IMG/VR virus record: IMGVR_UViG_3300031697_000015
Coordinates: 1 to 34,102 of that record
DNA length: 34,102 bases
Source of the DNA: a virus
Strand: one strand, 5' to 3'
The notes under the pieces are model-generated. The model had not been told where the DNA came from. It searched no databases and saw nothing but the letters and a program-made list of their open reading frames with translations. The translations under genes and the position numbers were made by a program. Positions 1-34,102 of this stretch are shown here, piece by piece. Position 1 is the stretch's first letter; every line of letters starts with the position of its first letter.

Positions 1-443
1 ACAATATTTTTATAGTGCATATTCTCCATCAGGTATATCTGAGCCGGTCGCAATTTAAACTTCATCAAATTACCATCCTCATCCACTACCCAATATAAAT
101 TATTCAGCCGCCAAATCCGGTCAGCCAACCTCGCATCCAATTTTTCAAGCCCTTCATAGTCCGTCGAAGCAATCGGTACAACGTAGGTACTAAAATCACT
201 TGCTACAACATTGTCAGGGGTGTCAGCAGTACGAGTAGTAGCGCTAGGCCCACTAGCAATAACTGCGGAAGGTACGCTTTCAGTAACTCGTTCTGCTCCC
301 CGGGATTCTTCTCGAGAAATTTCACTGTCATCTTGCGCCGGCTGGTGCTGTACCGGTTGTGCAGAATCAACACCAGTAAAGCCAGGTGTAGCCTGAGCCG
401 AAGTAAAAAAGTTTGCATGATTTTGTCGTTTTAGTGATTCCAT
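1..443 (-). CDS. terL: Terminase large subunit, N-terminal part (runs off the left edge)
   Basis: An open frame starts at the ATG at 443 (minus) and stays open to base 1, giving about 147 residues. It begins 4 nt after the small terminase stop, the usual gene order for packaging enzymes. The first ~95 residues are a Ser/Thr/Gln/Glu-rich, probably disordered extension. From about residue 110 comes the stretch RIWRLNNLYWVVDEDGN followed by FKLRPAQIYLMENMHYKN. This resembles the segment just ahead of the Walker A ATPase motif in phage large terminases, where a protein-interaction loop reads like 'F.L.PAQ..F'. The ATPase and nuclease domains lie outside the window. The large subunit powers DNA translocation into the prohead and cuts the concatemer. 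No SD is visible (leader AATAATATG). The assignment rests on this short stretch plus the neighbouring small subunit. Confidence 0.7.
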   Translation of the reverse strand, partial: MESLKRQNHANFFTSAQATPGFTGVDSAQPVQHQPAQDDSEISREESRGAERVTESVPSAVIASGPSATTRTADTPDNVVASDFSTYVVPIASTDYEGLEKLDARLADRIWRLNNLYWVVDEDGNLMKFKLRPAQIYLMENMHYKNI

Positions 444-447
444 ATTA

Positions 448-1155
448 TTAATATTCCTCTTCGCCAGGAAGTTCCATCTGCCCACCAGGCCGAACCTTAC
501 CGTCAGCGATAGCATCAAGCACCTGGTTCAAATCGATAGTCTGATTTTCGTGGACCTGCTTATCCTTCATCTTTGATCGATTGACCGCGACGAACTTCAT
601 CGCAATTGCACCGTAGGCACCAACCAAACCATTGTCGATAAGAAATTCCTCCAGGATCTCCTGGCAAATTTGATGCGCGTTGCGGAACTCTGGATTTTCT
701 CGAGCCCATTTATTTAAGGTCCGGGTGGTAACACCAATGGACCGCGCAAACTCTGAAAAGTGAGGCGGGGTGTTTGGAACAAAGCGACTTTTTTCACTAA
801 CGGCTCCGGACTTCCAGGTATATGAGTCGATGATTTCCTTCATCTTTGGTCGATCGAAGTACTCAATCATTTGCTCACAGTAGCCGGGGTGATACTGGCC
901 CGGCTGGACTGTTTCAACTGTCAAAACGTCGGAATGGTTTTTGGGTGCCGGCTGAATTTGAGCAGCCGGTGCCTGTTCTACGTTGAACTCGTTAGCTGTT
1001 TCAGCTGAGCTTGTAATAGATTCGGCAATCGTCGGGTGGTTTTTGGTAGCATTTTTAATATGGGCTCCCAAAGGGGAACGGCCACGATCCGAGAAAAGGG
1101 AGCCGGGGGTCTGCCGGGGGGCTATCATTTGATTTTTAGAATTGATGCCAGTCAT
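448..1155 (-). CDS. terS: Terminase small subunit (DNA-recognition subunit)
   Basis: Protein of 235 residues from the ATG at 1155. The central part reads FSEFARSIGVTTRTLNKWA, a helix-turn-helix as in phage packaging small subunits, followed by a helical segment with EFLIDNGLVGAYGAIAMKF and an acidic tail. The N-terminal ~100 residues are low complexity. The small subunit binds the packaging site and recruits the large subunit encoded 4 nt downstream. A longer frame begins at 1191, but a TATAAT box (1162-1167, minus) ends only 6 nt before the ATG at 1155, and the upstream ATG falls inside the -35 region. The start at 1155 is therefore chosen, and the mRNA is predicted to be leaderless. Confidence 0.8.
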   Translation of the reverse strand: MTGINSKNQMIAPRQTPGSLFSDRGRSPLGAHIKNATKNHPTIAESITSSAETANEFNVEQAPAAQIQPAPKNHSDVLTVETVQPGQYHPGYCEQMIEYFDRPKMKEIIDSYTWKSGAVSEKSRFVPNTPPHFSEFARSIGVTTRTLNKWARENPEFRNAHQICQEILEEFLIDNGLVGAYGAIAMKFVAVNRSKMKDKQVHENQTIDLNQVLDAIADGKVRPGGQMELPGEEEY

Positions 1156-1161
1156 ACCAGT

Positions 1162-1191
1162 ATTATACCGCGCACGCAAGAGTATAGTCAC
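1162..1191 (-). promoter_or_regulatory. Promoter for the terminase operon, leaderless
   Basis: On the minus strand there is a perfect TATAAT at 1167-1162 and GTGACT at 1191-1186 as a weaker -35, with an 18-nt spacer. The ATG at 1155 begins 7 nt after the -10 box, where transcription should start. The 11-mer GGTGACTATAC around the -35 recurs on the plus strand at 9684-9694. Confidence 0.6.
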
Positions 1192-1530
1192 CCTTACACG
1201 TGTGTTATTCCTTTTGACATGGCCACTAAGAGCGTAGCCGGTGAGCTGGTCCCCTCATCATCAACCCACAATCGGCACAATATGAGCTATTGCCCTTGAA
1301 ATCGAGGTCACACAATCGATTCTAAGCACCTTGTAATAGTTAAAAGGTAATAGAGTGTCACCTTGTAATAGATTCCAGACCGTTCAAACCGTTGAAAAGG
1401 TAAAAGGAGCACTTTGTTAGTGTTTCATGACCCCTTGACAACTCCAGCTTTTTATCGCGCTTGCGAGCAACTTGTAAAAGATTCCTATTTAATCAATAAA
1501 ATACAAGTTTTTAAACAAGCAATAGCAAAC

Positions 1531-1569
1531 AAGTGTTTATATAGGTATTATGCTGTTTTGTAATAGATT
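1531..1569 (+). repeat. Left arm of a 39-bp inverted repeat
   Basis: The reverse complement matches 1857-1895 at 38 of 39 positions. It contains the iteron TTGTAATAG and the element TTTATATAGG. The arms are separated by 287 bp of AT-rich sequence. Confidence 0.9.
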
Positions 1570-1704
1570 CCTTTTTACTCAAAAAAGAATAATAAACAAG
1601 GCTTTATATACTAATATACTCAATTTGTAAGAATAAAAGCACATTTTAAAAATAAAAAACTTTTCTTATAATAAACATACAAAAACGGCTCTAAATATAA
1701 TCTA

Positions 1705-1732
1705 TTGACGTATATATAAATAATTGTATAAT
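1705..1732 (+). promoter_or_regulatory. Candidate sigma70-type promoter inside the AT-rich core
   Basis: TTGACG at 1705-1710, a 16-nt spacer and TATAAT at 1727-1732. No gene starts directly downstream. It could drive a replication-priming RNA, or be chance in AT-rich DNA. Confidence 0.35.
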
Positions 1733-1813
1733 ATATACCTTTTTATACTCTTTTTTATATAGACCACTTTATATAGAAAATATATACTTTAATTATTACA
1801 AAACACTAAAAAA

Positions 1814-1935
1814 CCTATATAAATACTTGTCTCTTATTCTTTTTTGTCTCTCAAGCAATCTATTACAAAACAGCATAATACCTATATAAATACTTGTCTC
1901 TTATTCCTTTGCACGTCTCAAGCAATCTATTACAA
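1814..1935. repeat. Two-copy direct repeat, period about 67 bp
   Basis: A 26-bp element at 1814-1839 (starting CCTATATAAATACTTG) recurs exactly at 1881-1906. The following AAGCAATCTATTACAA recurs with a 2-nt length change. A degenerate inverted copy lies near 1588-1610. Confidence 0.85.
1857..1895 (-). repeat. Right arm of the 39-bp inverted repeat
   Basis: Pairs with 1531-1569 with a single mismatch. It is itself part of a direct-repeat module (1814-1868 and 1881-1935). Confidence 0.9.
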
Positions 1936-2080
1936 GCCACCAAGCCCCAAGCCAACAGCCTACCGGCCGACAATAACAACTGAACCAACACCACTCCACG
2001 GCACCAGGCTCGAGGCTCGAGGCTCCTGGACCGGTGGCCGGCTGGCTTGTAATAGTTACGGCTCGAGGTACCTTAATCAG

Positions 2081-2106
2081 TGACAAAATGTTGACATCGC
2101 TATAAA
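2081..2106 (+). promoter_or_regulatory. Weak candidate promoter with the doubled TGAC motif
   Basis: TGAC at 2081-2084 and again at 2092-2095 (11 bp apart, as in the other phage promoters here), then TATAAA at 2101-2106. The -10 sits 2 bp closer than in the other copies. The 13-mer AAAAGTTATCCCC overlaps it (2104-2116) and recurs at 13097-13109, just upstream of another promoter. Confidence 0.3.
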
Positions 2107-2188
2107 AGTTATCCCCACATATTGATTGATATCTAAAAAAGCTATGTATCAGGCCCCGGAATCGCATCAATAAAGTGCTCTTATAATG

Positions 2189-2217
2189 TTGACATATACA
2201 TGACATTCGTATACAAT
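2189..2217 (+). promoter_or_regulatory. Strong early promoter
   Basis: TTGACA (2189-2194), 17-nt spacer, TACAAT (2212-2217). A second TGAC lies 11 bp after the first, at 2201-2204. The predicted start near 2225 gives a leader of about 50 nt, with a small GCCG/CGGC hairpin, before the first early gene at 2275. Confidence 0.75.
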
Positions 2218-2274
2218 AGCTAGTAAGTCAGGCCGACCACTTAGAGCCGGCCGACTGATAAATCAATATCAACT

Positions 2275-2442
2275 ATGAATCACAATAGCTACATGCGGGG
2301 ACCGCTGGCAACAGCTCGATACCGGGCACGCGCTCGACGTTGGGCAATCATCAAACCATTATTAATCGGAGCCGTTGTTACATTTTTCCTACTCGGAGCG
2401 ATGTACACCGACCATCAATATTTAATGACCTATGGATACTAA
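2275..2442 (+). CDS. Small membrane protein, first gene of the early operon
   Basis: A 55-residue frame with an Arg-rich N-terminus (RYRARARRW) followed by one hydrophobic segment (about residues 25-42, IIKPLLIGAVVTFFLLGAM) and a short polar tail. The charge pattern predicts a single-pass inner-membrane peptide with a cytoplasmic N-terminus. It is the first gene after the promoter at 2189 and overlaps the next gene by 11 nt, suggesting coupled translation. No SD precedes the ATG. Function is unknown; membrane peptides at this position in phages are often host-takeover or superinfection-exclusion factors, but nothing in the sequence proves that here. Confidence 0.6.
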   Translation: MNHNSYMRGPLATARYRARARRWAIIKPLLIGAVVTFFLLGAMYTDHQYLMTYGY

Positions 2443-2680
2443 ATATAAAAAAAATTCTGTCATGGTTCGCGTTTCTGCGTTGTGGCATTCAGGTTGTGGC
2501 GTATCACGTACAAAAGTGATATTCCGCGACCAGGCCGACGAATCGAAGGAATTCGCTTACTGGATGGACCGAGACGTGTATACAAAAATTGAACTCGGAG
2601 TATACGCAACCCCAGAAGATTATAAAAAATTTGGTACTCTCGACCTTGCCGAGAATACCGACATCTATAGCAATAAATAA
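2432..2680 (+). CDS. Hypothetical early protein (82 aa)
   Basis: Not recognised. The protein is a small soluble alpha/beta candidate with a basic N-terminus, an aromatic/acidic middle (residues about 35-60) and an acidic end. There is no membrane segment and only one Cys, so zinc binding is unlikely. Its start overlaps the preceding membrane peptide by 11 nt, and the next gene follows 2 nt after its stop. Such tight packing supports it being a real operon member. An internal ATG at residue 11 is an alternative start. Confidence 0.6.
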   Translation: MDTKYKKNSVMVRVSALWHSGCGVSRTKVIFRDQADESKEFAYWMDRDVYTKIELGVYATPEDYKKFGTLDLAENTDIYSNK

Positions 2681-2682
2681 AT

Positions 2683-2955
2683 ATGGAACTCTCAACACTG
2701 TACGTGCTCGACTTTTCAACTGCTCAAGTACATAAGTACGCAATTGAAGCCGACCAGCAAATTGAAGACGTGGAAGAATTTATCAACGAGCAAGGGCATA
2801 GGGTAAAAGATTGCGAATTTATGTATGGTGACAGCATTAAGCTGGTGGACCACGTAGCTGAGCAAAAAGGTGGCGAGTTTTTCGTTGACCCCTACGCTGA
2901 GAATGAAGAAGGCTATACCGACGAAGATATTACCAACGCGCTCAAGAGCGCATAA
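2683..2955 (+). CDS. Hypothetical acidic early protein (90 aa)
   Basis: Not recognised. It has a beta-strand-like start (TLYVLDFSTAQVHKYAI), an acidic helix around residues 24-36 (QQIEDVEEFINEQGH), and a strongly acidic C-terminal third. The leader AATAAATATG has no SD. It lies 2 nt after the previous gene and 19 nt before the beta-clamp-like gene. The composition suggests a soluble protein that may bind a basic partner, but no function can be assigned. Confidence 0.6.
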   Translation: MELSTLYVLDFSTAQVHKYAIEADQQIEDVEEFINEQGHRVKDCEFMYGDSIKLVDHVAEQKGGEFFVDPYAENEEGYTDEDITNALKSA

Positions 2956-2974
2956 GATAAAATATTGAATCACT

Positions 2975-3487
2975 ATGTACAACAAAAATAATTTTGCTAT
3001 CCATAAAGCGACCAGCAAGCACTGTATTAAACCAGAGTTTAGAATGGTGGCGCTGTATGGTGATAGGTCAATAGCTACTGACAGCTTCCGACTTATTGAA
3101 ATGAGCGCAACCGGTGAAGCACACCCGCCAAGACTCTACCCGGCCGACTTAATAAAATCTGTGAAGATTAAGAAAAATGAAACCATGGCCGAGGATGATA
3201 TCCCGGTGAAACCATGGCCAGATGATAATTATCCCGATGTGGACCAAGTTTTAAAATCTCACTTTGACAAAAAAGACGACCCGGAGAGATACAGCACTAT
3301 AAAATTAAATGGTGAGTACCTGGAGCAAGTGTTTTCAGTACTTAAAAATCTCAACGCTTTTAAAGCCGTTGAGATATCAGTACCGACAACACCAGGGAGC
3401 CCGGTACTAGTGACAGCTGAGACAACTAACAAAGGACACCAAGACATACAAAAAGCTAGAGCAATAATAATGCCACTTAATAGATAA
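2975..3487 (+). CDS. Beta-clamp-like protein (DnaN-related, short)
   Basis: 170 residues. Near residues 30-40 it has SIATDSFRLIEM, which resembles the 'ATDshRLa' signature of bacterial DNA polymerase III beta clamps. Near the C-terminus, STIKLNGEYLEQVFSVLKN, then SPVLV, then ARAIIMPLNR at the very end resemble the last clamp domain (NPEYLLDALKAL, PVLI, YLIMPVRL). A normal clamp is about 366 residues with three domains. This protein would hold about one and a half, so it could be a trimmed clamp, a clamp-like processivity factor or a mimic that binds clamp partners. It sits in the early operon ahead of the replication genes. No SD. The family assignment is by motif memory and needs a profile search. 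Confidence 0.5.
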   Translation: MYNKNNFAIHKATSKHCIKPEFRMVALYGDRSIATDSFRLIEMSATGEAHPPRLYPADLIKSVKIKKNETMAEDDIPVKPWPDDNYPDVDQVLKSHFDKKDDPERYSTIKLNGEYLEQVFSVLKNLNAFKAVEISVPTTPGSPVLVTAETTNKGHQDIQKARAIIMPLNR

Positions 3488-3493
3488 AACTTT

Positions 3494-3568
3494 GCCCCGG
3501 CTCATTGACCGCGTACAGGAGCGCGGGCCGTGATTCACTCGTGCGAATCAGTGAGCCGGATGGAGGGC
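3494..3568 (+). ncRNA. Three-way-junction structured RNA element
   Basis: Between the clamp-like gene and the next gene, CCGGCTCATT (from 3497) pairs with AGTGAGCCGG (to 3559), with one G-T. Two hairpins sit inside: CCGCG/CGCGG (3509-3513 with 3522-3526) and TGATTC/GAATCA (3531-3536 with 3545-3550). GCC/GGC (3494-3496, 3566-3568) can extend the base. No T-tract follows, so it is not a standard terminator. It may be an mRNA processing, stability or regulatory element. Confidence 0.5.
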
Positions 3569-3591
3569 TTTATAAATTAATCAACTAAAAA

Positions 3592-3765
3592 ATGCTTAAC
3601 AAAATTATAAAATTATTCTGGCCGCGCTGGTACGAGTGCACGCCGTATAATTATGATGATGGTCCCGGCTTGCGCGTAAAAGTGCGAGCCTGGACCCGTA
3701 ACAGTGCTAGAATGAAAGTACACGACTACTTAAAAGCAGAAAATATAATCGTGCGAGAATTATGA
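3592..3765 (+). CDS. Hypothetical small basic protein (57 aa)
   Basis: A 57-residue frame starting at AAAAATG after the structured RNA. Aromatic and basic residues cluster at the start (KIIKLFWPRWYEC) and the remainder is positively charged (RVKVRAWTRNSARMKV). It ends in an ATGA overlap with the next gene, a strong sign of a real coupled pair. No membrane segment and no known motif. It might bind nucleic acid, judged only from its charge. Confidence 0.55.
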   Translation: MLNKIIKLFWPRWYECTPYNYDDGPGLRVKVRAWTRNSARMKVHDYLKAENIIVREL

Positions 3766-3944
3766 GAAAAATTATAATTGCAGCTGTTGTATCGGCTATA
3801 GTTTCGGGATCGATCGTGCTGCTAGCAGCCGCGAGCGATGCACCGGACTCAGACGCAAAAAGAGGGTGCGAGGCCAGTGCCTACCAAGCTACCCGGCACG
3901 GCCACGATCTAGCCGAGAATCTAAGAGCTTGTGCGAGTCTATGA
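3762..3944 (+). CDS. Small exported or membrane-anchored protein (60 aa)
   Basis: The start overlaps the previous stop (ATGA). Residues 1-25 form a signal-anchor (MRKIIIAAVVSAIVSGSIVL, then LAAASDA), with an Ala-x-Ala-like site that could be cleaved. The remainder is short and polar, with two Cys (about residues 36 and 57) that could form a disulfide outside the membrane. It overlaps the next gene by 4 nt. Function is unknown; three adjacent genes give small membrane or surface products, so an envelope-directed role such as exclusion is conceivable. Confidence 0.55.
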   Translation: MRKIIIAAVVSAIVSGSIVLLAAASDAPDSDAKRGCEASAYQATRHGHDLAENLRACASL

Positions 3945-4090
3945 GTAAAAAAATATACACATCTAAGCTTTTAAACTATCGGCAATGGAGGCAGATCAAA
4001 AAAGAAATGTATCAATTAGTTTTCTGTATTGCAGCGCTCGTTGTGGCCGGCTCAGTAATTGAGGCGTTGGCCCGGCTGCTAGTACCCTAA
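3941..4090 (+). CDS. Small single-pass membrane protein (49 aa)
   Basis: Starts at the ATG at 3941, overlapping the previous stop by 4 nt. A longer reading from 3866 would cover most of the upstream gene and is rejected. The N-terminal half is basic (KKIYTSKLLNYRQWRQIKKE). Residues about 25-45 form one hydrophobic helix (LVFCIAALVVAGSVIEALA). Predicted topology has the basic end inside. No family is recognised. The 4-nt overlap chain with the two genes before it supports expression as one unit. Confidence 0.55.
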   Translation: MSKKIYTSKLLNYRQWRQIKKEMYQLVFCIAALVVAGSVIEALARLLVP

Positions 4091-4093
4091 GTT

Positions 4094-4348
4094 ATGGCAT
4101 TTAAAGAATCAACACCAGTAGATCCAGGAGGCCCGGAATTAATCGGGCCTTTTGGATTGCCGCATGAGTGGCAGCTGTTACAATCTAAACAATGCCCACG
4201 ATGCCGCCAGCTGCTCGAGGAATTTAAACACGCGAGCCGCTGGACCTGTTACGGATGCGGGATCAAGATCCCAAACAAAACGATGCGAGGCAGTGGCCGC
4301 GCATACTTTATTGGACCATTAAAATTTCAAGATGAGTTGCCGTTTTGA
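4094..4348 (+). CDS. Zinc-ribbon protein (84 aa)
   Basis: Contains two knuckles, CPRC (about residue 34) and CYGC (about residue 52), forming a four-Cys zinc ribbon of the kind that binds nucleic acid or stabilises small phage regulators. The N-terminus is rich in Pro and Gly. The C-terminal part carries basic residues and an aromatic end. It starts 3 nt after the preceding stop with no SD. A promoter for the next gene begins within its last codons. It may be a DNA- or RNA-binding accessory protein; the exact role is not visible. Confidence 0.65.
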   Translation: MAFKESTPVDPGGPELIGPFGLPHEWQLLQSKQCPRCRQLLEEFKHASRWTCYGCGIKIPNKTMRGSGRAYFIGPLKFQDELPF

Positions 4349-4350
4349 TC

Positions 4351-4367
4351 TGATGATGTGATAGAAT
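4351..4367 (+). promoter_or_regulatory. Candidate promoter for the HNH gene, leaderless
   Basis: TAGAAT at 4362-4367 lies exactly 7 nt before the ATG at 4375. TGAT at 4351-4354 sits where the proximal TGAC lies in the other phage promoters. The distal -35 is weak (TTGCCG at 4337, 19-nt spacer). Confidence 0.45.
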
Positions 4368-4374
4368 GGTACAC

Positions 4375-4806
4375 ATGAAAAAGAAATGTATTAAGTGCAA
4401 GCAGTTAAAAAATAAGAATTTATTTTATGCCCACCCAAAAACAAAAGACGGAAGAGACACAAAATGTAAAAAGTGTTGCAAGCGTAGAGAAAAAGAAAGG
4501 AGAAAAGAGCCTGAAGCCGGCAACAAAATACGCGAGAGGGATAGACTACGCCATAAAAAACCAGAGACAATCGAGCGACATACAAAATGGATGCGTGAAT
4601 ACAGAAAAAAATACCCCGGTAAACACCGAGCCAGGACAAAGGTCGCAAATGAGTTGCGTGCCGGTAGGATTAATAGGAAACCTTGCCAAAAATGTGGAGA
4701 GAAAAAAGTCGAAGCCCATCACCCAGATTACCGTAAACCGCTGGTGGTTGTATGGCTTTGTCGCACACACCACAGAGGAGCGGACGCTCTCAAAATATCT
4801 CGCTAG
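4375..4806 (+). CDS. HNH endonuclease-like protein
   Basis: 143 residues from the leaderless ATG at 4375; an upstream ATG at 4366 would add three residues but overlaps the -10 box. The N-terminus has CIKCKQL and later CKKCCKR (zinc knuckles), a very basic middle, then a C-terminal CQKCGE, AHHPDY, PLVVVWLC and RTHH. The last part is the zinc-finger HNH fold found in many phages, with HH in the catalytic 'HNH' position. Such enzymes nick DNA and act as homing nucleases or in packaging. Being early and far from the terminase, a homing or host-DNA role is more likely. The last 59 nt overlap the proposed start of the next gene. Confidence 0.7.
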   Translation: MKKKCIKCKQLKNKNLFYAHPKTKDGRDTKCKKCCKRREKERRKEPEAGNKIRERDRLRHKKPETIERHTKWMREYRKKYPGKHRARTKVANELRAGRINRKPCQKCGEKKVEAHHPDYRKPLVVVWLCRTHHRGADALKISR

Positions 4807-5245
4807 TGCTTTTTTGTTTTTTTTAGTTTTCAACATAGCTAATGCCTCAAGTGTCACCTACTACGAAGCCCCGGAGAAAGTGCACCACGTCCAGAGGATC
4901 ACTCCGACACCACTACCACCAGTTGAAACTCTAGCTGTTGTATCTAAAATACTCCCGCATGAGAAAATGATTGCAGAAGTTTCGGCCTATACCTCGAGCG
5001 CAGATGAGACTGACTCGACTCCAAACATTAATGCAATGGGAACTAAGCCAGGACCAGGATCGATCGCGTGCCCGACGCGCTACGCTTTCGGGACTAAGGT
5101 TATTATTGGCACAGATGAGTTTACGTGCGATGACCGCATGAATCCTCGCTACGCTGGTGGTGATTACTTCGACATTTGGGTTGAAACAAAAACTGAGGCT
5201 ATGCAGTGGGGCCGACGTACTGTTAAAGTTACAATGTTAGAATAA
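4748..5245 (+). CDS. Secreted 3D-domain cell-wall enzyme (RlpA/MltA-like fold)
   Basis: The C-terminal ~95 residues hold a 3D (Asp-Asp-Asp) double-psi barrel: AEVSAYTSSADETDSTP, a Gly-rich loop, then CDDRMNPRYAG and DYFDIW. The three conserved Asp are visible. Family members cleave peptidoglycan glycan strands or act in spore and cell-wall turnover. Upstream there is a signal peptide (LSKYLASAFLFFLVFNIANA). No ATG precedes the signal in this frame outside the HNH overlap, so the TTG at 4748 is proposed (165 aa); this start is uncertain. A long in-frame extension back to 4427 is mostly a shadow of the HNH gene. It lies in the early region, away from the lysis pair, suggesting a role in cell-surface modification. 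Confidence 0.65.
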   Translation: MYGFVAHTTEERTLSKYLASAFLFFLVFNIANASSVTYYEAPEKVHHVQRITPTPLPPVETLAVVSKILPHEKMIAEVSAYTSSADETDSTPNINAMGTKPGPGSIACPTRYAFGTKVIIGTDEFTCDDRMNPRYAGGDYFDIWVETKTEAMQWGRRTVKVTMLE

Positions 5246-5272
5246 AGTTAGACCAGCACACAGAAAGGAGCG

Positions 5273-5452
5273 ATGATGTGGAAAGACTACGAAGACCTCG
5301 AGACAAAAGAGTCAAATTTCGACAACCAGCTAACACTTCCTTTCGACGAACGATTCAGAAGAGCCGAACAGTTTTCGTTCGACTTTGGCGAAAATGAGTC
5401 ACCGGAAAAAAGTTTATGGTTTCGAAGACTCCTCAACCTAGGAAGGAGGTGA
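5273..5452 (+). CDS. Small acidic/aromatic protein with a rare SD (59 aa)
   Basis: A 59-residue frame from ATG 5273 (a second ATG follows at once). It is preceded by AAAGGAG at 5263-5269, the only clear Shine-Dalgarno I found in the window. The protein is rich in Asp, Glu, Phe and Arg (KDYEDLETKES; LPFDERFRRAEQF) and ends LLNLGRR. No family is recognised. QLTLPFDE resembles the beta-clamp-binding consensus QLxLF, so binding to a sliding clamp is possible but unproven. Its last codons form the 13-nt complement to the 16S rRNA tail described separately, and a terminator follows. Confidence 0.55.
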   Translation: MMWKDYEDLETKESNFDNQLTLPFDERFRRAEQFSFDFGENESPEKSLWFRRLLNLGRR

Positions 5453-5455
5453 TCC
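5443..5455 (+). promoter_or_regulatory. 13-nt perfect complement of the 16S rRNA 3' tail
   Basis: AAGGAGGTGATCC is the exact reverse complement of the conserved bacterial 16S 3' end (GGATCACCTCCTT). No start codon lies 4-12 nt downstream. The next structure is an intrinsic terminator at 5467-5498. It is therefore an extended SD-like site at the end of a transcript, not a translation start. Confidence 0.75.
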
Positions 5456-5466
5456 TTTATCTCGGT

Positions 5467-5498
5467 AAAGCCGGCACTCACATGAGTTGCCGGTTTTT
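5467..5498 (+). terminator. Intrinsic terminator
   Basis: CCGGCA (5471-5476) pairs with TGCCGG (5488-5493), with an inner CTCA/TGAG and a bulged T, followed by TTTTT. It closes the first early transcription unit. Confidence 0.75.
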
Positions 5499-5513
5499 CT
5501 GTTGTGCTATAAT
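5487..5513 (+). promoter_or_regulatory. Extended -10 promoter, leaderless
   Basis: TGCTATAAT at 5505-5513 is an extended -10 (TGnTATAAT). TTGCCG at 5487-5492 is a poor -35 with a 15-nt spacer, and it overlaps the terminator stem. The ATG at 5520 comes 6 nt after the -10, at the expected transcription start. Confidence 0.55.
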
Positions 5514-5519
5514 TTTTGG

Positions 5520-5696
5520 ATGTCAAGATGCACTGTATGTCAAAAACCAGCGATTAGTGAAAATGATCTCCGAGCCGAAGTAATGGTTTGCCAGGTTCAC
5601 TACAAAATTTTAAAAAAGGGAGAGCTTGAAAACGATAAGTATTTCAGGGTCCGTAGCCAGGTAGGAAAGTTATCCACTATACAAAATTTGTCGTAA
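5520..5696 (+). CDS. Small zinc-finger protein (58 aa), leaderless
   Basis: 58 residues. CTVC at residues 4-7 and CQVH at about 24-27 form a C2-x-C/H type zinc site, so this is a small treble-clef or ribbon-like protein. A basic C-terminal half (KILKKGELENDKYFRVRSQ) suggests nucleic-acid binding. The start was set at the ATG 6 nt after the extended -10; an upstream ATG at 5487 lies within the terminator hairpin and is rejected. The next promoter (5688) begins inside its last codons. The specific role is unknown. Confidence 0.6.
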   Translation: MSRCTVCQKPAISENDLRAEVMVCQVHYKILKKGELENDKYFRVRSQVGKLSTIQNLS

Positions 5697-5716
5697 GACT
5701 GACACGTGTGTACAAT
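5688..5716 (+). promoter_or_regulatory. Promoter for the structured RNA and replication operon
   Basis: TTGTCG (5688-5693), 17-nt spacer, TACAAT (5711-5716), with the proximal TGAC at 5700-5703. GTTATCCACT lies just upstream (5668-5677) and is one base from a DnaA box. Transcription from about 5724 would give a ~190-nt leader before the primase-helicase gene. Confidence 0.65.
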
Positions 5717-5737
5717 GCTGAGATGAGTTCATCATAG

Positions 5738-5886
5738 TTTATTGACGGGGGAGAGATGGCGTGGGTTCGAGTCCCACCAGTGGCTGCATTAAGCGGGTTC
5801 TGTAGCTCAGTTGGTAGAGCGCTCCCAGGGGTCGGATGAGGTTCGAATCCTCTTCACCGATGGTAGGGGCCTTCCCTGTCAATAAA
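5738..5886 (+). ncRNA. Structured RNA with tRNA-like arms closed by a 16-bp stem
   Basis: TTTATTGAC (5738-5746) pairs perfectly with GTCAATAAA (5878-5886). GGGGGAG (5747-5753) continues with CTTCCCT (5871-5877), using two G-U pairs. Inside are a perfect T-arm hairpin (GTGGG, loop TTCGAGT, CCCAC), a canonical D-arm (GCTCAGTTGGTAGAGC, about 5814-5829), and a second T-arm-like hairpin (GAGG, TTCGAAT, CCTC, about 5838-5855). Neither set has a matching 7-bp acceptor stem or a proper anticodon arm, so these are not ordinary tRNA genes. It lies between a promoter and the primase-helicase gene. Confidence 0.65.
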
Positions 5887-5911
5887 TTATTTAAGTCTTG
5901 CCAAAACTAAT

Positions 5912-8296
5912 ATGCTTGCCACCATAAAATTAAAATTAGATTCTAAACAGAATAAATTCCTATCGTTTTTTAAGAATACACTTTACTGCTACATCCACGA
6001 TTCAAACGATTCTTCACCAATTATTCATAGTGAGGTACTCCAGTTAGATCGCCAGCAGCAGGGATACGGAATTTTTTTTACAGTCAACGGTTTCACTGGA
6101 GGCCGTCGAACTAATGACACACTGACAAACATCAATGCTTTTTTTGCTGACATTGATTACCCGGACAAGATCAACCGGACCCCCGAAGCAGTGAAGCAAT
6201 ATAAGCAAGAGCTTTTAATGGAAATGATGGAAGATGAGTTGCCGATTCCTACTTACGTTATCGAAACTAAAAATGGATTCCACGTGTACTGGATACTCGA
6301 AGCACCAGTGATGCTCAATGAGCTTAATGAAAATCAGCGGGAAGAACTAAAGCTACAGTACCGACAAGTTGAGGAAGCTATTTTAGCCCGGTTCGATGGG
6401 GACCCGGGAGCTAAGGATGCAGCTCGAGTGTTGCGTATTCCTGGAAGCCTTCATCAAAAGGATCCTAATGATCCTTTTACAATAAAAATTACTCATGCCT
6501 CACCAGATGAGTGTATTTACACGTTTGAAGAAGTGCGTGAGGCTTTTCTAAAACAACCAGCAGCTCAAGGTTGGGCACTGGCTGCTAGTGAGAACGCTAT
6601 CAATGATGAAGTGAAACAGGGGATCGAAAAGGAGTACCCAAAATTAGAGCGCGATTCTTACAAAGCACTTTTTAATAATGCACCGGTCCCAGAGGGAATG
6701 AGAAACAAAGCTCTACTGGTTGCGGCTCACGCTGCAAAAGAAGCCGGCTGGGGACTCGAGCAAACATTTTCACATTTCACTGACTATCAAGGACTCTCTC
6801 TCCGGGAGGTCCGGAAGACAGTTCGCAGCGCGTTCGATCATAATTATGATTTTGGATACAACAATGAAGTGATGCAAGCTGTAGTGACTCAAGATGAGCG
6901 GGTGAAACTATCCGAAGTCACTAGTAAAGTGTTATCGAAGTCGACTAAAGAAGAGAGGGCTACCAGTAACAACCAGCAGAAGGAAAAATATGCCACGTAT
7001 GAGTACGTGATTGCTGACCGGTACCCGACACTGAAATACAAAGACCGGGGAGATTTTTATGAGTACTATGATGGGGTATACAAATCACTCCAGGCTGAAG
7101 AGGTTCGATCGATGCTCTTTCGGGAGATGCTCAAGGATGGGCTTACTAACTACCGAACCACCTCGAAGGCTAACGATAAGATTGCCACTTTCAAATCACT
7201 CGATGGCCGAACCTTTAAGCAAGAGGATGAGAACCCGAACCCGAACATCATCAACTTTAAAAATGGGCTACTCGATATCACTACATACCAGCTAACGGCT
7301 CACACACCGAATTACCTCTCCACTTCGCAGATTCCAGTGATGTTTAACCATGAGGCGAGGTGTCCACGCTGGCTGCAATTTATCCAAGAAGTCACCAGTG
7401 ATGATCCTGAACAAGCAAAATTGCTCCAGCAGATAGCCGGCTACTCACTGACAACTGATACTAATTTTGCCAAGGCGTTTATTTTCTTTGGAATGGGAGC
7501 AAACGGTAAATCTATGTTCACTCGGATGCTCGGGAAAATTGTTGGCCGAGATTCTGTATCAACACTCAACCTCTCAACCATCACCAGGCAGTTCGGATTA
7601 ACCGGGCTTATCGGTAAAAAAGTAAACTTTATTGATGAGATCTCCGGGAATTATTTTGAGTCGAACGTCATTAAGGGATTGATCTCTGGTGAAAGAATAT
7701 CAGCTGAAGTGAAGTACCGGCCGGAGCCGCTGGAGTTCACTCCGACCGTGAAATTAATTTTCTCAGTCAACGAACTACCAAAGATTAATGACACAACGCC
7801 AGGACTCTATCGACGATTCACGATTGTGCCGTTCGATCGTTCCTTCGAAGCCAAGCCGGACCTCCAGCTGGAGCAAAAGCTCACAGATGAGTTGCCAGGG
7901 ATTCTTAACTGGGCAGTTGAAGGACTCAAGATGTTACGCGCCGATGGTCGGTTCAACGAGACGGAGCGAAACTTTGAAGTGATGCGCTCATTCAAGAGCG
8001 ACAACTCTCCGGTGGTCGAGTTTATCCATTCTTACTACCTGGCACCTCCAGCCGGTGACGAGAGTAAGTATAGTCTCACCGTGAGTGACCTCTATTCTCA
8101 GTACCGTGGCTACTGCTTGGACCATGGCTATAAGCCGAAAGCTATGGCAAACTTCAGCCGGGAAGTGGTACACAACCGAGTCGACGGTTTTAATCTATCG
8201 ATTAGATTGATCGATGGTAAGAAGACTATTTTTGGCCTTCGAAAAGAAGCGTCCCTCGGTGGAGCAAAAGTAATTTATCCAGATCAATATGTATAA
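5912..8296 (+). CDS. Primase-helicase: RepB-type primase domain fused to D5-like SF3 helicase
   Basis: 794 residues. The N-terminal ~210 residues carry an archaeo-eukaryotic-type primase core: FFADIDYP with Asp80/Asp82, ETKNGFHVYWIL with a His, and AARVLRIPGSLHQ, as in RepB-like primases. A central region resembles the D5 N-terminal helicase-associated domain. The SF3 AAA+ core has Walker A GMGANGKS (about 527-534), an acidic Walker B-like NFIDEIS (about 572) and GLYRRFTIVPFDR as the arginine-finger region. The enzyme would unwind the replication fork and prime DNA synthesis. No DNA polymerase is seen in the window. No SD; the ATG follows the structured RNA by 25 nt. It overlaps the next gene by 8 nt. 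Confidence 0.9.
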   Translation: MLATIKLKLDSKQNKFLSFFKNTLYCYIHDSNDSSPIIHSEVLQLDRQQQGYGIFFTVNGFTGGRRTNDTLTNINAFFADIDYPDKINRTPEAVKQYKQELLMEMMEDELPIPTYVIETKNGFHVYWILEAPVMLNELNENQREELKLQYRQVEEAILARFDGDPGAKDAARVLRIPGSLHQKDPNDPFTIKITHASPDECIYTFEEVREAFLKQPAAQGWALAASENAINDEVKQGIEKEYPKLERDSYKALFNNAPVPEGMRNKALLVAAHAAKEAGWGLEQTFSHFTDYQGLSLREVRKTVRSAFDHNYDFGYNNEVMQAVVTQDERVKLSEVTSKVLSKSTKEERATSNNQQKEKYATYEYVIADRYPTLKYKDRGDFYEYYDGVYKSLQAEEVRSMLFREMLKDGLTNYRTTSKANDKIATFKSLDGRTFKQEDENPNPNIINFKNGLLDITTYQLTAHTPNYLSTSQIPVMFNHEARCPRWLQFIQEVTSDDPEQAKLLQQIAGYSLTTDTNFAKAFIFFGMGANGKSMFTRMLGKIVGRDSVSTLNLSTITRQFGLTGLIGKKVNFIDEISGNYFESNVIKGLISGERISAEVKYRPEPLEFTPTVKLIFSVNELPKINDTTPGLYRRFTIVPFDRSFEAKPDLQLEQKLTDELPGILNWAVEGLKMLRADGRFNETERNFEVMRSFKSDNSPVVEFIHSYYLAPPAGDESKYSLTVSDLYSQYRGYCLDHGYKPKAMANFSREVVHNRVDGFNLSIRLIDGKKTIFGLRKEASLGGAKVIYPDQYV

Positions 8297-8690
8297 CCCT
8301 TACGGACAATTAACAACGGATGCTTTGGTAAAAGCTATTCAACGCACAGAGTTGATGCTGCAAAAGCATGAGGCAAAAAAAGAGATACTCCCAACTAAGC
8401 TGAACCGGATCAGAAAAGAGCTGGCTGAAATGAGAGCTTCAGTATTCTACCCACTAAAAGAACTCGACCGGATGGACCCTCAGTTTTTCAAGGTCGGCTA
8501 CCACGTTGAGTTTTATGTTCCTCCCCCTCCAACTGATGTCGATGACTGGGGACCGGACACTACAATACCTCCAAGAGCCGGGGTAGTGACGAGGTACATC
8601 GAAGACAAGGTGGTGGTCCAGTTGGAAGGAGACGATTACGAAGTAATGATTGAGCCACGGTATTTAAAAATTAAATTTATACGACCATGA
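8289..8690 (+). CDS. Hypothetical protein with coiled-coil N-terminus and beta C-terminus (133 aa)
   Basis: Not recognised. Residues about 10-55 form an amphipathic, coiled-coil-like helix pair (TDALVKAIQRTELML; KLNRIRKELAEMRASV). The second half (about 68-133) has alternating hydrophobic residues and a Pro stretch (VPPPPTDVDDW) that suggest a small SH3-like or beta-barrel domain (AGVVTRYIEDKVVVQLEG). It overlaps the primase-helicase stop by 8 nt and the next start by 4 nt, so the three genes are probably co-translated. A replisome-accessory role is inferred only from position. Confidence 0.55.
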   Translation: MYNPYGQLTTDALVKAIQRTELMLQKHEAKKEILPTKLNRIRKELAEMRASVFYPLKELDRMDPQFFKVGYHVEFYVPPPPTDVDDWGPDTTIPPRAGVVTRYIEDKVVVQLEGDDYEVMIEPRYLKIKFIRP

Positions 8691-9439
8691 AAATAGATAA
8701 AGAAAAAGTAAAAGAGCGACTGGCTGGAATACCAGAATCAAAACGCTCACACATCTACGACGCATCGATTGTGTTGGAATTTCTAGCGGTAACGTTTATG
8801 CCGACAAAATTCTTTCTACCTCAAAGTTTTGAACCAACACCAGGGATGCCCCTCGGAGAAAAGTCGATGCGAAAAATTTCTGAAGATAAAAAAATGTCGC
8901 TTGGAGATCTCTATGACCTTTACCGGCTGTTCCGGGAAGAGAAGGATTACACCACCAAGATCGAGTCCCGATACATCTTCAGTATCATTGTGAAGAACTT
9001 GCGATACTACAAAAACCATTGGGAGTTTGTCACCTGGCGCGTAGGAGTCGCTCAGATATGGTACATCGGACCACTTGTAATGAGAAAAGATGTTCCGGCT
9101 GAGACTCGATCAAAGTTTGCAGCCAGGAACGAAGACAAAAGCATCGAAGGAGTAACGGTTGAAGCTGACCCGGTGAGTGAGCCGGAAGAAGATGATGACG
9201 AACTATCTCGAGATGAAGATCTTATCGATGATGGATTCGACAATACCGAACTTCGTTTCGACGAAGTGGTGTTGACTCAAGAAGATGTTGAAGAGGGTAT
9301 GTTGGGTGAAGTAAAAGACGGTCAGCTGGAGCACCGGCCAGACGTTGATCGTTTTACTGAGGCAACCGGTAGTCGATTTAAGGAAGCTGAAATTATTCAA
9401 TACGAACATGAACAGCTGAGTGCTCGAGAAGAGTACTAG
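8687..9439 (+). CDS. Hypothetical replication-operon protein with acidic tail (250 aa)
   Basis: Not recognised. Residues 1-145 look globular and basic-aromatic (SLGDLYDLYRLFREEKDY; YYKNHWEFVTWRVGVAQIW). From about 158 it is strongly acidic and probably disordered (EPEEDDDELSRDED), ending in LSAREEY. An acidic tail often serves to recruit basic partners or mimic DNA. Its start overlaps the previous stop (ATGA). It ends the primase operon, since a ~400-bp folded non-coding stretch follows. It could be a DNA-binding loader or regulator, but no motif shows it. Confidence 0.55.
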   Translation: MKIDKEKVKERLAGIPESKRSHIYDASIVLEFLAVTFMPTKFFLPQSFEPTPGMPLGEKSMRKISEDKKMSLGDLYDLYRLFREEKDYTTKIESRYIFSIIVKNLRYYKNHWEFVTWRVGVAQIWYIGPLVMRKDVPAETRSKFAARNEDKSIEGVTVEADPVSEPEEDDDELSRDEDLIDDGFDNTELRFDEVVLTQEDVEEGMLGEVKDGQLEHRPDVDRFTEATGSRFKEAEIIQYEHEQLSAREEY

Positions 9440-9836
9440 GAACTTGGCTGTTCCTTCCCCGCGGTTCTCGATTCTAGCTGGCAAGCCTGGATCGAGCCGG
9501 GGAAGGAGCAGCGAAAGCTCCAATGGGATAAAGTGCCGGTTCCGGCTGTGGCGGAATAGGTAAAGTGTATGTAGGAGGCTATCGGGGCGCATAACGGAAA
9601 CACAGTTATGAAAAAGTTTCCACCCTACGAAGTTAGCCAAAACACCAGTATAAAAAATACGCAACCTCACACTGGTACTGCAAGGTGACTATACGAGTAC
9701 AACAAAACGCACATAAGTTATTAAGTTATCACGGGGCGACACCCGCATCTCATTCAAATCCTTGCCAGCCGGAACCGGTACTTTATTCAAAGGTCGAAAC
9801 AAATTTAATAGACAGATAAGAAAATCTACGAAGTAT
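9439..9836 (+). ncRNA. Folded intergenic region with hairpin chain and pseudoknot-like element
   Basis: No gene is visible over about 400 bp. Successive hairpins are GGAAC/GTTCC (9439-9454), CCTTCCCCG with CGGGGAAGG plus CTCGAT with ATCGAG (9453-9506), GGAGC with GCTCC (9505-9521), and GCCGG with CCGGC (9535-9546). CATAAC (9590-9595) can pair with GTTATG (9605-9610), while GGAAAC (9596-9601) can pair with GTTTCC (9616-9621). These pairings cross, giving an H-type pseudoknot with an A5 loop, or else two competing hairpins. Further stems are ACCAGT/ACTGGT and CGGG/CCCG. Some of these stems are mutually exclusive. A weak promoter-like TGAC plus TACAAC lies at 9686-9703. The remainder, to 9836, is AT-rich leader. 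Confidence 0.45.
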
Positions 9837-10055
9837 ATGGCTACTAAGAAAAAAGCTGCCCCTAAGAAAGTTGGCTTTGCAGCAATGACCAAAGCTCAAC
9901 TATCAGAGATGGCTCGCAAAGGTGGGCTGGCTCGAGTTGCTAAAGCTCAAAAGCAAGCCGCTGAAGACAAGAAGGCTGCGACGAACGCGAAGCGAGCAAA
10001 AACAATGGCAGCTAAAAAGAAGGCTGCAACCAAAGTTATCAAAAAGAAGAAGTAA
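9837..10055 (+). CDS. Lys/Ala-rich histone H1-like DNA-binding protein (72 aa)
   Basis: 72 residues, mostly Lys and Ala (ATKKKAAPKK at the start; KKKAATKVIKKKK at the end), like bacterial histone H1-type proteins that coat or compact DNA. A central part (FAAMTKAQLSEMARKGGLA) resembles a short KGG-type stress motif (a Gly-Gly after Lys). The start at ATG 9837 is preferred over an upstream ATG at 9762, because the added 25 residues look like non-coding leader. It is 14 nt ahead of the Acb2-like gene. A role in nucleoid remodelling or genome packaging is inferred from composition. Confidence 0.65.
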   Translation: MATKKKAAPKKVGFAAMTKAQLSEMARKGGLARVAKAQKQAAEDKKAATNAKRAKTMAAKKKAATKVIKKKK

Positions 10056-10069
10056 TACTTAAATTCATT

Positions 10070-10336
10070 ATGAATGAAGAAACAACTAATGCCGGAGCAG
10101 CTCCAACTCGAGAACTATCGTTTGGTGAAAAAGCTGTAGGTATTACTTTCAACCCGGGTGGAATGGAGTCAGTCAACAAATGCAAATGTATTTTTGCTGA
10201 ATTGATTGACCAGATGCACGACCTCCGGAATGAAGAAGGGTGTACTTCCGGAATGGCCCGGCACGCTTCAACAGCAATCACAATGCTGGAAGATGCACAG
10301 ATGAGAGCTGTCAAAGCACTGACTTGGAAGGAGTAA
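10070..10336 (+). CDS. Acb2/Tad1-like cyclic-nucleotide sponge (anti-CBASS/anti-Thoeris candidate)
   Basis: 88 residues. ELSFGEKAVGITFNPGG at about 15-31 is followed by a long helix (CIFAELIDQMHDLR) and a second helix ending STAITMLEDAQMRAVKALTW. This two-helix layout, with a conserved C-terminal Gln-x-x-x-x-Val-Lys-Ala pattern, resembles small phage proteins of the Acb2/Tad1 helical-hairpin family. Acb2 forms hexamers that bind and sequester cyclic di- and trinucleotides, blocking CBASS; Tad1 does the same for Thoeris signals. The link is from remembered family signatures. A generic phage protein of unknown function is the alternative. It sits in an accessory stretch between a basic DNA-binding gene and an unknown gene. 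Confidence 0.55.
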   Translation: MNEETTNAGAAPTRELSFGEKAVGITFNPGGMESVNKCKCIFAELIDQMHDLRNEEGCTSGMARHASTAITMLEDAQMRAVKALTWKE

Positions 10337-10366
10337 AAATTATTCACGAATTAATTCATATTTATC

Positions 10367-10876
10367 ATGCCCCCACAAAACCGAAGACCCCAAGAAAATC
10401 CACAGGACAACTGGCCTGTCACCAAAGATGACAAGGTACAGATCCAGGCGCTCGGCCGAGACTTGCACAAATTCCTCAACAACCATTTCAATGGCAAAGA
10501 GGCTGTGCACGTCAAGATTGTAGTTGGAGCCTTCAACTACATTATGGATCTTCAAAGTCAGCGCACTAAGCTCGTTGGTGATGATTTCCTCATCGCTCAG
10601 AGGTCAGTAGCAGCTGCTAAGTTGGAAGACAAGATCGAGGAACCTTTCGATGTTGAACCAGATCTACCTGAACCAACTATCGAAGAACGCCGAGCTCAGC
10701 TCCAAGCGCAACTCGCTGAATTGGACACTGAAGAAGTTGGCGAAGAAGTCGCTGATGCTTCACCAGCTCCAGCAGATTCAGTCGCTCCTTCCCCAGAAGT
10801 GGTTCCTGTAACTACTCCTGAAGCAGCCGTTGCAACAGCAACAGCTCCTACTACACCAGCAACACCAGCTGGTTAA
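10367..10876 (+). CDS. Hypothetical protein with Ala/Pro/Thr/Glu-rich tail (169 aa)
   Basis: Not recognised. Residues about 15-75 look helical and globular (DDKVQIQALGRDLHKFLNN; VKIVVGAFNYIMDLQ). From about 95 an acidic coiled segment (ERRAQLQAQLAELDTEE) leads into a disordered tail made of Ala, Pro, Thr, Val and Glu. The tail style matches the 43-residue acidic protein (13562) and the SSB-like protein (13769), so a common use of flexible tails is seen in this phage. The stop codon lies in the 5' strand of a tRNA-like minihelix. No SD (TTTATCATG). Confidence 0.55.
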   Translation: MPPQNRRPQENPQDNWPVTKDDKVQIQALGRDLHKFLNNHFNGKEAVHVKIVVGAFNYIMDLQSQRTKLVGDDFLIAQRSVAAAKLEDKIEEPFDVEPDLPEPTIEERRAQLQAQLAELDTEEVGEEVADASPAPADSVAPSPEVVPVTTPEAAVATATAPTTPATPAG

Positions 10877-10918
10877 GCTGAATGGTTCAAGCCGGCGGTT
10901 CGAATCCCCCGGCAGCTT
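10875..10918 (+). ncRNA. tRNA-minihelix-like hairpin
   Basis: AAGCTG (10875-10880) pairs with CAGCTT (10913-10918). After an 11-nt bulge on the 5' side, CCGGCGG (10892-10898) pairs with CCCCCGG (10906-10912), with one C-C mismatch, around the loop TTCGAAT. The loop and the join to an acceptor-like stem mimic the top half of a tRNA. No T-tract follows; a promoter starts 10 nt later. Confidence 0.55.
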
Positions 10919-10927
10919 ATAACTAAG

Positions 10928-10955
10928 TTGACATAAAAATGACATCTGATATACT
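10928..10955 (+). promoter_or_regulatory. Promoter, leaderless
   Basis: TTGACA (10928-10933), 16-nt spacer, TATACT (10950-10955), with a second TGAC at 10940-10943. The ATG at 10963 follows 7 nt after the -10. The first 18 bases closely match the early promoter at 2189. Confidence 0.7.
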
Positions 10956-10962
10956 ATCTGGA

Positions 10963-11367
10963 ATGAATAGTTTTGCAACAAAAATAATGGCAAACAGAGC
11001 GGTTATCTACAAACCAGCTACCCTTCCTGAAGACATCGAAAGAGGAAAACTTGGTGACTGCTTCGATCACTGTTTACTCCAGGCGGCTAAAAATGAAAAG
11101 TATACCTACGTTGAAGGTTATGTTTTTTCTCCGTTACGACAGGAATGGATTTACCATGCTTGGCTGACTGATGGTGAACACGCTTTTGACCCAACTTGGA
11201 GAGCTACCAACGCAGCAGGAGAAGATGTTGTACTTTTTATGATGAAATATATTGGAGTTCCGATGGATACAAAAAAGACAGCTCGTTTTGTTTCCGGGAC
11301 TGGATACAAAGCGGTATTTAAAAATTACTGGAGAGATCCTCATCTGGCTAATAAAATTTTTGTATGA
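10963..11367 (+). CDS. Possible transglutaminase/papain-like Cys-His-Asp protein (134 aa)
   Basis: Start set at the ATG 7 nt after the -10 box; an in-frame ATG at 10939 lies inside the promoter. The protein has GDCFDHC at about 31-37, a beta-rich stretch ending EWIYHAWL (His65), then HAFDPTW (Asp76). Cys33, His65 and Asp76 are ordered and spaced like the triad of transglutaminase-like and related cysteine peptidase folds. Such folds act as peptidases, transglutaminases or peptide N-glycanases. It has its own strong promoter, suggesting early high expression, and overlaps the next gene by 4 nt. A host-protein-modifying role is plausible but not shown. It could also be a catalytically inactive relative. 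Confidence 0.5.
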   Translation: MNSFATKIMANRAVIYKPATLPEDIERGKLGDCFDHCLLQAAKNEKYTYVEGYVFSPLRQEWIYHAWLTDGEHAFDPTWRATNAAGEDVVLFMMKYIGVPMDTKKTARFVSGTGYKAVFKNYWRDPHLANKIFV

Positions 11368-11726
11368 GTTTTCAAGAAATAGGAAATAGCAATAGTGGAG
11401 ACCCAAAACTTCCGGCAGCAACATACTACGAACGCAACAATCTTCTGCGTGCTGGTTATAAAGTAACTATTAAATCTCCTTGGCACCTTCATATCAGAAA
11501 ACAAGACAGTGGTTTGTTAGTGAACGTATGGCCGACGGTCAATAAGTACATGGTCGACCGGGACTCCGGAGCCGACTACTACAAAGATGTCGTGAAACAA
11601 ATGGATGAACTCTTCAATCCAACTATAGAGCCACCAAAGCCTCCGACTCAAGAAGAGCTGGAAATAATCGAATATCGAAAAGATCCACTTGGATTTATAA
11701 GAAAGAAACATGAAAGTAAGCGATAA
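11364..11726 (+). CDS. Hypothetical protein (120 aa)
   Basis: Not recognised. It overlaps the preceding Cys-His-Asp gene by 4 nt (ATGA-type) and the following helicase by 17 nt. A core of about residues 20-65 has beta character (AGYKVTIKSPWHLHIRK; SGLLVNVWPTVNKYM), followed by a Pro-rich linker (EPPKPPTQEE) and a basic end. The tight overlaps show translation as part of a three-gene unit ending in the helicase, so an accessory DNA role is possible. Confidence 0.55.
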   Translation: MSFQEIGNSNSGDPKLPAATYYERNNLLRAGYKVTIKSPWHLHIRKQDSGLLVNVWPTVNKYMVDRDSGADYYKDVVKQMDELFNPTIEPPKPPTQEELEIIEYRKDPLGFIRKKHESKR

Positions 11727-13098
11727 AATTTACATCAACTTAGATCAGGAACAGATAGCCGATACGGTTCTGGCTGAATTGACGTACCGGAATCCCGATT
11801 ACTTCCAAAAGATGAACATGGGTATATCAGTGTATGGTGTACCGAAGGAAATAAAAACCTACGAAATCAAAGATCGAGTCCTGGAGATCCCCCGAGGTGA
11901 GGTTTTGAAAATTAAACCTCACTTCATTACTCCATATCAGCCGGAGTTCGATCACCCGGACCACCCGATCAATCTGCAATATATCAACAATGATTTTGAG
12001 CTAGATCAACACCAGGGAGGTGCTGTGGCCGCGATGAAGCAATACCGGCAGGGAATCGTTCACGCGGTTACTTCAGCCGGGAAGTCCCTCATCATTCTTA
12101 AAGGAATAGTTGAGGTTGGTCAGAAAGCTCTAATCATCGTACATAGAAAAGTTTTGATGGAGCAATTTTTAGAAGACATCGATAAATATATTCGTGATGA
12201 AAAAGGAAACAAAATTCAGCCAGGAATTATCGGAAATGGAAAATATACAATTGGTGACATTACAATTGGCATTGACAAGTCTCTCACAAAACACCTACCA
12301 GCAATACGCGAAGAGTTCGGAATGGTTGTCCTTGATGAGTGCCACCTCTGCCCAGCGAAAACAATATCGCATCTTATTAACTCGATTAATTCGAGATCTC
12401 GATTCGGCCTTAGCGGAACTCTTAAACGAAAAGATCAAAAGGAGTTCCTTATATACTCAACATTCGGCCAAGTCGTTTACACGATTGGTAAAGATATCCT
12501 GCTCGAAGCCGGGCGAGTAGTACCGGTAATTCCAAAGGTCATTGAAAGCGAAACTCGGTTCGATTGGGACCACGTTGTAACAGCTCTCACTGACCAGGGA
12601 GATAAAAACCCAACCATGAAAGCCCGGCACCTCCAGGAACAAACTATTGCTCACGATCCAGTCCGGAACGACATGATTTTGGACCAGGTGAAACGGCTGT
12701 ACGACCAAGGGGGCAAAACAATCGTTTTATCCAGGTATGTAGCACCCTGCCTGGAACTCCAGGAACGGCTCCAGGAGCGATTTAGCATTGAATCTGGTGT
12801 AATAACTGGAAAAGACTCAAAAGGAGCCGTAGAGAGCTACCAGGACATGAAACACGGTGACTCTAAGGTCATATTCGCTACCGTTGGATGCGTTTCGACC
12901 GGAGTTTCCATTTCTGACCTGGATGACATTGTGTTGATTTCGCCGATTTACAACAATGAATTATTAATCCATCAGATCCGGGGCCGGCTGATGAGAACTG
13001 CAAAAGGAAAGACCCACGGCACTCTCTGGTTTGTTTATGACCAGTACATATTCGACTCCAGGAAGTTGAAGAAGTTCCTCTCCATAATGAACTCTTAA
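11710..13098 (+). CDS. SF2 DEAD/DEAH-type helicase (UvsW-like)
   Basis: 462 residues. Motif I is TSAGKS (about 120), motif II VVLDECHL (about 206-211), motif III FGLSGT, and motif VI QIRGRLMR (about 421). The N-terminal ~95 residues form a separate module ahead of the Q-like region (NFELDQHQGGAV). This order matches phage UvsW-type and SSL2-like ATP-dependent helicases. They remodel forks and R-loops, help the switch from origin to recombination replication, and process recombination intermediates. Recombination partners follow downstream (RecE-like, DnaQ-like, RuvC-like). The usual UvsW is about 500 residues, so it is slightly short. It ends 57 nt before a leaderless regulator gene. Confidence 0.85.
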   Translation: MKVSDKIYINLDQEQIADTVLAELTYRNPDYFQKMNMGISVYGVPKEIKTYEIKDRVLEIPRGEVLKIKPHFITPYQPEFDHPDHPINLQYINNDFELDQHQGGAVAAMKQYRQGIVHAVTSAGKSLIILKGIVEVGQKALIIVHRKVLMEQFLEDIDKYIRDEKGNKIQPGIIGNGKYTIGDITIGIDKSLTKHLPAIREEFGMVVLDECHLCPAKTISHLINSINSRSRFGLSGTLKRKDQKEFLIYSTFGQVVYTIGKDILLEAGRVVPVIPKVIESETRFDWDHVVTALTDQGDKNPTMKARHLQEQTIAHDPVRNDMILDQVKRLYDQGGKTIVLSRYVAPCLELQERLQERFSIESGVITGKDSKGAVESYQDMKHGDSKVIFATVGCVSTGVSISDLDDIVLISPIYNNELLIHQIRGRLMRTAKGKTHGTLWFVYDQYIFDSRKLKKFLSIMNS

Positions 13099-13119
13099 AA
13101 GTTATCCCCTAAAAAGTAA

Positions 13120-13148
13120 TTGACTCAAAACTGACTTATGTCTACAAT
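13120..13148 (+). promoter_or_regulatory. Promoter for the winged-helix gene, leaderless
   Basis: TTGACT (13120-13125), 17-nt spacer, TACAAT (13143-13148), proximal TGAC at 13132-13135. The ATG at 13156 is 7 nt after the -10. AAAAGTTATCCCC lies just upstream (13097-13109), as at 2104. Confidence 0.7.
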
Positions 13149-13155
13149 AACAAAT

Positions 13156-13392
13156 ATGAAAAAAGCAAAGGAAAAAATAATTCTTCAGCCAGCACACATC
13201 AAGGCGTACCGGTTCGTTGAAAAGTATATTTCTAAAAATATAATCTCTCCGGAAATTGATGAAATTTCTAAAAGTATCAAAATAACTCTTCGACACACTT
13301 ACCGGATAATCGAAGATCTTTGCGCATTAGGATATCTGGAGAGAGAGTCTTATCGACGAAGATCGATAAAAATCCTCAAGCCGTTGCAGTAA
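13156..13392 (+). CDS. LexA-N-terminal-like winged helix-turn-helix regulator (78 aa)
   Basis: Start set at the ATG 7 nt after the -10; a longer frame from 13138 covers the promoter. The protein resembles the DNA-binding domain of LexA-type repressors: helix (PAHIKAYRFVEKYISKN), SPEIDEISKSIKITLRHTYR as the helix-turn-helix, and a wing (LGYLERESYRRRSIKIL). The serine peptidase domain that makes LexA cleavable is missing, so it cannot be self-cleaving. It is directly followed by a 24-bp-stem RNA. It may regulate the phage promoters here, for example by reading the TGAC repeat, but no operator was proven. Confidence 0.65.
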   Translation: MKKAKEKIILQPAHIKAYRFVEKYISKNIISPEIDEISKSIKITLRHTYRIIEDLCALGYLERESYRRRSIKILKPLQ

Positions 13393-13396
13393 TGCC

Positions 13397-13507
13397 GGTT
13401 GGGTACTGGAAGAGGTAGTGCACAAATCACATTTTCTTACGAATTGAGGCTACAGTTCGAAAAGTAAGCTCTACGTTGTACGCACTCACCACTTCCAGTA
13501 CTCAGCC
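13397..13507 (+). ncRNA. Long-stem structured RNA (about 110 nt)
   Basis: GGTTGG (13397-13402) pairs with TCAGCC (13502-13507), continuing as GTACTGGAAG (13403-13412) with CTTCCAGTAC (13492-13501). After an A-A mismatch, GGT pairs with ACC and AGTGC with GCACT, with one bulged C: 24 bp in all. Inside, CGAATTG (13440-13446) pairs with CAGTTCG (13453-13459), with CTTA/TAAG beneath. No T-tract follows and no ORF fills it. Confidence 0.65.
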
Positions 13508-13561
13508 CACATTGAGCTGATTGGTCGAAAATTTTACACACTACTAACTACATTAAAGATC

Positions 13562-13693
13562 ATGTCAGAAAATGAAACTACTCCAGAGGCTACTCCAGTT
13601 GAGGTAACTCCTGAAGCTACTCCGGATACTACCCCTGAAGCTGAAGTACCAGCTGAAGAAGCACCTGCTGCTGAAGAAGCACCTGCTGCATAG
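13562..13693 (+). CDS. Low-complexity acidic peptide (43 aa)
   Basis: A 43-residue frame made almost only of Glu, Ala, Pro, Thr and Val, with two copies of the tail element EEAPAA. It is short, but codon periodicity is clean and it begins 54 nt after the long-stem RNA. No domain is visible. The composition matches the tails of the 169-residue protein at 10367 and the SSB-like protein at 13769. It may be a free interaction tail or a decayed gene; it could also be a chance frame. Confidence 0.4.
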   Translation: MSENETTPEATPVEVTPEATPDTTPEAEVPAEEAPAAEEAPAA

Positions 13694-13768
13694 GTAAATC
13701 TTTTAAATTTAAAAGAGATACGAAATACACAATTACTTAAAATACAAAATCAATAATTCAAAAATATT

Positions 13769-14323
13769 ATGTCAATGACAGAAGCAACAGAAGAGTTTGG
13801 AAAAATGCTCCGATGGACTGAAACTCCAAAGGATGCTGTCCAAGCTGAGAAGACCGTTTTTATTGGAACTGTTGTACAAGGATTCTACGTTGCAAAACGT
13901 GAGGGAGTTGGTAAAAACGATTCAACCGTATATGAGATACTTCTCGCTAATGGTGAAAAGTATGCTTTTTGGGGAAGTGGTTTGCTTGATGGCAAATTCA
14001 ACGACATCCCTAAAAACTGTGAGATTCGAGTAACTTGTCTCGGAGAGACACAGCCGAAGACTCCAGCTGGTCGACCATATATGAATTTCAAAGTTGAGTT
14101 CGACAAGGATTCAGTGAAACCAGCAAACTTAGTTGAAGCAGCTCCAGCTCAAGCAACCGGTGCACCAGTAGCTGCACCAGTAGCTGCACCAGTAGCTGCA
14201 CCAGTAGCTGCACCAGTAGCTGCACCAGTAGCTGCACCAGTAGCTGCACCAGTAGCTGCACCAGTAGCTGCACCAGTAGCTGCTGAACCAGCTCCAGCCG
14301 CTCCAGCAGGAGACGGATTCTAA
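13769..14323 (+). CDS. Single-stranded DNA-binding-like protein with APVA repeat linker
   Basis: 184 residues. Residues about 28-115 look like an OB-fold: strands around TVFIGTVVQGFYVAK, STVYEILLANGEKYAFWGS, CEIRVTCLGE and RPYMNFKVEF. Ten exact APVA repeats follow (about 132-171), and the end is PAGDGF, recalling the acidic Phe-ended tip of SSB that recruits replication partners. SSB proteins protect single strands and coordinate replication. The family match is by overall shape, so it could be another OB-fold protein. No SD (AAATATTATG). Placement beside helicase and exonuclease genes agrees. Confidence 0.55.
   Translation: MSMTEATEEFGKMLRWTETPKDAVQAEKTVFIGTVVQGFYVAKREGVGKNDSTVYEILLANGEKYAFWGSGLLDGKFNDIPKNCEIRVTCLGETQPKTPAGRPYMNFKVEFDKDSVKPANLVEAAPAQATGAPVAAPVAAPVAAPVAAPVAAPVAAPVAAPVAAPVAAPVAAEPAPAAPAGDGF
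14162..14281 (+). repeat. Ten tandem 12-bp repeats coding APVA
   Basis: GCACCAGTAGCT occurs ten times without error. It lies in frame within the SSB-like gene, so length changes would lengthen or shorten the linker by four residues. Confidence 0.95.
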
Positions 14324-14338
14324 ATTAATCACTTTTGT

Positions 14339-14519
14339 CCATCTTACGAGATGGACTAGGGCGTGGGGTTTGCAACAGCTGAGCAGGTTGAAGAGTTAAA
14401 GCAAACAATGCTTCAACCCAATGTTCACTGAAGATTGTTGGACCGGATCTTCGGGTTTCGACCCGGTTAAGAACCCTTTAGACAATTTTGCCCCCGGGCC
14501 CTAGCCCACCTCAAGATGG
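14339..14519 (+). ncRNA. Structured RNA with alternative closing stems (about 180 nt)
   Basis: CCATCTT (14339-14345) pairs perfectly with AAGATGG (14513-14519). CTAGGGC (14356-14362) pairs with GCCCTAG (14498-14504). Inside, GGTTGAAG (14386-14393) pairs with CTTCAACC (14411-14418), and AGATTGT (14432-14438) with ACAATTT (14482-14488). CGGGT and ACCCG (14452-14465) form a hairpin with a TTCG tetraloop. CCATC can instead pair locally with GATGG at 14350-14354, so two forms are possible. No ORF fills the stretch. Confidence 0.65.
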
Positions 14520-14546
14520 TATGAAAAAAATAAAATTAATACCATT

Positions 14547-14834
14547 ATGATTATCGAAAAAGTAACCCGATCGTACTCACGTTCGATCAACCTAAAGAGC
14601 TATGGCAGCCAGACTGAATCATGGGTAAAATCAGAAGCCACCTACACAGCAATGTGCGAGTCAGCTGATGATCCAATCCAGGTATCAGGAGTCCTAGCTG
14701 AGCAAGCTCAAAAAGATGTAGCTGACCAGATCAGTGGAATTATTAATAAAGTAAAGGCAGCACCAACGTCGACTGTTCCAGCTACGATGGACCCGAACGC
14801 AGCGACAACCCCGGCAGTGCCGCGACCTCTCTAA
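14547..14834 (+). CDS. Conserved-type phage protein of unknown function (95 aa)
   Basis: The first ~65 residues (VTRSYSRSINLKSYGSQTESWV, split here as RSYSRSINLKSY and QTESWV) recall a small phage family with the pattern 'Y.RtiNL.nYes.k', often near nucleases and SSB. No biochemical role is known to me. The C-terminal third is an Ala/Pro/Thr tail, as in other proteins here. It starts with an ATG after AATACCATT, no SD, 27 nt after the structured RNA, and ends 1 nt before the RecE-like gene. Confidence 0.55.
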   Translation: MIIEKVTRSYSRSINLKSYGSQTESWVKSEATYTAMCESADDPIQVSGVLAEQAQKDVADQISGIINKVKAAPTSTVPATMDPNAATTPAVPRPL

Positions 14835-14835
14835 T

Positions 14836-16143
14836 ATGATGAAAGAATCGCTTGCCACTGAAGAATTAGTATCCAAAGAGGATTACTACAAAGACACCCG
14901 CTGTATATCATTTTCTGCCTTAAAGGTATTCAGCCGGTGCGAGACGCTGTACAGAGATTTGTTCGTTGATAAAACATACGAAGAGCCGGACCACGACTAC
15001 TTCACCTATGGGAAACTCGTTGATGCAATGGTTTCTGAGCCGGAGGATTTCATCCCTGCGAATTTTGTCCGTGTCGACCGGAAAGTGAATCCGGAAGACT
15101 CTCTCAAACATGAGAACGAGATACGAGATATTCAGAAAGAAATTGCTGAAAAAAGAACTCAGATCAATGACAAAATGATGGACAAGATGAAGGAGATCGA
15201 TGTGAAAATTAATAAATTAATTGAAGCCGGTAAAGATGATATCACTCCAGCTGTTCAGAGAAAGTTGGACAAGCTGGGTGAGGACCGCGGAAAAGTGGCA
15301 CCGGATAAAACTCTCGAGAAAGGAATTGCTAGCCGGGAAGAAGCTGTGGTGTTGATTCAGCAGAAACTCAATGCTATTAAAGAGCTCTCAGACAAGATCC
15401 AAGTTAGCAATGCTATCTGGAAAAATTCAGAAGAGACAGCATTGGCTATCCAGGCTCACCCATCATTCTCGAATCTTAAATTCAACCAAGCTACAAGCCA
15501 GCAAATTTTTCGAACGAATAAAGGAGATATTCCACGTAAGGGGAAGTTGGATCACCTTAAACTTTCTCCTTCACTCACTCGGTTCTATGCAATTTATGCA
15601 GCTGAACAAATGACTCTGGAAGAACTTCAAGAAAAGATTCGAACCGATGTCCACCCGCAGGATTTGTGGGCAATCATCACCGACGTGAAGACGTGTAAAA
15701 GCATCGCTGAGATCGAGCCCTATAACAAACACTACCGAGGTCAGCTCGGGTTCTACCAGGACCTAGTGAGCGACACATTGTTGATTCCGGTTGAAAATGT
15801 ACGTTGCCGAATATTGGCAGCTGACAAAGCAAACAATGACTTCAAGAAGTGTGAACTGTTTGAGTACACTCAAGCCTCACTGGATGAATTGAAAGGAGAC
15901 GTTGAAGCTTGGGTCCAATTATGGTGGGCCGGCCAACAGTCAGGAAAGTATGTCTCAGCGAAAGAGAAGCATGGCTGGCACCAAAAGTGCTACACCTGTT
16001 CAGAATGTAGATTCTGTCCATTCTCTATGAAACCGGGAGATCCGGTAATGGTTGCGGGGCCAAGATTTGAAAGCAAAGGAGTACCGGCTCCACAAGTATT
16101 ATCAGATGAAGTAAGCACAGCTGACGCTGTATTAGATTACTAA
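14836..16143 (+). CDS. RecE/Cas4-like PD-(D/E)XK exonuclease
   Basis: 435 residues. The start (ISFSALKVFSRCETLYRD; FTYGKLVDAMV) matches the region before the nuclease core in RecE-type proteins. The core has KLDHLKLS (about 237) and AIITDVKTC (about 280-287), giving the Asp and the Asp-x-Lys of PD-(D/E)XK. A predicted coiled coil is inserted (about 95-190). The C-terminus has CYTCSECRFCPF (about 385-397), four Cys that could hold an Fe-S cluster, as in Cas4/AddB-like nucleases. Such nucleases resect ends for recombination. A second ATG follows at once, so the start could be one codon later. It is tightly coupled to the DnaQ-like gene (2-nt gap). Confidence 0.75.
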   Translation: MMKESLATEELVSKEDYYKDTRCISFSALKVFSRCETLYRDLFVDKTYEEPDHDYFTYGKLVDAMVSEPEDFIPANFVRVDRKVNPEDSLKHENEIRDIQKEIAEKRTQINDKMMDKMKEIDVKINKLIEAGKDDITPAVQRKLDKLGEDRGKVAPDKTLEKGIASREEAVVLIQQKLNAIKELSDKIQVSNAIWKNSEETALAIQAHPSFSNLKFNQATSQQIFRTNKGDIPRKGKLDHLKLSPSLTRFYAIYAAEQMTLEELQEKIRTDVHPQDLWAIITDVKTCKSIAEIEPYNKHYRGQLGFYQDLVSDTLLIPVENVRCRILAADKANNDFKKCELFEYTQASLDELKGDVEAWVQLWWAGQQSGKYVSAKEKHGWHQKCYTCSECRFCPFSMKPGDPVMVAGPRFESKGVPAPQVLSDEVSTADAVLDY

Positions 16144-16145
16144 CT

Positions 16146-16760
16146 ATGAAAAACTTAATTGTATGGGACCTCGAAACCACCGGCTTCGTTGATAACCCGG
16201 ATGCTCGCATCATTGAGATCGGAGCGGTCCATGTAAAAGACGGTGAAATAGTTGAAAGAAAAAGTTGGCTACTAAATCACCACATCGAGATCCCGGAAGT
16301 GATTACTGGAATCACAAACATCACCAAAGAGATGATCGATGCCGAGGGGGAAGATCCAACTCAAGTAATGCAGGATTTTTTAAACTTCTTAAATAAAGAA
16401 GAGTACCACCTGACTCACAATGGCTACCGGTTCGATATTCCATTCTTTGTAAAGGAAGCTCGCCGAACATGGGATTTTTTCCCGGAGATAATGTTCTTCT
16501 CATTAGAGACTGAACTACGACTGAAAGGACAGGATTCAGCTGCAATGTATAAAGCAAAGAAGCTGAACATGGCTCAAGCTGAAGGAGAATTATTTGCTGA
16601 ATTTGCCGACCGAGTTCTCAACACTAAGGCTTATGGAGTGAAGTACAATGTGAGTATCGCTTGTGATGAGCTCGGGATCGATCGGTCTAAAGTTTCACTA
16701 CACCGAGCTCTTGGGGATGTTGAATTGACCTACGAAATTTATAAAAAATTAATTGAGTAA
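16146..16760 (+). CDS. DnaQ-like 3'-5' exonuclease (DEDDh)
   Basis: 204 residues. Motif I VWDLETTGF (Asp8, Glu10), motif II THNGYRFDIPFF with its Asp, and motif III HRALGDVELTYEIY, the His-x(4)-Asp form that defines DEDDh enzymes. These degrade single-stranded DNA or RNA from the 3' end and serve as proofreading subunits or in repair. It lies between the RecE-like nuclease and a 60-residue unknown gene, 3 nt apart. No polymerase is present here, so it could act with a host enzyme or in recombination. All key residues are intact. Confidence 0.85.
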   Translation: MKNLIVWDLETTGFVDNPDARIIEIGAVHVKDGEIVERKSWLLNHHIEIPEVITGITNITKEMIDAEGEDPTQVMQDFLNFLNKEEYHLTHNGYRFDIPFFVKEARRTWDFFPEIMFFSLETELRLKGQDSAAMYKAKKLNMAQAEGELFAEFADRVLNTKAYGVKYNVSIACDELGIDRSKVSLHRALGDVELTYEIYKKLIE

Positions 16761-16763
16761 TTT

Positions 16764-16946
16764 ATGTCTTACGTTAAACCAGAAGTAAAAAAATTCAAGG
16801 ACCACATCAAGAAATCGGTCAATGATAATTTTAGCAATGACAATAAAGAAGAATCTTTTGCAGAATCAATGACTATGATTTATTCAGTTTTGATTGATAT
16901 CCGCGACGCACTAATTCCAAATAATCCCAATGATAAAAACACCTAA
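16764..16946 (+). CDS. Hypothetical small helical protein (60 aa)
   Basis: Not recognised. A basic N-terminal helix (PEVKKFKDHIKKSVNDN) is followed by an acidic linker and a hydrophobic helix (MTMIYSVLIDIRDALI) that is too polar to be a membrane segment. It begins 3 nt after the DnaQ-like stop and overlaps the next start by 17 nt, so it is a real operon member. Two helices and size suggest a small partner protein. Confidence 0.5.
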   Translation: MSYVKPEVKKFKDHIKKSVNDNFSNDNKEESFAESMTMIYSVLIDIRDALIPNNPNDKNT

Positions 16947-17409
16947 AAAAAGTTCCCGGAAAGTGCTGGAGTTTGAAACGATTGCACGTGATGCTCGACT
17001 AATGAATAAGTTGTTGCGGGATTATGTTGACCCTAGAGGCAAAAGTTCCAGTCAGCATTATGCTATTCATCATTCTCAGTTCAGCAACGATCCTTATAAT
17101 TTTTTTGTGGTAAACCCCTCAGTTGTTGAAGCTAACCCTGGTGACATCGTGGTCGTGGTTAATCCAAAAATAATCAGTAAGGATCGATCTACAAAGAAAA
17201 CAGTGAAAGAGTCTTGTATGAGTTTTCCTTTCCGAGACGGAAAGAACATTACTCGATACGAAACAATTGAAGTTTCCTACCAAGTGCCAGTTGAAGACGG
17301 AAAAAAAATGAAGTTGAAGGAAGAAACAATGTCAGGATTTATGGCCCAAATATTTCAGCATGAGGTCGAACATGCTCATGGGTCACATATCTACGAAGTT
17401 AAAAAATAG
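16930..17409 (+). CDS. Peptide deformylase-like protein
   Basis: 159 residues. Motif order fits peptide deformylase: an AIHHSQ-containing segment where GxGLAAxQ lies in the usual enzyme, ESCMSFP (about 94-100) for EGCLS, and QHEVEHAHG (about 143-151) for QHExDHLxG. The metal ligands Cys96, His144 and His148 and the catalytic Glu145 are present. The first motif is degenerate and the Asp of HExDH is Glu. Deformylases remove the N-formyl group from nascent proteins; phage versions are known, and may speed maturation of phage proteins. The enzyme could also be altered in specificity. The start overlaps the previous gene, and no SD is seen. Confidence 0.7.
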   Translation: MIKTPKKSSRKVLEFETIARDARLMNKLLRDYVDPRGKSSSQHYAIHHSQFSNDPYNFFVVNPSVVEANPGDIVVVVNPKIISKDRSTKKTVKESCMSFPFRDGKNITRYETIEVSYQVPVEDGKKMKLKEETMSGFMAQIFQHEVEHAHGSHIYEVKK

Positions 17410-17410
17410 C

Positions 17411-17617
17411 ATGGTTTTAGATCTGAAAAATCTTGAGAGTAATCGTTGCCCAGTAATTACCTGTGGCCAGCCCTTCCTAAAAACTGGTGTTGGCTACGAC
17501 CGCGGAATTAATTGCAGCCAATGTGGACATACGGTTCCTATCGATCAATACAAAGAAATCATGCGTAAGTTTATCCGGAAAAATTTCATTGATGTGAAAG
17601 AACCGGATGAAGAATAA
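17411..17617 (+). CDS. Zinc-binding protein (68 aa)
   Basis: Begins at the ATG 1 nt after the deformylase-like stop; a longer frame from 17360 overlaps that gene and is rejected. CPVITCGQ (about 12-19) and CSQCGH (about 35-40) supply four Cys and one His for a zinc ribbon. The C-terminal helix is basic, then acidic (KEIMRKFIRKNF). It may bind nucleic acid or act as a chaperone for a partner. The family is not recognised. Confidence 0.6.
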   Translation: MVLDLKNLESNRCPVITCGQPFLKTGVGYDRGINCSQCGHTVPIDQYKEIMRKFIRKNFIDVKEPDEE

Positions 17618-17623
17618 AAAAAT

Positions 17624-17818
17624 ATGCCAGTAATGTTTGCACTGCCAATCGGGGGAGACGGACCACAAAGAGTTTGTCCTCACTTTCATACTCCGGCTGG
17701 TTTCATAGGTATGCAAGAATCGATTCTTAAAGGATGTGAAGTTGAAATTTATTCGTGCGGTTGCGGTCACACTCAGTTTGAGAAGCCGGTTGTTGAAAAT
17801 AAAAGAAAACCACAATGA
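17624..17818 (+). CDS. Small Cys/His-rich protein (64 aa)
   Basis: Not recognised. It contains CPHFHT (about 18-23), a single Cys at 38, then YSCGCGHTQF (about 43-52), enough for one zinc site. The end is basic. It starts after an A-rich leader with no SD and overlaps the RuvC-like gene by 4 nt. It is the third zinc-type protein in the operon stretch 17411-18414, counting the CxxC tail of the resolvase. Confidence 0.55.
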   Translation: MPVMFALPIGGDGPQRVCPHFHTPAGFIGMQESILKGCEVEIYSCGCGHTQFEKPVVENKRKPQ

Positions 17819-18414
17819 GCGTATTTTTAGGAATCGACCCGGGGCTCGATGGTGGCCTCGCATACATCCGAAACGAAGGTCCTATGACCCTACTCGATCT
17901 CCATAAAACTCCGCTCATTGGAGGCAAGGATTACGATGTTCAGGATATGAAATTAATTCTAAAAGAGTTTCCAGCTAGTGCAATATTCGCTACGATTGAA
18001 AATCAGATCTCGATGCCAGGCCAGGGGCTGACAAGTACCCTGCAAACCGGCAAAGGTTTTGGGATATGGCTCGGCCTCCTAGCTGGCCTCGAGATTCCTC
18101 ACCAGGTAGTACATGCAAAAAAATGGCAGACAAATTTATTCTCCGGGACCAGTCCAAAGTACGATACAAAAGCAAGGTCCGAGATCGTCGCAAAGCGTCT
18201 CTTCCCTGGTGCTGATTTCAGACGCAGCGCCCGGGCTCGAGTAGCTAACGATGGCCTCACCGATGCAGCTTGCATCGCTGAGTATGGTAGGCGTACTCAC
18301 AAGTCTTCAGATGAAGGAACAGGGCTTCCACACACGCCGTTAGAATCAACACCAGAGATCTGCAAAGTGTGCGGTCGCTATATCCCCGGCGATGAAATGG
18401 GGTGCTTAAAATAA
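17815..18414 (+). CDS. RuvC-like Holliday junction resolvase
   Basis: 199 residues. The first strand is FLGIDPGLDGGLAY with the catalytic Asp8, followed by FATIENQ (Glu about 62) and the C-terminal acidic pair DGLTDAACIAEYGRR (about 145-152). This is the RNase H-fold pattern of RuvC-type resolvases, including phage versions. It would cleave four-way junctions made during recombination or branched replication, before packaging. The C-terminal ~45 residues add an ICKVCGRY zinc knuckle absent from cellular RuvC. The RecE-like nuclease, DnaQ-like exonuclease and SF2 helicase upstream make a recombination set. Confidence 0.8.
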   Translation: MSVFLGIDPGLDGGLAYIRNEGPMTLLDLHKTPLIGGKDYDVQDMKLILKEFPASAIFATIENQISMPGQGLTSTLQTGKGFGIWLGLLAGLEIPHQVVHAKKWQTNLFSGTSPKYDTKARSEIVAKRLFPGADFRRSARARVANDGLTDAACIAEYGRRTHKSSDEGTGLPHTPLESTPEICKVCGRYIPGDEMGCLK

Positions 18415-18419
18415 TAATT

Positions 18420-18686
18420 ATGAACGAAAAAACTAAAATCTTATTGCAGATAGGTCTATCGGTTCTTGTAGCAATGTTTGCTTTGCTAGCACTGACATTG
18501 ATTGTGTTTGATGTACAGAAGGTTGCTAACGAGCCGATTCCTTCGGTACAGAGCGACAACCTTTGCTACTGGAAAACAATCCAGCCAGGGCAAGGAATTT
18601 CTGAATCCGGACCAGGGGAATCAAATGAGCATACTAATCGTGTACTTAATCACGTAAAAGAAGCCCTAACCCCACCCACTAAATAA
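18420..18686 (+). CDS. Single-pass membrane protein (88 aa)
   Basis: Start set at ATG 18420, five bases after the resolvase stop; an upstream ATG at 18402 overlaps it. Residues about 8-31 form a hydrophobic helix (LLQIGLSVLVAMFALLALTL), followed by a polar tail containing one Cys and ending ALTPPTK. The final codons and the following bases form a 20-bp direct repeat that recurs at the end of the methyltransferase gene. Could be a small surface protein. No family is recognised. Confidence 0.55.
   Translation: MNEKTKILLQIGLSVLVAMFALLALTLIVFDVQKVANEPIPSVQSDNLCYWKTIQPGQGISESGPGESNEHTNRVLNHVKEALTPPTK
18666..18685 (+). repeat. Left copy of a 20-bp direct repeat flanking the methyltransferase
   Basis: CTAACCCCACCCACTAAATA is identical at 19241-19260, 575 bp away. 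It spans the stop codon of the membrane-protein gene and encodes the LTPPTK tail in both genes. Confidence 0.95.
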
Positions 18687-18688
18687 CT

Positions 18689-19273
18689 ATGACTAAGATA
18701 CCAAGCGTAGAGGAAATGAAAACGAAATTACCAGAAGCCTTTATAAACCTGAACAGAGACAACATAGAAGCGTATACACCTAAATATGCGGTTGATATCA
18801 TTCTTCCTTATATACCAAAAAATAAGGTAATCTGGGCTCCTTTTAGTGAAGACTATCACAACTTTGCTGAGTATCTTAGGGAGAAAGGTTACAAAGTAGT
18901 CAATACACATTATAATCCTAAAACAGGTGCGGGCGATGATTTTTTGGTCTATGAACCAGATTTTTACTTTGACATTATTTTGGATAACCCTCCATTTAAA
19001 GGTAAAACCAAGTATGTCGAAAAAGCCATAAGTTTCGGGAAGCCGTTTGCTTTATTTTTACCGCTCAATTCTTTTGGAGACAATGGAATACCAAAGCTGT
19101 TTATGGACAATAATCTTGAACCACAGATGCTAATTCCTGATAAAAGGACAGAGTTTGAAAATCAAGAAAATAGAGGAATAAGCTTCAAAACAATTTATAT
19201 TTGTAACGGTATTTTACCCAAACAAATTATTTTTACTAAACTAACCCCACCCACTAAATATCTAGTGAATTAG
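18689..19273 (+). CDS. DNA N6-adenine-type methyltransferase-like protein
   Basis: 194 residues. DIILDNPPFKGKTKYVEKAI carries an NPPF-type catalytic motif (about 95-98), as in amino-methyltransferases that modify adenine. The stretch FALFLPLNSF following it is the next strand of the Rossmann-like fold. An unusually short N-terminus lacks a clear SAM-binding FxGxG, so it may be a minimal or altered methyltransferase. Protection of phage DNA from host restriction would be the usual role. Its base composition looks more AT-rich than the neighbours. It is bounded by 20-bp direct repeats, and its own C-terminus (LTPPTKYLVN) is created by the right copy, implying cassette acquisition. Confidence 0.65.
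   Translation: MTKIPSVEEMKTKLPEAFINLNRDNIEAYTPKYAVDIILPYIPKNKVIWAPFSEDYHNFAEYLREKGYKVVNTHYNPKTGAGDDFLVYEPDFYFDIILDNPPFKGKTKYVEKAISFGKPFALFLPLNSFGDNGIPKLFMDNNLEPQMLIPDKRTEFENQENRGISFKTIYICNGILPKQIIFTKLTPPTKYLVN
19241..19260 (+). repeat. Right copy of the 20-bp direct repeat
   Basis: Perfect copy of 18666-18685 inside the end of the methyltransferase gene. Flanking bases also match after one change. Confidence 0.95.
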
Positions 19274-19359
19274 TTCATCACATCAACGGGGATATACACG
19301 ATAATCGTATTGAAAACCTTGTAATCATTAGTCGCTCTGAACACAAAATGCAAAAATAA
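19258..19359 (+). pseudogene. C-terminal remnant of an HNH homing endonuclease
   Basis: A frame without a start reads VHHINGDIHDNRIENLVIIS and then RSEHKMQK before a stop. This is the ending typical of phage HNH homing nucleases (HHxNGDxxDNRxENL). The rest of the gene is missing, and a stop closes the frame just upstream at 19255. It overlaps the end of the methyltransferase by 16 nt. Confidence 0.75.
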
Positions 19360-19360
19360 T

Positions 19361-19888
19361 ATGACACAACTAACAGACAAGATGGAGAAAAAACCAATAA
19401 CCTATCTTTCCACTTTTTCAGGAATAGGTGGCTTCGAAAAAGGTATACAATTAGCTTATGATAATCGACCCAACATACGGAACGGGAGTGAGGTACTACA
19501 AGAAATTATGCCCGACTCTCAGGAGTCACAGAACAGGCCTACTTGTATTGGTTACTCCGAAATCGACAAGTACGCCAGCCAAATTTATCAATCACACTTT
19601 CCCTATGAACAATGCCAAAAATGCAAATTGGAGACAATTAAGAGAGGTGAGGAGCGAGGAGGGCATGGCGTAGCTCAGACAATAGACACTGGTATGCAGC
19701 AACATACTCTACAGAACTCACAGATTAGGAGACTAACCCCAACAGAATGTGAAAGATTACAAGGATTTTCTGATGGTTGGACTGAAGGAGTATCAGACAC
19801 ACAACGATACAAGACACTTGGAAACGCGGTAACGGTAAATGTTATTAGAGATATTATGGAGAAACTATTACTTAAACAACAACCATGA
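19361..19888 (+). CDS. Internally deleted C5-cytosine methyltransferase
   Basis: 175 residues with an intact frame. The N-terminus has YLSTFSGIGGFEKGIQLA (motif I) and CIGYSEIDKYASQIYQSHFP (motif II). The C-terminus has RRLTPTECERLQGF (motif IX) and RYKTLGNAVTVNVI (motif X). The middle, where the catalytic PCQ Cys, the ENV motif and most of the target domain should be, is absent. Typical enzymes are about 300-400 residues, so 150-200 residues have been lost in frame. It should be catalytically dead. An alternative is that it is fused or split with a partner; none is seen. It ends the plus-strand block before the terminator. Confidence 0.75.
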   Translation: MTQLTDKMEKKPITYLSTFSGIGGFEKGIQLAYDNRPNIRNGSEVLQEIMPDSQESQNRPTCIGYSEIDKYASQIYQSHFPYEQCQKCKLETIKRGEERGGHGVAQTIDTGMQQHTLQNSQIRRLTPTECERLQGFSDGWTEGVSDTQRYKTLGNAVTVNVIRDIMEKLLLKQQP

Positions 19889-19911
19889 ACAGAAAACGAC
19901 TAGACAAATAA

Positions 19912-19937
19912 AAAAAAGCCCCGAAATGATCGGGGCT
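19912..19937. terminator. Bidirectional intrinsic terminator
   Basis: AAAAAAGCCCCGA pairs with TCGGGGCTTTTTT around a short AATGA loop. It gives a U-tract on both strands and separates the converging early and late units. Confidence 0.9.
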
Positions 19938-19943
19938 TTTTTA

Positions 19944-20255
19944 TTATATCAATGAGATTTTCTTTTCAATATCTCTGGCCTTTTCGATCTCTGGTGTATT
20001 CACTTTGAACCAGGAGATGTTTTGTAGAACCACTTCATAAAAAGCTACTGACATACTGAAGATGGTTAGTACTGCTAGAAAGAATGTCTCAAGTCCTGGA
20101 AATTGATCTTTGTAAGACACATAAATAGCAGCAAGGACAGCACAAGTGAAGGCAAACACCTGCACACCCAATTTTCCATATCTAGGATAGACATACTTCT
20201 TGAGTAACGACGTTGCTACATTGATGGCAAATGTAATAGCTCCTAAAGTTATCAT
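19944..20255 (-). CDS. Holin-like membrane protein (103 aa)
   Basis: Three hydrophobic stretches are visible: residues about 3-17 (TLGAITFAINVATSL), 30-48 (GVQVFAFTCAVLAAIYVS) and 56-78 (ETFFLAVLTIFSMSVAFYEVV), then a charged tail (EIEKARDIEKKI). Holins are short membrane proteins with 1-3 helices and a charged end that permeabilise the inner membrane and let the endolysin reach the wall. It lies directly downstream of the amidase on the late strand, the usual lysis pairing. The family was not identified, so the call rests on topology and position. Confidence 0.65.
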   Translation of the reverse strand: MITLGAITFAINVATSLLKKYVYPRYGKLGVQVFAFTCAVLAAIYVSYKDQFPGLETFFLAVLTIFSMSVAFYEVVLQNISWFKVNTPEIEKARDIEKKISLI

Positions 20256-20290
20256 AATTTTCTAATTAATTTTTATAAACTTTTTACTCT

Positions 20291-20974
20291 CTATAGAGTA
20301 CCATTTTTGATTCGCAGCTGAAGCTCAGATATCAGCTGCATAGTGGTGTATGCTTCAAGAGGATTCTCAGCTGACTGTTGCATCCCAAAGAGATAGTCAA
20401 CAGCATCAGCAATTCCAACAGCTGCTTTTCGGTATCCACCATCGCCTTGGATAGCAGCAATATCTTCCGGGTTTGAGATAAACCCAACCTCAACCAATGA
20501 TGCCCACATACTTGTTAGCCTGATCCAGCCGAGAGATCCAACAGCAGTCTGAGTATCAGGTTTGGCCCCTCGATTTGGAATCTGTAATTTTTCAGAAACA
20601 TTTAAGGAGAGTGCTTTTGCAATTTCTTCAGAAGTTTTTGATACTCCAAAGAAAGCCTCAGTCCCCCTAGCTTCAGGGTTTGAAAGATAGTTGAGATGGA
20701 TATCGATTGCCAAGCCAGCATTTAAGCTAGGAGCCTTCTCGTTGGCCCAATCAATCGATTCTCTCAAGTTTAAATGGTCCGGGACCGAATGGACCACGTA
20801 GCCACGATGCTCGAGTAACGGAACCACTTCGTCTCTAATTTTTGCACACTCAACCTGTTCAGTAACGTGGTTGTGTGAAGCTCCAGGATCGTCTACTTCA
20901 GGTGTATGAGGGTCATCCCAGTGCCCGGCATTAATGATAATTGTTTTTGAGACTTCTTTTAATTGTCCAAACAT
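20291..20974 (-). CDS. N-acetylmuramoyl-L-alanine amidase (Amidase_3 endolysin)
   Basis: 227 residues. IIINAGHWDD holds the first zinc His (about 18), followed by a conserved Glu in HVTEQVECAKI, AIDIHLNYLS with the second His, and SLVEVGFISNPED with the catalytic Glu. This is the Amidase_3 pattern (NxGHG, SxHxN, ExxFxSN). The enzyme cuts the amide between MurNAc and L-Ala of peptidoglycan. A short C-terminal helical tail (from about 195) may bind the wall. It sits between the large virion protein and the holin-like gene, so it acts at lysis. No signal peptide is visible, which agrees with holin-dependent release. Confidence 0.9.
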   Translation of the reverse strand: MFGQLKEVSKTIIINAGHWDDPHTPEVDDPGASHNHVTEQVECAKIRDEVVPLLEHRGYVVHSVPDHLNLRESIDWANEKAPSLNAGLAIDIHLNYLSNPEARGTEAFFGVSKTSEEIAKALSLNVSEKLQIPNRGAKPDTQTAVGSLGWIRLTSMWASLVEVGFISNPEDIAAIQGDGGYRKAAVGIADAVDYLFGMQQSAENPLEAYTTMQLISELQLRIKNGTL

Positions 20975-20982
20975 ATTTTAAT

Positions 20983-23900
20983 TTAGAATGATACCGTTTC
21001 GCCGGCAGATGAATTTTCATCTTTTCCAGCATTACGGATTGGTCTAGTAATAATTCCAGTTGGTACTCCTACCAACTTACCGGCTGCGTCGACGATATAA
21101 GTTATAGCATCAACAATGTCTCCTATCCTTAATTGATCTATTGCTTTTTCGAGATCGGTCACTGATGAGAAGGTTGCTGACCCCCCGAAATTGAACCTGT
21201 CTCCAAAAGCTCTATCCAATAAAGACTGGCCCATTTGACCCATCAAAGGAATATATGTTATTGGTCCAAAAATTGATCTCAATAACACTTCTTTATTGCT
21301 TTTTTTGTATTTATCGTCAACAAGGAAAGAATTGTTAGCGAATAAATTATAAAGCAATGGAGCAACCATCCAAGCAACAACGAAGTTTTTTATATTTCTT
21401 GATTTTGAACCTCTTCCATATTTCAGGTTTCTGGCTGAGTTAACCATCACCCGAAGGTACTTCACCGGCTGACCTTGAAACATGGTAAACAGTTTTGCCC
21501 ACGATCCACCTCTTTGAACCGGTGAGAGAGTGTCCAATCCAGATGTTTCTTGTGTTCTCTCAACAATATCTTCAGCATACTCAATAGCTTTCTTCTCTGT
21601 CATTCCTTTTTTAAGTCCATCTTTGTATGCTGCCCACATCCCCTGCATTACCGATGAAGCATCCCCCGCACGAAGCATGATGAATAATGCTTCATCAAAG
21701 TTTAGTTTATTCACTCTACTTGCTAATGCTTTATCATAACCTCTTTCTTGAGCAGCTTTAATATCTCGTTCCCAACCACCATGGTCGTAACGCTCTTTGA
21801 ATAAAGCTGAATTTTCAGAAAGAAATTTTACGTTATTTATTGGGTCTGTCCAGAAGTCAGCGATCCCTTTTACAAAAGGAACAGTATCTAATTCCATTAA
21901 GAAGTTTGCAACTCCAACCGGCTGCTTAATAGCAACTTTCCAGTTAGCTCCCAATATAGCTTTTGTGGTGTTGGTTCTCCATGTGTCCACCCACTTAACG
22001 ACCTTTTCTTTTGCAACACCCCCTCGGGCAAAATCATTAAGAGCCTCATCGATGAAATCAAGATAATACTTACCATGAAATTCTCTTATAGCCTGTCTGA
22101 CTTCCTTATTCCCATAGAATGATCTCAGATCATTCAGTCTCTCTTGCCAAGCGATGTAATGTTCGCTGTGGAGGATGTGGCCGAAGGATTCCTGAAAAAC
22201 ATTAGTTGCTTTGATTTCAATATTATTATCTACACGCTCTTTCAAGGATCCTGTTCGGGCTGTTGCGTAAGCAGCTGATTCCCTAGCTAATAAGACACTG
22301 GTTGGAATAATATCCTCAATATTTCTAGGAAGAGGTGAATGGAATTCACTAAAGGTCATATCAACACCAGCATCTTTCACATAGACAGCGTTCAATCGGT
22401 CGTAGTAGTCTCGATAAAATACATCGATATACCATTTACCCATAGCGACATCTTCTTTTGTTAAGATTGATGTTATTTTTTCTTTTACTTCTGGAGTCCA
22501 GCCGGCTTTGTCAAAATCTTTTTCTAGTCGAGGATCTTCAAATAACATTTTGTACTTAACAGCTTCAGCTCTTGTTAGTTTGAAATTTTTAATTGTGCCA
22601 TCTTCTAGCGGAATTTTACCAACAGATTCAAGTACTGACATCTCAATAAATAGTTGCTGTGCTTCTTTGTCATTTTTAAGTCCGTAGATATCTTTAATGG
22701 CGGCATCAACTTTCTGAATCATTTTCTTCGTACCTCTATATTCGTCTGACCTAGCGTTTTTTACTTCACGCATCATTTTTGAAATGTGACTACCATAAAC
22801 TTCTCCTCCTTTTTCAAATTTACTTAGAGCATCGCCGACTTCTGCCCAACCTTCAATTAAGTAAACTTCTCCGGACATTATTTTTTCAACAACACCTTTT
22901 ATTACGCCGAGTGATTTCTCTCTTCTTATACCTTCTGATTCTGAAGGTAATTTTTTACCACCGGTTAGAATCTCCAAGCCCTTATCTCTATTCCGCTGTC
23001 TTTTTGTTTCCAGATTAAAACGATCTAGTTCTCTGAGGGTTTTTCCTTTTTCAATAACAGACTCAATACGAGACAAGGTTTGGCTCAACTCTGAAAGGGT
23101 TTGATCTTTAAGTCCAACCATTCCAAGGATTTCAGTTTTCTTTAAAATTTCTCCAGGTATTTCCCCATAAGGATTGCTAGCTCTCTCTTCTGCAATTAAA
23201 TTTGCAATTTCAGTTTGAGCTAATTCGTAAGCAGAAATATCTTTATCTCCAGCATCCCTTCGCTGTTTTGCGAGCTGTTCAAATTTTTTAGATTCATTAT
23301 TGTACAAATCAATAAATCGCTGCTGGTCGATATTCATCTTCCCAACCTTGAAACCACTCCTTGTTTTTACCTTCACTCCATTGAGAAGATCTTTAATTTC
23401 AGAAATCATAGCTCGACGTTCAGTTGACTTTGATGAGGCTGAGATACGATCAATAATATCGAGAAATTCTTTTTCAGATTTTAAATTATTAATAGCTTTC
23501 AATAATTTTCCACGCTCCCGGAACGGAAGGATCTGAGCATATTCAATAGCCGCTTTCTTACGACCTTCAACAGTGGTGTTTCGGTCTTTAATCTTATCAA
23601 CGGTTTTTTCCTTTATCGTTCGCTGACGTTCACCTTCTATTTTTGTTCCTTCTTTTTTACCAGCACTGAATCCTTCTCGGGCACCCTTGGCTCGAGCTTT
23701 TACCTTATTTGTTAGCACTTGCTTCTCACTCATTTTAGAAGGCTCTCGAGTTGGGATTTTTTTATTTGTTGTTTGAGAGATTTTTCGCTGGATAGCTGTC
23801 TGAGTTTCTTTTTTAGGACCGCCGAACAACTCTTTTTCAAGAGCTGTTTTATTTTCCTTCATGTATGTGTTGGCTTTGTTCTCAAGAGAAGCCATGAACG

Positions 23901-25809
23901 TCTGAAGATTCTTACGGGCATCAATCATCGCACTATTATTCTGAGCTAACTTAGCTTCATTGATCTTGCTTTGAAGATTCTGCATTTTAGTCTGATCTTC
24001 AAAAGACATGGTTCTCGCGTGAGAAACTTCGTGCATTACGATGTCGCGTACATACCTAACAGAAAGTTCTTCCATAGACTCTCCTTCAAGTTTTTTGTAC
24101 ACCGTTGAATCAACACCTTCGTGAGCAAGAATAGTTGCGCCCTCCGATAGTTTTTTAAGGTTTTTCATTACGTCAGGCATATATATTTCTACCTTGCCAT
24201 TTTTGTATTCTGCCGGTATACCATTCAACGAAGGAGAATCAGTAACTTTAATCAAATCTCCTTCAGGAAGGTTAGCTTTTGCCGGATCTATTTTAAGTCC
24301 AAGTGTTTCATTGATACCTCCTACAATCTTTTGACCAAAAGCCACTGACTCGGCTGGGGTCAAAGAATTCACCCTTTCTAATAAACTAGGGGTAATAGAT
24401 TCAGTGATTAAGGCTTCAGGCGCGTTTTTAACCGGCTGAATTGGCACAGGAGTAGAGTTTGGTGACTTTCCTTCATCTAGTCGCAGTACCTCTTTTTGAG
24501 AGGCTCTCTGGACCGGTTTCCCGTTTATGTCGACAATTTTAATTGAAGTCGGTTCTATACCGAAGATCCCCTTAGCTTTCGCGAACCAAGGCTTGTCCAC
24601 GATGGTGGTGATTTTCTCGGCAGGAATTTCAATAGAGACTCCATCGTTGACGGCTTTTCGATATCCTTTTCCATCTAACCCCAGGTCCAAGATCATCGCT
24701 GACTCTTCAGCTGATAGCTTCGCTCCATCGACGAAGATGGATTTTACCTTCTCCGGAGAGATGTAAACATTCCGAGGCAACTGATTTGTTTCGATAATAT
24801 CTTTTGTGACCGCAACTTTAATACTTTCACGAAGAGCTGCTGTCTTTTTGTAACCAACACTTCCTGCCTTACCGGCTGCAATCTGAGCAAGAAGAGATGA
24901 AAGTTCTTCAGCTGCTGGTCGAATATCATCTTTTGTTTTGTCAGTCACCGGAAGAGCATCAACTGCTTTCCCTGCGGCCCAACCACCACCTTCACCAATC
25001 TTTCCAAATATATAATTAAAGCCTTGTACAGAATTAACACCAGTAAAAGGTATATTCGGCTGAGGAACTTCCTCAGCGGCAGTAAAGACGGCTGTCAATG
25101 GAGACAAGAGAACCCCGATATCGGCAACGGCAGCTGATACCCCAGAAGCGGTTCTTGAAATAGGAGTGACAGAATCATCCTTTACATAGTTAGGACCACC
25201 GTCAGGATTTCTTTTAATTCCCCCGATTTGAGTGAGTAGTTCACTATTCTTTTGAGAATAATGGTCGAGAGCTCCGCTAAAAGCCTCTTGGGCTCGAGTA
25301 AAGATTCGACCAAGAGCACCAGCTGGCGGCGATACCTGGATATATCCTTCTTTTTCTATAGCGTATTCAGTAGCGAGTCGTTTTGCTTCTCCATTTTCAG
25401 TCCCCTTAAATGTTTTGAGAAACTTTCCTTCAGGAGATCGGACATCGACTGAGGTAGCAAAATATTCCGGAGAGGCAATACTTCCGTTTTCTTCGATACT
25501 CTTTTTCTTTATAGCCTCAGCTACCGCGGCACGTTCTTTTCCAACTCGAGAGTTAGCTACCGGCTCAGCATACTTGGTAGTGTATTTTTCACGATTGGTT
25601 CGATTGTCAGCTGGAGTAACGCTTGGTCCGGAATTGTATATATCCCTCCCAGAACCAGCGATTGTAACCGGGTTGAGTTCTGCTTTTGGTCCATACTTTT
25701 TTGTCATCGCTTCCCGGAGCGAGTTTGATGACCCGCCAGGACTTTCAGTGACCCCTGGACTTGAGCCGCTGTATTTTGTCGCCAGTGCTTCTCTAAGAGG
25801 ATTTGCCAT
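20983..25809 (-). CDS. Large polyvalent virion protein (1608 aa) with HExxH site
   Basis: The N-terminus carries the short motif LREALATKYSG, repeated as LREAMTKKYGP and loosely later (NREKYTTKYAEP). Residues about 330-420 resemble a large-polyvalent-protein-associated domain (YISPEKVKSIFVDGAKL; VSIEIPAEKITTIV). A metalloprotease-like VMHEVSHARTM lies at about 591-601 (HExxH). Long basic and acidic coiled segments run from about 620 to 1000. The C-terminal third (AEDIVERTQETSGLDT; KLFTMFQGQPVKYL; then a hydrophobic segment near 1470-1490) resembles phage proteins that carry effectors in the particle. It is probably injected with the DNA. No other domain was identified with confidence. Confidence 0.65.
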   Translation of the reverse strand: MANPLREALATKYSGSSPGVTESPGGSSNSLREAMTKKYGPKAELNPVTIAGSGRDIYNSGPSVTPADNRTNREKYTTKYAEPVANSRVGKERAAVAEAIKKKSIEENGSIASPEYFATSVDVRSPEGKFLKTFKGTENGEAKRLATEYAIEKEGYIQVSPPAGALGRIFTRAQEAFSGALDHYSQKNSELLTQIGGIKRNPDGGPNYVKDDSVTPISRTASGVSAAVADIGVLLSPLTAVFTAAEEVPQPNIPFTGVNSVQGFNYIFGKIGEGGGWAAGKAVDALPVTDKTKDDIRPAAEELSSLLAQIAAGKAGSVGYKKTAALRESIKVAVTKDIIETNQLPRNVYISPEKVKSIFVDGAKLSAEESAMILDLGLDGKGYRKAVNDGVSIEIPAEKITTIVDKPWFAKAKGIFGIEPTSIKIVDINGKPVQRASQKEVLRLDEGKSPNSTPVPIQPVKNAPEALITESITPSLLERVNSLTPAESVAFGQKIVGGINETLGLKIDPAKANLPEGDLIKVTDSPSLNGIPAEYKNGKVEIYMPDVMKNLKKLSEGATILAHEGVDSTVYKKLEGESMEELSVRYVRDIVMHEVSHARTMSFEDQTKMQNLQSKINEAKLAQNNSAMIDARKNLQTFMASLENKANTYMKENKTALEKELFGGPKKETQTAIQRKISQTTNKKIPTREPSKMSEKQVLTNKVKARAKGAREGFSAGKKEGTKIEGERQRTIKEKTVDKIKDRNTTVEGRKKAAIEYAQILPFRERGKLLKAINNLKSEKEFLDIIDRISASSKSTERRAMISEIKDLLNGVKVKTRSGFKVGKMNIDQQRFIDLYNNESKKFEQLAKQRRDAGDKDISAYELAQTEIANLIAEERASNPYGEIPGEILKKTEILGMVGLKDQTLSELSQTLSRIESVIEKGKTLRELDRFNLETKRQRNRDKGLEILTGGKKLPSESEGIRREKSLGVIKGVVEKIMSGEVYLIEGWAEVGDALSKFEKGGEVYGSHISKMMREVKNARSDEYRGTKKMIQKVDAAIKDIYGLKNDKEAQQLFIEMSVLESVGKIPLEDGTIKNFKLTRAEAVKYKMLFEDPRLEKDFDKAGWTPEVKEKITSILTKEDVAMGKWYIDVFYRDYYDRLNAVYVKDAGVDMTFSEFHSPLPRNIEDIIPTSVLLARESAAYATARTGSLKERVDNNIEIKATNVFQESFGHILHSEHYIAWQERLNDLRSFYGNKEVRQAIREFHGKYYLDFIDEALNDFARGGVAKEKVVKWVDTWRTNTTKAILGANWKVAIKQPVGVANFLMELDTVPFVKGIADFWTDPINNVKFLSENSALFKERYDHGGWERDIKAAQERGYDKALASRVNKLNFDEALFIMLRAGDASSVMQGMWAAYKDGLKKGMTEKKAIEYAEDIVERTQETSGLDTLSPVQRGGSWAKLFTMFQGQPVKYLRVMVNSARNLKYGRGSKSRNIKNFVVAWMVAPLLYNLFANNSFLVDDKYKKSNKEVLLRSIFGPITYIPLMGQMGQSLLDRAFGDRFNFGGSATFSSVTDLEKAIDQLRIGDIVDAITYIVDAAGKLVGVPTGIITRPIRNAGKDENSSAGETVSF

Positions 25810-25820
25810 AATAATTTATT

Positions 25821-27248
25821 TTAGAACCAGTTGCGAGGATTCCACCATTTAGAATCTCCTTCAGCTTTAGTTTTTGTTACAGAAGGATCTCCCTTTGAAG
25901 GGTCAACCAATACGCTGTAACCTTCTTTCATCGACCCATCCGGATTAAGGAATTGTCCATAATAATTTTCTATCACCTTGTCTTGATTTGAAGTGTCACT
26001 TCCACCTTTACCATACACTGCCTGAATCCAAGAGACGGATAATGTGTCACTAAAAGCATCGACCGCCTCTTCATAGGTTAGTCCGTTTGCTTTGAGTTGA
26101 AGCATGTGTTGCTTGTCAGCTGATGGACCATCCTTGTCTGACACAGTACTGGTTCCAGTAGCTGTACTCGCATTGAAGAGAGCCGTCTCATCAGCTGCCA
26201 TTTGTGGAAGCATCTTTCTAAGTGCCTCTTCTTTTGAATCAAGTAGCGTAACCCCACCAGCCAGGAAGGCTCGAGGATATTGAGTCATTAAATCTACCAC
26301 GTCATCTTTGTTACTTTGGACTCGGGTGTTTTCACTTTCGATAGCACTGAGTCTCTGATCGATGATTTCTTTTTCTCGAGCATCCAGGTTGATGAGATCA
26401 TTTGTTGCAAGATCTAACAGTGTGGTGAGAGCTTTGAAACTCTGTTCATTATCCTGCTTGATGGCAGCAATAGTAGAATCACCAAACGCCCGGGCAAGAT
26501 CCAGGTTTCCTTTGATTACTGCCGCAGTACCCTGAAGGGCACCGATGGTAGCAAGCCCTTGTTTCATTAAAGTAGACTCTGCTCCAGTAATGAATTTCAT
26601 TCTAGCTGGTCGATCTTTTTCATAAATGAGTCCGACCTCAAGCGCCTGTTGAGCATCTACCAGTTTTGTCTGGATGTCAGAATACAATTTAATATTTTGT
26701 TCGACCTTAAATTTCTTATTGTTTGCCTCCAGAGCATCTTGAGCATCAGTACTTCCTACATAATCCTGAATACCGGCAACCGCATTATCTTGTCTTTTTT
26801 GAGCAGCTGCTTTGTCCGTTGTCGTCATGTCCTGAAGTTCCTTCCGGAGCTTATCGATCTCCAGCTGACTGGATGTGAGTGTTGATTTTGCAACACTCGA
26901 TACTCGATCGGAAAATGGAGTAGTAGCTTCAGTGTTTGCATAGGTTGTTGGTTCAGGAAGATTTGACCCCTGCTCAATCTGAGAAGAAGTAACGGTTGAG
27001 TTATTGTACTTAGCCGCATTGACTGCTTCACTCGACCCCCCAGCTGGTGTATTTGGAGCAGGAGTTTTTGACTGCAAAGCCCCTAGCAACCGGGTGTTGA
27101 TGTCAGCATTTTTCCCCTGGCCGGCTAGGTTTAGATATTCCTGTTCGGAACCAGCAAAACCGTACTGAGTGGCCAGCTTTGCGCGTGAAGAGAGGGAGCT
27201 GTCCTGCCCGCTTTCTTTTAGATAATCGACTATTGATCCGTTTGCCAT
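25821..27248 (-). CDS. Helical virion/ejection-type protein (475 aa)
   Basis: Not recognised by family. It is mostly helical, with predicted coiled coils at about 125-165, 195-225 and 275-315 (LTSSQLEIDKLRKELQDM; LDAREKEIIDQRLSAIESE). The N-terminus includes RAKLATQYGF, like the ATKYG motifs of the next large protein. The C-terminus ends DSKWWNPRNWF. It lies 11 nt upstream of the 1608-residue gene. Phage internal or ejection proteins share this size, helical nature and position. It may travel in the particle with the polyvalent protein; tail-assembly scaffold is the alternative. Confidence 0.5.
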   Translation of the reverse strand: MANGSIVDYLKESGQDSSLSSRAKLATQYGFAGSEQEYLNLAGQGKNADINTRLLGALQSKTPAPNTPAGGSSEAVNAAKYNNSTVTSSQIEQGSNLPEPTTYANTEATTPFSDRVSSVAKSTLTSSQLEIDKLRKELQDMTTTDKAAAQKRQDNAVAGIQDYVGSTDAQDALEANNKKFKVEQNIKLYSDIQTKLVDAQQALEVGLIYEKDRPARMKFITGAESTLMKQGLATIGALQGTAAVIKGNLDLARAFGDSTIAAIKQDNEQSFKALTTLLDLATNDLINLDAREKEIIDQRLSAIESENTRVQSNKDDVVDLMTQYPRAFLAGGVTLLDSKEEALRKMLPQMAADETALFNASTATGTSTVSDKDGPSADKQHMLQLKANGLTYEEAVDAFSDTLSVSWIQAVYGKGGSDTSNQDKVIENYYGQFLNPDGSMKEGYSVLVDPSKGDPSVTKTKAEGDSKWWNPRNWF

Positions 27249-27253
27249 GATAT

Positions 27254-27490
27254 TTATACTTTATCTGCCTCGACAGCTTCCTTGAATCCTTCTTCTTCTG
27301 CTGCTGGCGGTTCTAATAAATCCTTGATGAGCCGGTGTTCACCCTGGAGACGAAACAGCTCAACGTTCATCTCCTTCTTTTTCTGGCCCAGGGTATTCTC
27401 CTGGAACTCAATGCTTCTGATTTCGGCTTGAATTTTTTCAAACTGGTTGCCGATTTCAATTTCTTTTTCCTCTAATTTTGATGTGTCCAT
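27254..27490 (-). CDS. Coiled-coil protein (78 aa)
   Basis: Residues about 3-55 form a continuous heptad-type coiled coil (KLEEKEIEIGNQFEKIQAE; LGQKKKEMNVELFRLQGEH). The tail is acidic. It overlaps nothing but sits 5 nt ahead of the ejection-type gene in transcription order, between two structural genes, so it is probably a small assembly chaperone or virion component. No family is recognised. Confidence 0.55.
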   Translation of the reverse strand: MDTSKLEEKEIEIGNQFEKIQAEIRSIEFQENTLGQKKKEMNVELFRLQGEHRLIKDLLEPPAAEEEGFKEAVEADKV

Positions 27491-27500
27491 AAAGTGATTG

Positions 27501-27872
27501 TTATTTTTTATTTTCTAAAGCTTCGATGCGGTCCAGTAGATCATTTATAAAGTATGCCATAGTCAGGTATAGGTCTTGCTTTGATTCGTACATACCGACC
27601 ATTTGACCCTCTAGTAACTGCTTCGGTTTCATCCCCATTGTAGGAAGTCTCGATGCCGGATCTACCCGGGAGCGCTTCTTCACTTCGTAGTCAGGATCTT
27701 CACTGGCCGGGTCGAAGGTTACAGGATTGAAATTTTTTGATGGATTGAGAACTTCATTCATCACATCTTGGTGAGCTTTTTTTCTTTCAACTAATGGTTT
27801 TGTTGAATCTGAAATAATTACCTGTTTTTCCAGTACGATGTCTTCTCTTGATTTTGAAATTTGAAATGCCAT
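27501..27872 (-). CDS. Hypothetical virion-module protein (123 aa)
   Basis: Not recognised. The N-terminal half is basic and helical (SKSREDIVLEKQVIISD), with a Pro/Asp-rich centre (FDPASEDPDYEV) and a C-terminal helix (LYLTMAYFINDLLDRIEALE). It lies 10 nt from the coiled-coil gene and overlaps nothing, in the tail module. Possibly a head-tail or tail-assembly protein by position. Confidence 0.5.
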   Translation of the reverse strand: MAFQISKSREDIVLEKQVIISDSTKPLVERKKAHQDVMNEVLNPSKNFNPVTFDPASEDPDYEVKKRSRVDPASRLPTMGMKPKQLLEGQMVGMYESKQDLYLTMAYFINDLLDRIEALENKK

Positions 27873-27873
27873 A

Positions 27874-29040
27874 TTATGTTGCAGTTAAATCTATTGATCC
27901 TCGGAAACCATTCACGTAACACTCAAAATATTTTGAGCCACCGTCGTAATACCTCATCTCTCCGGAAACAGCCACGTGCGTGGTGCGGCCGGTTTCGAAG
28001 TAGAAAGCTCGAGCATTATCAACGTAACCACCACCAGAGAGTTGGATGATGTCAGCATTGAAAACGTTGCCGGTAATATCATCCATCCCGGTGATATCAA
28101 ACCCACCCATCGCAATACTCCCTGTCATAGTGATTGAGCCAACCGCCGTGATGTCGTTGTTATTCATGTCGAGATCACTCGCCATCCCCAGGGTGATTGC
28201 AAGGGTTCTGTTGATGGTTACATCGTCAGCGAAGGTTGCGTCTCCAACGATGTCGATATCGTTAGTGGCGATAAATATTCCATCCCCATTCCCGATTGCC
28301 ATACCGGCTGAATCAGTCGTTCCTTCTTGGAGGTACCAGTAAGCATCTCCGATTAGAGTTTCGCACTGGATACCGTTTCCTCCAGCAAAGACAAACGGAG
28401 TAATTGATGCGTATACAGTTCCACCGTTCATAAACTTAATGGAATCATCTCCACCTCCAAGTACAGTCCTGAGTCCAGAGCTCGAAGTTTGAACCGTACC
28501 ACCAGTAATAGTTATACCGGTGATAGTACCGGCTGTAATAGTACCGATGTTTGCTGAGATGGCTGAAAGACTAGATACACTAATTTTTGTAGCAGTGACC
28601 GCATTAGCATTAATTTTATCTGTCGTTACAGAGTTGGACCCAAGGTAAGTGGCTGTGATATTCCCGGTACCAACATCAGTCAGAGCTTCCCCTACCTGAA
28701 GATAACCAGTGAGCGTCACTGATGAAGCAACCATATTTCCGTCTTTGTCTACCCGGAATGGTGCATCAAGTGGTGCCTTAGCTCCGACCCAAAGCCTCCA
28801 GGTAGGATTCTGAGCATCCAAGATAGCAACATCTTCATCAGCCCCGGCTACAAAACGAGCTTTTGAATTGATAGTTTCTTTTGTTTGGTAGAGCTTTGAT
28901 CCGAAGTTTTTATTCGTAACCCGGTAGTCGAGTGATTGCAGTTGGTCCCGGAAGTCATTTACAAGGTCAACAAGATCCCCATACGGTATCGTATCGGTTG
29001 AAGGCTCCATCAGATCATTTTGTTTCTTGTTGTCTTCCAT
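27874..29040 (-). CDS. Tail fibre/tip-type protein (388 aa)
   Basis: The N-terminal ~30 residues contain a helix (DLVDLVNDFRDQLQSLDYR) of a type that trimerises tail tips. Then come long beta-rich repeats (SVTLTGYLQVGEALTDVG; ISANIGTITAGTITGITITGG, here split), a part with LRTVLGGGDDSIKF, and a C-terminal set with the pattern 'DMNNNDITAVGSITM'. This arrangement is common in phage fibres and tip proteins that touch the host. It lies between the beta-propeller-like gene and small structural genes. Receptor binding is the likely role; the receptor is unknown. Confidence 0.65.
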   Translation of the reverse strand: MEDNKKQNDLMEPSTDTIPYGDLVDLVNDFRDQLQSLDYRVTNKNFGSKLYQTKETINSKARFVAGADEDVAILDAQNPTWRLWVGAKAPLDAPFRVDKDGNMVASSVTLTGYLQVGEALTDVGTGNITATYLGSNSVTTDKINANAVTATKISVSSLSAISANIGTITAGTITGITITGGTVQTSSSGLRTVLGGGDDSIKFMNGGTVYASITPFVFAGGNGIQCETLIGDAYWYLQEGTTDSAGMAIGNGDGIFIATNDIDIVGDATFADDVTINRTLAITLGMASDLDMNNNDITAVGSITMTGSIAMGGFDITGMDDITGNVFNADIIQLSGGGYVDNARAFYFETGRTTHVAVSGEMRYYDGGSKYFECYVNGFRGSIDLTAT

Positions 29041-29045
29041 ATATT

Positions 29046-30494
29046 TTAACTATTGCCTTCCGGCTTAGATTCGGAACCTTCGTACAAGAAGTCGACGCTA
29101 CGAATGTGAGGGTTCCCTTCAATAATAATTACCGGATCCATCGATCTTGTTGGTGGAGTACTTAGCACATCAAAACCCTGAGTTGTTCGACCCACCATAG
29201 TTGCCACATCTCCGTCGAAGGAAGCGGCCGCAGCAGCAAACTTTGTATCTCCATTACTATCGACATATCCAACCTTGATCGATTGACCGGAAGTAAGAGG
29301 TTCACAGTTAATCACCACTCCCCTAGCCCGGACTGGCCGGAAGAAGTACCGACTGTTGAAAGTGAGTGTTCGTGATCCTGTTGTGGCTGGGGCATTGATG
29401 TTTGAGATGAAATAGTTTGGTGCAGCTGAAGCATGAGTCTCAGTGAGAATCAAACTGTCTCCGGATGCAGATAGTATTCCGGCAAACGGTAGAGCCGCTG
29501 AGCTCATGTAGTTGTAAAACTTTCGAGAGAGAGATGGAATAAATGGTTTTCCGTATCGAACCAACGTACCTCCATCAGCAAAAAACATTGAGTCAGAGGT
29601 TGCTGTAATGTGGCACTTGAATACCTGGTTTGAAACCGGGTATACCGGCTCAGCTTGGGTGCCAGTCCAGAGCCCAACATAGTCATTGGTCCAGAGGTAC
29701 AAGGCATTTCGATACACATACATCGAGTTGACTCGGTAGTCCAGGAAGTATTGCTCATACCATGACTCAAGAAGCCCATCCCATGAGAACATTTGTGATA
29801 GTCCATGAACTGAGCCGGCAAGGTTTTTGTATGGTTCAGCCACGATGTACATCAGGCCATTGTATTCAGCCATAGCAGTAATGATATGATCCGGTGGAGC
29901 ATCCCATACCTGAGTTGATACGGTCGTACCATCTAGCTTATGCAGATACCGGCCATCAGCGATATACATGATTGATTCGTACACCAAAAGTGGGTGGGGG
30001 ATACCGACAGTCAGAGCCGACTGGCTCTTAGTCCCGGTCCAGAAAGTTGTATCTCGAGTAGCTAGGTCAGCTGAGTTTTTACAAATATCACTATCTGAAG
30101 TTGTATAGAAACTTCCGTCATACCAGACAGTATCTGTTACCCCAAGTGAATAGTTTCGAGTAGCATCATCGGTACCTACTTTTGTCATCCCTCCGGTTGC
30201 TTCGTTGACGCTGTAGAACGAAGCATCGTTACTAGCGTTTCCAAAGACACTGATGACGGCTGGATCAGATGCCCCGGAACCGATTCCCCAGGAGATAACT
30301 CCGGTAGTAGGAAGGCTCCCTGTTACAGCCGCTCCGAGTGCTGGTGCTTGAGAAAGAAGTCCTGGTTTTGAAAATGAATTAATACCAACAGTCGCAGCTA
30401 AAGCACCTCCTTCCGGGAAGTGGTCATAAGAGTTGTTTCCTCCGAGCCAATCCTTTTTGTCGACTCTAAAATTTGGAAGTGAATAGTTACTCAT
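29046..30494 (-). CDS. Beta-propeller-like tail/receptor-binding protein (482 aa)
   Basis: The middle has repeated motifs of about 40-50 residues with Trp/Tyr and Gly (AMAEYNGLMYIVAEP; MYVYRNALYLWTNDYVGLW; HPLLVYESIMYIADGRYL). This suggests beta-propeller blades. The N-terminus looks like a virion-attachment part (LPNFRVDKKDWLGG), and the C-terminal ~130 residues look like a jelly-roll domain. Such proteins occur in phage tails as receptor-binding or tail-tip parts. A search against propeller profiles was not possible. It overlaps no gene and lies 5 nt from the tail-tip gene. Confidence 0.55.
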   Translation of the reverse strand: MSNYSLPNFRVDKKDWLGGNNSYDHFPEGGALAATVGINSFSKPGLLSQAPALGAAVTGSLPTTGVISWGIGSGASDPAVISVFGNASNDASFYSVNEATGGMTKVGTDDATRNYSLGVTDTVWYDGSFYTTSDSDICKNSADLATRDTTFWTGTKSQSALTVGIPHPLLVYESIMYIADGRYLHKLDGTTVSTQVWDAPPDHIITAMAEYNGLMYIVAEPYKNLAGSVHGLSQMFSWDGLLESWYEQYFLDYRVNSMYVYRNALYLWTNDYVGLWTGTQAEPVYPVSNQVFKCHITATSDSMFFADGGTLVRYGKPFIPSLSRKFYNYMSSAALPFAGILSASGDSLILTETHASAAPNYFISNINAPATTGSRTLTFNSRYFFRPVRARGVVINCEPLTSGQSIKVGYVDSNGDTKFAAAAASFDGDVATMVGRTTQGFDVLSTPPTRSMDPVIIIEGNPHIRSVDFLYEGSESKPEGNS

Positions 30495-30500
30495 AAATTT

Positions 30501-30908
30501 TTAATTACGCTTTGTTAAGTGTTTGTCTAACAGCTGGACCAGCTCCTTAATACCGTTGTTATTTTCTTCAGTTTTTCTAAAGGCCACGAAACCATCTTGC
30601 TGGAACTTCAAATAAGTTTCATCTCGACCTTGAAGAATTTTTGCCAGAGTAGCATTTTCCCCTTTAAGGTTTGCAATAGCTTCAACATTTTGAAGATGGT
30701 GTAACTGAAGCTCTTTCATTTCAGTTCTCAAAGTGTCAACAGTCGCTTGAAGAATTTTTACCAAGTCTTTTGAGGCTTGGTCTTTTATTTTTTCAGTCGC
30801 TGAAAACTTTGATGAGTATGCTTGGATCACGGCAAAACCGACGGCGATAGCTCCTACGAACCATCCTCCGACTTCTCCCACCCACCCTGGTAATGTTGAT
30901 ATATCCAT
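30501..30908 (-). CDS. Membrane-anchored coiled-coil protein (135 aa)
   Basis: The N-terminus has one hydrophobic segment (about residues 13-29, GGWFVGAIAVGFAVIQA), followed by a long coiled coil (about 40-90, LVKILQATVDTLRTEMKEL). This single-helix plus coil layout resembles phage holin/antiholin or spanin-like proteins. It lies in the tail module, 6 nt from the propeller-like gene, so a virion or late membrane role is possible. No lipobox is seen. Confidence 0.5.
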   Translation of the reverse strand: MDISTLPGWVGEVGGWFVGAIAVGFAVIQAYSSKFSATEKIKDQASKDLVKILQATVDTLRTEMKELQLHHLQNVEAIANLKGENATLAKILQGRDETYLKFQQDGFVAFRKTEENNNGIKELVQLLDKHLTKRN

Positions 30909-30922
30909 AATAAATAATTTGT

Positions 30923-32482
30923 TTAAGATTTTTTAACTTTCGCTCGAGCACAGGTCATCATTTGAGCCAGTGCTTTCACTTGAGGAAAAATCTCCCCTTC
31001 TTTCATTTTTTTTATCAGCTTCTCATTAATCATGTATGTCTCATTGTCTTCAAAAGCCATGAACATTTTATTGTTATCCATTGCTTGCTTGAAGGCACAC
31101 ATGACTGAATCCGGATGAAGAATTGTCCCGGCTGGAAGAATAATTGTCCAAGTGCCGGTTCTATTTTCAACCGGGTCCCCTTCAAAACTAATTTCCTTTT
31201 TAGCTGCCGGATAGTTCAATCCTTCAATCGAAGCAATCGTCTGATTTGTTTGAGCTTCAGTGCTTGTTCCATCAATTATCAGTGTCATTTTGGGGACCTC
31301 ATAATACTTAGAGAAATCTCTCAAATATTCAGACTTGAAAGGAAGGTAGGCAAAACACTGATCGAAGTGTCGCTTTGAAGCGTTGTATTCACCTTTCTCC
31401 CACAGTGCCCAGTACATCATTTCATGAGGGACATTTTCGTAGTACGGCTGGTAGTTTGCATAGAAGTTATCTCCTTTAATTTGCATTGCTGCAGCTGTGT
31501 ATGAGAGAACGTGGTCAGCAGACTTTACCCTGTAGTAATATTCAGCAATTTTCATCAAAGGTTCTCGACGAGTTGGGTTAGTATCGAAGGCATCCACAAA
31601 AGAGTGTATTGCCTTCTGAGGGTTCCCCATAGACAAATAGCACTCTCCTATATGAATTTGTGACTGAGAACGCTCAGCGGGCCATTTCTGGAGAGCTACG
31701 TGCTGTTGCAGTACCTTGATAGCTGATTTATACCGTCCGGAGTACATAAGCTCCCGGCCAAAGTAGTGTAGGTTTCGGTCGTTAGTAGGATCTTCCATTA
31801 TCGACAGGGCTAATCCTTTGAGGTAGTGCTGACGATTCGTATCAGTATTTTGCCAGTGCTCAAGCTTAATCACACTTTCTTCCATGAATTTTCGATTACC
31901 TTTCAACATTTCTACATCAGGAGCTCGCTCTTCAGCAAGGACTTCATGAATGATTCCTACCCACTTGAGGTACTTCCGATTGTAAAACTTTGAGTGTGTG
32001 AATTTTATCAAATCACCACCTTCAGCATCATGACTGTAGACAAAATTATATTCAAACTGAGTTGCTCCAGCCAATATTTCTTCTTCAATTTTGTCTATAT
32101 CTAATTTTGTGTACGCCTCATCACAGTCTGGCATCGCTATCATGTCGTTAGCCGCAAGTGAAGCTGCAAAGTTACGTGCTGAAGAATAATCAAACAGTTG
32201 ATCTCCTGCTTTTACAATGTCACCTTCTCTGGCAGCAACGTAATCAATGTTAATTCTATCAGCTGCATCTTGGTCGATTGTCCTGGTGAATTTTGAACCA
32301 ACTTCCCGGACATTACATCCAAGGTCCCGGGCAACGTCAGCTGTGTCATCATTTGATCCTGTATCGAGAAGAATAATTTCACCTCCTCGAGTTTTAAATT
32401 CAGTAAGAGACTCCATCAGTCGAGGGAGAGTTTTACTTTCATTCTTTGCTATAAGTACTACTGAAAAATTTAATTTTTGCAT
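30923..32482 (-). CDS. Family 2 glycosyltransferase with TPR-like repeats (519 aa)
   Basis: The N-terminal GT2 domain has SVVLIAKNESKTL, EIILLDTGSNDDTADVA (the nucleotide-binding strand with Asp-x-Gly-Ser) and AMPDCDEAY (about 118-122), the DxD that holds the metal and nucleotide sugar. Residues about 210-400 contain repeated helical pairs like TPR (GRYKSAIKVLQQHVALQKW; GNPQKAIHSFVDAFDTNPT). The last ~115 residues look like a second, degenerate transferase-type domain. It may add sugars to virion fibres or to a host surface, possibly the lectin-like neighbour. Enzymes of this kind in a tail module are unusual, but TPR-GT2 forms are known in phages. Confidence 0.7.
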   Translation of the reverse strand: MQKLNFSVVLIAKNESKTLPRLMESLTEFKTRGGEIILLDTGSNDDTADVARDLGCNVREVGSKFTRTIDQDAADRINIDYVAAREGDIVKAGDQLFDYSSARNFAASLAANDMIAMPDCDEAYTKLDIDKIEEEILAGATQFEYNFVYSHDAEGGDLIKFTHSKFYNRKYLKWVGIIHEVLAEERAPDVEMLKGNRKFMEESVIKLEHWQNTDTNRQHYLKGLALSIMEDPTNDRNLHYFGRELMYSGRYKSAIKVLQQHVALQKWPAERSQSQIHIGECYLSMGNPQKAIHSFVDAFDTNPTRREPLMKIAEYYYRVKSADHVLSYTAAAMQIKGDNFYANYQPYYENVPHEMMYWALWEKGEYNASKRHFDQCFAYLPFKSEYLRDFSKYYEVPKMTLIIDGTSTEAQTNQTIASIEGLNYPAAKKEISFEGDPVENRTGTWTIILPAGTILHPDSVMCAFKQAMDNNKMFMAFEDNETYMINEKLIKKMKEGEIFPQVKALAQMMTCARAKVKKS

Positions 32483-32499
32483 GATATTTTTTTTATTTT

Positions 32500-33528
32500 T
32501 TATGCTTTTTCGATTAATGCGAACATTCCAAGTGAAGGTGTGAAGCTACCAACTGCTGCAATAGTCCAAAACCCTGCAACGTCTGACTGGTTATTGTATT
32601 CTGTGGTTATCCAATTAGCATTTACATTACTGTTTCTAATACGTGTTTCATCAATTGTAGCTGTCAGTTCTCGTGCCGAAATGTTACTCCCAATAAAAAA
32701 ATCAGTTCTGCCAAGCGCAACACCACTGTTGGTGTCAACAGATACCCCATTTTCATATAAAGTATAAGCACTGCCTGTAAATACTAGTGTTAAGTACGTT
32801 TGCCCATCTCCACGCAAGTCACTTCCTAATGCTACTTGCCCGTTTCCAGCAAACACTCTTTGTTGGTTTGTAGCTCCACCGAAACTTGTAAACGTATACC
32901 ACGCAAGCTCACCACCAGCAGCACCACCTCCTTGTAAAAATAAAGTATGGTTTTCTCCGTTTGAAATAGTAGCAGACGACGGTACATCTACCCATGTTGA
33001 AATAGTAAAAGATGTGGTTGGTACAACCTGTTCAGAGGTAGAGATGTAATCTCTGGTAAACACCTGAGCATCTCCAATTTGTCCACTAGTAGTTTCTATA
33101 GGGTTGTTGGCACTAGCTTTTGTTCCCGTAAAGGCACTGGCTGTACTGTCGCTTACACTAGAAGTAGTTGCATCCCCCATATGATATACAGCATTGTAGT
33201 CAGTCCACACAGCCTCACTCCCATATGTACTTCCTGCTGATGGCTCTGTACTAGCTCCGTCTACTGTAATATAGATAACTGTACTCGTGGTAAGTGACGA
33301 CACTTTAGTGTGCATCTCTCCAGTGTCAGTAGCGGTAGCACAAGTAACAACCTCACGAGCAAGCTCTGTAGATAAACCTGCGTCAGAAAATACACGAATG
33401 TCCCCACCGCCATTAGTAACGGTACTCCAAAACAATGCTGGCATTTCTGATAGGTCAACGTATGCTGGAAAGTTAGATAGTGTAGCCGCTACTTTCGCAG
33501 GTGTGACTGTAAGGGAAAATGTTGCCAT
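32500..33528 (-). CDS. DUF2341 plus LamG/concanavalin-like lectin protein (342 aa)
   Basis: Residues about 1-95 match a DUF2341-type beta domain (FPAYVDLSEMPALFWSTV; GGDIRVFSDAG; ELAREVV). From about 105 there is a LamG/lectin-like jelly roll (YHMGDATTSSVSDST; SFTISTWVDVPSSATI; YLTLVFTGSAYTLYENGVSV; DFFIGSNISARELTATIDE). Such proteins bind carbohydrate and are found as phage fibre or adhesin parts. The ending (GMFALIEKA) is short. It is located between the collagen-like fibre and the glycosyltransferase, suggesting a surface-glycan-binding part of the tail. Confidence 0.7.
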   Translation of the reverse strand: MATFSLTVTPAKVAATLSNFPAYVDLSEMPALFWSTVTNGGGDIRVFSDAGLSTELAREVVTCATATDTGEMHTKVSSLTTSTVIYITVDGASTEPSAGSTYGSEAVWTDYNAVYHMGDATTSSVSDSTASAFTGTKASANNPIETTSGQIGDAQVFTRDYISTSEQVVPTTSFTISTWVDVPSSATISNGENHTLFLQGGGAAGGELAWYTFTSFGGATNQQRVFAGNGQVALGSDLRGDGQTYLTLVFTGSAYTLYENGVSVDTNSGVALGRTDFFIGSNISARELTATIDETRIRNSNVNANWITTEYNNQSDVAGFWTIAAVGSFTPSLGMFALIEKA

Positions 33529-33552
33529 ATTATTGTGCTAATACTGCTAATA

Positions 33553-34102
33553 TTAGAATCCTTTATTAATTCCTATTAAGTCCCACTTTGAATCAGAATG
33601 ATGTCTTTGAAAAAGAAGGTAGTCTGTTTTGTTTGCATCTGTAGTAAGTGTAGGGGAAGGTAAGTCTGCACTGAATCGGTACTGAGAATCATAACCCAAT
33701 GTTCTACTCCCTGTACCATCTTGCCTTGCTCGAAGTTCCATTAGTTGCCCATCAACCGGAGAGCCTGTCGGATTACCCAATGTCCGGTTCCCACCTAGTG
33801 TAACTGTAAAAATATTTCCTGTCGAAGCATCTATTGCGATTGTTGATTCATCAGTCAGTGCTTCCACATCTCGGTTATTTGGACCGGTGTACCCTGTGTA
33901 CCCAGTGTACCCAGTGTACCCAGTAGGTCCAGTTACTGTAGAGTCAGCTCCCGCAGCTCCTTGATCTCCAGTCCATCCAGTGTACCCAGTAGGCCCAGTA
34001 GGCCCAGTTACTGTAGAGTCAGCTCCCGCAGCTCCTTGATCTCCAGTCCATCCAGTGTACCCAGTAGGTCCAGTTACTGTAGAGTCAGCTCCCGCAGCTC
34101 CT
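33553..34102 (-). CDS. Collagen-like tail fibre, C-terminal part (runs off the right edge)
   Basis: From base 34102 the frame reads Gly-x-y triplets: [19 protein letters not shown] repeats, then [14 protein letters not shown], then a beta-rich C-terminal domain ([51 protein letters not shown]). About 182 residues are visible; the N-terminus is outside. A GTG at 33867 in this frame is an internal codon, not the start. Collagen-like stalks with a trimeric beta tip are common in phage fibres. It is the most upstream gene of the late strand in the window. Confidence 0.75.
33890..34102 (-). repeat. Tandem repeats coding the Gly-x-y stalk
   Basis: A 66-bp unit (coding [22 protein letters not shown] in two parts) is present about three times, one copy with an extra 9 bp coding GPT. 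A 9-bp GYT repeat precedes the tip domain. It runs past the window end. Confidence 0.85.

Follow-up and report, generated by a model that had tools for sequence, protein, structure and literature searches.

In the entrapment mechanism of rpsO, the gene for S15, an SD together with a pseudoknot holds the 30S subunit in a non-productive state. The STAB-SD of Bacillus is an SD without a coding role, located at 5' ends, which binds the 30S subunit and protects the downstream RNA. For S. aureus, non-canonical starts with extended SDs are reported in PMC13009471. Phage small RNAs are represented by sRNA1 and sRNA2 of PAK_P3, the latter located between two tRNAs, and in the passages of PMC4933390 on these RNAs the authors proposed that a PAK_P3 sRNA blocks the ribosome, via a stretch other than the one considered here. 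A literature search gave no recognised description of an element of the type reported below; in one of the searches, the matches listed were mostly a 16S primer of the same sequence.

The DNA analysed, hereafter the window, comprises 34,102 nt of the viral IMG/VR record IMGVR_UViG_3300031697_000015.

The start-less SD of the window

A perfect 13-nt complement of the 16S rRNA tail, pointed out in a sequence-only reading of this DNA, was recovered at 5443–5455 of the plus strand. The site and its surroundings contain the following features:

5264..5270, plus strand: SD AAAGGAG of the 59-codon ORF, read directly
5273..5452, plus strand: 59-codon ORF, with its stop codon inside the SD site
5443..5455, plus strand: AAGGAGGTGATCC, an extended SD without a start codon, complementary to the 16S 3' tail with 0 mismatches
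5446..5463, plus strand: weak local hairpin from folding, 5446–5452 paired with 5457–5463, covering part of the SD
5458..5463, plus strand: UAUCUC, the second conserved block of the element, with UUA-UCU at the start-codon place, 7 nt after GGAGG
5471..5498, plus strand: intrinsic terminator, a bulged stem and U run, read directly and in two folding runs
5508..5513, plus strand: TATAAT of the next gene, outside the element, read directly; ATG at 5520, leaderless-looking

A scan of the whole window found AAGGAGGTGATCC in a single copy, and matches with two or fewer mismatches numbered 4 versus 0.77 expected from shuffles. The duplex of AAGGAGGTGATCC with the 16S rRNA 3' tail GGAUCACCUCCUU has an energy of −24.6 kcal/mol, the tail being a general one that may not be that of the host. 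The 59-codon ORF, whose TGA at 5450–5452 lies within the site, has no match in PHROG or Pfam. An integration site matching the end of the 16S gene was considered and rejected: the flanks do not resemble the 16S end used for comparison, and no integrase was seen in the ORF lists of the window.

No ATG, GTG or TTG was found 4–14 nt 3' of GGAGG, in agreement with the earlier statement that a start codon at a usable distance is absent, and the site thus differs from an ordinary SD; the nearest downstream ATG, at 5482, lies within the terminator hairpin. The same codons are likewise absent 4–14 nt after the SD in the relative L003, and no reading frame belonging to the SD lies behind it in the window or in the close relative L002. 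That the site serves as SD of the next gene, with the hairpin looped out, was considered and rejected, as the distance would still be about 40–47 nt.

The intrinsic terminator reported behind the site is represented by a stem at 5471–5493 and a U run at 5494–5498, with z of −3.98 and −4.48 in two foldings; a simple terminator scan missed it because the stem has a bulge. Pairing of 5446–5452 with 5457–5463 involves part of the SD, so the site may not be fully free; a second folding run gave a different weak local fold.

In a survey of 33 hand-chosen ORFs, covering 25 nt before the start with the last 4 nt excluded and a threshold of −4.5 kcal/mol with the 16S tail, 2 ORFs reached the threshold. 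The window is accordingly SD-poor, in line with the claim that nearly all its genes lack an SD, although the 59-codon gene has an AAAGGAG (5264–5270) that is visible by eye and hidden by the cut-off. Of the leaderless-looking genes claimed, at least one was seen, with TATAAT at 5508–5513 and ATG at 5520. Within 5487–5520, the 3' arm of the terminator contains the −35-like region of this leaderless gene, which encodes a 58-aa Zn-ribbon-like protein, and terminator and promoter therefore overlap; L002 shares this layout. Further downstream, at 5736–5890 (plus strand), a structured RNA closed by a long stem and bearing tRNA-like arms was seen, near-identical in L002. It gave 30.8 bits against Rfam YrlA (Y RNA-like; E 8.9e-5, cut-off 69) and is a possible phage Y RNA. 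Like this window RNA, the published abundant sRNA2 of PAK_P3 (10345–10478 of L307) has a T-arm-like piece, and the two are perhaps the same kind of tRNA-like RNA.

L002 is the only close relative found (primase 98%); the 59-codon ORF, primase, 58-aa protein and downstream RNA gave no other relatives of the window. In Blast, both sides of the site align with L002, but the 240 nt around it do not. The 59-codon gene of L002 is similar in its N-terminal part and different at its C-terminus, and its terminator is unrelated to that of the window. Despite the changed codons, frame and terminator, the site is kept: at the same place L002 has TGA AAGGAGGTGATC TA TATCT, with the SD directly after the stop codon, 12 of the 13 nt of AAGGAGGTGATCC preserved, pairing with the 16S tail over 12 rather than 13 nt, and a gap between SD and UAUCU of n = 2 versus n = 3 in the window. 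The LGRR codons therefore do not explain the site, and the conservation independent of them, proposed earlier as a check, is found. Use of the site as an SD for an upstream frameshift was rejected, since in L002 it comes after the stop codon.

The sequence-only reading offered pausing of ribosomes where the 59-codon gene ends as an alternative, and the overlap of site and stop codon in the window agrees with it; however, in L002 and in many families described below the site comes after the stop codon, out of reach of a ribosome that is still decoding upstream, and tRNA clusters carrying the element contain no gene at which to pause. This explanation is scarcely credible.

Recurrence and structure of the element in phages

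The first scan of IMG/VR, for the 12-mer followed by T7 within 28–58 nt with no other condition, gave 37 stretches, 19 of which had a hairpin of −12 kcal/mol or lower before the U run (11 dissimilar families); the control, a reversed 12-mer with T7, gave 10 stretches, one with such a hairpin. In 6 of the 11 terminator families, chosen regardless of UAUCU, [U/C]AUCU was located 1–4 nt after GAUC, and owing to this recurrence the pattern AAGGAGGTGATCN{1,5}TATCT was used for a wider search. At least 120 stretches of IMG/VR contain it, and 118 loci were read; with a final C, the pattern was found in 114 stretches in all IMG/VR and 63 in 257 Gb of GTDB genomes, these being counts and not rates. The element is rare in chromosomes: it was found in 2 of 379 genomes of the phylum of a Zambryskibacteria match and in 4 of 398 of the phylum of an Oceanobacillus match, the centre genome included in both, with 0 and 1 in the respective controls. 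In a 273-kb Zambryskibacteria contig (L193, reverse-complement position 3558), the element and a terminator lie about 290 nt upstream of a gene resembling that of ribosomal protein bL21, a possible chromosomal case.

Pooling of all sets gave, among the matches listed, 262 sites, which fell into 173 dissimilar families. Of these, 48 lie within reading frames and the other 125 are non-coding; 87 of the non-coding families are of viral origin, a number that takes in the window, L002 and several named phages obtained with short queries. These 87 dissimilar examples, obtained from pattern scans, have the form AAGGAGGTGATC-(1–5 nt)-UAUCU; families were separated by a simple identity rule over 70 nt, and gene calls were made in this analysis. 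Since exact SD and UAUCU patterns were used to assemble the collection, variation at those positions is hidden. Both the window and L002 contain AAGGAGGUGAUC with UAUCU 1–5 nt downstream, and a gene end with a stop codon near the SD is present in the window. At L016, L017, L018, L028 and L031, AAGGAGGTGATC and a terminator stand behind cyanophage-like hsp20-type genes (named by eye), with UAUCU missing; this arrangement is perhaps a sister form of the element.

A stop codon starts 1–8 nt upstream of the element in 35 of the 87 families versus 23 of 749 random positions (counted for ORFs of at least 50 codons), a terminator is present within 110 nt in 33 of 87 versus 13 of 450, and a tRNA within 300 nt in 8 of 87 versus 6 of 450. 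Neighbouring genes vary and encode the major head protein, connector and scaffold, endolysin and PhoH. Head genes, which the element often adjoins, are strongly expressed as a rule. Stop codons, terminators and head genes are all consistent with a role in cis, whereby a 30S subunit parked behind the stop codon would shield the 3' end from exonucleases, tune the terminator or hold recycled subunits. However, the element occupies one place per record (short-query searches and the Pakpunavirus/Nankokuvirus comparison), that is, one copy per genome and not one per operon, and also occurs in tRNA clusters without a reading frame; a cis role, the leading alternative to action in trans, is conceivable, though rather unlikely.

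The element is present without annotation in PAK_P1, PAK_P3, PAK_P4, LUZ100, 9NA and Bas82. In LUZ100 it is located between tRNA-Asn and the annotated terminator region T15, which starts 30 nt downstream; in a passage of the paper belonging to this record, transcript ends are mapped by ONT-cappable-seq. In PaoP5 and PAK_P4 it lies in front of tRNA-Cys, the PAK_P4 copy following the RNA-seq ncRNA sRNA1 at a distance of 37 nt, and in KPP10 in front of tRNA-Asn. A head gene and one further ORF precede it in 9NA, AVIO78A and Bas82, and in AVIO78A the depositors' predicted terminator covers it. Annotated small RNAs of PAK_P3 and PAK_P4 lie beside the element without overlap. Behind the element of PAK_P3, at about 10088–10165 of L307, a tRNA-Asn-like sequence was seen, annotated in KPP10 and not in this PAK_P3 record.

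The unselected flanks of the 12-mer extend the 16S complement, with C at position 13 in 58 of 82 and A or U at −1 in 67 of 82, and no bias towards A was found at position 14; coding matches favour C at 13 too (29 of 48), which weakens the argument from this position. UCU is preceded by an NUA triplet whose first letter is free (ATA 28, TTA 20, CTA 19, GTA 19); it lies 5–9 nt downstream of GGAGG, most often 7, where a start codon would be expected, within the range allowed by the pattern. In its layout the unit resembles an initiation site in which NUA has taken over from the start codon. A match of UAUCU to the 16S 790 loop carries no weight, a 5-mer match in 1.5 kb being meaningless.

Cryptic initiation at such non-AUG starts (AUA, UUA, CUA, GUA), with synthesis of a short peptide, would accord with the spacing of NUA, with the GUG or AUG located exactly there in relatives of the small RNA CC2171, and with the extended SDs at non-canonical starts of S. 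aureus reported in PMC13009471. However, all four NUA triplets occur, and the L002 frame from AUC of UAUCU stops immediately (AUC UAA); in view of this stop and of the freely varying sequence of the downstream structure, no conserved peptide is seen, and cryptic initiation is improbable.

In many families, a compact H-type pseudoknot is located 3' of UAUCU, for example CCC TGCTC AGGG TTAC GAGCA (L130), CCC AGCCAC AGGG TTAC GTGGC (L198) and CGG AGCTGT CCG TTAA ACAG (L075). Counted strictly, with Watson–Crick pairs only and 60 dinucleotide shuffles, it was found in 23 of 86 viral non-coding families versus 3.5 (max 8) in shuffles and in 13 of 37 GTDB non-coding families versus 1.5; pseudoknot-like pairing occurs in 5 of 48 coding matches versus 2.1. 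The window and L002 contain no strict H-type pseudoknot and have a terminator instead. By the rules of this analysis, a pseudoknot or terminator is present in 49 of the 87 families; the remaining 38, with pseudoknots counted strictly, lack both.

With one sequence's structure projected onto a partner of 60–93% identity, 204 cells had both letters changed with pairing kept, 33 had one changed and 181 were broken, the last number including partners without the same geometry; with the structure slid by one position, the corresponding numbers were 30, 30 and 103. A 100-nt query compared between Pakpunavirus and Nankokuvirus matches over no more than 47 nt, namely the SD and pseudoknot, with compensatory changes in S2 (A-U / G.U / G-C and G-C / C-G). 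An anti-SD mimic on the other strand was rejected, since U runs and G.U pairs fit the given strand only; on the opposite strand, the G.U pair of PaoP5 would turn into an A-C clash.

Chance had also been named as an alternative. Taken together with a by-product of GRR-stop codons, it agrees with the 48 of the 173 dissimilar pattern matches that do lie within reading frames. It is contradicted by the site kept in L002 outside the codons, by the mere 0.77 matches with two or fewer mismatches expected in the window, and by the class statistics (terminator hairpins, pseudoknots, covariation, stop-codon context); recurrence of the start-less unit at gene ends of unrelated phages makes this explanation very unlikely. 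A protein-binding site, such as a CsrA-like GGA site with an incidental 16S match, would agree with the GGA adjoining a hairpin and with the element of L013, located behind a gene whose product looks CsrA-like. Conservation of the whole 13–14 nt tail complement across phages of very different hosts is explained by no single such site, and this reading is decidedly improbable.

Proposed capture of the 30S subunit

Recurrence of the start-less unit at gene ends with downstream structure suggests that the partner shared by all these sites is the 16S tail. The best reading of the element is an RNA that would dock and hold the 30S subunit, either in cis or, more probably, as a small RNA, and its presence in many unrelated phages suggests a widespread RNA device for catching ribosomes. 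Judged from sequence comparison, the site of the window may well be a terminator-type member of this recurrent phage element capturing the small ribosomal subunit, an assessment on which we are evenly balanced. Weighing against it are the lack of a pseudoknot in the window and L002, the 12-nt pairing of L002, the families with neither structure, the matches in reading frames, the annotated small RNAs of PAK_P3 and PAK_P4 lying beside the element, and the possible self-pairing of the site.

In the proposed mechanism, the RNA would dock on the 30S subunit by 12–13 base pairs with the whole free 16S 3' tail; initiator tRNA would fail to lock on at NUA-UCU because there is no start codon, and the 3' pseudoknot or terminator would hinder melting of the docked RNA, so that the 30S subunit would stay in a dead-end pre-initiation state. 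The single copy, changing neighbours and location at transcript 3' ends or near tRNAs suggest a small RNA acting in trans, which may be cut from strong late transcripts. It is possible, and is put forward tentatively, that unrelated tailed phages repeatedly reached one undescribed trans RNA freezing the 30S subunit and composed of a 13-bp SD, NUA-UCU and a pseudoknot or terminator.

The ribosome decoy suggested in the sequence-only reading thus appears a serious idea. It is supported in part, by the conservation in L002 and the recurrent start-less unit, but the sparing of SD-less phage mRNAs is not supported: PAK_P3, which has the element, has SD-led genes (AGGAGG before ATG was seen), so such an escape fits the window and cannot be general for the class.

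Should the 30S-docking reading hold, an unannotated RNA directed against the most conserved region of the bacterial ribosome would be common to phages of Proteobacteria and Bacillota, and probably to others. Orphan complements of the anti-SD with perfect pairing would be accounted for, structural studies would gain a natural 30S trap, and the control of initiation by phages could be tested in laboratory phages (BASEL phage Bas82 on E. coli K-12, LUZ100 and PAK_P3).

Comparison with known systems

At its cut-offs, Rfam detected only tRNAs in the window and 14 class loci, and the element of PaoP5 has no Rfam match at E ≤ 1. At a lax threshold, the family nearest to the window is CC2171 (RF01867), with 24.2 bits (521 nt) and 12.8 bits (81 nt) against a gathering cut-off of 75, which leaves the window outside this family. 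CC2171 of Caulobacter, a stand-alone sRNA family in Rfam, starts with GAAAGGAGGUGAUCCAGUGUCUC, sharing with the phage element both the extended SD and the UCUC behind it; in the position of NUA it has GUG, or AUG in a single weaker relative, and it is chromosomal in the alphaproteobacteria seen. CC2171-type sites open frames of 18–20 codons at GUG or AUG, and the nearest known RNA therefore looks like a start-codon version of the element. In L323 and L324, CC2171-type frames VSHC... and MSHG... with an SD spacing of 7 were seen; CC2171 may be a small ORF and not a non-coding RNA.

Gram-positive extended-SD initiation sites, as presented in PMC13009471, resemble the element in their long SD and close spacing and differ in having a start codon and a reading frame, both absent from the element. 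Identity with the published sRNA1 or sRNA2 of PAK_P3 was rejected, as their coordinates do not overlap the element. The STAB-SD is similar in its SD lacking a coding role and different in its 5'-end position and absence of a pseudoknot; in the window, the site does not appear to lie at a 5' end upstream of a protected mRNA, and only the terminator follows directly. Entrapment in rpsO resembles the element in combining an SD with a pseudoknot, by which the element too would hold the 30S subunit; unlike the element, it needs S15 and a real start codon and autoregulates one gene.

What the first reader, a model, noticed from the sequence alone, without database searches (positions are those of the whole stretch)
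5738..5886. Promoter-driven RNA with tRNA-like D- and T-arms inside a 16-bp stem, upstream of the primase-helicase
The closing stem is perfect for 9 bp and continues for 7 more. Within it are one canonical D-arm and two T-arm-like hairpins with TTCGAGT and TTCGAAT loops, but no matching acceptor or anticodon arm. This is not a tRNA gene, a terminator or a known riboswitch that I recognise. It could be a tRNA mimic that engages host tRNA enzymes, a decoy for tRNA-targeting defences, a replication-priming RNA, or a leader regulating the primase.
Basis: partly seen in the sequence, partly recalled or inferred. Interest (0 to 1): 0.75.

Follow-up and report, generated by a model that had tools for sequence, protein, structure and literature searches.

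The report
Phage RNA imitating a transfer RNA
This phage carries a small non-coding RNA that imitates the core of a transfer RNA in scrambled (circularly permuted) order on a long stem, built like a bacterial Y RNA but without the usual Ro60-protein docking signal, so it looks like a new variant of a known type of tRNA-mimicking RNA.

Summary
The stem, D-arm and two T-arms at 5738-5886 are real, and the stem is far from chance. T-arm, acceptor-like hairpin, D-arm is a circularly permuted tRNA core, the architecture of bacterial Y RNAs (Rfam YrlA, 30.8 bits, below cut-off). A covariance model built without the window scores it 54.1 bits. That lies inside the range of phage Y RNAs encoded beside Ro60 (36-69 bits), and above every verified tandem-tRNA junction (at most 48.7). 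The module covaries strongly across 18 RNAs. However, the Ro60-binding motif of phage Y RNAs is absent, no Ro60 gene lies in this incomplete record, and a second T-arm is added. An unrelated phage contig (L006) repeats the design with a different stem sequence. A relative with a 64%-identical primase lacks the RNA, so it is accessory rather than a needed primase leader. Most likely it is a Ro60-independent, YrlA-like tRNA mimic acting in trans on host tRNA-recognising enzymes. The structure is well supported; the function is inferred. New variant of a known kind.

The parts
5688..5716 (+). candidate sigma-70-type promoter, TTGTCG-17-TACAAT
   Evidence: not above chance in number of matches, but identical in the only close relative
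5738..5753 (+). 5' strand of the basal stem (TTTATTGACGGGGGAG)
   Evidence: in the relative L002 a G-U pair of the stem becomes G-C
5749..5753 (+). alternative 5' strand of the anticodon-stem equivalent (GGGAG), competing with the inner part of the basal stem
   Evidence: 5/5 pairs, variable region 7 nt; about 10 kcal/mol less favourable than the MFE
5761..5777 (+). T-arm 1 (GTGGG TTCGAGT CCCAC)
5778..5802 (+). acceptor-like hairpin (CAGTGGC ... GGTTCTG), closed by a loop because the tRNA order is permuted
5805..5820 (+). D-arm (GCTC AGTTGGTA GAGC)
5822..5826 (+). alternative 3' strand of the anticodon-stem equivalent (CTCCC)
5831..5861 (+). second hairpin: short helix GTCGG/CCGAT carrying T-arm 2 (GAGG TTCGAAT CCTC, 5838-5852)
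   Evidence: probability about 0.6
5871..5886 (+). 3' strand of the basal stem (CTTCCCTGTCAATAAA)
5912..8296 (+). downstream gene: primase-helicase (RepB-primase-like weak match, D5_N, DUF5906); probably on the same transcript, not part of the RNA

Best explanation
The sequence encodes a trans-acting, non-coding tRNA-mimic RNA of about 149 nt with the YrlA (bacterial Y RNA) architecture. A long 5'/3' basal stem carries a circularly permuted tRNA core (T-arm, acceptor hairpin, D-arm), with an additional T-arm hairpin. The RNA is probably made from a promoter upstream of the primase gene and cut out of, or read together with, the primase transcript (inferred). The D- and T-loops are expected to dock into a tRNA-like elbow that host tRNA-recognising proteins bind, such as tRNA-modifying enzymes, PNPase or tRNA-cutting nucleases (inferred from YrlA). 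Because the Ro60-binding motif is absent, the most likely use is as a Ro60-independent competitor or scaffold that diverts such proteins during infection (inferred). Shown here: structure, order, family-level covariation, recurrence, accessory status, absence of the Ro60 motif. Not shown: expression, processing, any binding partner.
For: Rfam YrlA is the best family match (30.8 bits, E 3.8e-5 on 221 nt). The permuted module is supported across 18 RNAs: 96.2% of cells paired, against 69% shuffled and 42-52% slid; 106 double-change cells against 34; covariation score 0.715 against 0.19. A covariance model built without the window gives it 54.1 bits. Phage Y RNAs beside Ro60 score 36-69 and verified tandem-tRNA junctions at most 48.7. 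Basal stem beyond chance. The close relative keeps the whole RNA with 3 changes, one a G-U to G-C in the stem, while other intergenic DNA nearby is only 35-55% alike. An unrelated phage contig, L006, has the same plan with a different basal-stem sequence. Positive control: L134, found by the same T-D-T approach, carries such an RNA directly before a Ro60 (TROVE) gene. A relative's primase has no such RNA. The published YrlA description matches: 90-150 nt, large stem pairing the 5' and 3' ends, and a tRNA-like domain with D, T and acceptor arms (PMC8394870).
Against: The Rfam score is below the family cut-off (30.8 against 69), and that model also rings at E 0.1 in 11 of 14 control genomes, presumably on tandem tRNAs. 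The margin over the best tandem-tRNA junction with the held-out model is only about 5 bits. The acceptor hairpin has 5 of 7 pairs, and the anticodon-stem equivalent is not favoured thermodynamically. Only two nearly identical copies of this exact RNA exist in the collections searched, so the window's own basal stem has a single covarying change. No expression data. No partner protein identified.
Confidence: 0.6

Rival explanations
1. Cis-acting leader of the primase mRNA: the structure lies in the 5' UTR and controls stability or translation of the primase message, possibly by sensing a tRNA-binding protein.
For: It lies directly between a candidate promoter and the primase start with no terminator after it, and the segment is as conserved as the coding sequence that follows.
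Against: L147 (primase 64% identical) has the same upstream neighbour and a promoter-like sequence but no RNA. The same design in L006 precedes a tmRNA-like element, not a primase.
Confidence: 0.15
2. A canonical Y RNA that binds Ro60, with the Ro60 gene in the host or in the missing part of this phage genome.
For: Architecture and tRNA-like module match phage Y RNAs next to Ro60. The contig is incomplete: the relative continues into the large terminase, and no portal or capsid gene was recognised among the proteins tested.
Against: The conserved CCCGGTGCGCAG ... CTTGATCTCGGG motif of Ro60-linked phage Y RNAs is absent. A full-length model of those RNAs gives held-out members 93-119 bits end to end, but matches the window only over the module, at 31.6 bits. 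No TROVE domain in this record, in the close relative or in L147, even at E 10.
Confidence: 0.12
3. Decayed tandem tRNA genes: T-arm of one pseudogene, D-arm and T-arm of the next, with no function.
For: In tandem tRNAs a T-arm is naturally followed by a D-arm, and such junctions score up to 48.7 bits with the model. The loops are canonical tRNA sequences.
Against: The enclosing basal stem is beyond chance. Near-perfect conservation of a non-coding segment. Acceptor and anticodon-equivalent pairing (5/7 and 5/5) is not reached together in any of 8 true tandem junctions measured. The same architecture recurs elsewhere with different sequence.
Confidence: 0.08
4. A replication primer or origin RNA used to start phage DNA synthesis next to the primase.
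For: Adjacent to the primase; one DnaA-box-like TTATCCACT at 5670.
Against: Six such sites with at most one mismatch occur on the + strand of the window. The RNA is missing before the primase of L147 and L006 shows no primase next to its RNA.
Confidence: 0.04

Closest known systems
Bacterial Y RNA, YrlA (Rfam RF02553)
   Same: T-arm, acceptor hairpin and D-arm in permuted order; long 5'/3' basal stem; 90-150 nt size class
   Different: No Ro60-binding motif, no Ro60 gene in the record, an extra T-arm hairpin, score below Rfam's cut-off
Phage Y RNAs encoded just before Ro60 (L134, L229-L246; Streptomyces and Gordonia phages carry related Ro60 proteins)
   Same: Same module and a long basal stem; comparable scores with the held-out module model
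   Different: They share CCCGGTGCGCAG / CTTGATCTCGGG in the stem region; the window has none of it and matches their full-length model only in the module
Tandem permuted tRNA-like RNAs before SPFH/Band_7 genes in Bacteroidota (L115-L117, L120-L130)
   Same: T - acceptor hairpin - D, then a second T, with no intact tRNA called there
   Different: Chromosomal, beside SPFH genes and (in the locus checked by profile, L126) RlaP and RtcB; second module better formed, often followed by an anticodon-like hairpin; no comparable basal stem found
RNA of the viral contig L006
   Same: Promoter-like TATAAT, long basal stem, T1 - hairpin - D1 - T2, ARAGORN-negative
   Different: Complete second acceptor hairpin and D-arm; followed by a tmRNA-like and another tRNA-like element

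Membership tests
Bacterial Y RNA / YrlA | permuted tRNA-like module: T-arm, acceptor arm, D-arm | tested here: met
   (54.1 bits with a held-out model)
Bacterial Y RNA / YrlA | long basal stem joining 5' and 3' ends, total 90-150 nt | tested here: met
   about 149 nt; the feature as described in PMC8394870
Bacterial Y RNA / YrlA | Rfam RF02553 gathering score (69 bits) | tested here: not met
   30.8 bits; the Ro60-linked phage Y RNA in L134 also fails it at 36.7
Bacterial Y RNA / YrlA | conserved Ro60-binding sequence in the basal stem region, as seen in Ro60-linked phage Y RNAs | tested here: not met
   motif absent; full-length model matches only the module
Bacterial Y RNA / YrlA | encoded near a Ro60 (TROVE) gene | tested here: inconclusive
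   no TROVE in the window, the relative or L147, but the records are incomplete
Bacterial Y RNA / YrlA | binds Ro60/Rsr and tethers PNPase | not testable with these tools
   needs biochemistry
tRNA gene | acceptor, D, anticodon and T arms in order, recognised by ARAGORN and Rfam tRNA | tested here: not met
   ARAGORN 0 genes; Rfam tRNA 22.2 bits against cut-off 29
Permuted functional tRNA | 7-bp acceptor and 5-bp anticodon stems with an anticodon loop formed after processing | tested here: not met
   acceptor 5 of 7 pairs; no anticodon loop, and a segment with another T-arm lies at that point; anticodon-stem equivalent costs 10 kcal/mol
tmRNA | tRNA-like domain plus tag reading frame | tested here: not met
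   only the T-arm matches, 11.3 bits against cut-off 47

The most novel reading that the evidence does not exclude
The window RNA, the L006 RNA and the Bacteroidota RNAs beside SPFH genes belong to a Ro60-independent class of multi-headed tRNA mimics that act as decoys or sensors for enzymes that cut or repair tRNA, used by hosts at RNA-repair loci and by phages against them.
Probability: 0.22. Interest if true: 0.85.

Novelty: new variant of a known kind. Interest (0 to 1): 0.57.

Why it matters
Bacterial Y RNAs are studied as partners of Ro60. A phage RNA that keeps the tRNA-mimicking head but has lost, or never had, the Ro60 dock would separate the two functions. It would give a natural tool to ask what the mimic alone does during infection, when tRNAs are a common target of host defence. 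The recurrence of related double-headed mimics at Bacteroidota SPFH loci, with RNA-repair genes beside them in the locus checked, makes the suggested link between Y-like RNAs and tRNA damage directly testable outside the Ro60 system.

Tried and rejected
DNA similarity searches of phages and plasmids gave only a tRNA hit or nothing. Rfam YrlA scores alone were rejected as proof, because the model also rings in most control genomes; a held-out model calibrated on verified tandem-tRNA junctions was used instead. A first attempt to enforce the anticodon-stem equivalent in folding did not take effect and was redone. Degenerate viral scans mostly returned true tRNAs, or tRNA-like elements without an anticodon arm and with long acceptor stems, which are a different thing. 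No RtcB in these phage records. The idea that the basal stem is a transposon inverted repeat was considered: no target duplication was seen, and the segment is kept almost unchanged in the relative. Host: nearly all ORFs lack a Shine-Dalgarno sequence, which would fit Bacteroidota among others, but this was not proved.

Full report
What is there. The window is a 34,102-base virus record. Between a small conserved ORF (5487-5696) and the primase-helicase gene (5912-8296; D5_N and DUF5906) lies a segment that folds to -63.6 kcal/mol, z -3.5. Its ends form a 15-16-bp stem. The best enclosing stem scores 41.5, against a shuffle maximum of 28.5. Inside, T-arm 1 (5761-5777) and the D-arm (5805-5820) form with probability about 0.99, and a second T-arm (5838-5852) with about 0.6. 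ARAGORN and Rfam gathering thresholds return nothing.

The order is the key. The T-arm comes first, then a hairpin (5778-5802), then the D-arm. This is a tRNA whose acceptor end is closed by a loop and whose chain is opened at the anticodon: a circular permutation. With relaxed thresholds Rfam's best match is YrlA, the bacterial Y RNA (30.8 bits, cut-off 69). The published description of YrlA fits: 90-150 nt, a large stem between the 5' and 3' ends, and a tRNA-like domain with D, T and acceptor arms that is modified by DusA and TruB and binds PNPase (PMC8394870). Phages with Ro60 proteins and suspected Y RNAs are on record (PMC12282133, PMC7765460, PMC7824862).

A warning and how it was met. 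Two ordinary tRNAs in a row also give T-arm then D-arm, and the YrlA model rings in 11 of 14 control genomes. So I built a covariance model of the module from 15 other RNAs, leaving out the window and its close relative. It scores the window 54.1 bits. Ro60-linked phage Y RNAs score 36-69 (L134, at 69, was in the training set; the others were not), and junctions of two ARAGORN-verified tRNAs at most 48.7. The margin is real but modest. In 8 verified tandem junctions none combined acceptor pairing of 5 of 7 with a 5-bp anticodon-stem equivalent, as the window does. That 5-bp stem, however, competes with the basal stem and costs about 10 kcal/mol, so I do not claim that it forms.

Relatives. The close relative (IMGVR_UViG_3300012270_000010, primase 98% identical) keeps the RNA with three changes, one turning a G-U pair of the basal stem into G-C. 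Other intergenic DNA nearby is only 35-55% alike, while the RNA is 96-100% alike. A scan for T-D-T with too little room for an anticodon arm found an unrelated viral contig, L006, with the same plan and a wholly different basal-stem sequence (GGTGGTGCATTGTACGGG/CCCGTACAGTGCACC), again with no tRNA called. There the RNA is followed by a tmRNA-like element (39.8 bits). A looser scan found L134, where the RNA sits directly before a Ro60 gene; this serves as a positive control for the approach.

Bacterial relatives. The same kind of pattern in 84,980 bacterial and archaeal genomes gave 16 loci, 14 of them Bacteroidota. All 14 of those (L115-L117, L120-L130) carry a T - acceptor hairpin - D module. 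A protein with a Band_7/SPFH domain lies downstream in the 13 for which the neighbouring ORF was seen and scanned (L128 ends before that gene), and in the locus checked by profile (L126) RlaP and RtcB RNA-repair genes follow. Eighteen modules aligned (window, close relative, L006, L134 and 14 Bacteroidota) give 96.2% paired cells against 69.2% in shuffles and 42-52% when slid, 106 double-change cells against 34, and a covariation score of 0.715 against 0.19. The permuted tRNA core is therefore a real, selected structure at family level.

Is it a Y RNA? Twenty-one viral Ro60 loci were fetched. In most of those with enough upstream sequence, one or two Y RNAs precede the Ro60 gene and share a CCCGGTGCGCAG ... 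CTTGATCTCGGG signature. A full-length model of them scores held-out members 93-119 bits end to end, but the window only 31.6 and L006 37.7, both over the module alone. No TROVE domain is present in the window, its relative or L147 even at E 10, though the records are incomplete: the relative continues into the large terminase and no portal or capsid was recognised among the proteins tested here. So it works like the tRNA-mimicking half of a Y RNA, but I do not file it as a Ro60-type Y RNA.

What it probably does. A relative whose primase is 64% identical (L147) has the same upstream neighbour and a promoter-like sequence but no RNA before the primase, and no YrlA match anywhere in its record. 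The RNA is therefore accessory, which argues against a needed leader or primer. By analogy with YrlA the mimic should be bound by host proteins that recognise the tRNA elbow. For Salmonella YrlA, Hughes and colleagues suggested competitive inhibition of an anticodon nuclease as one possibility (PMC7790460). For the phage RNA I favour a competitor or scaffold acting on host tRNA-recognising proteins, with the exact target unknown. Expression, ends, processing and partners are not shown.

The same genome holds two further tRNA-like places (9526-9788 and 10873-10917), listed under things noticed, which would fit a phage that uses several such mimics.

Noticed in passing
window 9526-9788: A 263-nt segment closed by a stem of more than 20 bp (z -4.3), with a tRNA-Leu-type D-arm-like start (TGGCGGAATAGGTAAAG) and a TTCAAATC loop near its end. 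It is absent at the same place in the close relative L002. No Rfam family.
   Followed up: partly
window 10873-10917: Acceptor-plus-T-arm minihelix (TAAGCTG ... GCCGGCGG TTCGAAT CCCCCGGC AGCTTA) just after an ORF end, also present with changes in the relative (L002 about 9459-9504). Its fold energy is not better than shuffles.
   Followed up: partly
L115-L117, L120-L130 (Bacteroidota genomes): Permuted tRNA-like modules (T-acceptor-D, followed by a second T, often with a second acceptor hairpin, D-arm and anticodon-like hairpin with varying anticodons) lie upstream of a Band_7/SPFH gene in the 13 loci where the neighbour is held, with RlaP and RtcB in L126. Possibly an undescribed RNA-repair-associated RNA.
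   Followed up: partly
L006 about 3930-3370 (- strand): Apparent ncRNA operon in a phage contig: double-headed tRNA mimic, tmRNA-like RNA whose T-loop is not canonical (GGCAGAG), another tRNA-like element, then a terminator-like hairpin.
   Followed up: partly
L088 about 8500-8660: By eye, a tRNA in normal order (acceptor AACTCTA/TAGAGTT) carrying a permuted tRNA-like module (ATGATCC-GCAT-GGATCAT) inside its anticodon region: a tRNA nested in a tRNA. 66.8 bits with model R1.
   Followed up: no
L104, L112, L013, L017, L082/L008 and others: Many viral contigs hold D-arm plus T-arm elements without a full anticodon arm, closed by acceptor-like stems of about 13-23 bp, and not called as tRNAs.
   Followed up: no
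L227, L236, L245: Two successive Y-RNA-like matches upstream of the phage Ro60 gene.
   Followed up: no
window, whole: Almost no ORF has a Shine-Dalgarno sequence, pointing to a host group with leader-independent initiation such as Bacteroidota; not proved.
   Followed up: partly
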